Of a stretch of 61,344 nucleotides of DNA, positions 1 to 61,344 are shown in pieces (position 1 is the stretch's first letter; every line of letters starts with the position of its first letter). The translations under genes were made by a program, and so were the position numbers. The notes below the pieces were generated by a model. That model saw only the letters and a program-made list of their open reading frames with translations. It was not told the origin of the DNA and did no database searches. Source of the DNA: Endomicrobium sp. (lineage in GTDB: Bacteria; Elusimicrobiota; Endomicrobiia; Endomicrobiales; Endomicrobiaceae); NCBI GenBank assembly GCA_031263865.1, contig JAISEY010000003.1, forward strand, positions 1 to 61,344. The letters are read 5' to 3'.

Positions 1-545
<545 letters not shown>

Positions 546-730
546 TTATCTAATTTCGCTTTTTGTAAGAATATAAGAATATATAATTACGATTCTCTAT
601 CTTTTAAAAAAGCCAATACGAAATACTCGACCTATTTTTATTCATATTAAGTTTTCAATGAGCTATTCATACAATATCTAACATATATTCGTGATACATC
701 TACATTGAATCTGTTTTGAAAACATATCTT

Positions 731-802
731 GGAGATAGACGGATTTGAACCGACGACCTCCTACTTGCAAAGCAGGCGCTCTTCCAACTGAGCTATATCC
801 CC
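731..802 (-). tRNA. tRNA-Ala (anticodon TGC), CCA not encoded
   Basis: Cloverleaf GGGGATATAGCTCAGTTGGAAGAGCGCCTGCTTTGCAAGTAGGAGGTCGTCGGTTCAAATCCGTCTATCTCC; G3:U70 pair; in the 16S-23S spacer. Confidence 0.95.
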
Positions 803-875
803 TTATACCATTAAGCTCAATTATATACAAATATCACATACCTTACAACTTATGAAATAAAATATTATTCGAATT

Positions 876-952
<77 letters not shown>

Positions 953-1114
953 GCTTATACACCCCACTAAACATAAAAAAAACAAATTAAATAACACACA
1001 AATAAACGCCCTACAAAATAAATAACCCTTAAAACACCAATAAACCCAGTCCGACCATTAACATCTCATTTTAGACTGTTATCATAATGATCTAAAACGC
1101 ATGTTTACTCCCTA

Positions 1115-2640
<1,526 letters not shown>

Positions 2641-2908
2641 TAATAAACTTTATTTACAGAGATATTATAAGCTCAAAATACAACATTACAAACATAAATA
2701 ACATGTTTAAAAAACATGCAATAATAATTATATAAATAATTTTTGATTATTTGTATAAAATGTTTGTTTGCACATTATTAAGTTTCCAAAGAACTTTACT
2801 TTAATATATTAATCTAAAAATAAATATTTTGTTTAGCTATTAAATAAAATATTTAAAGATTTGTCAAACAAAAACATAAATAGAATTTACTTTATAAAAT
2901 ATACAAAA

Positions 2909-2979
2909 AGCGGACGATGGGAATCGAACCCACATATCTAACTTGGGAAGCTAAAATTTTACCATTAAATTACGCCCGC
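2909..2979 (-). tRNA. tRNA-Gly (anticodon CCC), CCA not encoded
   Basis: Cloverleaf GCGGGCGTAATTTAATGGTAAAATTTTAGCTTCCCAAGTTAGATATGTGGGTTCGATTCCCATCGTCCGCT; anticodon loop TTCCCAA. Confidence 0.88.
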
Positions 2980-3016
2980 AAAATAATAAACATCAAACAT
3001 TAAAATTACATTTATA

Positions 3017-4477
3017 TCACTTATATATACAATAATTTTTGTAAATTTTTTCTACATATAATAATTTGCTTGAAACAAAATTTAATGCATCAACAATATT
3101 TAATATTTCCCCACTTTTTTGTCTTTGCAAAACAGAATTTAAAATATATCCTATCCATGGACCTTGTTTTAAATTAAATTTTTCTATTAATATATTCCCA
3201 TTAATAATATTAACAATTTTTTCCATATTTTTAAATTCATAGTAATATTCAAAAATATCAGAAATATATTTTTTTTGAAATTTTAAACTTTCTGATTTGT
3301 ACGCAAATATTTTTTTATATGAATGCCAATCAGACATAGACAAAATAAATAAATCATATATATTATCATTAGATTTTTTAAATAGTTTCAAAAAAGATTT
3401 TTTTGTGGTAACATTGTTTTTTATTAACATAGATGGATACATATGATATTTTATAAGAAAACTTACATATTCTATGTCATTTTTGCTACATTTTAAATCT
3501 AACATACGATTAACAATTTTTTTAGCACCATATTCATCATGTTTAAAAAAATGTATACTATTATTTTTAAAAGATACAGTTTCTGGTTTAGCATTATCAT
3601 GAAAAAATGCTGAAAATTTTAATAATCCAATTCTTGTAACATTTTCAGAAAACGAAGTATTATTACAAAAATGTTTTTTTATATAAAAAGAACTTTTAGA
3701 AAAATATTTGTCCAATTTATTTAAAATATTTTCCAAAGACTCCATTGTTTCAAATGAATGTTGTAATAATCCTCCATCATGATAATAGTATTTTTTTGGA
3801 GATTTTTTCATATCATCTATTTCAGGGAAAATTTTGGATAATAAACCATAGTTATACATTTTATAAATCATATCTGTTGCATTTTTTGAAGATAATATTC
3901 TAAAAAATTCATTTTTTATTCTTTCTGATGAAACATTATTTATAAATTTTGCATTAAATTTTATTTGTTTAATTGTTTCATTTGAAAAATTGAATCCAAT
4001 TTCAGAGATAAAACGAAACCCTCTCAATATACGCAATGGATCAGATTTAAATGAATCACTTGATATAGTATTTAATTTTTTGAATTTAAAATCTAATAAA
4101 ACACTTTTATCAATAAAAATTAAATTTTTTTTATAATAATTAAAATTTTTTAAATCAAAAGCAACAGAATTAATCGTAAAATCTCTTTTACTTAAATCTT
4201 CAAATAGTGTTTTGCCAAATAAAATTGATACGTCTATATTTTTTATAGCATTATTTTTTATTAATATTCTATATTTTTTATTTTTTTCATCAAGTATTAT
4301 TAACTTTGAATTAAAAATTCTTGCTATCTCATTTGAATATTCTAATGTACAATCATTAACATATAAATCAATATCTCTTGGAATATGTCCAAGCAACAAA
4401 TCTCTAACAAATCCACCAATTACATAAACGCTTGATGTTGTAGATATTTCATTAATTTTTTCTATAATATTATTCAA
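3017..4477 (-). CDS. cca: Class II CCA/CC/A tRNA nucleotidyltransferase with C-terminal HD domain
   Basis: Motif A VIGGFVRDLLLGHIPRDIDLYV, RDFTINSVAF, DPLRILRGFRF, HD-domain signature SAFFHDNAKPETV. Confidence 0.9.
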   Translation of the reverse strand: MNNIIEKINEISTTSSVYVIGGFVRDLLLGHIPRDIDLYVNDCTLEYSNEIARIFNSKLIILDEKNKKYRILIKNNAIKNIDVSILFGKTLFEDLSKRDFTINSVAFDLKNFNYYKKNLIFIDKSVLLDFKFKKLNTISSDSFKSDPLRILRGFRFISEIGFNFSNETIKQIKFNAKFINNVSSERIKNEFFRILSSKNATDMIYKMYNYGLLSKIFPEIDDMKKSPKKYYYHDGGLLQHSFETMESLENILNKLDKYFSKSSFYIKKHFCNNTSFSENVTRIGLLKFSAFFHDNAKPETVSFKNNSIHFFKHDEYGAKKIVNRMLDLKCSKNDIEYVSFLIKYHMYPSMLIKNNVTTKKSFLKLFKKSNDNIYDLFILSMSDWHSYKKIFAYKSESLKFQKKYISDIFEYYYEFKNMEKIVNIINGNILIEKFNLKQGPWIGYILNSVLQRQKSGEILNIVDALNFVSSKLLYVEKIYKNYCIYK

Positions 4478-4715
4478 TTAAAACACCTTAACAACAATAT
4501 TTAAACAATATACAAAAAGGTAATTTATTATAGCGTACAACAAATATTAATTGAAACTTTTATATAAATTTAATAAAAATTGCAACATCAATAATATCTA
4601 ATAAAATAAATATCATATAAAATTTTTTGAAATAAATTATAATATTTTTATATATAATCTTTAAAATAAATAATAAAAACTATATTTTAAAAATAATAAA
4701 ACTTATGTACAATAC

Positions 4716-7358
4716 TTATATTTCTTGCCTAATACAATGAATACGATTGTTCAAATATTTTTTTAAATATTCAATAGCTTCTTTTAATTTTTCTTTATTT
4801 TTTGATCCACCTTGAGCAAAATATTTATTACCACCATACTTACATCCAATAATTTCAGAAAACAGCTTAGCAACTTTATCAGCATAAATACAATAACAAT
4901 GGTAATCAGTTGCAACAAATACACTAAAATCAAATTTTTCTTTATTTTGTGAAACAATTAATAAAACCAAAGATCTTTTTTTTGTTAATTTATCAGAAAT
5001 AATTTTTGATGTTTCTTTGTCAATATCAGTTAATATCAATGATAAAAAATTTATTCCATTTAAAACTTCAATTTGTTTTTCATATATATCTATTTTATTT
5101 AACAACATATTATTTTTTAATTTTTTATAATTTGCAACTAATTTATTATTATTTACAAAAAATTTCTGTATTCCATCTAAAAGATTTTTCCTATGTATTG
5201 AAAACATTTCAGAAATTTTAGAAATACATATTTCATCATTTAAAATTTTATTTTGCACAGAAGTGCCAACTAAAAATTCTATTCTTCTTATACACGAAGA
5301 AATTGAAGATTCTGAAATGATCTTAAATAAACCAATTTCTCCTGTATTTTCTACATGTGTTCCACAACATAATTCAACTGAATAATTTCTATTTCCACAT
5401 TTTATAAAAACAACTCTTACTAAGTCATTATATTTATTTTCAAATAATGCAACTGCCCCAATATTAATAGCATCTTTTATTGTCATTGTTTTAGTTAATA
5501 TTTTAAAATTATTCATTATAATAGAGTTAATTTTTTTCTCTATTCTTGTTAAATCATATTTCTTAATTGCAAAATTATTCGTAAAATCGAATCTTGCCTT
5601 TTCATTTGTAATTAATGATCCAGATTGTATTACATGTTTGCCAAACATTTCACGGAGAGTTTGATGTAAAATATGAACAGCAGTATGATATCTTTCAATT
5701 TGTTTTCTTTTTTCTATATCAATGAATGTATGAACATAATCATTAACTTTTATTGATCCTTTTAAAATTTTTATTTTATGTACAAAACAATTATTTAAAA
5801 CAAAAACATCTTTTACTACACATTCAAACAAACCGTTCCTTATTTCTCCTACATCAGAAATTTGCCCTCCTGATTGTGAATAAAATGATGTTTTTGAAAT
5901 AATAATTTCTGTTTTTTCATCGCCAAAAAACAATTGATCAACTTTTTCACAATTTTTAAACAAAGCCAAAACTTTAGCAATATTAGTATAGTTGTTGTAA
6001 CCTACAAAAGTTGTATTTTTTATTTTTTCAGAAACTTTGAAATAAATATTACTTTCTAAATTATGTATATTAAAAAACATATCATGTTTTTTTAAATGTT
6101 TTTTTGCATCAGTAAAATCTGTTTTATCAATAGCTAATCCATTTTCACGAATAATTTCTTCTGATAAATCATTTGGGAAACCATAAGTATCATAAAGTTT
6201 AAAAATAGTTTCACGATCAATCATATTCATATTTTTTAGTTTACAATTATCTATAATTTTATATATCATCTTATATCCAATGTTAAGAGTTTCTAAAAAT
6301 TTTTTTTCCTCAATATTAACAATTGATTCAAAATAATCAATCTTTAATAAGAGTTCAGGATGGATTAATTTTTGAGTTTCTATAACAGTTGGAATAAATT
6401 TATAGATAATAACATTTTTACATTCAAAAAATTTTAATTGTACAGATATTCTTCTTAAAAGTTTTCTTAAAACATATCCTCTGCTTTCATTTGAAGGTAA
6501 TACACCATCTGAAATTAAAAAAATTATTGCTCTTAAGTGGTCAGCAATAATTTTCAATCTATATATATTATATTTGCCTTGTAAATTTAAAGTATTTTTT
6601 ATATTTTCTATTATCGGAAAAAATAAACTTGTATCAAAAAGTTTCTTATTACTAACAACAGAAACAAGTCTCTCAAATCCAATACCTGTATCTATATTCC
6701 CATGTGACAATGTTTTCAAAGATCCATCTATTTGTTTGTCATATTGTGTAAAAACAAGATTCCATAATTCAATATATCTTCCACAATCACATATAGGACC
6801 ACATTTATCTTTTTTACAATTAGTTTCAAATCCAGTATCTATAAATATTTCTGAACAAGGTCCACAAGGACCCGTAGTACCCATATCCCAAAAGTTCGTT
6901 TTACTATCCATTCTTATAATTTTATCATCAGGAATAAATTTTTTCCATATCATATTTGTTTCATAATCATCTTCATGAACAGTAACATAAAATCTTTTTT
7001 TTTGTAATAACATAACATCTGTTAAGAAAGTCCATGCTAACATAATGGATTGTTCCTTAGAACAATTGTCAAATGAAAAATTTCCTAACATCTCAAAAAA
7101 TGTAAGATGTCTATCAGTAAAACCAACAGATTCTATATCAGATGTTCTTAAACATTTTTGACAACTTGTTGCTTTTTTTAATTTGTTATCACAATTCAAA
7201 AAATATTGTTTGAATTGTACCATTCCAGCAGAAGTAAATAAAATAGTATCATCATTTTTTGGAACAAGAGAAGCAGATTCAACAAATGTATATCCATTAT
7301 TGATAAAAAAATCTAAAAATTTTAATCTTATTTTGAATGGTTGTTCGTTCATATACAT
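4716..7358 (-). CDS. alaS: Alanyl-tRNA synthetase
   Basis: 880 aa; CQKCLRTSDIESVGFTDRHLTFFEMLGNFSF; editing motifs HTAVHILHQTL and CCGTHVENTGEIG. Confidence 0.97.
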   Translation of the reverse strand: MYMNEQPFKIRLKFLDFFINNGYTFVESASLVPKNDDTILFTSAGMVQFKQYFLNCDNKLKKATSCQKCLRTSDIESVGFTDRHLTFFEMLGNFSFDNCSKEQSIMLAWTFLTDVMLLQKKRFYVTVHEDDYETNMIWKKFIPDDKIIRMDSKTNFWDMGTTGPCGPCSEIFIDTGFETNCKKDKCGPICDCGRYIELWNLVFTQYDKQIDGSLKTLSHGNIDTGIGFERLVSVVSNKKLFDTSLFFPIIENIKNTLNLQGKYNIYRLKIIADHLRAIIFLISDGVLPSNESRGYVLRKLLRRISVQLKFFECKNVIIYKFIPTVIETQKLIHPELLLKIDYFESIVNIEEKKFLETLNIGYKMIYKIIDNCKLKNMNMIDRETIFKLYDTYGFPNDLSEEIIRENGLAIDKTDFTDAKKHLKKHDMFFNIHNLESNIYFKVSEKIKNTTFVGYNNYTNIAKVLALFKNCEKVDQLFFGDEKTEIIISKTSFYSQSGGQISDVGEIRNGLFECVVKDVFVLNNCFVHKIKILKGSIKVNDYVHTFIDIEKRKQIERYHTAVHILHQTLREMFGKHVIQSGSLITNEKARFDFTNNFAIKKYDLTRIEKKINSIIMNNFKILTKTMTIKDAINIGAVALFENKYNDLVRVVFIKCGNRNYSVELCCGTHVENTGEIGLFKIISESSISSCIRRIEFLVGTSVQNKILNDEICISKISEMFSIHRKNLLDGIQKFFVNNNKLVANYKKLKNNMLLNKIDIYEKQIEVLNGINFLSLILTDIDKETSKIISDKLTKKRSLVLLIVSQNKEKFDFSVFVATDYHCYCIYADKVAKLFSEIIGCKYGGNKYFAQGGSKNKEKLKEAIEYLKKYLNNRIHCIRQEI

Positions 7359-7639
7359 TTACCAAATTTTAGTAAAAATAAAACCTACAAATTGATTTTA
7401 TCACATAAAATATTCTTTTACAAACATTTTTAACTTCAAATATAACATTATTTTACTGATAAAATAAAAAGAATATAAATTGCTTAAATTAAAATAATTT
7501 GCTAAATTCCATATGTAATGTATAAAGATACGTTTCAAGTTATATAGAAGTTTTTGAATAATTTACAATAAAAATACATTATGAATCGCACTATGTCAAC
7601 AACATAACATATTGATAATATAATTTAATCAAAAGGGGA

Positions 7640-10057
7640 ATGTTAATGTTTAGGTCTTTTTTTACAATTAAAAAAATTATATTTACTTCATATTTATTAT
7701 TAGTATCACAAAATTTTTTACTTGCAAATGAAACAAATTTAATAATTCCAAAACTTAATTCAATAAATTTTTTAAAAAATACGATAAATGGTGAAACTTT
7801 ATTAATATTTGGTTTATTTATATGTGTTTTTGGTTTTTTATTTGGAATATATCATTTTTATTACATAAAAAAACTGCCTGTTCATAAATCAATGAAAGAT
7901 ATTTCAGAATTAATTTATGAAACATGCAAAACATACCTTATATCACAAGGAAAGTTTATATTATTACTTGAATCATTTGTAATAATAGTTATATCAATAT
8001 ATTTTGGTTTTTTTGAACATTTAACAACAACTAAAGTTTTAACAATTTCAATCTGTAGTATTGTAGGCATCTTAGGAAGTTATTTCGTATCATGGTTTGG
8101 AATAAAAATAAATAATTTTGCAAATTCAAGAACAGCTTTTGCAAGTCTTACTGGCAATTCATTTTCTGTACATGAAATACCACTAAAAGCTGGTATAAGT
8201 ATTGGGATGCTTGTAATAAGTATAGAATTATTTATGATGTTAAATATACTTATTTTCATACCACAAACATTATCTGGACAGTGTTTAATAGGGTTTGCTA
8301 TTGGAGAATCTTTATCAGCTTCAGTCCTTAGAATAGCTGGTGGAATTTTTACAAAAATCGCAGATATTGGATCAGATTTAATGAAAATCATATTTAATAT
8401 TGGAGAGGATGATGCTAGAAATCCAGGTGTTATTGCAGATTGCGCAGGAGACAATGCAGGTGATTCAATTGGACCAACTGCAGATGGATTTGAAACTTAT
8501 GGAGTTACAGGTGTTGCATTAATAACATTTATAATACTTGCAGTAAACAATGCAACGTTACAAATAAAATTATTAGTTTGGATATTTTCAATGCGTTTAA
8601 TAATGTTATTTTCAAGTACATTATCATACATTATAAATCATATAATAATAAAAATAAAATATAAATTTTTTAAAAAAATAAATTTTGAAAATTCTTTAAC
8701 ATCTTTAATATGGATTACATCTTTTACTTCCATAATTTTTATTTTTATAATAACTAAAATTATAATAGGTGATTTAGGATATGATTCAAAAATTTGGATA
8801 AAACTTTCATTAATAGTAAGTTGTGGTACAATTGCGGGAGCAATTATACCAGAAATAGTAAAAATATTCACATCTGTAAAAAGTAATTTCGTTCAAAATA
8901 TAGTTACCTCTTCAAAACATGGTGGAGCATCATTAAATATTCTTTCTGGTATAACAGCAGGAAATTTTAGTTCATATTGTATGGGGATAATAATAATACT
9001 ACTAATGTGTTTTGCGTACTTCATAAGTTTAACAGGATTAGAGAAAATCATGATATCTCCATCTATTTTTTCATTTGGATTAGTAGCATTTGGATTCCTA
9101 ACTATGGGGCCTGTAACTATAGCTGTTGATTCATATGGCCCTGTTGCTGATAACGCACAATCAGTATATGAATTATCATTGATTGAAAATATAGAAAATA
9201 TCAATAAAGAAATTGAAAATGAGTTTCATTTTATACCAAATTTTAAAAAAGCTAAATTGATACTAGGATTAAATGATAGTGCAGGAAATACTTTCAAAGC
9301 AACATCAAAGCCAGTTCTTATAGGTACAGCAATTGTAGGTTCAACTACAATGATTTTCGCAATAATTGTTATGTTAACTAACAGATTGACAACTGGTATA
9401 AACAATATATCATTGCTTTATCCTCCTTTTTTGTTTGGACTAATTTCAGGTGGAGCTATAATTTATTGGTTTTCAGGTGCTTCAAATCATGCTGTTTCTA
9501 GCGGAGCATATAAAGCAATAGAATTTATAAAAAATAATATAAATCTAAAAGGAACCTTCAAAAAAGCTTCAGTAGAAAATTCAAAAAAAGTTGTAGAAAT
9601 ATGTACTAAATATGCACAAAAAGGAATGATAAATTTATTCATGGTTATATTTTTTACAACATTATCTTTTTCATTTATTGAACCGTATTTTTTTGTTGGA
9701 TATTTAATATCTATAGCTATGTTTGGATTATTCCAATCAATATTTATGGTAAATGCAGGTGGAGCGTGGGATAATGCAAAAAAATATGTGGAAATTAACT
9801 TAAACGAAAAAGGGACTGATCTTCATAAATCAGTTGTTATCGGAGATACTGTTGGAGATCCATTTAAAGATACTTCTTCTGTTTCAATGAATCCTATAAT
9901 TAAATTCACAACTTTATTTGGACTGTTATCATTAGAATTATCTATGTTTATCTTAAAAAAAAATCAATTAATAAATATAATATTTGGAATAATATTTTTT
10001 TTAATTTCAATAATATTTGTTATTAGATCATTTACAAGTATGAAAATTAAACAATAA
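7640..10057 (+). CDS. hppA: Membrane-bound (proton/sodium-pumping) pyrophosphatase; start may be 7646
   Basis: 805 aa multi-TM; EDDARNPGVIADCAGDNAGDSIGPTADGFETYG, DSAGNTFKATSK, GGAWDNAKK, VIGDTVGDPFKDTSS. Confidence 0.95.
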   Translation: MLMFRSFFTIKKIIFTSYLLLVSQNFLLANETNLIIPKLNSINFLKNTINGETLLIFGLFICVFGFLFGIYHFYYIKKLPVHKSMKDISELIYETCKTYLISQGKFILLLESFVIIVISIYFGFFEHLTTTKVLTISICSIVGILGSYFVSWFGIKINNFANSRTAFASLTGNSFSVHEIPLKAGISIGMLVISIELFMMLNILIFIPQTLSGQCLIGFAIGESLSASVLRIAGGIFTKIADIGSDLMKIIFNIGEDDARNPGVIADCAGDNAGDSIGPTADGFETYGVTGVALITFIILAVNNATLQIKLLVWIFSMRLIMLFSSTLSYIINHIIIKIKYKFFKKINFENSLTSLIWITSFTSIIFIFIITKIIIGDLGYDSKIWIKLSLIVSCGTIAGAIIPEIVKIFTSVKSNFVQNIVTSSKHGGASLNILSGITAGNFSSYCMGIIIILLMCFAYFISLTGLEKIMISPSIFSFGLVAFGFLTMGPVTIAVDSYGPVADNAQSVYELSLIENIENINKEIENEFHFIPNFKKAKLILGLNDSAGNTFKATSKPVLIGTAIVGSTTMIFAIIVMLTNRLTTGINNISLLYPPFLFGLISGGAIIYWFSGASNHAVSSGAYKAIEFIKNNINLKGTFKKASVENSKKVVEICTKYAQKGMINLFMVIFFTTLSFSFIEPYFFVGYLISIAMFGLFQSIFMVNAGGAWDNAKKYVEINLNEKGTDLHKSVVIGDTVGDPFKDTSSVSMNPIIKFTTLFGLLSLELSMFILKKNQLINIIFGIIFFLISIIFVIRSFTSMKIKQ

Positions 10058-10075
10058 ATATAATATTTTGCAAAT

Positions 10076-10666
10076 ATGAATAAAATTCAAAAAAATGAAA
10101 TAAAAAGAAAATTTGTTCATTTATTATCAATTATATATGTTATTTGTTATATATATTATGATAAAATAATAACACTTATTGGATTAGCTATTGTAATTTT
10201 TATAGTAATTGTTTTTGAAAATATTAGACTAAAATCAAAAAATATTAATAATTTTTTAAAAAAAATTGATGGATTTTATAGATTTAATGAAATCAATAAA
10301 TTTAGTGGATTGATATGGACGTTGTTGGGTTCATTTATTACAATTCTGTTGTTTAATAATAAGCACATAATTATTGTTAGTTTTTTATATTTTATATTTG
10401 GAGATGCTTCAGCAGCATTGATTGGAGTATTCATTGGGAAGCATAAAATATTTAAAAAAAAAAGTTTAGAAGGAAGTTTGTCATGTTTCATTATATGCTT
10501 TATTATTGGATTTTATTTTTTTAATTTCAAATTTTCATTAATTGGAGCAATCACAGCAGTTATAATAGAAATGTTTTTGTGTAAACCTAATGACAATTTT
10601 TGGATGCAAATAATCAATACATTTGTTTTAACATTATTATCAAACATTATATTATGGAAAAAATAA
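10076..10666 (+). CDS. DGK1/SEC59/VTE5-family (CTP-dependent diacylglycerol/polyprenol) kinase-like membrane protein
   Basis: 196 aa, N-terminal RKFVHLLS, GDASAALIGVFIGKHKIFKKKSLEGSLSCF motif, multiple TM segments. Confidence 0.75.
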   Translation: MNKIQKNEIKRKFVHLLSIIYVICYIYYDKIITLIGLAIVIFIVIVFENIRLKSKNINNFLKKIDGFYRFNEINKFSGLIWTLLGSFITILLFNNKHIIIVSFLYFIFGDASAALIGVFIGKHKIFKKKSLEGSLSCFIICFIIGFYFFNFKFSLIGAITAVIIEMFLCKPNDNFWMQIINTFVLTLLSNIILWKK

Positions 10667-11340
10667 TAAAAAAAATAATTTTATTTTTTGTTGTTTCTTG
10701 TATTCATACATGTTACTTACAAGCAAATAATTTTTATGCTTCAGGACCACAAAATATTAAAAAAATATCTTTAACTTTTGACGATGGACCTGGAGAAAAT
10801 ACATTAAAAATTTTAGAAATTTTAAAAAAAAAAAAAGTTAAAGCTACTTTTTTTATGCTTGGATGTAATATAAAAAACAATTCAAAAATAATAAAAAAAG
10901 TTTTTGATGATGGCCATGAAATTGCAAATCATACTTATAAACATATTAATTTTTACAATTACAATAAAGAAAATAAAATAACTATAATAGAAAATGAAAT
11001 TTTGTCAACAGAAAAAGTAATAAAAGATATTTTAAATATAAAAACTTTTTTAGTAAGATTCCCATATGGATATTCTAAACAAGATGCAATAAAAATAGCA
11101 AAAAAGTATAATTATCATGTAATAAATTGGACATTTGGTATTGATTGGAAACAAATGGATATAAACAAAATTCATGATGAATACAAAAGAGCCATAAAAA
11201 ATGGATCAATTTTTTTAATGCATGATGTATCTAAAAATAATAATGTTTTAATGTTTTTAGAAAAATTTATTGATGAAATAATTGAAAGCGGATATAAGAT
11301 AGTTACTATAAGTGAGTTGTTAAGTTTAAAAAATGTTTAA
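10654..11340 (+). CDS. Polysaccharide deacetylase (NodB domain), predicted exported
   Basis: LTFDDGPGENTLKIL, GHEIANHTYKH, RFPYGY, FLMHD; hydrophobic N-terminus; start taken at 10654, the MEKIIKK start, which overlaps the upstream gene by 13 bp. Confidence 0.88.
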   Translation: MEKIIKKIILFFVVSCIHTCYLQANNFYASGPQNIKKISLTFDDGPGENTLKILEILKKKKVKATFFMLGCNIKNNSKIIKKVFDDGHEIANHTYKHINFYNYNKENKITIIENEILSTEKVIKDILNIKTFLVRFPYGYSKQDAIKIAKKYNYHVINWTFGIDWKQMDINKIHDEYKRAIKNGSIFLMHDVSKNNNVLMFLEKFIDEIIESGYKIVTISELLSLKNV

Positions 11341-11352
11341 CCATTTTTAAAC
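11324..11352. terminator. Possible bidirectional terminator hairpin between convergent genes
   Basis: Inverted repeat GTTTAAAAAATG ... CATTTTTAAAC, A/T flanked, spanning the 6-bp gap between two convergent CDS ends. Confidence 0.35.
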
Positions 11353-12066
11353 AAAAATAAATTTTGTTATAATGATGACAGTAATAACTCCAATAAATAA
11401 CATTATTGATGTAATTGCTTTTTTATTTGATTTATACGTTTCTGGTATCAAATCAGAAGCTGCTATAAATATAAAAGATCCTGCTGTTATTCCTAACATG
11501 CTTCCAATACTAGACAAAGATATATTTTTAAACAAAATTATTCCAGATATTGCTCCAACTGGAGTAAAAAGTGCTATAAGAAGAGATAAAACAAAAATTT
11601 TTATTTTAGATGCACCTTTATGCAATAAAATACCTGCTACTGTTATACCGTCTGGCAATTTATGTGCCATAATACAAACTGTTGTAATAATTCCTAAATT
11701 AAACCCAGCTTCAAATCCAATTGCGATAATTAATCCATCTATAAACGAATGTAATAATAAACCAAAAAATATTGATAACGTTATGTTACCTGTAGTGCAC
11801 TTAGAGTTATTATATACATGACAAGGAATTAAAACAATGAATTGTAACAAAAACATAAATAAAAAGCCACAAAGAACCCATAACATTATTTTTTGATTAA
11901 ATTCAAAGCCTTCTGGTATTAAATGAATAAAAGCCAAAGAAAGCATTATTCCTGCTACAAAATTTATTATTAAAAAAGAATTTCTTTCAGACCACTTATG
12001 AAATTTTAAAACTATAAGAGATCCAATCATTGAAAAAAATACAGTTATAACCAAATAAATAATCAT
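11347..12066 (-). CDS. ZIP-family metal transporter
   Basis: 239 aa, multi-TM, LLLHSFIDGLIIAIGF and AHKLPDGITVAGILLHKG motifs. Confidence 0.85.
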   Translation of the reverse strand: MIIYLVITVFFSMIGSLIVLKFHKWSERNSFLIINFVAGIMLSLAFIHLIPEGFEFNQKIMLWVLCGFLFMFLLQFIVLIPCHVYNNSKCTTGNITLSIFFGLLLHSFIDGLIIAIGFEAGFNLGIITTVCIMAHKLPDGITVAGILLHKGASKIKIFVLSLLIALFTPVGAISGIILFKNISLSSIGSMLGITAGSFIFIAASDLIPETYKSNKKAITSIMLFIGVITVIIITKFIFV

Positions 12067-12119
12067 AAGTTAACCAATTAAAGTAATTTTATATATTATT
12101 AAAAATAAATACTATGTTT

Positions 12120-13187
12120 TTATAAAACTATTTTCATGTTATAATCTAATTCAAGTTTATATTTATTGTTTTCAATATATTTTATTACATTATTCATAAT
12201 TTCTACAGATTTTTCTGGATATTTACCTACTGAAGATTCTGCAGAAAGCATTGTATAATCTGTTCCATCAAGAACAGCATTTGCAATATCACTAATTTCA
12301 GCTCTTGTTGGATTTTGATTTTTTATCATACTTTCAAGCATTTGAGTAGCAGTAATAACAAATTTACCATAATTTTTGCACTTTTTAATAATAATTTTTT
12401 GTACTATTGGAACATGCCATAAAGGAATACAAACACCCATATCACCCCTAGCTATCATTATTCCATCTGAAATATCAATTATATCATCTATGTTATTTAT
12501 TCCAAAAATATCTTCAATTTTTGAAATTAATTTACACTTTTTATTTTTGTAAAATTTTAAGATATCTATAATTGGATTTATATCATCAACATTTCTAACA
12601 AAAGAATTAGCTATGAAATCAACATCATTTTCTAAAGCAAATAAAATAGCTTTGCGTTCTTTGTCTTCTAATTTGTCAAATTTTAAGTTAACACTTGGAA
12701 TATTAACTCCTTTATGTGTTTTTAATATATAATCTGTTTGAACTTCTGTAATTAACTCACTATCACTTGATGACAAAACTTTTAAAATTAAATTTCCATC
12801 ATCAATAAAAATATTTGTATTTTTTTTTATATCAATAAGAGAATTATTGTAATCTATTTGAATAATTTTATTATTACCAATATTTTCTTTATTTGTAATA
12901 ATTAACATTTGTCCTTTTTTTAAAAAAACTTCATTATTTTCAATATTACAAACTCTTATTCTATGACCTTCAAGATCAACAAGTATTTTTATATTTTTTT
13001 TGTAAACTTTATTAAACTTTTTAATTAAATTTATATCATTTTTATGATTTTCGAAAGTACCATGAGAAAAATTTATTCTAATTATACTAACATTGTTATT
13101 TGATAAATTTTCTAAAATCTTATTAGAACGTATTGATGGTCCTATTGTACAAATAATTGATGTACTCATGTTTTTTATAAACTCCAT
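12120..13187 (-). CDS. pyk: Pyruvate kinase, short form lacking the C-terminal domain (start may be 13169)
   Basis: [82 protein letters not shown]; ends shortly after the A domain at 355 aa. Confidence 0.93.
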
Positions 13188-13318
13188 TTTATTATTTTAT
13201 ATTTATAAAAAATATATTCATTAAAAATAAAATTCTATTAAAACAATCAAATAAATTAACATATTAGTATAATATTATCATTTTTAACGAAAAAACAAAA
13301 ATAATATATAAAATAAAT

Positions 13319-15346
<2,028 letters not shown>

Positions 15347-15353
15347 TTAAATT

Positions 15354-15773
15354 TTATTCTAAATTATCTTTTACCCTTATAATCTTGACTTTATCTAAAA
15401 TTCCATTTATAAATTTACGAGAATCTTTTGTTGAATATTTCTTTGAGATTTCTATTGCCTCATTTATTATTACATTAATTGGAGTAAAATTAAAAAATAT
15501 AATTTCATAAATAGCAATACGTATAATATTTCTATCAATAACTACCATTCTTTCAATATCCCAATTTTTTGTATATTTTTTAATTATTGAATCTATATAT
15601 TTTTTTTTGTTGCACACACCGAAAAACAAATCCATTGTAAATTTTTTATAAATGTCATTTTTAGGCATTTTTTTTATAAAAGCATCACATACAGTTTTAG
15701 TTGATTCATTGCAATTATCAACAACATATAACATCTGAAGAGAACATTCTCTTGAATATCTACGAGAATTCAT
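15354..15773 (-). CDS. nusB: Transcription antitermination factor NusB
   Basis: SRRYSRECSLQMLY N-terminus, INEAIEISKKYSTKDSRKFINGILDKV. Confidence 0.9.
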   Translation of the reverse strand: MNSRRYSRECSLQMLYVVDNCNESTKTVCDAFIKKMPKNDIYKKFTMDLFFGVCNKKKYIDSIIKKYTKNWDIERMVVIDRNIIRIAIYEIIFFNFTPINVIINEAIEISKKYSTKDSRKFINGILDKVKIIRVKDNLE

Positions 15774-15815
15774 ATCGATTTTGCAATCCTATTATTATTT
15801 TTACAAAATATTTAA

Positions 15816-16814
15816 TTAATACATAAAATTAAATGATTTAACACTAACATTAATTTTATTAAATCTCAGTATTTTAATAAATTTTTCAATAGTTTTTTCA
15901 TTCGATGATTTAAATTTTGAATTTAAATAATTATCTAAAACAATTAAATTAATTTTAACATTCAAATTTATAAGACCACAACGTTTCAATAATTTTGACA
16001 ATTTCCGTGCATCAATTACAGAATCATTTATATTTTCCAAAATAAAATAATTTATTATTAATATAGATCCTGTTTTATTAATGTAACGTTTGCATATATT
16101 AAATGAATCTTCTATTTTAAAAATAAAATCTTTTGAAATTATTTTTTTTATTTGTTTATCATCAGTACCATATAAATCTATTGAAAATTTAACACGAAAA
16201 TTATAACTCATAAGTTTTTTAATAAATTGAATATTAAAAACTGTTGAAAGTATTATTCGTTTCCCACTAATTCCTAATTCTTTGTTTGATAATATTGAAT
16301 GTAATAAACTAATAATATTAGTAAAATTAATTATTTTTTCACCAACACAAATCGAAATATCTGTAATCTTTTTATTTGTATCATTCTCAACTTGTAAAAT
16401 TTGTTCTATTATTTCACCATTTCTCAAATGTCTTTCATATGTTTTTTTTTTTTTAAAACAAAAAAAACATTTTTCTGAACATCCAATTTGAGATGACAAA
16501 TATATAAAATTTTTATTTTTAATAAACGAAAAAATTGAAGAAAAACATCCACCAAACGATGAATAAAATATATACTTAATTTTTCTTTCAACTAAATATC
16601 GTTTTTTATTTTTTATTATTAATGATCTCAAAAAAAAATTATTACTAAGATTTTTTCTTATTCCAACAGGAATATTCTTAAACTTTTCAAAAGAATCAAC
16701 TTTTTTATTATAAATCCACTCAACAATTTGAATTAATCTATATTTACAATCAATATGAGTCTTAATTTTAGTTTCTAATTCTTTAATATTAAGATCCAAT
16801 ATATACTGCTTCAT
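15816..16814 (-). CDS. RlmN-family radical SAM protein, divergent and lacking the RlmN catalytic cysteines
   Basis: SSQIGCSEKCFFC (cf. RlmN SSQVGCxxxCxFC), RNGEIIEQIL; C-terminus ends before the usual DIxAACGQL. Confidence 0.85.
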   Translation of the reverse strand: MKQYILDLNIKELETKIKTHIDCKYRLIQIVEWIYNKKVDSFEKFKNIPVGIRKNLSNNFFLRSLIIKNKKRYLVERKIKYIFYSSFGGCFSSIFSFIKNKNFIYLSSQIGCSEKCFFCFKKKKTYERHLRNGEIIEQILQVENDTNKKITDISICVGEKIINFTNIISLLHSILSNKELGISGKRIILSTVFNIQFIKKLMSYNFRVKFSIDLYGTDDKQIKKIISKDFIFKIEDSFNICKRYINKTGSILIINYFILENINDSVIDARKLSKLLKRCGLINLNVKINLIVLDNYLNSKFKSSNEKTIEKFIKILRFNKINVSVKSFNFMY

Positions 16815-16847
16815 ATATTCCCAGAAATAATAATATAAAACAATTTT

Positions 16848-17411
16848 TTATTGTAATTTTTCCATGTATGATATATTATGTAGACATACTGGGCATATTT
16901 CAAAAGCATTCTGACTTTCATATACATATCCACAATTTCGACATTTCCATTTTACAATATCTTTATTTTTAAAAAATCCTGTTTCAATTCTTTTTATAAG
17001 TTTTAAATATACTGATTCATGATATTGTTCAACAACAGCAATTTTTCTAAAACATTTTGCAATATCATGAAATCCTTCCTTGTCAGCAATAGTAGCCATA
17101 ATTGGATAGATTTTAGTATATTCAATATTTTCACCAATTGCCGCAGTTTTTAAATTATCAATAGTAGAGCCAATTGTATCAACATCAAAAATGTTTTTAA
17201 TTTCAATACTCCCTTCATCTAAAAAACTATAAAACCTTTTCGCATGTTCTTTTTCATTACCAGCAGTTTCAGTAAATACAGATGAAATTTGTTCAAATCC
17301 ATCTTTTTTTGCTATAGAAGAAAATAAAGTGTATTTCATACTAGCACACGATTCTCCAATAAATGACTTTAATAAATTTTTTTCTGTTTCAGTTTTTTTT
17401 ACTGATGTCAT
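16848..17411 (-). CDS. rbr: Rubrerythrin
   Basis: FIGES, NEKEHAKRF, GENIEYTKIYP, VEQYHESVY, rubredoxin-like WKCRNCGYVYES...CPVC. Confidence 0.96.
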   Translation of the reverse strand: MTSVKKTETEKNLLKSFIGESCASMKYTLFSSIAKKDGFEQISSVFTETAGNEKEHAKRFYSFLDEGSIEIKNIFDVDTIGSTIDNLKTAAIGENIEYTKIYPIMATIADKEGFHDIAKCFRKIAVVEQYHESVYLKLIKRIETGFFKNKDIVKWKCRNCGYVYESQNAFEICPVCLHNISYMEKLQ

Positions 17412-17464
17412 AATAATACTCCTCTAAAAAATTATATTCACACATTAAAACACGATAAAAATGT

Positions 17465-17845
17465 CTATTCACTTTTTTTCTTCATAATATAATTTTCAAT
17501 AGCTCTATGTAGTGCATTAGTTCCTAAATTTGAACAATGCATTTTATTTTTTGGAAGACCATCAAGCTCTTTAGCTACATCATCATTATTAAGTTCCATA
17601 GCTTCATTTAATGTTTTTCCAATCGCCATTTCCGAAACAACAGATGAAACTGCAATAGCAGCTCCACAACCAAAAGTTTTAAATTTAACATTTTCTATTC
17701 TATCATTTTTAACTTTAATATAAAAAACCATCATATCACCACAAATAGGATTCCCTATCTCTCCAATCCCATCAGCATCATCTATTTCTCCAACATTCCT
17801 AGGATTTGAAAAATGATCCATAACCTTTTCAGAATAATACTCCAT
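17465..17845 (-). CDS. iscU: Fe-S cluster scaffold IscU/NifU N-terminal type
   Basis: NPICGD, KFKTFGCGAAIAVSS, KMHCSNLG: all three cluster cysteines present. Confidence 0.96.
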   Translation of the reverse strand: MEYYSEKVMDHFSNPRNVGEIDDADGIGEIGNPICGDMMVFYIKVKNDRIENVKFKTFGCGAAIAVSSVVSEMAIGKTLNEAMELNNDDVAKELDGLPKNKMHCSNLGTNALHRAIENYIMKKKSE

Positions 17846-17898
17846 TATTCACCCCTTTAAATAAACCAATAATAAAACATAAAATATCATTTTATATA

Positions 17899-19098
17899 TC
17901 AATTTTTTCTTTTGCAATTTTTTACAAAATAAGAATATAATGGCGAAGCATCTCTTAATTTTTTAACAATAATTGGTAATATATCTAATGTATAGTTTAT
18001 TTCTTTAATAGTATTAAATTTTGACAAACTAAAAACAATAGATCCTTGCGCAAGCGTAGTATTCACATTTATTGCATCCAAAACATGTGAAATTTTAAGA
18101 CTTTTATTAGCACATGACGATCCAGTAGATACTATAATATCATTTAAATCCAAAGACAATACTAAAGATTCCCCTTCGATAAATTCTATTGAAAAATTAA
18201 CATTACAACACAAACGTTTTTCCTTGGCAGGACCATTCAAATAAACATACTTTATTTTTTCAAAAATTTCATCAAAAAGCAAATCTCTCATTTTTTTAAT
18301 ATTGTAACAATTTTCTTCAATTTCATCACTTAAAAGTTCACAAATTTTACCAAACCCAATGATTGCTGGGACATTTTCTGTACCAGAACGAATATTGTAC
18401 TCTTGACTACCTCCATTGATTTCTGGCATAACACATATATTTTTTTTTAAACACAAAGCAGCTACACCAACAGGCCCATGTATAACTGATGATGAAATAG
18501 TTAAAGCATCAATATTTAAATCATCAAAATTAATATCAACCATACCACAAGCACTAACAGCATCTGTATGAAAAATAACAGAATTATTTATATCATTGTT
18601 TTTAACAATAGAACAAAGTTTTTTTATATCTTGAATTACACCAATCTCTGGATTTGCATATTGTATTGATACTAAAATAGTATCCTTTCTAATAGCTTTT
18701 TTAAGTTCATCTTCATTAACAAAACCATACTTATCAACAGATATATATGTAACATCTAATCCAATAAGTGAATTTAAGATTGAAAAATGTTCAATTTTAG
18801 AAATAATAACATGTTTCCCCTTATTTTTCATAACATTTGCAACACCCTTTATTATTAAATTATTAGATTCAGTAGCGCATGATGTAAAAATAATTTTACT
18901 AGAATTAGCATTTAAAAAACATGAAATTTGTTGTCTTGAAATTTCAATAGATTTTTTTATAAAACTTCCAAGTGAATGGATGCTTTGAGAATTCCAAAAA
19001 TAATTATTAAAGAATGGTATCATTACATCAAAAACTCTTTTATCAAGAACAGTATTTGATTGATTATCAAAATATACTTTATTAATTATATTATTCAT
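17899..19098 (-). CDS. IscS/NifS-family cysteine desulfurase homolog, lacking PLP Lys and substrate Arg
   Basis: 399 aa co-linear with IscS (ATESNNLIIKG, SKIEH, HTDAVSA, GGSQEYNIRSGTENVP, STGSSC) but SSSVIHGPVG replaces SxHKxxGPKG. Confidence 0.93.
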   Translation of the reverse strand: MNNIINKVYFDNQSNTVLDKRVFDVMIPFFNNYFWNSQSIHSLGSFIKKSIEISRQQISCFLNANSSKIIFTSCATESNNLIIKGVANVMKNKGKHVIISKIEHFSILNSLIGLDVTYISVDKYGFVNEDELKKAIRKDTILVSIQYANPEIGVIQDIKKLCSIVKNNDINNSVIFHTDAVSACGMVDINFDDLNIDALTISSSVIHGPVGVAALCLKKNICVMPEINGGSQEYNIRSGTENVPAIIGFGKICELLSDEIEENCYNIKKMRDLLFDEIFEKIKYVYLNGPAKEKRLCCNVNFSIEFIEGESLVLSLDLNDIIVSTGSSCANKSLKISHVLDAINVNTTLAQGSIVFSLSKFNTIKEINYTLDILPIIVKKLRDASPLYSYFVKNCKRKN

Positions 19099-19170
19099 CT
19101 TTATAACCTAAAAAACATAACATTACATATACTACTATTTAAACAAATTTATTGCAATCAATATTATTTT

Positions 19171-20226
19171 TTATTCTTCAAATATAAACTCGTAATTACA
19201 TATTTTAACAGTATCTCCAATTTTAATACCTTTTTTTTTTAATTCTAAATCCAATCCAATTTTTTTTAAAATATTTTGATATCGTTTCAATGATTCATGT
19301 TCATTAAAATTTGTCATTTCTGTAATTGTTTCAATTTTTTGTCCAGTTACAATAAAAATTCCATTTTTGTCAATATCAACATTGAATTCTTGTTCATAAA
19401 TATATTCTTTAACATCAAAATTAGAAACATTATAATCAAAACATTCAGTATATTTATTTAGTTTTTTTAATATTTCATTAAGTAAATTATTGATACCATA
19501 TCCATTAATTGATGAAATTTTTATTATTTTTTCGTAACGAAAATATTTTTTTATCAATTTTATACGCTTTTTTATACTATATAAATCTATTTTATTTAAA
19601 ACAATTATTTTTTTCTTTTTTTCAAAACAATCAGAATATTTCTTCAATTCATTATTAACAATCATGTAATTATTATAAATATCGCTAATTGAACAATTAG
19701 AATCAATAACATAAACAAGAACTTTTGTTCTTTTTATATACCTTAAAAAATCAAATCCAAGCCCTTTGCCAATATGTGCATCTTTAATTATACCAGGTAT
19801 ATCAGCAACAATAAACCGTTTATTCATATAATCAACAGTACCTAAGTTAGGAACTAAAGTTGTAAAAGGATATTCAGCAATTTTTGGATTTGCATTAGAT
19901 ATTTTTGCTAAAAGAGTAGATTTACCAGCATTAGGCAATCCGATAAGACCAACATCAGCTATAAAGTGTGGTTCAAGATCAATGATAGCAAATTCACCTC
20001 TTTGACCATTTTCTGAAATTCTAGGTACAGTATTATTTTTTGTTTTAAAAGAATAATTTCCTCTACCACCTCTACCACCTTTAACAATCAAAACTTTATC
20101 ACCTATTTTTTTTAATTCTGTAAAAATTTTATTGTTTTTAAAGATAATAGTTCCAAATGGAAGTTTTATATTTATATCATGTCCTGATTTTCCTGTTTTC
20201 TTGTTAAGAAAACCCCCTTGAACCAT
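19171..20226 (-). CDS. obgE: Obg GTPase, main part (Obg-domain end, G domain, OCT domain), frame 2
   Basis: GLPNAGKSTLLAKISNANPKIAEYPFTTLVPNLG; VADIPGIIKDAHIGKGLG; VLNKIDL; OCT C-terminus; continues the 20204..20431 frame after a +1 shift. Confidence 0.93.
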   Translation of the reverse strand: MVQGGFLNKKTGKSGHDINIKLPFGTIIFKNNKIFTELKKIGDKVLIVKGGRGGRGNYSFKTKNNTVPRISENGQRGEFAIIDLEPHFIADVGLIGLPNAGKSTLLAKISNANPKIAEYPFTTLVPNLGTVDYMNKRFIVADIPGIIKDAHIGKGLGFDFLRYIKRTKVLVYVIDSNCSISDIYNNYMIVNNELKKYSDCFEKKKKIIVLNKIDLYSIKKRIKLIKKYFRYEKIIKISSINGYGINNLLNEILKKLNKYTECFDYNVSNFDVKEYIYEQEFNVDIDKNGIFIVTGQKIETITEMTNFNEHESLKRYQNILKKIGLDLELKKKGIKIGDTVKICNYEFIFEE

Positions 20227-20431
20227 CTTCTGCTTTAAACTTAGATTTATACTTAATATCTAAAAAATTGTAATTTTTTAAATCGACAACTTCAAAATAT
20301 ATACTACCACCACTCCCACCATTCCCACCATCTGGACCACCAGATGAGATATATCTCTCTCTTCTAAAGGATATACATCCATCCCCACCTTTACCAGCAG
20401 TAAGATATAATTTATATCTATCTATAGACAT
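20204..20431 (-). CDS. obgE: Obg GTPase N-terminal part (glycine-rich Obg domain), frame 1
   Basis: LTAGKGGDGCISFRRERYISSGGPDGGNGGSGGSIYF...FKAEDGSRGF then TAA. Confidence 0.93.
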   Translation of the reverse strand: MSIDRYKLYLTAGKGGDGCISFRRERYISSGGPDGGNGGSGGSIYFEVVDLKNYNFLDIKYKSKFKAEDGSRGFS

Positions 20432-20453
20432 AATAATTTTTTTCCAAATAAAA

Positions 20454-20711
20454 TTATTTTATATTTATTATATTAATATAGCATCTATTTTTTGATTTTC
20501 TAATAAATTTTACAACACCAGAAATTTTTGCAAAAATAGTATCATCTTTACCAATACCTACGTTAATTCCAGGATGATATTTTGTTCCTCTTTGCCTAAC
20601 TATTATTGAACCAGCAACAGCAAATTGATCTCCATATATTTTGACACCTAATCTTTGTCCATTAGAATCACGGCCATTACTAGACGATCCCTGAGCTTTA
20701 ACATGAGCCAT
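20454..20711 (-). CDS. rpmA: Ribosomal protein bL27
   Basis: [41 protein letters not shown]. Confidence 0.97.
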
Positions 20712-20773
20712 TTATATCTCCCAATAAATATTATTTAAATTACTGCAAAATATATTTATAAATACTTTTTAAT

Positions 20774-21094
20774 TTAATTAACAATTTTAATGATTTCAAG
20801 TTCAGTCAAATATTGTCTATGACCAATTAATTTTTTATATCCTTTTTTAGGTTTTTTTTTAAATACCAAAACTTTTTTTGCCCTTTTTTGAGAAACAATT
20901 TTCGCAATAACAGTAGCACCTTTAATAGTAGGATTACCAATAATTGTTTCATCATTATTAAAAAGCAAAAGTACATCATTAATTATAATTTCTTGTTTAT
21001 TTTCAATAATATTAATCTTTTCAACTACCAATTTCATACCTTTATAAACAACATACTGTTTCCCACCAGTTTTAATTACAGCATATGTATACAT
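20774..21094 (-). CDS. rplU: Ribosomal protein bL21
   Basis: MYTYAVIKTGGKQYVV...; start at the M preceded by AAGGAG; adjacent to rpmA and obgE. Confidence 0.95.
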   Translation of the reverse strand: MYTYAVIKTGGKQYVVYKGMKLVVEKINIIENKQEIIINDVLLLFNNDETIIGNPTIKGATVIAKIVSQKRAKKVLVFKKKPKKGYKKLIGHRQYLTELEIIKIVN

Positions 21095-21197
21095 TGACAT
21101 ACTCCTTTCCGATTTGTATAATCTACATGAATTGTAAATATTTGTCAAATTCGTTTTTTTGTCATTGTTTTATATATTTTATAATGGAACGTGTTTT

Positions 21198-22391
21198 ATG
21201 AACATATCAGAAAGAGTAAAATCAATAAAAGAATCACCAACTTTAGCAATTAATAGTAAAGCTAAAGAACTTAAACAAAGAGGTATAGATATAATAAATT
21301 TTTGTATAGGTGAACCAGATTTTGATACTCCAAAAAACATTAAAGACTACGCTATATCATCAATAAAAAATGGATTTACTAAATATTGTCCTGTAACTGG
21401 GACATCAGAGATAAAAAAAGCAATAATAAATAAATTTAAAAAAGATAATTCAATTTTATATAAAGAAAATGAAATTATAATATCAAATGGAGCAAAGCAT
21501 TCTATTTACAATATTTTTCAATCAATAATAAATGTTGGGGATGAGGTTATAGTATTTGCACCATATTGGGTATCATATATAGATATTATTGTTCTTTCTG
21601 GAGGAATTCCAGTTATAATAGAAACAACAGACAAAAATAATTTTAAAATAAATAATGATGATATAGAAAAAAAAATAACAAAGAATACAAAAGCAATTAT
21701 AATAAATTCTCCATCAAATCCAACAGGAATGACTTATTCTACTGAAGAACTTAAAATTATTGTTAAAATATGTAAAAAGTACAATATTTTTGTTATATCA
21801 GATGATATATATGAAAGAATTATATATGATAATAATAAATTTATATCAATTTTAAATATAGATCAAAATATTAAAGATAAAACACTTATAGTAAATGGAG
21901 TTTCGAAAACTTATTCAATGACTGGTTGGAGGTTAGGATATACTGCTGGTCATAGAGATATAATCGCAGCTATGGCAAAAATACAAAGTCAATCAACTAC
22001 ATGTGTATCATCAATTTCAATTAAAGCTTCATCTGAAGCTTTAAGTGGAACTCAAGAATATGTAAAACATATGGTACAGGAATTTGAAAAACGAAGAAAT
22101 TATATATTCAAAGAATTATCAAAGATAAGTGGAATATCATGTAAAAAACCAAATGGATCGTTTTATGTATTTCCTAATATCGTAAATTTTATTAATAAAT
22201 CATTCAATGGTAATAAAATAAAAAATGATATTGATTTATCAAATTATTTGCTTGACACAGCGAATATTGCTGTTATACCAGGATCAGCTTTTGGTGCAAA
22301 TAAACATATAAGATTGTCTTTTGCAACATCCATTCCAATAATATCTGAAGGTATAAAAAGATTAAAATCAGCATTGATGTTACTAAAATAA
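21198..22391 (+). CDS. PLP-dependent aminotransferase, aspartate aminotransferase-like (class I/II)
   Basis: GEPDFDTP, NSPSNPTGMTYS, SKTYSMTGWRLGY, HIRLSFATS; PLP Lys and substrate Arg present. Confidence 0.92.
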   Translation: MNISERVKSIKESPTLAINSKAKELKQRGIDIINFCIGEPDFDTPKNIKDYAISSIKNGFTKYCPVTGTSEIKKAIINKFKKDNSILYKENEIIISNGAKHSIYNIFQSIINVGDEVIVFAPYWVSYIDIIVLSGGIPVIIETTDKNNFKINNDDIEKKITKNTKAIIINSPSNPTGMTYSTEELKIIVKICKKYNIFVISDDIYERIIYDNNKFISILNIDQNIKDKTLIVNGVSKTYSMTGWRLGYTAGHRDIIAAMAKIQSQSTTCVSSISIKASSEALSGTQEYVKHMVQEFEKRRNYIFKELSKISGISCKKPNGSFYVFPNIVNFINKSFNGNKIKNDIDLSNYLLDTANIAVIPGSAFGANKHIRLSFATSIPIISEGIKRLKSALMLLK

Positions 22392-22403
22392 AACATTAAA
22401 AAC

Positions 22404-23666
22404 TCAAACATTATCAATTAAAATTGTTTTTTGTTTTTTTTCTTTCATATTTTTTACTAAAATTTTTTTATCTTTAAATTCATTAACAGCAAAAATAATA
22501 GTTTCTAAAACACCTATTTTATCGGCAAATTTCAACTGATCTGTTAATTTTTTATTTTCTATTGGACCAAAAACAGAAATATTTTTATTCCCAATAAATC
22601 CATTGTTCCTTATTTTTAATGCAAATTTAAAAGCTTCGTAAAAGAGTTTTTGATCAGAAACTGCTATAAAAATTTTTTTTGGATGAACAAAATCAATAAA
22701 TGAATTATTTTCAATATAAAGCAATAATCTTTCAACTCCAAAAGCAAACCCAACTGCAGGTGTTTTTCTCCCTCCAATATCTTTAATAAGATTGTCATAT
22801 CTTCCACCAGCAGCAATAGCATAATTATTAGAAACATCAGAATTTATATAAATTTCAAAAATAGTTTTTGTATAATAATCTAGTCCTCTTACAAGTTTAT
22901 TATCAATAACATAATTACATTTTATCTTGTCAAGTAATGATATAACAGAATTAAAATGATCATTGCAAACATTACATAAACTATTTAATATAATAGGAAT
23001 ATTAGAAAATTTACAAGAATCTATTTTACAATCAAGAAGTCTAAAAGGATTTTTCCCCAATCTGCTCATGCAATTTTCACAAAGAGATACGTTTTTATTT
23101 TTCATAATAAAATTAAAATATTTTAGTAAAACTTTACTAAATGCACCTCTGCAATTTTCACATCCCAAAGAATTTATATGAATAACAATATCATTTATAC
23201 CAACAGAATACATTAAATTTTTTGCTAACATAATAAGTTCAACATCAGCAGATGGAGATTCATTTCCATAATATTCAGCTCCTATTTGATTAAATTCTCT
23301 ATATCTACCAGACTGAGGCCTTTCATATCTAAACATTTCACCAATGTAAAAAAATTTGCATGAAGATTTAGAAGAATCAAATTTATGTTCAATAAAAGCC
23401 CTAGCTAATGATGCTGTTCCTTCAGGTCGTAATGCTAAAATTCTATTTTTTTTATCTTTAAATATGTACATTTCTTTTTCAACTACATCAGTAAAATCTC
23501 CTATTGAACGAGAAAACAAAGAAGCATCTTCAAACATAGGAGTCTTCATTTCATAAAATCCATATTTCATAAAAATATTTCTAACTTTCTGTTCTAATAA
23601 CCAAAGATTTATAGCATCTTGTCCAAAAATATCATGAGTTCCTCTTGGTGCTTTATAATTATTCAT
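22404..23666 (-). CDS. hisS: Histidyl-tRNA synthetase
   Basis: APRGTHDIFG, LRPEGTASLARA, RGLDYYTKTIFEIY, AAGGRYDNL, AVGFAFGVERLLL. Confidence 0.97.
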   Translation of the reverse strand: MNNYKAPRGTHDIFGQDAINLWLLEQKVRNIFMKYGFYEMKTPMFEDASLFSRSIGDFTDVVEKEMYIFKDKKNRILALRPEGTASLARAFIEHKFDSSKSSCKFFYIGEMFRYERPQSGRYREFNQIGAEYYGNESPSADVELIMLAKNLMYSVGINDIVIHINSLGCENCRGAFSKVLLKYFNFIMKNKNVSLCENCMSRLGKNPFRLLDCKIDSCKFSNIPIILNSLCNVCNDHFNSVISLLDKIKCNYVIDNKLVRGLDYYTKTIFEIYINSDVSNNYAIAAGGRYDNLIKDIGGRKTPAVGFAFGVERLLLYIENNSFIDFVHPKKIFIAVSDQKLFYEAFKFALKIRNNGFIGNKNISVFGPIENKKLTDQLKFADKIGVLETIIFAVNEFKDKKILVKNMKEKKQKTILIDNV

Positions 23667-24348
23667 GATTAATAAAATCTTCCTTTATTTTTAAATTATT
23701 ATTAGAAATGTTTTTCATATTAATAACTCCAGCTGATATTATAAATTTAAATGCTTGTTCCATAGTATAGTCGCTATATACAATATCTTTTTCTTCAAAC
23801 AACAATAAAAATCCAGTTGTTGGATTTGGAGTAGTTGGCATAAAAGCACATATATAATTTTTGTTGCATATTAGTTGCTTGCCAGTAGAAAATGCAATAC
23901 TATAAGTATATTCATTTGGATAGCGAACAAAAATAACTTTTTTAAAATTTTTTTTATCATTATTGCTAAAAATAAAACTTATAAACTGTTTTGCTGATGA
24001 ATATACTATGCCCAAAATTGGTAATTTTTTTAAAAATTTTTCAATAGAGTTTAAGATACTTTTACCAAAAACTCTGTTTGTAATAAAACCAAAAATAACA
24101 ACACACATAATAGATACAAAAAAACTCAATAATTTTATAACAATTCTGGCTAAATATGTATCTTTAACAAATTTGCTTATAATAGAAAAAGTAAAACTGC
24201 TTGCCCATTCAAAAATTATAGAAACAATAAAATACGTTACCCATATCGGTATTATAACAATCAAACCAGTAATTAAATATTTTTTTGTTAAGTTTTTTAT
24301 ATTATTGATTAAGTTTAAAATAGTTTTATTGTACTCTGACATTTTCAT
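23659..24348 (-). CDS. DUF502-family membrane protein
   Basis: TGLIVIIPIWVTYFIV; VRYPNEYTYSIAFSTG; AFMPTTPNPTTGFLLLF. Confidence 0.85.
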   Translation of the reverse strand: MKMSEYNKTILNLINNIKNLTKKYLITGLIVIIPIWVTYFIVSIIFEWASSFTFSIISKFVKDTYLARIVIKLLSFFVSIMCVVIFGFITNRVFGKSILNSIEKFLKKLPILGIVYSSAKQFISFIFSNNDKKNFKKVIFVRYPNEYTYSIAFSTGKQLICNKNYICAFMPTTPNPTTGFLLLFEEKDIVYSDYTMEQAFKFIISAGVINMKNISNNNLKIKEDFINHE

Positions 24349-24472
24349 TATAATTAAATACCATAAATCATTTTTTACATCATATGAATTATAATATTAT
24401 CAAATTTGACATAAAAAAACAAAAAAGAATATAATTTAATTTATAATATAAAAACAAAAGATATAAAATATA

Positions 24473-26566
24473 ATGTTAAAAATAATAAAAATCTTTTTAA
24501 TATCATCAATAATAGTTGTATTTATTACTTGCTTATTTATAAATTTTTCAAAAAAAATTATAAATAATCTACAGGACATACATCAACTTGAGAATTATAT
24601 ACCAAATTTATCAACAAAAATTTATGATAAAAATAATAACTTAATAGCAGAAATTTGTGATGAAAAGCGTTCGTTCATATCAATAAATGAAATACCAGAT
24701 ATATTGCAAAAAGCATTTATATCAATAGAAGACAATAATTTTTTTAATCATTGGGGAATTTCAATAAAATCTAGCACACGTGCTTTAATTAAAATATTAT
24801 TAACATGGAAAATTTCAGAAGGTGGATCAACAATATCTCAACAACTTACAAAAACAATATTTTTAAATCGTAAAAAAACATTAATTAGGAAAATAAAAGA
24901 AGCTTTTTTAACTATACAACTCGAAAAAAACTATTCAAAAAAAGAAATTTTACAACTTTATATGAATCAAATTTATTTTGGTAATGGAGCATATGGAGTA
25001 CAAGCAGCTGCAAAAACGTATTTTAATAAAAATGTACAAGATTTAAGTATTTCTGAATGTGCAACAATTGCTGCAATTCCAAAATCACCAAATTATTATA
25101 ATCCACTAAAAAATATAAATGAATCAACTAAAAGAAGAAATTTAGTATTATCAAAGATGAAAAAATTTGGATATATTACAAACAAACAAAAAAAAAATGC
25201 AATAAAAGAAAATATTAAAATAATAGAAACAAATAATTTAACATCTTATAAAAATGGATTATATTTTATAGAACTTATAAAAATGACACTTGAAAATAAA
25301 TATGGACCAGATATTATGAAGTCAGGTATTTCAATTTATACAACATTAGACATTAAAGCACAAAAAGCTGCTGAGAAAGCAGTAGAAGAAATATTATCAA
25401 AATTTGATGAAAATATGAAACAAAATTTTTTTGAAAAAAACAAAAAACCATTTACAAAAGTACAATGTGCATTAATAGCAATTGATCCAATTGACGGAGC
25501 AATAAGAGCAATGGTTGGTGGACGTGATTTTAGAGAATCTCAATTTAACAGAGCAACACAAGCAAAAAGACAAGCTGGATCGATATTTAAACCACTACTA
25601 TATCTTTCAGCTATAGAGTACGGGTTAACTCCTGCAACAATTCTTAATGATAAACCAATGATATTCTTATATAATGGTAAATCATGGAATTTATTTTCAA
25701 GAAATGTTTCAGACTTAAAAACACTAACAGAAATTATACCAGAAAAAAGTTTAACAGACACAAAAAAAATATGGATCCCTAAAAATTATAGTAATAAATA
25801 TAATGGACAAATAGCTTTAGGAGCAGCTCTTGCTTTATCAATAAATACATGTGCTATTGAAACAATTATGGAAATAACACCAAAGAATGTAATAGAAACT
25901 GCAAAAAAGCTTGGATTGACAACTGATATGACAGATTCATTTTCATTAGCCCTTGGATCTAATGATATAATTTTACAAGAAATTGTTTCAGCTTTTTCTG
26001 TTTTTGCATCTGGTGGCATAAAATCAATTCCATACGCAATAATAAAAATAGTAGATAGAAATAATAAAATTATTGAACAGAAAATACCAGAACAAGATGA
26101 AATATTGTCACAACAGATTTCTTTTATTATTACAAATATGTTAAAAAATACAGTTGAAAAAGGAACTGCAAAATGTGCAAAAAATCTTGGAAGACCATGT
26201 GCTGCAAAAACAGGGACAACAAATAAATCAAAAGATGTATGGTTTGTAGGTTATACTCCTCAAATTGTTGCAGGTGTATGGGTCGGATACGATGACAGAT
26301 CTATTAGTTTAGGTGATAGAGTAACAGGTAGTTCATTAGCTTGCCCAATTTGGACAAATTTTATGAAAGAAACTTTAAATAAAGAAAAAATATTAAATTT
26401 TACAGAACCAGATGGAATAGAATTAGCATTAGTTAATTCTAAAATTAAATCTAAATTATCAAACAATGATAATATATTGGTTTTATTAGAAGCCTTTAAA
26501 CATGGGACAGTACCAAAATCAAACAATATTGTCTTAAGTGATTATTCTAATCTTTATAATTCATAA
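24473..26566 (+). CDS. Penicillin-binding protein 1A family (transglycosylase/transpeptidase)
   Basis: GT51 EDNNFFNHWG, GGSTISQQLTKTIFL; transpeptidase SIFK, SIN, KTGTT. Confidence 0.95.
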   Translation: MLKIIKIFLISSIIVVFITCLFINFSKKIINNLQDIHQLENYIPNLSTKIYDKNNNLIAEICDEKRSFISINEIPDILQKAFISIEDNNFFNHWGISIKSSTRALIKILLTWKISEGGSTISQQLTKTIFLNRKKTLIRKIKEAFLTIQLEKNYSKKEILQLYMNQIYFGNGAYGVQAAAKTYFNKNVQDLSISECATIAAIPKSPNYYNPLKNINESTKRRNLVLSKMKKFGYITNKQKKNAIKENIKIIETNNLTSYKNGLYFIELIKMTLENKYGPDIMKSGISIYTTLDIKAQKAAEKAVEEILSKFDENMKQNFFEKNKKPFTKVQCALIAIDPIDGAIRAMVGGRDFRESQFNRATQAKRQAGSIFKPLLYLSAIEYGLTPATILNDKPMIFLYNGKSWNLFSRNVSDLKTLTEIIPEKSLTDTKKIWIPKNYSNKYNGQIALGAALALSINTCAIETIMEITPKNVIETAKKLGLTTDMTDSFSLALGSNDIILQEIVSAFSVFASGGIKSIPYAIIKIVDRNNKIIEQKIPEQDEILSQQISFIITNMLKNTVEKGTAKCAKNLGRPCAAKTGTTNKSKDVWFVGYTPQIVAGVWVGYDDRSISLGDRVTGSSLACPIWTNFMKETLNKEKILNFTEPDGIELALVNSKIKSKLSNNDNILVLLEAFKHGTVPKSNNIVLSDYSNLYNS

Positions 26567-29022
26567 GTTATTCCATTTTTTGTTTCAATATACATACCTA
26601 CTCTTTCTATTAAATATTCATATTTATTAAATTTTTTTTTATTAATTTCAAATATTTTTTCTAAAAATATTTCAGGATTTATATTTTTATTTTTTTCAAA
26701 ACAAAGTTGTAAATTTAATATTTGACTTTCAATATAAATTTTTTTTATTATAGGAATAATATTTATTTCATTAATTTTATTGTTTTTTATTTTTTTTATT
26801 AAAACTTTCTTATAGGACATGAATCTATTAATGTCTTTTTGAATTATATTTATATTCCTTATTTTATATTTAACAACATTTATTAAAGTATCTATTGAAG
26901 GAAAAGACAATGGTATTCTATTAATAGTTATAAGTTTGAACCCATGAGGTAACAGATTCAAAAGTTTATTTTTTATATCTTTAATGTCTATCTTTTTAAT
27001 AAAATATAATTCAAAATATTCACTAGAACTTTCATGACCTAAATGTAATGGTGGACCATAAGACAATTTAATTTTACTATTAAAACCACATGTAAATGCA
27101 ACAGGAAGATTAGACATTCTAAAAATTCTTTTAAAAATTTCAACTTGTTCTAAATGTGATACAAATTTAATAATTCCTTTTTTTGAAAATTTAAATATTA
27201 AACGCATAACTGGTTGTTTGTTATAAAAATTTTTTTTATTTATATTTTTAACACATAAATTATTATTAAAAATAAAAGTTTTATTAACTGCAGATTCTTT
27301 TTTATTTATAGCAAATATGTAATCATCATATAATTTTTTCTTTGACATTCCAAAATACAAATGATCCCAAGGTAATATCTCATTATAAAATCTATCTCTA
27401 TATAGATAAAAATTAAAATCTAATTCACTCTCATTAAAAACATCATTCCATATTTCATAATTAAATTTATCATCCCATTGATCGAATCTTGCTCCTTTAA
27501 TCCATGCCTTATAAATAATATTAGACAAACGTCTGTCTCCTCTTGCGATTAATGATTCTACAATATTAGATTTACGATTATTTATTTTGATATTTGCAGG
27601 AAGAGATTTTAATAAGTAACTAATTTTTTTGTTAATTTCATTAATGTTATCCATTTTTGTCCATTGAAAAGCGGTATGTGCTTTTGGAATAAAAGGAGAT
27701 ATCGTAATTGTAAAATTTAACCCATTTAATTGTTTTTTCATAGTTTTTATTAATTTTTCTATACAAATTATATCATTATGAGTTTCAGTTGGAAGCCCTA
27801 TCATAAAATAAAGTTTTATAACTTTCCATCCCATAAATTTCGCTGCAGATATTGTTTCAAATATTTGTTTTTCAGAAAGATATTTTCCTATAACATTTCG
27901 CAATCTATTTGAACCAGCTTCAATTGCAAATGTAAGAGTTGGTTTTTTTTTATTATTTATACGTTCCATTATTTTTAGAGATCGTTTATTACATCTCAAA
28001 GATGGGATTGAAATATTAAAATTAGTTTTTTTGCATAAATTATTTATCTTAATCAATAAATCATCTAAAAATTCATAATCACTACATGAAAGCGAAGACA
28101 AAGAAATTTCTTCAAATCCTGTCAATTCAAGTCCTTTTTTTATAGAACTAATTGTTTTTTTTATAGATCTTTGTCTCCAAGGACTATAATATCTTGCAGC
28201 TTGACAAAAGCGACACTTACCTAAACAACCTCTTGTAATTTCAACACTTAATCTATTATGAATAGTTTTAATAAAAGGGACTATCCTAGTTTTTGGAGCA
28301 TATATATATTCGAAATTGCTACATTTTTTATTTATTATACTTTTTGCATGTTTGAACAACGGTATAATTTCTTTTATTGTGTTATCATCATTATATTTTA
28401 CATCATAAAAAGAAGGTATATATACTCCATCAATAAATGATAATTTTTCTAATGTTTCCCTTCTAGTACAACCATCTCTTTTAGATTTCTTACATATATT
28501 AATTATTTCAACTATTACATCTTCGCCATCACCAATAACAAACATGTCAAAAAAATCACAAAATGGTTCTGGATTTGTTAAAGCAGGACCGCCAGCAATT
28601 ATTATTGGATCATATTTTCCTCTATCCTTAGAAAAAATTGGTATATTTGATAAATCAAGAATATTTATTATATTAGTCCCAACTAACTCACATTGTATTG
28701 TAAAACCTAAAATATCAAATTTTCTTAACTCAGTTTTTGTTTCTAAAGAAAATAAATTTAAATTATTTTTTCTTAAAATATTTTCCATGTCAACACCCGG
28801 TGAAAATACTCTTTCACAACGTGCAAGTCTTTTTTCATTAATTAAATGATAAAGAATTTCAATTCCTAAATTTGATGCTCCTATTTCATATATGTCAGGA
28901 AAACATAATACTATTGAAAAATCATATTTAACATTAAAATTATAAGAATTTAATTCATGATTTATATATCTTGCTGGTTTCTGTACTAAATTTAATACAG
29001 AATTGATTTGTGCTTTCTTCAT
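26554..29022 (-). CDS. Radical SAM protein (TIGR03960-like) fused to DUF2344/TIGR03936-like C-terminal domain
   Basis: EITRGCLGKCRFCQAARYYSPWRQRS; C-terminal FKFSKKGIIKFVSHLEQVEIFKRIFRMSNLPVAFTCGFNSKIKLSYGPPLHLG. Confidence 0.88.
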   Translation of the reverse strand: MKKAQINSVLNLVQKPARYINHELNSYNFNVKYDFSIVLCFPDIYEIGASNLGIEILYHLINEKRLARCERVFSPGVDMENILRKNNLNLFSLETKTELRKFDILGFTIQCELVGTNIINILDLSNIPIFSKDRGKYDPIIIAGGPALTNPEPFCDFFDMFVIGDGEDVIVEIINICKKSKRDGCTRRETLEKLSFIDGVYIPSFYDVKYNDDNTIKEIIPLFKHAKSIINKKCSNFEYIYAPKTRIVPFIKTIHNRLSVEITRGCLGKCRFCQAARYYSPWRQRSIKKTISSIKKGLELTGFEEISLSSLSCSDYEFLDDLLIKINNLCKKTNFNISIPSLRCNKRSLKIMERINNKKKPTLTFAIEAGSNRLRNVIGKYLSEKQIFETISAAKFMGWKVIKLYFMIGLPTETHNDIICIEKLIKTMKKQLNGLNFTITISPFIPKAHTAFQWTKMDNINEINKKISYLLKSLPANIKINNRKSNIVESLIARGDRRLSNIIYKAWIKGARFDQWDDKFNYEIWNDVFNESELDFNFYLYRDRFYNEILPWDHLYFGMSKKKLYDDYIFAINKKESAVNKTFIFNNNLCVKNINKKNFYNKQPVMRLIFKFSKKGIIKFVSHLEQVEIFKRIFRMSNLPVAFTCGFNSKIKLSYGPPLHLGHESSSEYFELYFIKKIDIKDIKNKLLNLLPHGFKLITINRIPLSFPSIDTLINVVKYKIRNINIIQKDINRFMSYKKVLIKKIKNNKINEINIIPIIKKIYIESQILNLQLCFEKNKNINPEIFLEKIFEINKKKFNKYEYLIERVGMYIETKNGITYEL

Positions 29023-29107
29023 AAATCTCCAAAATATACAATTACATACAAAAAACTACATAAATTATCTTTCAAATAAGATAAATAATAATACATAAAA
29101 CATTCAA

Positions 29108-31906
29108 TTATCTACACATATAAAAATACTCACAAATACTACATTTAATTCTATCATCAGCATAAAATTCAAAATATTCTTCATTGTTTATTTCATAAAT
29201 TAATGTTTTCAAAACATTAATACATTCATTATAAATATCATTTAACATTGGGAACATAACAATTTTTATTTTTTTTATATCATAAATACCACAAGAAGCA
29301 ATAAATCCTGTATTTTTTTCAAAAACATATTTATATAATGGCAATTGCAAAGAATTTATTGCTTTTCTTATATTCTGCCTTTTATAATCGCGTTTCATTA
29401 TATCAAAAAATTTTTTATTAATAATATTATTTACATACCCAGTCTTATAATCAAATATAGTATAAGTATTATTAATAATATCTATTCTATCAATTATGCA
29501 ACATAAATTATATTCTTCTTTCAATTTTGTTTCAATTTTAGAAATATATTTTTTTTCACAGGCATATATAGTTTCAAAAGTTCTTAAATTTTCATAATGC
29601 AAAATGTTTTGCATTTTATATGTCAAAATTTTTTTAATCATAAAAAAATCTTCTCTAAAATTAAAAAAAACAGATTTCTTTAATTTTTCATTAAGTTTCA
29701 TAAAATAAAATTTTTTAAAATCTAAGGATTTTATTTTATCATTATCAAGTTTTTCATGAAATACTTCCATTAAAAAATTATGCACAAAAATTCCTATATC
29801 AAGATTTAAAATATCATCTGATATTTGTTTTGTTTCAAAAACTTTAAGAACATATTTATAATAAAACTTCAATTTACAATTTAAATACGTATCTATTTTT
29901 GTATATGTGTAGAACATATTTTTAAGATATTTTTTTATATCTTTTGTTTTCAAAAATTTTTTTTTTGTTTTAAAATTTACAAAAAAATTTGGCACAATAA
30001 ATTTTGTTATTTTTATAGAATTCAAATCTTTATTTTTTAATTGGTTATCCCAAATAATTTTTTCTAAAAATCTACTCTTTTCATATTTGTCATCATCTAA
30101 AAAAATTAAATTTAGAGTTTTTGAACAACTAACAAGTCTATCAAAATGGTATTTTTGTATTTCATAATCTTTTTTTGTTATATAAATTCCAAGTGAATAC
30201 ATTATATTTTTTGGAATAAGAGCATAATCTTTTTTCATCATAGGTATTGCAGAATCATTCATATTAGCAATAAAAACATTATCAAAAGTAATATTTCTTG
30301 ATTCCAAGAAACCTAAAATTTGTAATCCTTTAACAGAAGAACCAGGCAAAACTATATTTTTATCATTTATCATTTTTTTAAAAATATAAAATATTTCATC
30401 ATTGTTCATTTTTTCTGTTGAAATATTACCAGTTTTCATCTCTTCAGATATAGAATATAATATTTTAATAGCTTCAATATTTGATGGATATTTTTTAATA
30501 ATACTTAATTTATATATTTTTTTTAAAAAAAAACATAAAATTTCAGATAATTTAAATAAAGTATCTATTTTTTCCCAAACAATAAAAAAATCATTAAAAA
30601 TCTCTATTAAAATATTAACTATTTTTTTATTATCAATATATTCATAAGCTTCATAAATTAAAGTATTGTCTATTTCATGAATTAAATTATTATTATAAAT
30701 AATATCAGATAACAAAACAAACATTTTACCACTTAAACAGTTTTTTGAATATTGATTTAACATTTTTTCAACATTGTTAGAAATGATTTTAGATATATTT
30801 TTTTTATTAAAAAATATCATATTCTTAAAAAATTGATTATTAAAAATTGCTATTATACTTTTACTATTATAAAAATTTTTTTTTCTTAATAATTGTGCAT
30901 CTATAATTGAAAAAATCATTGTTAATATAGGTATTTTACATATAGGATATCCTACTGAAATATTATAATTATTTGTAATCATAGAAATTTCAGATTCAAT
31001 AGATTGAATAACATTTGAATCTGGAACAACAATAATAGTTTTATCTAAATCTTTTTTTTTATAAGAACTAATTATATTCCTAATTAAAGCTCCTTGAGAC
31101 TGAGAATCATATACAGAATATATATTCAAATTATATTTGTTTTTTATATCTTTTATAATTGGAATTTGTTCTCCAAAAAATGCATATATTTCTTTCAATG
31201 TTTCATATTTTTTAGGATCTCCTTGAATAAAAATAGTAATTTTCCCAATTGAATAAATTTTTTTGAAAATTTTTAATTCTGTTTTATATAAATAAAATGG
31301 AGCAACTAAAATTATTTCATCAAAATCTTCTACAAATTTTTCATCAAATATATAAGATGCTTTTAAAAAATTATAACCATCTGTAGTATTGTTTGTTTTT
31401 TCTAAATTATTATGAAAAATATTCCTTATTTCAAAAATATTTTTCAATAATTTATTTATAAATTCAGGAACATCATATCCTATTTCAGCATTTAAACTTA
31501 AAAATTTAAGTCTTTTTTCTGGAACATCTTCAAAATCCAATTGTTCAATAAAAGAAAAAATTTCAAACCCCCATTCAATAAAATTTTTAAATGAAGAAAT
31601 TTCATTTAAAAGTTGTGGAAATTTATCTTTAATAATTTTATACAACATAAACACAATTTCTAGAGTTGATGATTTTCTAAGATTAGTATGATCAAAAATT
31701 AATTTATCAATAAAATCATTATGTGTAAAAAAATATGGTGGAAAAAAAGATTTATTATATTTCTCTGCTAATTTTTTTTTAAAAAATAAAAAAGGCCTTT
31801 TACCTCCACATATTAAAGCAATTTTATTTTTAGATTTAAAAACATAATCAGAAACAATATCAATTATATCTTCATTAATATTTATATTTATAATTTTTTT
31901 TGACAT
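29108..31906 (-). CDS. AddB-like / PD-(D/E)XK nuclease subunit of recombination complex
   Basis: NTYTIFDYKTGYV nuclease motif, Fe-S cysteines YLNCKLKFYYKY ... IKCSICEYFYMCR; adjacent to UvrD/AddA-like gene; no Walker A GKT at the N-terminus. Confidence 0.8.
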   Translation of the reverse strand: MSKKIINININEDIIDIVSDYVFKSKNKIALICGGKRPFLFFKKKLAEKYNKSFFPPYFFTHNDFIDKLIFDHTNLRKSSTLEIVFMLYKIIKDKFPQLLNEISSFKNFIEWGFEIFSFIEQLDFEDVPEKRLKFLSLNAEIGYDVPEFINKLLKNIFEIRNIFHNNLEKTNNTTDGYNFLKASYIFDEKFVEDFDEIILVAPFYLYKTELKIFKKIYSIGKITIFIQGDPKKYETLKEIYAFFGEQIPIIKDIKNKYNLNIYSVYDSQSQGALIRNIISSYKKKDLDKTIIVVPDSNVIQSIESEISMITNNYNISVGYPICKIPILTMIFSIIDAQLLRKKNFYNSKSIIAIFNNQFFKNMIFFNKKNISKIISNNVEKMLNQYSKNCLSGKMFVLLSDIIYNNNLIHEIDNTLIYEAYEYIDNKKIVNILIEIFNDFFIVWEKIDTLFKLSEILCFFLKKIYKLSIIKKYPSNIEAIKILYSISEEMKTGNISTEKMNNDEIFYIFKKMINDKNIVLPGSSVKGLQILGFLESRNITFDNVFIANMNDSAIPMMKKDYALIPKNIMYSLGIYITKKDYEIQKYHFDRLVSCSKTLNLIFLDDDKYEKSRFLEKIIWDNQLKNKDLNSIKITKFIVPNFFVNFKTKKKFLKTKDIKKYLKNMFYTYTKIDTYLNCKLKFYYKYVLKVFETKQISDDILNLDIGIFVHNFLMEVFHEKLDNDKIKSLDFKKFYFMKLNEKLKKSVFFNFREDFFMIKKILTYKMQNILHYENLRTFETIYACEKKYISKIETKLKEEYNLCCIIDRIDIINNTYTIFDYKTGYVNNIINKKFFDIMKRDYKRQNIRKAINSLQLPLYKYVFEKNTGFIASCGIYDIKKIKIVMFPMLNDIYNECINVLKTLIYEINNEEYFEFYADDRIKCSICEYFYMCR

Positions 31907-31915
31907 AATATATAA

Positions 31916-34900
31916 TCATAATATCAAATTACAAGTACATTTTTTCGTATTGACAATATATGCAATTATTTTAAATTTATAAAACAAATTTATATTAAGC
32001 ATAATATTAACATAATTTTTTACTTGTTTAATATCTTTTATCATATTATAATTAGAACTTTTAAAATCAACTATAATAATTTTATTTTTATCAAAAATTA
32101 GTTTATCAACTATAAATGAATTCCCAAATCTATCAACTATTTCTTTTTCATTGTAAATTTTATCTTTATCATACATAAATAATTTAAGAATATTTTTATA
32201 TTTAAACATTTTTCTTAATCTTGAGTTAATCAAATTAAAATTTGCAAAAAAAAACTTTTTTTTCGAGAATTCAATAGCGTTGTTAATTTCATCGTTTAAA
32301 TTTACATTTTTTAATGAAACTATTTTTGATAAAGCGTAATGAATAATATTTCCATAAACTATTGATTTTTTTACACCAAAAGTTAATTTGTTTTTATATT
32401 TATAATTTTTTTTTAATTTTTTATATCCAATATAATTGTTATCAACAATTATATTTTTAAAATCATTTGTTTTTTTTAATTTTTTAATATGTTTTACACC
32501 GAAAGAAATATCATTGTCACCTAATAAAACAGAAAACATATTTTTTGTATTACCTATTTTTTTAGGTATAATACAATAAAGTTCATATTCAGCTCTTGTC
32601 ATAGCAACATAAAGAATATTAATTTCTGACAATAAATTTATAAATCTTTCATTATCACGTATTATTTTTGCTTCTTCTAAAAAATTAGAAATATTTTTTG
32701 ATATATTAAATAGTTTTATTTTTGTTTTTGTTACATTAAAATATAGTTTATCAATATTTTTTAATAAAGGTTTAGCAAACGGTATAATTACAACAGGAAA
32801 TTGTAACCCTTTAGATTTATGTATTGTCATAACATTTACACCATCGCCTAAACTATTTTTTATATTTAGAGAATCCTCACAATCCGTTAAATTATCAAAA
32901 TATTTAATAAAATTATCTATCCCAGAATTTTTAATTTCAAATTCTTTAACAAGATCTAGAAAACGCATTATAAATATTTTACTTTTATAAAAATTATCAA
33001 TAACTAAAAATTTTTCAAGAAACAAAACAATTAATTCATAAACAGAAATAAATCCAGCTTCTACAAAAAAACAATTAAAGTATTTATTGCACAACTTTTC
33101 ATATTTAATTTTAAAAAAATTATATAAACTTATTTTGTTATGTTTGTTGTTAAAATCAAAAATGAATTTTTCAAAACTATTTCTTTTTTCTTTTGAAACG
33201 TTATAAAAAATATCTCCAATTATAAAAGAAGAAAATGATATATTATCATTAAAATTATTTATAAATTTGATAAATGACATAATTTGTTTTATGATATCAT
33301 TGTTTTTTATATTTAGAGTTTGAGAAGATTCAACTTTTATTTTATTTGATAAAAGCAGTGAGCTAACATTAAAAACTTCTTCATTTGTTCTACATAAAAT
33401 TGCAATATCTTTTAAATCAAATCTCTTTAAAGCATCAATTACATATTCTATAATTTTTATTTCTATTCCTTTGTTTGTGTTATCTGTGGAATCTATAATT
33501 TTTGTTTCTACATATCCATGTTTTTGCATAAAAAACATAGTTTTTTGTTTAGAAAAATCATATACTTTAACAAATTTGTTTAAAATATATTTAAAATCTC
33601 TCTTATTTTTATAAAATTTAAATAAAAATCCTTTAATATTTTCTATTGAAAACACATTATTATTAAAGTCAACAATAAATTGTCCACTTCTAAAATTATA
33701 TTCTAATTTTTTTTTTTTTAAATCAAAAATTTTAAATTCATTTTGAACAATATTAAAAATATTATAATCACCACCTCTAAAAGCATAAATTGCTTGTTTA
33801 ATGTCTCCAACATAAAAAAAAGTTCCATTGTTTGCAAGACTTTCTTCTAAAAATCTTTTAATTCCAATCCATTGCACCAAACTTGTATCTTGGAATTCAT
33901 CAATTAGAAAATGTTTATATTGTTCAGATAATCTATAATAAATTTCTGGAATAATGTTAGTGCTTTTATTAAAGATAGAAACAATTTTTTGATTTATTTC
34001 ATTTAAATATATAATTCCTTTTTTCTTTGATTGTTTATTAAATTCAAGAAAAATTTCAAAATAAATATTTGAATAAATATCGTAATAATGTTTCATATAA
34101 TATTTGTAAAGATCTTTTATCTCTTTATAAATATTATTCCACATAATATTTAATTTAGTATCAATTTGTGTATTATTGTTATATCTCAATTTAGATTCAG
34201 AAAAGATATTTGGCAATTCCATTGATAAAAATATTTTTTTATCTTCATCTAAAATTTTTTTAATTGCTTTCTTATAACTACAATGTATTTGAAAATCATT
34301 TATTTTTTTTGAAAAAAACTTAATTTTTTTTAAAATAATTTTAATTCTTGATAAAAGTTCATAATTATAATTATTTTTTTTACTTATAAAAATATCTTTT
34401 CCTATATTAGAAGATTTATTAAATATTTTTTTAATTTCAGTATATATATCTATTTTAGGAATCCATCCAGAAATGTTAGTTACATATTGCAATAAATATT
34501 TTAATATTTTTTTTTTCTTATTTTTATAATTATTAATATTTTTAAAAAAAGATTCTATAGAAAACATAAGATCAGATGAATAATCTTTTTCTATAGTAAA
34601 ATTTGGAGATAAATTTATATTAAATGCACAAGATTTCAATATATGATTTTTAAAGCTATCTATTGTACTTATATTAAAATCATCATATAATTTGAAAATA
34701 ATTTCTAAAATTTTTAAACTTTTTCTTGTAATTTCAATTTTACTTAATTCAAAATCGTCAAAAAAATCATCAGTATATATGGATAATGCAGCTTTTTTAA
34801 GATAATTTATAACTCTATTTTTCATTTCAAAAGCTGCTTTATTTGTAAATGTTATTGCAACAATATTTTTTATTTCTACATCATTATCTAATTTAAATAA

Positions 34901-34984
34901 CAAATATATATATCTTTTTGCAAGACTATAAGTTTTACCAGAACCAGCAGATGCTTGTACAGAAATTATTTTAGTTTTTATCAT
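31916..34984 (-). CDS. UvrD/AddA-like helicase-nuclease
   Basis: QASAGSGKTYSLAKRYIYLLF Walker A; AITFTNKAAFEMKNRV; LIDEFQDTSLVQW; VMTIHKSKGLQFPVVIIPF; ILYVAMTRA; IIIVDFKSS. Confidence 0.92.
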   Translation of the reverse strand: MIKTKIISVQASAGSGKTYSLAKRYIYLLFKLDNDVEIKNIVAITFTNKAAFEMKNRVINYLKKAALSIYTDDFFDDFELSKIEITRKSLKILEIIFKLYDDFNISTIDSFKNHILKSCAFNINLSPNFTIEKDYSSDLMFSIESFFKNINNYKNKKKKILKYLLQYVTNISGWIPKIDIYTEIKKIFNKSSNIGKDIFISKKNNYNYELLSRIKIILKKIKFFSKKINDFQIHCSYKKAIKKILDEDKKIFLSMELPNIFSESKLRYNNNTQIDTKLNIMWNNIYKEIKDLYKYYMKHYYDIYSNIYFEIFLEFNKQSKKKGIIYLNEINQKIVSIFNKSTNIIPEIYYRLSEQYKHFLIDEFQDTSLVQWIGIKRFLEESLANNGTFFYVGDIKQAIYAFRGGDYNIFNIVQNEFKIFDLKKKKLEYNFRSGQFIVDFNNNVFSIENIKGFLFKFYKNKRDFKYILNKFVKVYDFSKQKTMFFMQKHGYVETKIIDSTDNTNKGIEIKIIEYVIDALKRFDLKDIAILCRTNEEVFNVSSLLLSNKIKVESSQTLNIKNNDIIKQIMSFIKFINNFNDNISFSSFIIGDIFYNVSKEKRNSFEKFIFDFNNKHNKISLYNFFKIKYEKLCNKYFNCFFVEAGFISVYELIVLFLEKFLVIDNFYKSKIFIMRFLDLVKEFEIKNSGIDNFIKYFDNLTDCEDSLNIKNSLGDGVNVMTIHKSKGLQFPVVIIPFAKPLLKNIDKLYFNVTKTKIKLFNISKNISNFLEEAKIIRDNERFINLLSEINILYVAMTRAEYELYCIIPKKIGNTKNMFSVLLGDNDISFGVKHIKKLKKTNDFKNIIVDNNYIGYKKLKKNYKYKNKLTFGVKKSIVYGNIIHYALSKIVSLKNVNLNDEINNAIEFSKKKFFFANFNLINSRLRKMFKYKNILKLFMYDKDKIYNEKEIVDRFGNSFIVDKLIFDKNKIIIVDFKSSNYNMIKDIKQVKNYVNIMLNINLFYKFKIIAYIVNTKKCTCNLIL

Positions 34985-35023
34985 ACAATTATAATATAAA
35001 CCAATATAAACATTAAAAAAACA

Positions 35024-35485
35024 TTACTTAATTCTATAAAATTTAGAAACATCTCTAATAATATCTTTTTTTCTTAAATAATCTCTTTTATTATATTTTT
35101 TTCTAAATTTAGCAATACCAATAAGAATTTTTATTTTACCATTGTTATGTAAATATATTTCTAAAGGAATAACTAAAAGTCCTTTTTCTCTAGTTTTAGA
35201 AAATATTTTATTTATTTCTGTTTTATGCATCAAGATTTTACGGACTCTTTTATCATCGTAATTTACAATATGATTAGACATATTTTTATATTTTGCAATT
35301 GATATACCATATATAAACGCTTCGCAATTAAAAATTTTAACAATTCCTCCAACAATACTAACATTTGAATTTTTTATAGATTTAACTTCAAAACCATACA
35401 AAACAATGCCAGCTTCAAATTTTTCTATTATTTCATAATCATAATACGCTTTTTTATTTGACGAAAATATTTTTTTTTTTAACAT
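35024..35485 (-). CDS. smpB: SsrA-binding protein SmpB
   Basis: NKKAYYDYEIIEKFEAGIVLYGFEVKSIK; KKYNKRDYLRKKD. Confidence 0.95.
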   Translation of the reverse strand: MLKKKIFSSNKKAYYDYEIIEKFEAGIVLYGFEVKSIKNSNVSIVGGIVKIFNCEAFIYGISIAKYKNMSNHIVNYDDKRVRKILMHKTEINKIFSKTREKGLLVIPLEIYLHNNGKIKILIGIAKFRKKYNKRDYLRKKDIIRDVSKFYRIK

Positions 35486-35537
35486 ATAATTATAAATTAA
35501 TTTATAGACTATTTTTCATATTACAAAAAAATCAAAA

Positions 35538-35610
35538 AGCCGATGATAGGATTCGAACCTACGACCTGCGGTTTACAAAACCGCTGCTCTTCCAACTGAG
35601 CTACATCGGC
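35538..35610 (-). tRNA. tRNA-Thr (anticodon TGT)
   Basis: Cloverleaf GCCGATGTAGCTCAGTTGGAAGAGCAGCGGTTTTGTAAACCGCAGGTCGTAGGTTCGAATCCTATCATCGGCT. Confidence 0.96.
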
Positions 35611-35767
35611 ATATTTGCAGTAAAATTGAATGCTATATAAAAAATATATTAATGTCAAATAAAAATTTTTCTAATGTATAACAAATATTATTGACATAAA
35701 CCAATAATTGTGATAGCATTTTAGTAATTTACATACTAATAAAAACAAAAAGGATAATAATAACATA

Positions 35768-36418
35768 ATGATTAATTTTTCGAAAAAATATTTTCGAATA
35801 TTTTTTATAATAACAGTTTTTTGCTTTATATGTGGTATTTTTTTAAGTGTAATTCCATATTTTTTAAAACATGATTTTATAATAAAAATAAATGAGTCCA
35901 AAATACCATCAAAATTATATCAAATATTATTAGAAAATTCATTAAAAATCCAACAATATAATACAAAAAATAATCAGCTTTCTAAAAAAGATATAGAAAA
36001 AATAAAAATATCTATAATAAATAAATTAATAGTTGAGGAAATTTTATATCAACAATCAAAAACATATGGTGTTATTATAAGCGATTATGAATTAATAAAT
36101 GATTTAAAAAATAATACAATATTTAATGATAATAATACATTTAATAAAATTAAATATATAAATTTTTTGAAATTAATAAATATAACACCAAAAGAATACG
36201 AATCTTTGAGAAGGAAACAATTAGCAGCTGAAAAAACAAAAAAAATAATTGAATCATCAATAAAATTGTGGTCACAAGAGTTAAAAAACGAAAATTACAA
36301 TAATACAAAAAATACTGAAGAATTTTTGTTAAAAATAAAAAAAAATCAAATAATAAGTGAATGGTACTCATCAATTATTAACGAATCAAACATAATAATT
36401 AATAATTCTATGTATTAA
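35768..36418 (+). CDS. SurA/PpiD N-terminal-like membrane-anchored chaperone domain protein, no PPIase domain
   Basis: 216 aa; N-terminal TM; IKINESKIPSKLYQILLENS...IINKLIVEEILYQQSKTYGVIISDYEL resembles SurA_N. Confidence 0.55.
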   Translation: MINFSKKYFRIFFIITVFCFICGIFLSVIPYFLKHDFIIKINESKIPSKLYQILLENSLKIQQYNTKNNQLSKKDIEKIKISIINKLIVEEILYQQSKTYGVIISDYELINDLKNNTIFNDNNTFNKIKYINFLKLINITPKEYESLRRKQLAAEKTKKIIESSIKLWSQELKNENYNNTKNTEEFLLKIKKNQIISEWYSSIINESNIIINNSMY

Positions 36419-36433
36419 TTATTACAATCTTCA

Positions 36434-37384
36434 TTAAATTTTATTTAATAAAAATAATAATACAGATTTTTGAATATATAATCTATTTTCAACTTCTTTA
36501 AATATACAATATTCATATTTATCAAAAACATCTGATGTTATTTCCTCTCCTTTTATTGCTGGTAAACAATGTAACACTATACATTTTTTAGATACAATTT
36601 TTAATAGCTTCTCATTTACTTGATAAGGAGAAAAAACATTTTTTCTATGTTCCAACTCAGTTTCAAAACCCATTGATGTCCATACATCAGTGTAAATTAC
36701 ATCAGAATTTTTAATAACATTAATATCATTTGTAATTTTAATTTTTACATTTGTTGAATTAACATATTTTAAAGCTTTATTTAATGTCTCTTTTTTTGGA
36801 TAATATTGATTTGGAGATATTATTGTTAAACAAAGACCTAAAATTGCAGATATTGCAATAAGAGAATTTGCAATATTGTTGTTCCCATCCCCAATATAAG
36901 TAATTTTTATATCTTTCAAAAAATTTAATTTATTTATTTTATACAATTCCATGATTGTCATAATAGTAGATAAAGTTTGACAAGGATGTTCATAGTCAGT
37001 AAGTCCATTTATTATTGGTATTGTAGAATACATCGCAAACTCTTCAATATCTGAATGTTTGAATACTCTTATCATAACAATATCTAAGTAGCAAGAAAAA
37101 ACCATTGATGTATCATGAATTGATTCTCCTCTAGGAATTTGTGATTTACTAAAATCTATAAAAATTGGAGTACCTCCAAGCTGAGCCATTCCAACTGAAA
37201 AAGAAGTTACAGTTCTAGTAGACGGTTTTTCTAATAAAATACCCAATGTTTTTCCTTTAAGAATATCAACTGTTTTTTTATTCTTTTTAAATTCAAATGC
37301 TTTATTTAAAATCATATCTACTTCGTTTATTGATAAATCATAAATAGATATTAAATCTCTTTTCACAAACATAAAATTCTCCAA
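36434..37384 (-). CDS. argF: Ornithine carbamoyltransferase
   Basis: EKPSTRTVTSFSVGMAQLGG, HPCQTL, DVWTSMG, HCLPAIKGEEIT. Confidence 0.88.
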   Translation of the reverse strand: MENFMFVKRDLISIYDLSINEVDMILNKAFEFKKNKKTVDILKGKTLGILLEKPSTRTVTSFSVGMAQLGGTPIFIDFSKSQIPRGESIHDTSMVFSCYLDIVMIRVFKHSDIEEFAMYSTIPIINGLTDYEHPCQTLSTIMTIMELYKINKLNFLKDIKITYIGDGNNNIANSLIAISAILGLCLTIISPNQYYPKKETLNKALKYVNSTNVKIKITNDINVIKNSDVIYTDVWTSMGFETELEHRKNVFSPYQVNEKLLKIVSKKCIVLHCLPAIKGEEITSDVFDKYEYCIFKEVENRLYIQKSVLLFLLNKI

Positions 37385-37408
37385 AAAACAATAAATAAAA
37401 TATTATAT

Positions 37409-38356
37409 TTAATCTTTTGCATGCCCAATAGTAAAAAAATCTTTCATCTTTGAAACAATAAAATCAACAAGAACAGTTTTAGAATATTCAAAATAATCTC
37501 TTGGATTGAATTTTTCTGGATGATCAATAAAAAATTTTCTTATTGCAGTTGTTACAACAAGTCTAATATCACTGTCAATATTTATTTTTGATACACCAAG
37601 ACTAATAGCTTTTTGTAAGTCACCTATAGGAACTCCACTTGCACCACTTTTAATTTTTCCACCATATTTTACAAAATCATATATCAAGCTTTTTGGGATA
37701 GATGATGCACCATGTAACACTATTGGAATATTTATTAGAGATCTAATTTCTTTTAAAATATCAAAAGCTAAACTAACATTTCTTTTAAATTTATAAGCAC
37801 CATGTGATGTCCCTATTGAAATAGCTAAAGAATCAACATTTGTATCATTAACAAAATTTTTAGCTTCTTCTGGATCTGTAAAATAAAAAGAAGTAGGTTT
37901 GACAGAATCTTCTACACCACCTATTACTCCAATTTCTCCTTCAACAGAAATTCCTCTTTTATGAGCATATTCTACAACAGAACTAGTGATTCTTACATTT
38001 TGTTCATATGTTGAAGGTGTTTTTCCATCTATTAATGAACCATCTATCATAACTGATGTAAATCCAATATCTATAGCATTTTTAATTGATTCAAACGAAT
38101 TACCATGATCTAAATGAATTGCAATTGGAATATCATAATTTTTTAAAGCAGCATTTTTCATCAAACATGCCAAGTATGAAAATTCTGAATATTTTAAAGC
38201 ACTCATTGTTGCTTGTAAAATAAGAGGTGATTGTGTTTTTTTTGCAGCATTAACTATAGCTTGTAATTGTTCCATATTGTTTACATTATATGCTCCAACA
38301 CCATATTTACCATTCATAGCATTTATCAAAATTTGTTTAGAAGAAACAAGTGCCAT
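37409..38356 (-). CDS. fba: Class II fructose-bisphosphate aldolase
   Basis: HLDHGNSFESIKNAI, VEGEIGVIGGVED, VLHGASS, SGVPIGDLQKAISLGVSKINIDSDIRL. Confidence 0.94.
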   Translation of the reverse strand: MALVSSKQILINAMNGKYGVGAYNVNNMEQLQAIVNAAKKTQSPLILQATMSALKYSEFSYLACLMKNAALKNYDIPIAIHLDHGNSFESIKNAIDIGFTSVMIDGSLIDGKTPSTYEQNVRITSSVVEYAHKRGISVEGEIGVIGGVEDSVKPTSFYFTDPEEAKNFVNDTNVDSLAISIGTSHGAYKFKRNVSLAFDILKEIRSLINIPIVLHGASSIPKSLIYDFVKYGGKIKSGASGVPIGDLQKAISLGVSKINIDSDIRLVVTTAIRKFFIDHPEKFNPRDYFEYSKTVLVDFIVSKMKDFFTIGHAKD

Positions 38357-38384
38357 AAACTCCCCCCAACAATAAATTAAAATA

Positions 38385-39356
38385 TTATTGTTTATTTTTT
38401 AAAAAAATATCATCAAAAATACCAAATGATCTAAACTTTGAATATCTATCATTTATAATTTTTTTACAACTCATATTATCATAATAAGCAAGATTTTCAT
38501 TTAAAATCTTTTTTATATTTAATGCTGTTTTTTTAACATCATTATGAGCTCCACCTAATGGCTCTTTTATAATTCCATCAACAATTTTCAAATTTAATAA
38601 ATCTTTTGCTGTTATTTTCATAGCTTCAGCCGCTTCAGCTGCTTTCGAACTATCTCTAAACAATATAGCAGCACATCCTTCTGGTGAAATTACAGAACAA
38701 TAAGAATTTTCAAGACAAAATATCTTATTTGAAACAGCAATACCTAAAGCTCCACCAGACCCCCCCTCACTAATAATAATAGTTATAATTGGAACTTTAA
38801 GACAGGACATTTCTCTTAAATTTTTTGCAATAGCTTCAGCTTGACCTCTTTCTTCAGCAGCTATACCTGGATAAGCCCCTGGAGTATCTATAAAAGTTAT
38901 TACAGGTCTATTAAATTTTTCAGCTAATTTCATTACTCTCAGTGCTTTTCTATACCCTTCAGGATGGGCCATACCAAAATTTGCACCTTTTATATTCTCA
39001 TCAAGAGTTCTTCCTTTTTGATGCCCTATTACAACAACTTGTCTATTATCAATTTCTGCAATACCACTTAAAATTGCTTTATCATCTCCAAAATATCTAT
39101 CACCATGTAATTCAACAAAATCATTAAATATAAGATTTATATAATCAAAAGTATAAGGTCTTTTTGGATGCCTTGCTAATTGAACTATCTGCCAAGGAGA
39201 CAATGAACTATAAATTTTTATTTTTATTTCATTTTTTGTTTTTTCAAGTTTAGCAATCTGTGCAGAAATATCTATATTAGAATCTTTGGAAGTTTTTTTT
39301 AAATCATCAATTCTTTTATCGATTTCAATTATTGATTTTTCAAAATCTAATGTCAT
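38385..39356 (-). CDS. accA: Acetyl-CoA carboxylase carboxyltransferase subunit alpha
   Basis: [65 protein letters not shown]. Confidence 0.97.
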
Positions 39357-39384
39357 AATTATAATCCATTAACAATTAATGTTT

Positions 39385-40320
39385 TTAATAACTAATTGTA
39401 TTTGTGCTTACATTTTTTAAATATTCCCATTCATTGTCAACATATTGTTGTATTGACTCAACAACATAAGATTTACTTTCATCCAAAAGATGTTTAAATC
39501 TTCCTTGGATTTTTAAAAAATCTATAATAGGCTTTTTCTGTTTTGGAATTACATTTATTTTATATATTCCTTTTTCGAACTCATAAGAAGGCCAAACACA
39601 AGTATCAACTGCAAGCCTTGAAATTTTCATTATATCTTGAACCTTATAATTCCATCCAAGTCTACATGGCGTCAAAATATTTATAAATGATGGACCATCA
39701 ATTGACAATGCTTTTTGGACTTTTGTCATTAAATCATTCCAATTACCAACATAAGTTTGAGCAACATATGGAATATCATGAGCAATCATAATTTTTGTTA
39801 AATTTTTTTTATTTTGTTTTTTACCATAAGAAAATTTACCAATAGGAACTGTTGTAGTATGTGCACCAATAGGAGTTGCACTTGATCTCTGAATACCAGT
39901 ATTCATATATGCTTCATTGTTATAACATATATAAAGCATTTTATGCCCTCTTTCCATAGCACCAGACAAAGATTGTAACCCAATATCATAAGTTCCACCA
40001 TCGCCACCAAAAGCTATAAATTTTATATCTTTGTCAATTTTACCTTTTGATTTTAAACTTTCATATGCTGCTTCTATCCCACTACATGTAGCAGCTGAGT
40101 TTTCAAAAGCACTATGAAAAAATGAACATTTCCACGAAGTATAAGGAAAAATTGTTGTAGATACTTCTAAACATCCAGTAGCACTTGTTATAACAACATC
40201 AAATTTAGAAGCTGCTATTAAAACTTGTCTTGCAACTATACCTGCACCACATCCAGAACAAAGCCTATGTCCACAAGCAAAACGTTCTGGATTCTTTGAT
40301 AAATCTTTCAAATCTATCAT
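39385..40320 (-). CDS. porB: Pyruvate (2-oxoacid):ferredoxin oxidoreductase, beta subunit
   Basis: GHRLCSGCGAGIVARQ; SATGCLEVSTTIFPYTSWK; GGDGGTYDIGLQSLSGAMERG (TPP binding). Confidence 0.92.
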   Translation of the reverse strand: MIDLKDLSKNPERFACGHRLCSGCGAGIVARQVLIAASKFDVVITSATGCLEVSTTIFPYTSWKCSFFHSAFENSAATCSGIEAAYESLKSKGKIDKDIKFIAFGGDGGTYDIGLQSLSGAMERGHKMLYICYNNEAYMNTGIQRSSATPIGAHTTTVPIGKFSYGKKQNKKNLTKIMIAHDIPYVAQTYVGNWNDLMTKVQKALSIDGPSFINILTPCRLGWNYKVQDIMKISRLAVDTCVWPSYEFEKGIYKINVIPKQKKPIIDFLKIQGRFKHLLDESKSYVVESIQQYVDNEWEYLKNVSTNTISY

Positions 40321-40366
40321 TATATTTTCTCCACAAAATATTCATGCATATTTATATAAAATCAAT

Positions 40367-41572
40367 TTATTTTTTTCTAATATTAACATATTTAACTTCA
40401 TACGGTTGTTTTTCAATACCAAGTAAAATTTTATTCAAATCATCACAAATATTTTTTATATGTAAATTATTTATTTCTCTACCACCTAATCCATATATAT
40501 AGTTTACAACTTTGATATCAATAATTCCATGAGAATACAATGATGAAACAACATCAGAATACAAAGGCGAAAATGCTCCAGAACATGAATCAGATCTATC
40601 CATAACAGCAACAACTTTAATATTTTTTAAATTTTCAACAACTTGTTCTACAGGAAATGGTCTATATATTCTTATTTTTAACAATCCAATTTTTATTCCT
40701 TCTTCTCTAATTTTTTTTATTTCATCTTTAATAGTTCCAGCTGTAGATCCTAGAACAATCATTGCAATTTCAGCATCATCAATCATATATTTTTCACACA
40801 AATCATATTCACGTCCAAATAATTCTTTAAATTCTTCAGCAACATCTAGAATAATCTTTTTAGAATCTACAACGGCTTTCGCCAATTGATATCTATGTTC
40901 AAAATAGTAATCTTGTAAATCAATTGAACCTAAAGTATATGGATTTTTTATATCTAAAAGATATCTTTTAGGTTTATATATACCAACAAATTTTTTAACA
41001 TCAATATCTCTATATACTTCAACAACTTCCATACAATGCGAAATAATAAATCCATCCATTGTAACAATTACTGGCAACATTGCTCTTTCAGCTATTTTTA
41101 CAGCTTGTATAATATTATCATAAGCATCTTGTGAATTTTCTGAATATATTTGTATCCATCCAGAATCTCTAACACTCATTGTATCTGAATGATCAGCATG
41201 AATGTTAATTGGTGCAGAGATTGCCCTATTAACATCTGTCATAACTATTGGCAATCTCAATCCAGATGCTATATAAAGCATTTCACTCATATAACATAAT
41301 CCCTGAGACGAAGTTCCTGTCATAGCTCTAGATCCTGCAGCTGATGCAGCTATTGTTGCAGACAATGCAGAATGTTCGCTTTCAACAGCAATATATTTGC
41401 TCTTAACGATACCATCAGAAACAAATTGAGAGAAAATTTGGACAATTTCTGTTGCTGGAGTTATAGGATAAGCTGCAACTACATCTGGTTCAATTTGTCT
41501 CATTGCTTCAGCTATGGCCTCATTCCCAGTCTTTGCCATAATCTTTCCATTTTTACTAACAGTTTTTATCAT
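40367..41572 (-). CDS. porA: Pyruvate (2-oxoacid):ferredoxin oxidoreductase, alpha subunit
   Basis: GNEAIAEAMRQIEPDVVAAYPITPATEIVQ; SSQGLCYMSEMLYIASGLRLPIVMTDVNRA. Confidence 0.93.
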   Translation of the reverse strand: MIKTVSKNGKIMAKTGNEAIAEAMRQIEPDVVAAYPITPATEIVQIFSQFVSDGIVKSKYIAVESEHSALSATIAASAAGSRAMTGTSSQGLCYMSEMLYIASGLRLPIVMTDVNRAISAPINIHADHSDTMSVRDSGWIQIYSENSQDAYDNIIQAVKIAERAMLPVIVTMDGFIISHCMEVVEVYRDIDVKKFVGIYKPKRYLLDIKNPYTLGSIDLQDYYFEHRYQLAKAVVDSKKIILDVAEEFKELFGREYDLCEKYMIDDAEIAMIVLGSTAGTIKDEIKKIREEGIKIGLLKIRIYRPFPVEQVVENLKNIKVVAVMDRSDSCSGAFSPLYSDVVSSLYSHGIIDIKVVNYIYGLGGREINNLHIKNICDDLNKILLGIEKQPYEVKYVNIRKK

Positions 41573-41632
41573 TTAATTCACCATTTTTATATTTAAAATG
41601 TCAATTTTAAATTCATGTATTGAATAAAAACA

Positions 41633-41992
41633 TTATTTCTTTTCTTCAATCATTGTTATTGATTTTGTTGGACATTCACTTGCACAAATTCCACAACCTT
41701 TACAATGATCATAATCTATTCCATCAACATTTGTAATATTTTTAGTATCGAAAGATATTTTTATTGATGAATCAGGACATGAAATCCAACATATTAAACA
41801 ATTAACACATTTTTTTTTATCGAATATAGGCATTTCAGAACGCCAACTACCAGTTTTAAAATAAATAGAAGTTCCTGCATCAACAATATCACCAGTAATT
41901 AATTCATCAACAAACATTCTCTCATTGTTAATTTTTATTTTTTTATTAATCATATTATAAATTACCTTTTGTTTTAATTCTAAACATATCAA
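41633..41992 (-). CDS. porD: 2-oxoacid:ferredoxin oxidoreductase, delta (2x4Fe-4S) subunit
   Basis: KKCVNCLICWISCPD and DHCKGCGICASECPTK. Confidence 0.92.
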   Translation of the reverse strand: MICLELKQKVIYNMINKKIKINNERMFVDELITGDIVDAGTSIYFKTGSWRSEMPIFDKKKCVNCLICWISCPDSSIKISFDTKNITNVDGIDYDHCKGCGICASECPTKSITMIEEKK

Positions 41993-42567
41993 TTTTTAAC
42001 TTCATCAAATGCACGTTTAATAGAAATTAGATTACCCTTTATAACTTCAGGTTTGTGTCTAAATTTTTTAATAATTTTTCTTTCAACAATACTTAAAACA
42101 TCATTTATATCTAAAATGTTTATAATTTTTGTAAGAGCTCCAAACATAGGCATATTTGGTATATTTCTCCCTATAAATTCTAAAGCTATTTTTGTAGCGT
42201 TAACAACATACAATTGTTCTGGATTTATATTAATTTGTTTTGAAATTTCCATAACAGAAAGAGAAGTATTTACTATTATTTTACTACTATAATAAATTCC
42301 AGCATCTATAGAAACAGAATCAATAATAGAAGAATCTAAAACAACAACATAATCAGGATTTGTAATTCCAGAATGAATTGTAATAGGATAATTACTAATT
42401 CTATTAAAAGCTTGCACAGGAGCTCCCATTCTTTCAGGCCCATATTCAGGGAATGCTTGTATATATTTGCCAATACCAAGAGAAACTTCAGCAAATAAAA
42501 GAGCAGCTGTTTTTGTACCTTGCCCGCCTCGTCCATGCCAACGAATTTCAATCATTTCTTTAAACAT
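41989..42567 (-). CDS. porG: 2-oxoacid:ferredoxin oxidoreductase, gamma subunit
   Basis: MIEIRWHGRGGQGTKTAALLFAEVS, FPEYGPERMGAPVQAF. Confidence 0.93.
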   Translation of the reverse strand: MFKEMIEIRWHGRGGQGTKTAALLFAEVSLGIGKYIQAFPEYGPERMGAPVQAFNRISNYPITIHSGITNPDYVVVLDSSIIDSVSIDAGIYYSSKIIVNTSLSVMEISKQININPEQLYVVNATKIALEFIGRNIPNMPMFGALTKIINILDINDVLSIVERKIIKKFRHKPEVIKGNLISIKRAFDEVKN

Positions 42568-42609
42568 TAATAAATCCTTAATAACTTTTTACTATATATA
42601 AAAACATCA

Positions 42610-43206
42610 TTACATTTCTTTTCTATTGCAAATGGCACGAGATATCGTTAATTCATCGATATACTCTATGTCTCCTCCAGCAGGTAATCCATATCCAAGT
42701 CTTGTAACTTTAATATTCATTTTTTTTATAATACTTGCCAAATAAGAAGCTGTTATTTCTCCATCAGAATTTGTATCAGTAGCTATTATTACCTCATCAA
42801 TACTATCACTTTCTAATCTTTTTATCAAATTATTAATTTTTATATCATTTGGACCAATTGAATTAAGAGGGGATAAAACACCTCCAATTACAAAATAAAG
42901 TCCATTATACTCTTTTGATTTGTTTATTGCTATTAAATCTTGAGGAGTTTCAACAATACATAAAATATTTTTAACTCTATTTGGATCTGAACATATTAAA
43001 CAAGGATTGTATTCCCCAATATCATAACAAATACTACATTTTTTTATCATAATTCTTGCTTTTTTTATAGAATCTAATAATTCATCAACATCTGTTTGTT
43101 TCATTTTTAAAATATGATAACATAATCGTTCAGCCATTTTAGGCCCTATGTTAGGCAATTTTTTTATTGATTTTATCATATTTTCAATTAAATATTTTTT
43201 CTTCAT
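42610..43206 (-). CDS. recR: Recombination mediator RecR
   Basis: LPNIGPKMAERLCYHIL; Zn CSIC..C..C; Toprim VIIATDTNSDGEITASYLA. Confidence 0.96.
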   Translation of the reverse strand: MKKKYLIENMIKSIKKLPNIGPKMAERLCYHILKMKQTDVDELLDSIKKARIMIKKCSICYDIGEYNPCLICSDPNRVKNILCIVETPQDLIAINKSKEYNGLYFVIGGVLSPLNSIGPNDIKINNLIKRLESDSIDEVIIATDTNSDGEITASYLASIIKKMNIKVTRLGYGLPAGGDIEYIDELTISRAICNRKEM

Positions 43207-44741
43207 GTTTTTATTTTTTTTGCAATTGATTCAAAATCTTTTGCTATTTTTTGTATGTGTTCTGGGGTAGATTCATTCCCATCTTTATACAGGTTTTCCC
43301 CAATATCAGAAACATTCTTTGCTACATTTTTTTTCATATTGTCTATGTTAATATAAACTTTAAAATTTGTATTAATTTTTTCTCTAAATAATTCTAAAAT
43401 TTTTTCATAAAATTTTAGAAAACATTCGTAATCAAATTCATTTGTAGCTATAAATTTTATTTCAAATTCATTAACAAAATCAATTAAAATTCTTTTTAAA
43501 GGTTGAGCACTTAATTGATGTTCATTTAATATTTTATCTAAAATTTCAGTCCATATTATTTCAATAGATTTAAAATTATTGCCTATCAATGTTTTATTAA
43601 ATTTTAAATTATTTATATCTTCTAAAATAAAATCAATTTTGTTAACAAGACTTTCAATATCATAATATGGCTCAGATATTTTTAACAAATAAACTTCTGC
43701 TGTTAATATTTGTTGATCATTCCAACGCATTTCTTCAATGGCTTTTGATAAAAGATTGATAATGCGCAAATAATTCCCAGTACTAAATTTTTCTTTCTGA
43801 TTGCTAAGAATATTTCTATATTCATTTGATACATCGATAATTTCATCATTTATTGAACAAATCATAATTTGTCTAAAATGTAATTTTAGATCTTTTATAA
43901 ATTGAATAACACTATATCCATCATCAACAATTTTTTTGATTGTAACTAAAATAGATTCTTTATCCCCTTTTGCTATATCATCAGTAATTGAAGATATTAT
44001 ATCAATTGGAACAAATCCAAGTAATTTTCTTAAATCATCTCCAGTTACTTTTTTATCTTTTAAAAAAACAGATTGATCTAAAATTGTCAAAGCATCTCTC
44101 ATAGAACCATCAGAATGTCTTATAATTATATCAATAGCATCATCATCTACATCAAAAGATTCAACGTTTATTATTTTTTTTATTGCTATCCTCATTTTTT
44201 GTGCTGATATCAATTTAAATTTATATTTTTGGCATCTTGAAAGGATAGTTATTGGAATTTTGTTTATTTCAGTTGTTGCCATAATAAAAATAACATGAGG
44301 TGGAGGTTCTTCCAATGTTTTAAGTAATGCATTAAATGCTTGAATTGTTATTTGTTGTATTTCATCTATAATATATATTTTATATCTTGAATTTATACTT
44401 GAAAATTTTACATTTTCTATTAATGATCTTATTTCATCTATACCATTGTTTGATGCACCGTCAATTTCAAAAACATCAATACTTGAATTTTTCGAAATAT
44501 CTATGCAATTTTTACAAACATCGCATGGATTAACAGTTGGTCCATTTTCACAATTTAATGCTTTAGCAAAAATCCTTGCCATACTAGTTTTTCCACAACC
44601 TCGAGGTCCACTAAACAAATAAGAATGTACAACACGATTTTCAATAATTGCATTTTTAATAATTTTAGTAACATGATCTTGTTCTACAATTTCATCAAAA
44701 TTTTTAGGTCTAAACTTTCTAGCCAATCCAATATATGACAT
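43203..44741 (-). CDS. dnaX: DNA polymerase III subunit gamma/tau
   Basis: LARKFRPKNFDEIVEQDHV; FSGPRGCGKTSMARIFAKALNC; CDVCKNC; LKTLEEPPPHVIFIMATTE. Confidence 0.96.
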   Translation of the reverse strand: MSYIGLARKFRPKNFDEIVEQDHVTKIIKNAIIENRVVHSYLFSGPRGCGKTSMARIFAKALNCENGPTVNPCDVCKNCIDISKNSSIDVFEIDGASNNGIDEIRSLIENVKFSSINSRYKIYIIDEIQQITIQAFNALLKTLEEPPPHVIFIMATTEINKIPITILSRCQKYKFKLISAQKMRIAIKKIINVESFDVDDDAIDIIIRHSDGSMRDALTILDQSVFLKDKKVTGDDLRKLLGFVPIDIISSITDDIAKGDKESILVTIKKIVDDGYSVIQFIKDLKLHFRQIMICSINDEIIDVSNEYRNILSNQKEKFSTGNYLRIINLLSKAIEEMRWNDQQILTAEVYLLKISEPYYDIESLVNKIDFILEDINNLKFNKTLIGNNFKSIEIIWTEILDKILNEHQLSAQPLKRILIDFVNEFEIKFIATNEFDYECFLKFYEKILELFREKINTNFKVYINIDNMKKNVAKNVSDIGENLYKDGNESTPEHIQKIAKDFESIAKKIKT

Positions 44742-44884
44742 ATAAACCCTTTAAAAATAAATATATAGACACACTGAATTATAGCAATTTTTAATAACAA
44801 AAAAATAACTTATTGCATAAGATTTAAAATATTTTTATAAATTGTTATTATGATATCATTAAACATAAAACATTAATTTTATTA

Positions 44885-44957
44885 GGGGTCATAGTTAAAA
44901 TTGGAAAAACATATCGTTCGCAACGATAAATTGTGGGTTCAAATCCCACTGACTCCA
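44885..44957 (+). tRNA. tRNA-Ala (anticodon CGC)
   Basis: Cloverleaf GGGGTCATAGTTAAAATTGGAAAAACATATCGTTCGCAACGATAAATTGTGGGTTCAAATCCCACTGACTCCA; G3:U70 pair; anticodon loop TTCGCAA. Confidence 0.8.
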
Positions 44958-45002
44958 TAATTGTGCAAATTTTAAACAAACGATTTTTTTATATAAATTA
45001 AA

Positions 45003-47084
45003 TTATATTCCTATTTTTAACAACATCCCAATTTGAAAAACAACAAACGAAGATATCCATGCAAAAATTGTATTACCAATAATAAACAATGTAGTTAATT
45101 TATAATTTGAAAAAGTTTCTTTAAAAAAAACGCATACAGAAGTTATACAAGGAGTATAAATTAAACAAAAAATAAGGAAACTTATCCCTTTTAGTGGAGA
45201 CCAATTTTTATCTAAAGCAATTTTTTCTTTTAGAGATTGTCTATCATTTCCATTTTGAATATTATATATCGTATTTAATGTGCTTACAATAACTTCTTTA
45301 GCAGCAAACCCTGCCATCAAAGATATTGCTTTATCACCATCCATTCCTATAGGTTTAAATAATGGATTGAATATTTTTACAATTCTACCAGCAAAACTAT
45401 AATTCATTTTATAATTTAAACAATCATTATAAATACTATTTTTAGGAATTCTAGGGAATGAAAATAAAAACCATACTATTATTGAAATAAAAATTATTAT
45501 ACTAGATGCTTTTTTAAGATATAACAAACTTCTTCCCCACATTTTTAAAAACAAAGATTTAATAGTTGGCAAATGATATTCTGGTAATTCAATAACAAAA
45601 TTTGTACTATCACCTCTTAAAATAGTTTTGCCAAGTAATTTTGCAACAATTAAAGCAATAACAACACTAACAACATACATTGAAAACATTATGAATGCAT
45701 GATATTTAACATTAAAAAAAACACTTATAATTAATGCAAATATTGGCAATTTTGCACCACATATCATAAATGGTACAATGAACATTGTTATCAATCTATC
45801 TCTTTTTGAATCTAAAATTCTAGTAGATAAAATAGCAGGGACTGCACAACCATTAGTTGATAACATAAATGGTAAAAACGATTTGCCATTAAGACCAAAT
45901 TTGCTCATAATTTTATCCATAACTATTACAACTCTTGACATATAACCTGAATCTTCAAAAAAACCTATTGCAAAAAACATAAATAATACAATTGGGAAAA
46001 AATTTAAAACTCCACTAATACCAGAAATAATTCCATCTACAACCAATGATCTAATAATTTCTTGAGTTATAAATAAAGAAACATAATTTTCAATAAATTT
46101 AAAAAACAATGCTAGCAAACTTGATATAGGTTTAGAAAAAATAAAGGTAATTTTAAAAATTATATAAACTACAAAAGAAAAAAAAATAAGACCAAAATAT
46201 TTATTAAGTACAAAAGAATCTATTATATCTGTTATATTTGTTTTTTTCAAATATATTTTTTTTATAGTTTTTTCAATTACAGATTTTGCAAAATTATATC
46301 TAGTATTTGCTATTTCAGATTCAATTTTTTTATTAAAAAACATTTCAATAAATTTTTTGCTTTTCATAATTTGATCTAATATTATATCTCTATTGTAAAA
46401 TTTTGAAATTAATTTTAATGCAAATTCATCATTTTCTAAAAGTTCTATTGAAATAAATTTTTTTGAAAATTTTGTTAGTTGAATATTATTTGGTATTAAA
46501 GAAATTATTTTATCTATTTCTTTTTCTATTATATTATTAAAAACAATTTTAACTCTAGTATTCGTATTGTTAATATTTTTAAAAGAAGAAATTATATTAT
46601 TAAAAATATTATCTGTTCCAATTTTTTTATTTGCAATAGTAGAGATAACTGGTACACCAAGAATTGTTGACATAATCTTTCCATCTATTTCTTTGCCTTT
46701 GTTTTTTAAAACATCACACATGTTTAAAATCATTATAATTGGTACATTAATTTCAATAATTTGTGAAAATAAATATAAACTATGTTCAATGTCAACAGAA
46801 TCAACAATATTTAATATAACATCAAATTTTTCTTCAAGTAAAAATTTTTTTGTAATCATTTCATCTTCTGAATAAGAAAAAAAGCTATATATACCTGGCA
46901 AATCAAAGAAAAATATCTTATATCCATGATATTTTTTAAATCCTTCTTTTTTTTCTACAGTTACACCAGAATAATTACCAACATGTTGATTTGATCCAGT
47001 TAAAACATTAAAAATAGTTGACTTCCCACTATTTGGTTTCCCAATAAGAACAACTCTAATATCATTTTTAATCATATTAAACAT
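45003..47084 (-). CDS. feoB: Ferrous iron transporter FeoB
   Basis: GKPNSGKSTIFNVLTGSNQHVGNYSGVTVEKKEG; DLPGIYSF; NMCD; Gate domain FLPFMLSTNGCAVPAILSTR. Confidence 0.97.
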   Translation of the reverse strand: MFNMIKNDIRVVLIGKPNSGKSTIFNVLTGSNQHVGNYSGVTVEKKEGFKKYHGYKIFFFDLPGIYSFFSYSEDEMITKKFLLEEKFDVILNIVDSVDIEHSLYLFSQIIEINVPIIMILNMCDVLKNKGKEIDGKIMSTILGVPVISTIANKKIGTDNIFNNIISSFKNINNTNTRVKIVFNNIIEKEIDKIISLIPNNIQLTKFSKKFISIELLENDEFALKLISKFYNRDIILDQIMKSKKFIEMFFNKKIESEIANTRYNFAKSVIEKTIKKIYLKKTNITDIIDSFVLNKYFGLIFFSFVVYIIFKITFIFSKPISSLLALFFKFIENYVSLFITQEIIRSLVVDGIISGISGVLNFFPIVLFMFFAIGFFEDSGYMSRVVIVMDKIMSKFGLNGKSFLPFMLSTNGCAVPAILSTRILDSKRDRLITMFIVPFMICGAKLPIFALIISVFFNVKYHAFIMFSMYVVSVVIALIVAKLLGKTILRGDSTNFVIELPEYHLPTIKSLFLKMWGRSLLYLKKASSIIIFISIIVWFLFSFPRIPKNSIYNDCLNYKMNYSFAGRIVKIFNPLFKPIGMDGDKAISLMAGFAAKEVIVSTLNTIYNIQNGNDRQSLKEKIALDKNWSPLKGISFLIFCLIYTPCITSVCVFFKETFSNYKLTTLFIIGNTIFAWISSFVVFQIGMLLKIGI

Positions 47085-47125
47085 CCAATAAACATAAAAT
47101 AATTAAAATTCATTATGATTTGTAA

Positions 47126-47452
47126 TCAACATTTTATAATAATTTTTTTTGCTATTTTATTACTTAAAGCAATTTTAGACTCTTTTATTTTTAATATCAC
47201 GTTTCCATTTAATCCTGTGTTATAAATAATAAATATTTCTTCATCATTAATAAATCCTATTTCTAACAATTTATGTACAAATATTCTATCACAATGCATA
47301 GAAACAAATTTATATTTACCAGGAATTGCATCACTCAACTTAATTGTACCACTGTATTCTATTTTTCTATATCTTTTCTTGTTTTTTCTTAAAATATTGC
47401 CAACATAACAATATTTTTTATAAATTAATTTAACAATAAATTTTAAATTCAT
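47126..47452 (-). CDS. feoA: FeoA-domain protein
   Basis: KLSDAIPGKYKFVSMHCDRIFVHKLLEIGFINDEEIFIIYN; directly upstream of feoB. Confidence 0.75.
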   Translation of the reverse strand: MNLKFIVKLIYKKYCYVGNILRKNKKRYRKIEYSGTIKLSDAIPGKYKFVSMHCDRIFVHKLLEIGFINDEEIFIIYNTGLNGNVILKIKESKIALSNKIAKKIIIKC

Positions 47453-47528
47453 ATATTCTTTTATAATATTTTATAAATTTAAACAAAATTTAACAATAAA
47501 TTTTTCTTTTTTGTATAATAAAACGTTT

Positions 47529-48884
47529 ATGATAATACCAAAAAAATACAAAACAATTATAAACAAAATTTTAACAATTGCTAATGAAAATAATTTTGAA
47601 ACATACATAGTTGGTGGTTTTGTAAGAGATTTAATTATTAAAAAAAAACCATATGATCTTGACATAATGATACATTCAAAAAAAATATCAAATGGAATTT
47701 TAGATATAATAAATTTTTCAAATTTGATTGTTAATAAATATAATCTAAAATCACCATTAATATTCAAAAATTTTGGTACTTCTAAAATATTAATCGATAA
47801 TAAAATTATAGAATTAACAATACCAAGAAGAGAGTATTATAATTGTAATTCAAGGAATCCAATTACGAAACTCGCTTCAATAAAACAAGATGCATTTAGA
47901 CGAGATTTTACGATAAATTCATTATTTTTAAGACTTAAAGATATGAAAGTTTTAGATTTTACTTCATATGGTATAAATGATATAAAAAACAAAATTATAA
48001 GAGTTAGTGACCCATCAAATGCAGAAAAAATATTTAATCAAGATCCATTAAGAATACTAAGAGCAATTCGTCAAAGTTCAGAATTAAATTTTATTATAGA
48101 ACCAATAACATATAATGCAATGAAGAAATCAATTAAAAGAATAAAAATAGTTTCACAAGAACGAATAAAAGATGAATTAAATAAGATATTAATCAACAAA
48201 ACACCTTCAAAAGCATTTATGTTAATGAAAGAAATAAATTTGTTGTATAAAATACTTCCAGAAATAAAAATCAAAAAAGATACAAATAAAAAAACAAAAT
48301 ATATAAACAACTTTAAAATGTTAGATAAAACAAAAAAAAATATTGTTTTAAGAATAGCAAGTTTATTATATAATTTCTGTAATATATATAAAAAAAATGA
48401 TTTTTTATTTTTGAACATACATATAGAAAGGATAAATCATATTTTAAAAAGATTAAAATATTCAAATGAAATTATAAAAAAAATAATATTTATTATAAGA
48501 AATTATATATACTATAAATACAAAACAGATTATACTGTATGGACTGATAATTATATTAGAAAATTTGTTAAAAAATGTGATAAAGATTTTTTATTAATAA
48601 AAGAATTTATAAAAACAAATTACAATAAAAAAAATAAATATAATAAATTCAAAAATAGAATTAAATATTTAAAATCGAAAAATAAGCTTTATACAAAAAC
48701 GGAATTATTATCTGGTGAAGAATTAATGTTAATGTTCAACAAACCTTCTGGTAAATGGATAAAAATAATAAAAAACAAAATAATTAATATAAAAATTAAT
48801 AACCCTGCTTTAACGAAAAAACAGGTAATCGATATAATAAAAACTTGTATTAATAAACAAAACATACAAAATACTAAATTATAA
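47529..48884 (+). CDS. Second class II tRNA nucleotidyltransferase (CCA/A/CC-adding); HD domain degenerate
   Basis: YIVGGFVRDLIIKKKPYDLDIMI, RRDFTINSLFLRL, FNQDPLRILRAIRQ, QERIKDELNKIL; ATG at 47529 preferred over the track start at 47511. Confidence 0.88.
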   Translation: MIIPKKYKTIINKILTIANENNFETYIVGGFVRDLIIKKKPYDLDIMIHSKKISNGILDIINFSNLIVNKYNLKSPLIFKNFGTSKILIDNKIIELTIPRREYYNCNSRNPITKLASIKQDAFRRDFTINSLFLRLKDMKVLDFTSYGINDIKNKIIRVSDPSNAEKIFNQDPLRILRAIRQSSELNFIIEPITYNAMKKSIKRIKIVSQERIKDELNKILINKTPSKAFMLMKEINLLYKILPEIKIKKDTNKKTKYINNFKMLDKTKKNIVLRIASLLYNFCNIYKKNDFLFLNIHIERINHILKRLKYSNEIIKKIIFIIRNYIYYKYKTDYTVWTDNYIRKFVKKCDKDFLLIKEFIKTNYNKKNKYNKFKNRIKYLKSKNKLYTKTELLSGEELMLMFNKPSGKWIKIIKNKIINIKINNPALTKKQVIDIIKTCINKQNIQNTKL

Positions 48885-49247
48885 AGATATCGAAACAAAA
48901 GAACTATCAGTTTCCCAAACTTCAATTTCACATACATTAACAAAATCATTTTCTAAATTTTTTAACTTTTTAAAAATAAACATTGCTATATTTTCTGAAG
49001 TTGGATTTATTTTATCAAAAGGATCAAAATCATTGATACATTTATGATCAAAAATTAATAAAATTTTGTTAAGATATTTTTTTATAACAGAAAAATCAAT
49101 TAACATACCAATGTCATTAACATTCGATCCACAAAAACTAACTTTTATTTTCCAATTATGACCATGTAAATTTTCACATTTACCATTGTATTTCCTCAAA
49201 TAATGTGCTGCAGAAAAAAAATCTATAACAGAAACTTTATAATTCAC
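48879..49247 (-). CDS. queD: 6-carboxytetrahydropterin synthase / PTPS family
   Basis: FSAAHYLRKYNGKCENLHGHNWKIKV; PTSENIAMFIF; CEIEVWET. Confidence 0.9.
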   Translation of the reverse strand: MNYKVSVIDFFSAAHYLRKYNGKCENLHGHNWKIKVSFCGSNVNDIGMLIDFSVIKKYLNKILLIFDHKCINDFDPFDKINPTSENIAMFIFKKLKNLENDFVNVCEIEVWETDSSFVSISL

Positions 49248-50089
49248 ATATCCTCCAAATTTACTTTTTTTACATTAAATATTTTTTTATTAAATAATTT
49301 ATAATAAGTATTCTTAAACTTTTTTTCATTGCAACTAACATAAATTTTTAAAAATGAATAATTTTTTTTAAATCTATTCTCTGAAATAAGTGACTTTTTT
49401 TTTAAAACATTCAAAACTTCTTGTGCCATATATTTACTAGGATCTATAATAGATATTTTTTTTTTTATATTTTTTATTAAAGCTTTCTTCAAAAAAGAAT
49501 AATGTGTACATCCTAAAATCAAAGTATCTATATCAATTTTTAAAAGAGAATCCAAATATTTTTTAATTATTACATCAATAATATTCCCATTAATTATACC
49601 TTCTTCTACAAATGGGACAAACAAAGGACATGCTTGTTGATATACATTGTATTTTGCAATTTTGTTTATTTTATTAACATATAAATTACTATTAACTGTA
49701 GCTTCAGTCCCTATAATTCCTATTTTCATATTCTTTGATTTTAATATTGCAAACTTTATACATGGGTCTATAACTCCTAACATTGGTATTTTAAAATTTT
49801 TCATTATATTTAAAGAAAAAATAGATGCAGTATTACATGCTATTACTATAAGTTTAACTTTTTTTTTTACCAAAAAAAATGATATTTTTCTTGAAAGATC
49901 TATTATTTTATCTTTTGATTTAGAACCATATGGAAGATTTAATGTATCAGCAAAATACACAATATTTTCCATTGGCAAAATCTTGTGTATTTCATTCATG
50001 ATATTAAGACCGCCAACACCAGAATCAAAAATTCCTATTGGATTATTATTTATTTTAATGTTTTTCATTATCATGTTGTTTTGAAGCAT
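49244..50089 (-). CDS. murI: Glutamate racemase
   Basis: PIGIFDSGVGGLNIM, IACNTAS, LGCTHYSFLKK. Confidence 0.95.
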   Translation of the reverse strand: MLQNNMIMKNIKINNNPIGIFDSGVGGLNIMNEIHKILPMENIVYFADTLNLPYGSKSKDKIIDLSRKISFFLVKKKVKLIVIACNTASIFSLNIMKNFKIPMLGVIDPCIKFAILKSKNMKIGIIGTEATVNSNLYVNKINKIAKYNVYQQACPLFVPFVEEGIINGNIIDVIIKKYLDSLLKIDIDTLILGCTHYSFLKKALIKNIKKKISIIDPSKYMAQEVLNVLKKKSLISENRFKKNYSFLKIYVSCNEKKFKNTYYKLFNKKIFNVKKVNLEDM

Positions 50090-51590
50090 AATATTTAACT
50101 ACACCTTCATATATAGAAGTTGCCATTGCTAAACGAAATTCTTTAGTAAGAAGCATTTGTTCCTCAATGTAATTGTCTATATATGCAGTTTCTACAAGAA
50201 TAGCTGGCATTTTTGTTAATCTAAGTACAGCAAAATTTGCCTGTCTTATACCCTTGTTTTCTATTTTTACCCTATTTGAAACTTCATAAGATATAAAACC
50301 ACATAATTTTGATGATTCATTAATATTTTCAGTATCTGTAATCGATAACAACATATTTCTAAGTAAGATATTTCCATAATTTGTCTTTTCTTCTAGTTCA
50401 ACAACAGAATTTTCAAATTTTGCAAGCATAGCTGCACTAGAATCAGACGCTACATAATCCATATGATATATTTCAAAACCATTTTTTGCATTATAAAAAC
50501 CATTGCAATGAACAGATATAAATAAATCTGCATTATGCCTATTTGCTATGTTTGGTCTTTCATAAAGTTCTACAAATCTATCATCTTCTCTTGTTAAAAA
50601 TACAACATAATTTTTATCTTTATCAAATATTGATTTAAGAATATGCACAATATCAAGATTTATATCTTTTTCTTTTGTGCCATGGATGCCAACGGCTCCA
50701 CTATCTTTGCCTCCATGTCCAGCATCAAGAACTATAATCTTTTTATTTTTTTTCAAATAGTTAGTTTTATCATATTTATTATTTTCATCAGAATTGTTTA
50801 ATAACAAATCACTTTTTATCTTTTTGTTTTCATTTGCTATATCAATAATAATTCTATATGGATCATAAATCTCATATGTTTTAAAAAATTTATTAATTTT
50901 TTCTATGTTAATTTTTATAATTGAAAAATCAGAATAGCAATAACTTTGTATAGTTTTAATAATGCAATTATCAATATTTATAAATCCATTTTTTAATTTA
51001 TTATTAAATATTTTTATAATTATTTCACTGTCATTTTCTGAAACAATATATTTATTTTTTTCATCAAGCTGTATAATGATACGAAAAATATTATCTTGTT
51101 CAAAATATTTTATAAAAGGTAAGTCTGTAATGTATAATACATTTAACGTCAAAGATAAATTATCCCATTTTACATAAGTATTTGTAATTTTTGTAAATTC
51201 ATAAAACGAAAAAATCTCACTTGATATATATATGTCATCTTTTATATATATTGTTTCATTAAATATTTTTTTAGATTCTTTATCAAAAATAATTTCATTG
51301 CTATTTTTATTTAAATAAATTTTTTTATTATCAAAATCAATGATACTTTCATTATTAAAATTGTTAAAAATGATATTAGCATTATAAATAGCTGCAATAT
51401 CTTTTATTAAAAAATATTCAACATTGTTTGAAGTTTTATAAACATTAATTGTATTTTTAAATTGTTCATCATTAATTAGCACATTAATCTTTTGACATGA
51501 AGTAAAATAATTTTCATCAAAAGAATAAGAATAACAAATGTACATAAATAAAATTATAATTTGAAATAATATTGCTTTAAATATTTTCAT
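50055..51590 (-). CDS. N-acetylmuramoyl-L-alanine amidase (Amidase_3)
   Basis: IVLDAGHGGKDSGAVG, LFISVHCNGF, AILVETAYIDN; N-terminal signal and AMIN-like region. Confidence 0.93.
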   Translation of the reverse strand: MKIFKAILFQIIILFMYICYSYSFDENYFTSCQKINVLINDEQFKNTINVYKTSNNVEYFLIKDIAAIYNANIIFNNFNNESIIDFDNKKIYLNKNSNEIIFDKESKKIFNETIYIKDDIYISSEIFSFYEFTKITNTYVKWDNLSLTLNVLYITDLPFIKYFEQDNIFRIIIQLDEKNKYIVSENDSEIIIKIFNNKLKNGFINIDNCIIKTIQSYCYSDFSIIKINIEKINKFFKTYEIYDPYRIIIDIANENKKIKSDLLLNNSDENNKYDKTNYLKKNKKIIVLDAGHGGKDSGAVGIHGTKEKDINLDIVHILKSIFDKDKNYVVFLTREDDRFVELYERPNIANRHNADLFISVHCNGFYNAKNGFEIYHMDYVASDSSAAMLAKFENSVVELEEKTNYGNILLRNMLLSITDTENINESSKLCGFISYEVSNRVKIENKGIRQANFAVLRLTKMPAILVETAYIDNYIEEQMLLTKEFRLAMATSIYEGVVKYYASKQHDNEKH

Positions 51591-52242
51591 AAAAAAGTGA
51601 TTTCATTTTTTTTATATTACAAAAATTTGAAAAAATATAATTTCCACTAATTAATACGTTTGCACCAGCTTTAATACATACTTTTGAAGTATTATAATCT
51701 ATCCCACCATCAACACCTATAAGACAACTGTAGTTATTTTTATCAATAATGCTTCTTATTTCTTTTATTTTACAAACAGCATCTTTTATAAAAAGTTGTC
51801 CTGAAAAACCTGGATTAACAGTCATTATAAGAATCAAATTAATATAAGGCAATAATTCTTTTACAAAAGAAACTGATGTTTTAGGATTTAATGCGATTCC
51901 AACATTAATACCAGAAGAAGTTATTTTTTTAAAAAGCTTTATTTTATCACATTCAGTCTCAATATGGAAAGTTATCAAATTTGCTCCATCTTTTTTGAAA
52001 TCAATCCAATATTTCTCTGGATTTGTTATCATCAAATGAACATCAATAAATAAATTTGTAATTTTTCTTATAGATCTTATAATTTCATGGCAAATTCCAA
52101 TATTTGGAACAAAATGTCCATCCATTACATCAATATGAATCCAATCTGTTCCAAATTTTTCTAAAGTTTTTATATTATCAGATAAACAAGAAAAATCAGC
52201 AGATATTATAGATGAAGAAATAATTTTTTTTTTTAATATCAT
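51577..52242 (-). CDS. rpe: Ribulose-phosphate 3-epimerase
   Basis: SADFSCLSDNI, WIHIDVMDGHFVPNI, DVHLMITNPEKY, MTVNPGFSGQ, GVDGGIDY. Confidence 0.96.
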   Translation of the reverse strand: MILKKKIISSSIISADFSCLSDNIKTLEKFGTDWIHIDVMDGHFVPNIGICHEIIRSIRKITNLFIDVHLMITNPEKYWIDFKKDGANLITFHIETECDKIKLFKKITSSGINVGIALNPKTSVSFVKELLPYINLILIMTVNPGFSGQLFIKDAVCKIKEIRSIIDKNNYSCLIGVDGGIDYNTSKVCIKAGANVLISGNYIFSNFCNIKKMKSLFYENI

Positions 52243-52296
52243 AATTATTATATAAATTATATTGTTTGTAAATTATTTTATAGAAATCAAATATAA

Positions 52297-52827
52297 CTAT
52301 ACATTATAAAAACCATCAGAAACAACAATATTTATAATCGTATTTTTATTAACAATCGTTTCAGGATTTATATCCTGATAAATTACAACATCTTTGTCAA
52401 AGTTATTAGAATATCTCCTTGAAATATTTCCAATAATTAAAGAAAAACGTTTCAAAATTATCTCAGCTGAACGAATACTACGACCTATTAAATTTGGAAC
52501 GCAAACAGTTTCATTCCCATTGCTTATTACTACTTTAACAATCTTTCCTTCATTAACAATAATTCCAGCAATAGGATCTTGTCTTAAAATTATTCCGGAA
52601 GGATATATATCGCTAAATTCATAAGAACTGTATGTTAATCCAATTTTATACAATTTAGTTTTCTCAAGCGCAGAATATAAATTCTTACCAACAAAGTTAG
52701 GAATTTTAACTTTTGTTTTATCATGTACAAGTGATTCCATTATGATATTTACTGAAACATATAATGAAACACAAACAATTATAAAAAATAATAATATACA
52801 TATTCTCTTTACTGTAACTGTTTTCAT
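52297..52827 (-). CDS. Membrane-anchored PASTA-domain protein (no kinase domain)
   Basis: N-terminal TM; KIPNFVGKNLYSALEKTKLYKIGLTY...ILRQDPIAGIIVNEGKIVKVVISNG and VPNLIGRSIRSAEIILKRF...INIVVSDG. Confidence 0.85.
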   Translation of the reverse strand: MKTVTVKRICILLFFIIVCVSLYVSVNIIMESLVHDKTKVKIPNFVGKNLYSALEKTKLYKIGLTYSSYEFSDIYPSGIILRQDPIAGIIVNEGKIVKVVISNGNETVCVPNLIGRSIRSAEIILKRFSLIIGNISRRYSNNFDKDVVIYQDINPETIVNKNTIINIVVSDGFYNV

Positions 52828-52885
52828 ATAAAATTTGATTTTTTTTTAATAATTTTCAATAATAATGAAAGTATAAACAATATAT

Positions 52886-52957
52886 TCCGATGTAGCTCAA
52901 TGGTAGAGCAATCGGCTGTTAACCGGTTGGTTGCTGGTTCGAGTCCAGCCATCGGAG
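52886..52957 (+). tRNA. tRNA-Asn (anticodon GTT)
   Basis: Cloverleaf TCCGATGTAGCTCAATGGTAGAGCAATCGGCTGTTAACCGGTTGGTTGCTGGTTCGAGTCCAGCCATCGGAG. Confidence 0.96.
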
Positions 52958-53026
52958 TTTATAATTCTTCTTAGCATTTTGTATATAATTTTATATAAGA
53001 TACATAAAATAATTTTATAATAACTG

Positions 53027-53419
53027 CTATCTCTTAGAGTATTGAAAACGTTTTCTTGCTTTTACTCTACCAGCCTTTTTTCTTTCAACCATTCTTGAAT
53101 CTCTTGTTAATAAATTTTTTTTCTTCAATAAAGACTTTAAAGATTCATTAAGTTTTAAAATTGCTCTAGATAATCCAAGAGAAATTGCCCCAGCTTGCCC
53201 AGTTATACCTCCACCACGAACATTAATATAAAAGTCATATTTGAGAATACCACAAACAGATATTGGACTTAAAACTATATTTTTATGTCTTATCAATCCA
53301 CAAAAAAAATCATCTAAAGTCTTACCATTTATGCTAATTTTACCTACCCCATCACAAACACTCACTCTAGCAACAGAATTTTTTCTACGTCCTACAGTTG
53401 TACAAAAAAAATTGTTCAC
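53027..53419 (-). CDS. rpsI: Ribosomal protein uS9
   Basis: TTVGRRKNSVARV; GGGITGQAGAISLGLSRAI; LTRDSRMVERKKAGRVKARKRFQYSKR. Confidence 0.98.
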   Translation of the reverse strand: MNNFFCTTVGRRKNSVARVSVCDGVGKISINGKTLDDFFCGLIRHKNIVLSPISVCGILKYDFYINVRGGGITGQAGAISLGLSRAILKLNESLKSLLKKKNLLTRDSRMVERKKAGRVKARKRFQYSKR

Positions 53420-53420
53420 A

Positions 53421-53864
53421 TTATCTCCCTATAGTTTTTTCAAAATGAACATTATGTATATTGTTGTCATCATTAAGTATTTTTAATCTTTTAATTTGCT
53501 TGTCAGCAAGTTTATTTTTTGGTAACATTCCTTTAACAGATAAAAATAAAACTTTTTTTGAATTTTTTAACATTAAAGTACTATATGGAATAATTTTTAC
53601 TCCTCCAGGATAATTTGAATGAGTAAAATATTTCTTTTGATAAAATTTTTTACCAGTTAAAACAATTTTATCTGAATTGATAACAACAACAAAATCTCCA
53701 CAATCAATATGACTTGAATAAAATTTTTTGTTTTTACCCAATAAAATACAAGAAATTTCTACAGATAGTCTACCCAAAATCTTATTACTAGCATCAATTA
53801 AATGCCATTTTCTTTTTTCGAAAACATCTTTTCTAGGTAAATAACTACATCTATTGCTTATCAT
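53421..53864 (-). CDS. rplM: Ribosomal protein uL13
   Basis: KWHLIDASNKILGRLSVEIS; GDFVVVINSDKIVLTGKK; VKGMLPKNKLADKQIKRL; ATG start at 53864 preferred over the GTG-initiated track ORF. Confidence 0.96.
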   Translation of the reverse strand: MISNRCSYLPRKDVFEKRKWHLIDASNKILGRLSVEISCILLGKNKKFYSSHIDCGDFVVVINSDKIVLTGKKFYQKKYFTHSNYPGGVKIIPYSTLMLKNSKKVLFLSVKGMLPKNKLADKQIKRLKILNDDNNIHNVHFEKTIGR

Positions 53865-53900
53865 ACAATACACCCCATGTAATTCTAATATAATAAACGA

Positions 53901-53928
53901 ATTATATAATATTTGAATATAATAACAA
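53901..53928 (-). promoter_or_regulatory. Putative sigma70-type promoter of rplM-rpsI
   Basis: Minus strand TTGTTA - 16 bp - TATAAT, about 40 nt upstream of the rplM start codon. Confidence 0.5.
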
Positions 53929-53931
53929 AAC

Positions 53932-53948
53932 GTAATACGCGTTATTAC
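53932..53948. promoter_or_regulatory. Imperfect palindrome GTAATACGCGTTATTAC, putative operator next to rplM -35
   Basis: GTAAT-ACGCGT-T-ATTAC inverted repeat with a CpG-containing core in otherwise A/T-only intergenic DNA, immediately upstream of the candidate -35. Confidence 0.35.
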
Positions 53949-54078
53949 ACAATTATATATTTCTTGTATTATATAATAAAATAATAAATAATTTTTTTAA
54001 AAATATTAAATACAATAATTTTATCTAACATTAATTTAGAACTCTTAAAAATAATATTTGTTGTTTCATTAAAAATTT

Positions 54079-55470
54079 TTACATTTTATTTTTATTTTTT
54101 ATTGCTATTGAATTGTAATGTTCGTTATCAATTATTTCATATCCTTTTTTATTAATTATATCTCTTAATTTATCTGCTTCAATCCAATTTTTATTTTTCC
54201 TTGCTTCATCTCTTTTTTTTAGTATATTTTGCAAATCTTCATCAAGTTTTTTATATTTTGGCAATACAATACCAAGAGAATTTTCTAAAAACTTTTCAAA
54301 AAGATTTTTTAATTGTGAAAGTCTTTTTTTGTTTGAACAATAAATTTCATTTAATATAATATTTTTTAATTTATGAACATAAGATAAAGCTATTTCAGAG
54401 TTAAAATCTTTATCAAGAGAATTTAAAAATTTATTATTTAAATTTTTTAAATCATTGTCAATAATATTAAAAACAGATTCATTAACACATTGACAAAGTT
54501 TTAAATAAGTCTCATCTATTATTGATAAAGTATTTTTTGCAGAATCAAGCCCATTATAAGAAAAATTTAACGGCATTGAATAACGTTGTGTTAAAAGATA
54601 ATAACGAATTATACGTGGTTCATATTTTTTAAAAATTTCTTTTAAAGAAAAAAAATTATTTAAAGATTTTGACATTTTTTCTTTATTAACAGTAATAAAA
54701 CCATTATGTATCCAATATTTCACAAAACACTTCCCAGTAATAGCTTCACTCTGCGCAATTTCATTTTCATGATGTGGAAATATTAAATCCTGTCCTCCAC
54801 CATGTATATCTATTGTTTCTCCCAATAAACTTAATATAATAGCAGAACATTCTATATGCCATCCTGGTCTACCTTTGCCCCAAGGACTCTCCCATCCAAC
54901 ATCTTCTTCCCCTATGTTCTTCCACAAAACAAAATCGTAATATGTTTTTTTTTTATCAGATTTGGCAATTCTTGATCCAATTTTTAAACTATCTAATTTT
55001 ATTTTTGACAATATACCATAATTTTTTATTTTCATAACAGAAAAATATACATCGCCATTAATTTCATAAGCAATCCCAATATCAATAAGCTTTTTTATAA
55101 AAAAAATAATTTCGTTAATCATTCCTGTAACACGAGGATATTTTTCTGCTCTTAAAATATTAAGTTTATCAGTTTGTTCAAAATAATCAATTATGAAAAT
55201 ATTTGCAAGTTCATATGGATCTATTTTTTTTTCTTTAGCTTTTTCTATAATTTTGTCATCAATATCTGTAAAATTTTGGATATGTTTTACTTTATATCCT
55301 CTATTTAACAAATGTCTTTTTATAATATCAAAGACAACATATACTCTTGCATGACCTAAATGAATTTCATCATAAGGTGTTATACCACAAACATACATTG
55401 AAACAAAATTTTTATTATTAGGTTTGAATTCTTCAAGTTTCCCAGATAATGTATTATTAATTTTTATCAC
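54079..55470 (-). CDS. cysS: Cysteinyl-tRNA synthetase
   Basis: YVCGITPYDEIHLGHARVYVVFD; GWHIECSA; HGGGQDLIFPHHENEIAQSEA; KMSKSLNN. Confidence 0.97.
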   Translation of the reverse strand: MIKINNTLSGKLEEFKPNNKNFVSMYVCGITPYDEIHLGHARVYVVFDIIKRHLLNRGYKVKHIQNFTDIDDKIIEKAKEKKIDPYELANIFIIDYFEQTDKLNILRAEKYPRVTGMINEIIFFIKKLIDIGIAYEINGDVYFSVMKIKNYGILSKIKLDSLKIGSRIAKSDKKKTYYDFVLWKNIGEEDVGWESPWGKGRPGWHIECSAIILSLLGETIDIHGGGQDLIFPHHENEIAQSEAITGKCFVKYWIHNGFITVNKEKMSKSLNNFFSLKEIFKKYEPRIIRYYLLTQRYSMPLNFSYNGLDSAKNTLSIIDETYLKLCQCVNESVFNIIDNDLKNLNNKFLNSLDKDFNSEIALSYVHKLKNIILNEIYCSNKKRLSQLKNLFEKFLENSLGIVLPKYKKLDEDLQNILKKRDEARKNKNWIEADKLRDIINKKGYEIIDNEHYNSIAIKNKNKM

Positions 55471-55497
55471 AATAAACCTCAAAATATTAACTGCAAT

Positions 55498-55971
55498 TTA
55501 TTTTTTTATTATTGAAGATATTACAATTGCACATATAGCATTTCCACGACCTATAAACCCAGTTTTCTCATTTGTAGTAGCCTTTATAGATATTCTTTTT
55601 TTATTTAATTTTATTATTTTCGAAATATTGTTTTTAATTTCGTCAACAAAATAACAAATTTTTGGTTTTTCAGCAATAACAGTTATATCAACATTGTTAG
55701 CAAAAAAATTCATAGTTTTTAATTTAACATAAATTAATTTTAACAAATATATACTTTTAATATTTTTATATTTTAAATCAGTATTTGGGAAAAAATATCC
55801 TATATCATTTAATCCTGCAGCACCAAGAAAACTATCAATTAATGCATGTATAACAACATCAGCATCACTGTGCCCAATAAGACCAACATCACTTTCAATA
55901 TTTACTCCTCCTAATATCAATTTTCTACCTTTTTTAAGTCTATGAATATCATAGCCAAGTCCAACATACAT
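55498..55971 (-). CDS. ispF: 2-C-methyl-D-erythritol 2,4-cyclodiphosphate synthase
   Basis: [56 protein letters not shown]. Confidence 0.97.
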
Positions 55972-56678
55972 TATTTTGTAATCTCCAAAAATTTTTTATT
56001 AAATAAAGAATGTTTATGTTTTAAAATAATTTTTGCTAATAAAAAATCTTTTTTTGTTGTTATTTTAAGATTTAGAAACCTTGTTTCAACAGTAGAAATT
56101 TTAAGATTTAAAAATTTTTCTATAAGTTGAGAATCATCAGTAATACATTTTTTTAATGTTTTTGCTACAGAATAAACTTGTTTTAAAATATTAAATTTAA
56201 ATATTTGTGGTGTTTGTGCTTTTCTTAAAAAATCTCTATTTAAAGTCTTTAACACTTGGCCATTATTAGATATAGACTTAACCGTATCTTCTATTTTTTC
56301 AACTGCGATAGCAGCTCCTGTTTTTTTTGCTTCTTTTAGAACATTCAAAACATCTATTTTTGATATAAGAGGTCTTGAAGCATCATGAATTGCAACAAAA
56401 TCAATGTCTTTCCTAACAATAGAAAGCCCATTTTTAATAGAATTCAATCTTTCTTTACCACCAGCAATATAATCAAACAATCCAATATATTTTTTGAATA
56501 TTCTAACCATTTTAACAGGTACTACAACAATAATTTGTTTAAATTTTTTTATTGATTTAAATACATTAACACTATATAAAAATATTGGTATCCCATCAAT
56601 TTTTAAAAATTGTTTGCTAATTTTACTACCGAATCTGTTTCCTGAACCCGCTGCCACTATTATTGCAGCACATTTCAT
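55971..56678 (-). CDS. ispD: 2-C-methyl-D-erythritol 4-phosphate cytidylyltransferase
   Basis: [38 protein letters not shown]-like [10 protein letters not shown]. Confidence 0.96.
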
Positions 56679-56839
56679 TTTTACTACTCCTATACAAAAT
56701 AAAATATAAATACAAAATTTTATAACTAAAAAAGTTATTTAATAATTTAAATGTTATATTATTATTAACAATAAGTAAATCTTTTTTCTTTCTTTTTTTT
56801 TTGCTAAAATAGCTATACAATTTAAAGAATACGTAAATA

Positions 56840-58300
56840 ATGAACAATATATTTTTTAACTTAACTAGTTTTATAAATTTTGATCTAAAAACACTGTTAA
56901 CAACAATTATTTATATTACGCTATCAATATTAACAAGTATACATATACTACTTAATAAAGATGATGTAAACAGTGCTGGTGGATGGATAGCATTAGTTTT
57001 TTTATCTCCATTTATAGGGACTATATTATATATTTTTTTAGGAATTAATAGAGTAAAAAGAAAAGGATTTAGATTAAGAAAAACTAAAAATTTATTTGAA
57101 AAATGTAATTTCAATAAAGATAATATCTTAAATAATTTACAAACAAATCACAAGCAACTTATAGTTTTTGGATACAACGTATATCAACAAAATTTTACTT
57201 TTGGAAATGTTATAAATCCATTGCAAAATGGTACTGAAGCATATCCAGAAATGTTAAAAGAAATAAAAAACTCAAAAAAAGAGATTTTAATTTCAAGTTA
57301 CATTTTTGACTATGATAATGAAACAAAAAAATTTATCGAAAATTTTAAAATTGCTATAAAAAATGGAGTTAAAATAAAAATTTTAATTGATGGGATAGGT
57401 AGTCTAAAATTTTTTCATCGTTCTATAGAAAAAAAACTTGCAAAAATAAATGGATTAGAATTTGCTATATTTTTGCCACCACAAATACCAATAACACTTC
57501 CTTTTGTAAACTTAAGAAATCACAGAAAAATTATAATAATTGATGGTAAAATAGCATTTTTCGGTGGAATGAATTTATCTAAACATAATGTTTTAATAAA
57601 CGATTTAAAAAATGGCATTTTAGATCTAACATTTAAAATAGAAGGCCCAGTAATAGAGCAAATAATTGAAGTTTTTAAAAGTGATTGGGAATTTACAACT
57701 GGCAAAACAATCAATTCAAAATACAATATTGATAAAAATTTTAAAATCTCAGAAATTCCAGCAAGAATAATACAAGATGGGCCAGATAATAAAACAGGAT
57801 CAATTGAATTAATAATACATGGAGCAATAAACAGTGCAACAAAAAAAATTTTAATAGTAACTCCATATTTTCTTCCAGAGAATAATATTTTAACAGCAAT
57901 ACAAATAGCTGCAATGAAAAACATAAATGTTGAAATAATAATACCAAAAAAAAGTGACTGTTATTTTATAAATTTAGCAACTGAAGCAAATTTTATAAAA
58001 CTTTTAAATTGTGGTGTAAAAATTTATCAAACTAATCTCCCTTTTGACCATAGTAAAATTTTTATAGTAGATGATGAATGGATTTTTGTTGGATCATCAA
58101 ATTGGGACGTAAGAAGTTTTAAACTTAATTTTGAATCAAATATAGAAATTTTTAGTAAAAGTTTAGCAAAAAAATTAACAGATATTGCTGAAGAGAAAAA
58201 AAAAAATGCAAAACAAGTAACAATAAATGAATATAAAAATATCCCATTAATAAAACGTATTAGAAATAATGCATGTAGATTATTAACACCATATAGTTAA
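56840..58300 (+). CDS. cls: Cardiolipin synthase (PLD family)
   Basis: Two HKD motifs NHRKIIIIDGKIAFFGGMN and DHSKIFIVDDEWIFVGSSNWD; N-terminal TM region. Confidence 0.95.
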   Translation: MNNIFFNLTSFINFDLKTLLTTIIYITLSILTSIHILLNKDDVNSAGGWIALVFLSPFIGTILYIFLGINRVKRKGFRLRKTKNLFEKCNFNKDNILNNLQTNHKQLIVFGYNVYQQNFTFGNVINPLQNGTEAYPEMLKEIKNSKKEILISSYIFDYDNETKKFIENFKIAIKNGVKIKILIDGIGSLKFFHRSIEKKLAKINGLEFAIFLPPQIPITLPFVNLRNHRKIIIIDGKIAFFGGMNLSKHNVLINDLKNGILDLTFKIEGPVIEQIIEVFKSDWEFTTGKTINSKYNIDKNFKISEIPARIIQDGPDNKTGSIELIIHGAINSATKKILIVTPYFLPENNILTAIQIAAMKNINVEIIIPKKSDCYFINLATEANFIKLLNCGVKIYQTNLPFDHSKIFIVDDEWIFVGSSNWDVRSFKLNFESNIEIFSKSLAKKLTDIAEEKKKNAKQVTINEYKNIPLIKRIRNNACRLLTPYS

Positions 58301-58312
58301 TTTTTTTTATAA

Positions 58313-59203
58313 GTGTACAAAAATATTATGAATTTAAAAAAAACTAATTTTACAAATATTCTAGGATGGTCAATATCAAGATATGACAAGTTCTTAATTT
58401 GCAAAAGAAAATATTTTTATGATTATTATTCAAAATTTGATAGTACATTACCATTTGAAAAATTGCAATTTTTAAAAAATTTAACATCTAAACATTTAAT
58501 AATTGGTAACATTGTACATGAAGTAATAAGTGATATATTAAAAAGATACCAAATTAGAACTGAACCAATAAATATAAATAAATTTCTAAAATATCTTTTT
58601 AATATAACAAATAAAAATTATACTACAAAAGTTTTTTTTGAACATTACTATAATAACAAAACAATAGAAATTGATGAAATTTATAAAAAAATATGTTACA
58701 TATCAAAAAATTTTATTAATAGTGAAAAATTTTCTTGGATTAAAGAAAGTGCATTAACAAAAAAAAGTGAATGGATAATAGAACCTCTTTGGTTGGGAGA
58801 AACAATAATAAATAATTATAAAATATTTTGTAAAGTTGATTTTTTGTTTCATATTAATGATAAAATACATATCATTGATTGGAAAACCGGGAAACAAGAT
58901 TTAAAAAAACATAAAAGACAACTAATTGGATATACACTTTGGGCAAATTATAAATATAATAAAAAAGCAATTAACATTGTTCCAAGTATTGTTTACTTAT
59001 ACCCAAAAATTGAAGAAAAAACAGTTAATATAACAGATTCTTTAATTAATAAATTCAAAAACAAAATAAAAATTGAAACTATAAATATGTATGATTATCT
59101 TATTGATATTAATAAAAATATACCAAAGGATAAGGAAGAATTTGAATTAACAAATAATAAATTTTTTTGTAAATATTGTAATTATAAAGAAATATGTGTT
59201 TAA
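58313..59203 (+). CDS. RecB/Cas4-like PD-(D/E)XK nuclease with Fe-S cysteines
   Basis: SRYDKFLICKRKYFYDYY; GNIVHEVIS; IIDWKTGKQ; C-terminal FFCKYCNYKEICV. Confidence 0.85.
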   Translation: MYKNIMNLKKTNFTNILGWSISRYDKFLICKRKYFYDYYSKFDSTLPFEKLQFLKNLTSKHLIIGNIVHEVISDILKRYQIRTEPININKFLKYLFNITNKNYTTKVFFEHYYNNKTIEIDEIYKKICYISKNFINSEKFSWIKESALTKKSEWIIEPLWLGETIINNYKIFCKVDFLFHINDKIHIIDWKTGKQDLKKHKRQLIGYTLWANYKYNKKAINIVPSIVYLYPKIEEKTVNITDSLINKFKNKIKIETINMYDYLIDINKNIPKDKEEFELTNNKFFCKYCNYKEICV

Positions 59204-59245
59204 TTATAATATTACAACAAAGATTATATTAAGCAGAGGGAAATT

Positions 59246-60424
59246 ATGTTAGTAATTGCTATTATTATTTTTGGACTTCTTTTCCTTGTTTGTATTTTTT
59301 TAATTTATAAAATTAATAAAAAATATATAATAGTATTAAAAGATAATATATTGAAAGAACAAAAAATAGACAACCTGATTAATGATATAAATGATAAATC
59401 AAAGATTAATGATAGTTTAAAAATAGAATTTAAAAATATTGCATCAAAAATATTAGAAGAAAAAAATGAAATTATAATAAATTCAAATAAAATATCTTTA
59501 GAAAATGTTATGGCTCCATTCAAAACAAAAATTGATGAATTTAAGAACAAGATTGACAAACTCCATATATATGAAGCTGAAAAAATGTCAGCATTCCAAA
59601 ATGAATTAGAAAAATTAATGATTCTTAATAAACATGTAAGCGAAGATGCTAATAATTTAACAAACGCTTTAAAATCTGAAAATAAAATACATGGAATGTG
59701 GGGTGAAATAAATCTTGAAAGAATTTTTGAATACATCGGAATGATAAAAGGTATAAATTATACATCACAAAAACAACTTAAAACAAATGACGGTAAAAAT
59801 AAAATTCCTGATTATATAATTAATTTGCCAGAAAAAAAACATGTTATAATAGATGTAAAAACTTCATTAGTTTCATATACAAAATATTATAATTCACAAA
59901 ACGAAACAGAAAAAAAACATTATTTAAAAGAACATTCAATAAGCATGAAAAGACATGTAGACAATTTAATAAAAAAAGAATATATTGAATTGGATTCTAT
60001 TAACAAACCAGAATATATATTAATGTTTGTACCAATAGAAAATGCTATATCTCTTGCTCTTATGGACAATCCAAATTTAATTTCATATGCATTTACACAA
60101 AATATTGTAATTGTTACACCTTCAACTTTATTAATTACATTAAAAACAATTAAACATATATGGCATACAAAGGATCAAGGAGAAAATGTTTTTGAAATAT
60201 CAAAACAAGGTGGATATCTTTACGATAAATTCATAACTTTTATACAAACATTAATAGAAACAGAGAAAAAAATATCTGAAGCAAAAATAAAAATACATGA
60301 AGCAATTAAAAAATTATCAAATTCTGATAAAAAAGGAGACAGTATTTTAGAAAGAGCAAAGAAATTGAAAGAATTAGGAGTGACAACAAAAAAAAATTTA
60401 CCAAAGGAATTTTTGGACAATTAA
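59246..60424 (+). CDS. rmuC: RmuC-family DNA recombination protein
   Basis: GMWGEINLERIFEYIGMIKG; HVIIDVKTSLVSYTKYY; VTPSTLLITLKTIKHIW. Confidence 0.93.
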   Translation: MLVIAIIIFGLLFLVCIFLIYKINKKYIIVLKDNILKEQKIDNLINDINDKSKINDSLKIEFKNIASKILEEKNEIIINSNKISLENVMAPFKTKIDEFKNKIDKLHIYEAEKMSAFQNELEKLMILNKHVSEDANNLTNALKSENKIHGMWGEINLERIFEYIGMIKGINYTSQKQLKTNDGKNKIPDYIINLPEKKHVIIDVKTSLVSYTKYYNSQNETEKKHYLKEHSISMKRHVDNLIKKEYIELDSINKPEYILMFVPIENAISLALMDNPNLISYAFTQNIVIVTPSTLLITLKTIKHIWHTKDQGENVFEISKQGGYLYDKFITFIQTLIETEKKISEAKIKIHEAIKKLSNSDKKGDSILERAKKLKELGVTTKKNLPKEFLDN

Positions 60425-60426
60425 AA

Positions 60427-61119
60427 ATGACATTATATAAAAAAGAATTACAAATTAGAGCTTTAAAATTAAAAGAAAAATTAAAAAAAAAACATATAGA
60501 ATTAATATTTAACAATACATCATTTAAAGATTATTTATTGAAAATAATAGTAAAAACAAACAATGTTTTTATTGGTAATTTATCTATTTATTATAAACCA
60601 ACAAAAAAAACTTATTTATTAAAGCAACAAATAAAAGACTATAATATAAACAAAATTATAAATATTGTATGGGAAAAATTAAATAATTTCAATATTTATC
60701 CATTTAGAAAAAATATTTATGAAGCATTTGTTGATGGATCGTATTATAATAAAATTGTTGGATATAGTTCTATTATTTACTTAGGTAATAAAATAAAAAC
60801 TAAAATTTCTGGAACAATTTTAAATTCAAAATCAAGACAAATTGAAGGAGAACTAAAATCAGTAATAGAAACAATAAAATGGTGTAATAAAAATATAATA
60901 AAAAACATAAGAATAAATTATGATTATTTGGGTATTGAAAAATTTGCAACTGGAGAATGGAAAGCTAAAAACAAAATATCAATAGAATATAAAAATTTTA
61001 TTAATAATTCAAATATTAATATTGAATGGAGACATATAAACAGTCACACAGGTAATATAAGAAACAATATTGCAGATAATTTAGCAAAAAAAGCAATAGT
61101 AAGACATTCAAAAATTTGA
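60427..61119 (+). CDS. RNase HI-like protein with an N-terminal extension
   Basis: AFVDGSYYNKIVGYSSIIY, RQIEGELKSVIETIKW, INYDYLGIEKFATGEWKAKN, EWRHINSHTGNIRNNIADNLAKKA: D-E-D-D/H catalytic pattern. Confidence 0.85.
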   Translation: MTLYKKELQIRALKLKEKLKKKHIELIFNNTSFKDYLLKIIVKTNNVFIGNLSIYYKPTKKTYLLKQQIKDYNINKIINIVWEKLNNFNIYPFRKNIYEAFVDGSYYNKIVGYSSIIYLGNKIKTKISGTILNSKSRQIEGELKSVIETIKWCNKNIIKNIRINYDYLGIEKFATGEWKAKNKISIEYKNFINNSNINIEWRHINSHTGNIRNNIADNLAKKAIVRHSKI

Positions 61120-61151
61120 CGAAATAAACATGTTTTGATAAAATTCTTTTT

Positions 61152-61225
61152 GTCTCCGTAGCTCAACTGGATAGAGCAACTGCCTTCTAAGCAGTAGATT
61201 GTGTGTTCAAATCACACCGGAGACG
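61152..61225 (+). tRNA. tRNA-Arg (anticodon TCT)
   Basis: Cloverleaf GTCTCCGTAGCTCAACTGGATAGAGCAACTGCCTTCTAAGCAGTAGATTGTGTGTTCAAATCACACCGGAGACG. Confidence 0.96.
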
Positions 61226-61234
61226 AGAATTTAT

Positions 61235-61313
61235 GGTGATTGTAGCTCAAATTGGTTAGAGCATCGGTTTGTGGAACCGATGGTTGCGGGTTCAAGTCCC
61301 GTCAATCACCCCA
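61235..61313 (+). tRNA. tRNA-His (anticodon GTG), G-1 and CCA encoded
   Basis: GGTGATTGTAGCTCAAATTGGTTAGAGCATCGGTTTGTGGAACCGATGGTTGCGGGTTCAAGTCCCGTCAATCACCCCA. Confidence 0.95.
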
Positions 61314-61332
61314 TAAAAATTCTTTTCAATAC

Positions 61333-61344
61333 GGAGAGATAGGG
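61333..61344 (+). tRNA. Possible start of another tRNA (Ser/Leu-like acceptor GGAGAGATAGGG), cut by window end
   Basis: Only 12 nt visible, in a tRNA cluster; resembles the start of tRNA-Ser genes. Confidence 0.25.

Follow-up and report, generated by a model that had tools for sequence, protein, structure and literature searches.

In the radical SAM enzyme RlmN, Cys355 (E. coli numbering) is the methyl carrier and Cys118 resolves the adduct, and Glu105 of the E. coli protein has been described as strictly conserved (PMC9692996, PMC5130265). Binding by RlmN remodels the anticodon arm of tRNA (PMC5130265). Most Mollicutes have lost RlmN (PMC4014445). Among other enzymes that modify RNA, TrmA is a tRNA chaperone, a TruB that lacks activity can make up for a truB deletion in coculture, and one key catalytic residue is absent from a bovine mitochondrial homologue of Trm2 (PMC11301382).

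Here we describe an open reading frame that descends from rlmN but encodes neither catalytic cysteine. It lies in a 61,344-nucleotide stretch of an Endomicrobium assembly (the window), at 15816-16814 on the minus strand, and it encodes 332 amino acids from an ATG start to a TAA stop. An earlier note, made from the letters alone, had called it an RlmN-family protein without both catalytic cysteines. Its ORF position, motif description and coordinates are correct, and both the RlmN descent and the loss of the cysteines are confirmed by a profile match, alignment and gene order. The match to the RlmN profile TIGR00048 spans nearly all of the protein (185.9-186.2 bits, E 1e-54), with a score below the equivalog cut-off of 290. 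The N-terminal RlmN_N domain (PF21016; residues 5-59, 16638-16802) scores 31.7 bits against a cut-off of 24. For the radical SAM domain (PF04055, cut-off 29.5), the score is 28.5 bits on the protein and 29.2 bits on the genome, or 29.5 with neighbours.

On the same strand, the adjoining gene upstream encodes rubrerythrin (rbr, 16848-17411) and the adjoining gene downstream is nusB (15354-15773), which starts 42 bases after the rlmN stop. The order rbr-rlmN-nusB-ligA is common to the window and to a relative with a 444-kb genome (G032). Another relative, G063, has rlmN-nusB-ligA in the same order, with rbr about 3 kb upstream. In a tree of RlmN proteins, the protein groups with its genus, on a branch of 1.83 changes per column (the median end branch is 0.15). 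Support for this placement is modest (89/88, with the node drawn open), so our claim of orthology rests on synteny. The assembly, which is incomplete (249,549 bp), yielded no second rlmN, and tblastn found no viral relatives. The ORF is the native rlmN and not an extra copy.

We took E. coli residue numbers from an alignment with the structure 3rf9. Tyr105 (codon 16500-16502, in FIYLSSQIGCSEKCFFC) stands where E. coli has Cys118, as the earlier note had read it; the alignment includes relatives as well as 3rf9. Just downstream, the [4Fe-4S] motif SSQIGCSEKCFFC (16458-16496) retains all three cysteines of the CxxxCxxC (C112, C116 and C119) and all nine of the residues that are invariant in the genus. 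A run of 13 A on the coding strand (T on the plus strand; 16442-16454) has a length that is in register with the relatives, so it does not shift the frame. Two further changes that the note had pointed out are also borne out by the alignment: ICVGEKI replaces FMGMGEP (16332-16352), which retains Gly158-Glu159 without the proline, and SIDLYG replaces ALSLHA (16167-16184), in the region of E. coli Ser233 and His235. Asp294 (15933-15935) is found where E. coli has Asn312. Finally, the protein ends in VSVKSFNFMY, and the TAA stop (15816-15818) comes ahead of the segment that bears Cys355. The note had proposed this as well, and had allowed that another frame might restore the segment; we found no AACGQL in any of the three frames read across the stop.

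These changes are unusual for RlmN. Cys118, Cys355 and the GEP motif are retained in all 24 of the other genus sequences that we aligned, including the one from the 444-kb genome, and both cysteines are kept in all 80 of a set of diverse RlmN loci from many phyla. The protein retains 49 of the 86 residues that are invariant in the other 24, while each of the other genus sequences, left out in turn, retains 87-100% of the invariant residues. We found no relative with the same variant, and the best match in the genus is 44% identical. We take the proline of GEP, the Gly-Glu pair, Ser211, Ser233, His235 and Asn312 to be the positions at which RlmN contacts SAM. Compared with E. coli, the Gly-Glu pair and Ser211 are retained along with the three cluster cysteines; the positions lost include Cys118, the proline of GEP, Ser233, His235, Asn312 and Cys355.

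Loss of Cys355 removes the methyl carrier and loss of Cys118 leaves the adduct with nothing to resolve it, so the protein is very probably unable to make m2A at A2503 or at A37 of tRNAs. The earlier note had suggested that AdoMet cleavage may persist. The substitutions make this less likely, as the positions of Ser233, His235 and Asn312 are changed in addition to GEP.

Two other signs of loss were considered and rejected. At the position equivalent to Glu105, intact RlmNs (L021-L049 and L223-L231) that retain Cys118 and Cys355 have Phe, Pro, Ile or Ser, in a survey of this genus and sampled relatives from the order and class; G057, which belongs to the phylum but is more distant, retains the glutamate. 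Because Glu105 is also absent from these intact proteins, we do not consider its loss to be part of decay. Similarly, tRNA-His and tRNA-Gln(UUG) have G37, not A37 (the position that RlmN methylates in E. coli tRNAs), in the window's genome and in G063 and G032. Relatives with intact RlmN have G37 too, so we do not attribute it to the loss of RlmN.

A structure prediction compared with E. coli RlmN, which the earlier note had proposed as a check, matches the RlmN fold. The AlphaFold2 model is confident and RlmN-like (pLDDT 85.7), and RlmN structures are the closest class (TM 0.85-0.88; 0.87 to 3rf9), in a prediction that draws on intact RlmN relatives in its alignment. The prediction for an intact relative has an equal confidence profile and a weak cluster loop too. 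We rejected the model's confidence as a sign of damage, as the loop is poor in both proteins (60 in this protein and 66 in the intact relative). An RlmN fold is plausible for this protein, and the model is silent on its activity.

The host genome is strongly reduced. The assembly comprises 249,549 bp in four contigs, the main contig has a GC content of 23.7%, and the 43 genomes of our genus comparison set range from 0.25 to 1.4 Mb. The assembly is truncated (66.7% complete by markers), with many tRNAs missing and an incomplete 23S rRNA gene (window 1-542, minus strand), of which about 550 nt precede the end of the contig. The bacterium is probably host-associated. The range of genome sizes, the low GC and a gene content that seems to be anaerobic are like those of the Endomicrobia that live as symbionts in termite flagellates (PMC11257099), and our guess is that it is one of them. 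Some other genes in this genome have apparent changes of frame. The obg gene (window 19171-20431, minus strand) occupies two overlapping frames. Its first 74 codons stop at a TAA that follows EDGSRGFS; the remainder resumes one base later, exactly in register with the Obg of a relative. The gene may have a real lesion or a +1 frameshift at the stop codon, or the assembly may be wrong here. The equivalent of a 770-amino-acid protein of G032 is apparently split by a frame change (G000:C2:77376-79674), and this ORF contains a 19-base homopolymer. Our list of internal stops in the genome is uncurated; it is mostly short ORFs, and those that we examined are mostly antisense.

Several members of the genus have no rlmN. 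Whole-genome searches found none in G017, G018, G029, G030 or G036, whose nusB loci show no remnant either. The interval between rbr and nusB is about 170 bases in G030, where rlmN is cleanly absent and nusB is intact. G062 has rlmN fragments with stops. As several relatives lack it, rlmN is dispensable in this genus. Since the genus readily discards rlmN, an intact but disarmed copy implies either late relaxation or retention for another role.

Under late relaxation, the gene would be dying: its function is lost, constraint is relaxed, the ORF is merely unbroken so far, and deletion lies ahead, as has already happened in several relatives (cleanly in G030, or with stop-bearing fragments left behind in G062). 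Its rate of evolution is as expected from relaxed selection. Among 158 three-way orthologues, RlmN has the second-longest branch to the window's genome (0.72, versus a median of 0.30), and its GC at codon position 1 is the third lowest. At sites common to G063 and G032, the protein retains 50% (the median is 79%), which ranks 5th from the bottom of the 158, and retention differs little from one conservation class to the next (57, 48 and 45%). However, this account has to explain 332 codons without a stop or a frameshift. When the ORF is shuffled, the result has 37 stops on average and at least 20 in every case, so the open frame is not due to chance. We also simulated mutation under the genome's four-fold composition, rejecting stops and leaving residues unconstrained, up to the observed divergence. 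With typical intact homologues as the starting point, the mean number of stops proposed was 24-26 (minimum 10-12); with G032, the most diverged intact homologue, the mean was 14 and the minimum was 4. (This is a simple mutation model, and we take synonymous sites to be saturated.) The simulated substitutions were less conservative than the observed ones (P ≤ 0.017). Also, the protein retains 31 of the 40 invariant residues up to residue 145 and 18 of the 46 beyond it (Fisher p 0.0004, or 0.0095 without the deleted tail), and G032, although diverged, has no such split. Simulations did not reproduce this contrast (P ≤ 0.007) and rarely retained all nine invariant residues of SSQIGC..C.FC (P ≤ 0.01), although we picked both the motif set and residue 145 as the dividing point after viewing the alignment. 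Because the simulations call for many stops, seldom keep the cluster motif and fail to give the contrast between the two parts of the protein, neutral decay fits poorly with the open frame and its pattern of change, and we consider a dying gene to be somewhat unlikely. With moderate confidence, we conclude that selection still acts on a folded protein, and mainly on its first 145 residues.

That selection need not be on the protein if the frame is kept for the sake of the neighbours, as a nonsense codon in rlmN would expose nusB and ligA, which lie downstream, to Rho-dependent polarity. We did find rho in the genome, and nusB follows rlmN on the same strand after 42 bases, but evolution that preserves only the frame fails to give conservative substitutions or the contrast at residue 145, and relatives such as G030 dropped rlmN while nusB stayed intact, so we think that polarity is very unlikely to be the reason. 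It is even harder to believe that the gene is an artefact of sequencing or assembly, or a chimera. The 13-base homopolymer within the ORF and the two frames of obg in the same window make this worth considering; on the other hand, the ORF keeps its frame and its register over its whole length, its changes are many separate substitutions, and its neighbours are syntenic. The earlier note had offered a repurposed radical SAM enzyme or a decaying gene, and neither is shown; the best fit is a selected protein without the methyl-transfer chemistry. If the enzyme were repurposed, the cluster would cleave SAM and the radical would serve another reaction, one independent of both cysteines. Retention of the three cluster cysteines, the Gly-Glu pair and Ser211 and the predicted radical SAM fold are consistent with this. 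The changes at Ser233, His235, Asn312 and the proline of GEP are not, there is no added domain, partner gene or motif, and the PF04055 score is at its cut-off, so we view a repurposed enzyme as improbable. A broader version, in which a former RlmN with its [4Fe-4S] cluster is selected in a minimal genome for a new role (a radical SAM reaction that dispenses with the two-cysteine methyl relay, or cluster-dependent RNA binding), also seems unlikely to us, if less so.

We tentatively favor a different explanation over both gene death and the repurposing of a radical SAM enzyme, namely that the native rlmN of this reduced and probably host-associated bacterium has become a pseudoenzyme. The protein has lost both catalytic cysteines and several residues of the SAM pocket while keeping the cluster motif and an open frame, and its evolution is fast but does not look neutral. 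m2A synthesis would be gone, and selection would retain a folded, cluster-bearing protein. It may still bind RNA via its N-terminal domain and the surface of its barrel, and could then be a non-catalytic helper in folding or assembly, like TruB or TrmA. We have low confidence that non-catalytic RNA binding is the retained function, which we suggest by analogy. Several observations count against a pseudoenzyme: the second-longest branch of 158, which is what relaxed selection would give, the dispensability of rlmN in the genus, and our failure to find a sister genome that has the same variant.

We found nothing relevant in the open-access literature on inactive RlmN in endosymbionts or on radical SAM pseudoenzymes; catalytically dead enzymes are an expected kind of thing in reduced genomes. 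If selection keeps the protein although it no longer catalyses, then this case would be evidence from nature for a role of RlmN besides making m2A, a question that knockouts left open because their phenotypes are mild. It would also imply that a minimal genome can retain a radical SAM scaffold past the loss of its signature chemistry. If the gene is merely dying, then it is a well-placed snapshot of the loss of rlmN, in a genus whose other members have already lost it.

How does this putative pseudoenzyme compare to known systems? TruB and TrmA offer a parallel in that they are RNA-modifying enzymes whose binding matters apart from catalysis (PMC11301382), but their folds are unrelated to that of our protein, whose RNA binding is only putative. 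Cfr (TIGR04432; structure 9p0p) shares the fold and the cluster motif. However, the protein matches the Cfr profile less well than that of RlmN (109.7 bits, versus an equivalog score of 550), and it lacks both of the cysteines that Cfr requires. The protein differs from RlmN (TIGR00048; E. coli structures 3rf9 and 3rfa) in the absence of Cys118 and of the Cys355 segment, in the changes to GEP, SLH and Asn312, and in its score of 186 bits versus 290, but it resembles RlmN in genomic position, sequence, N-terminal domain, radical SAM barrel, CxxxCxxC motif and predicted fold.
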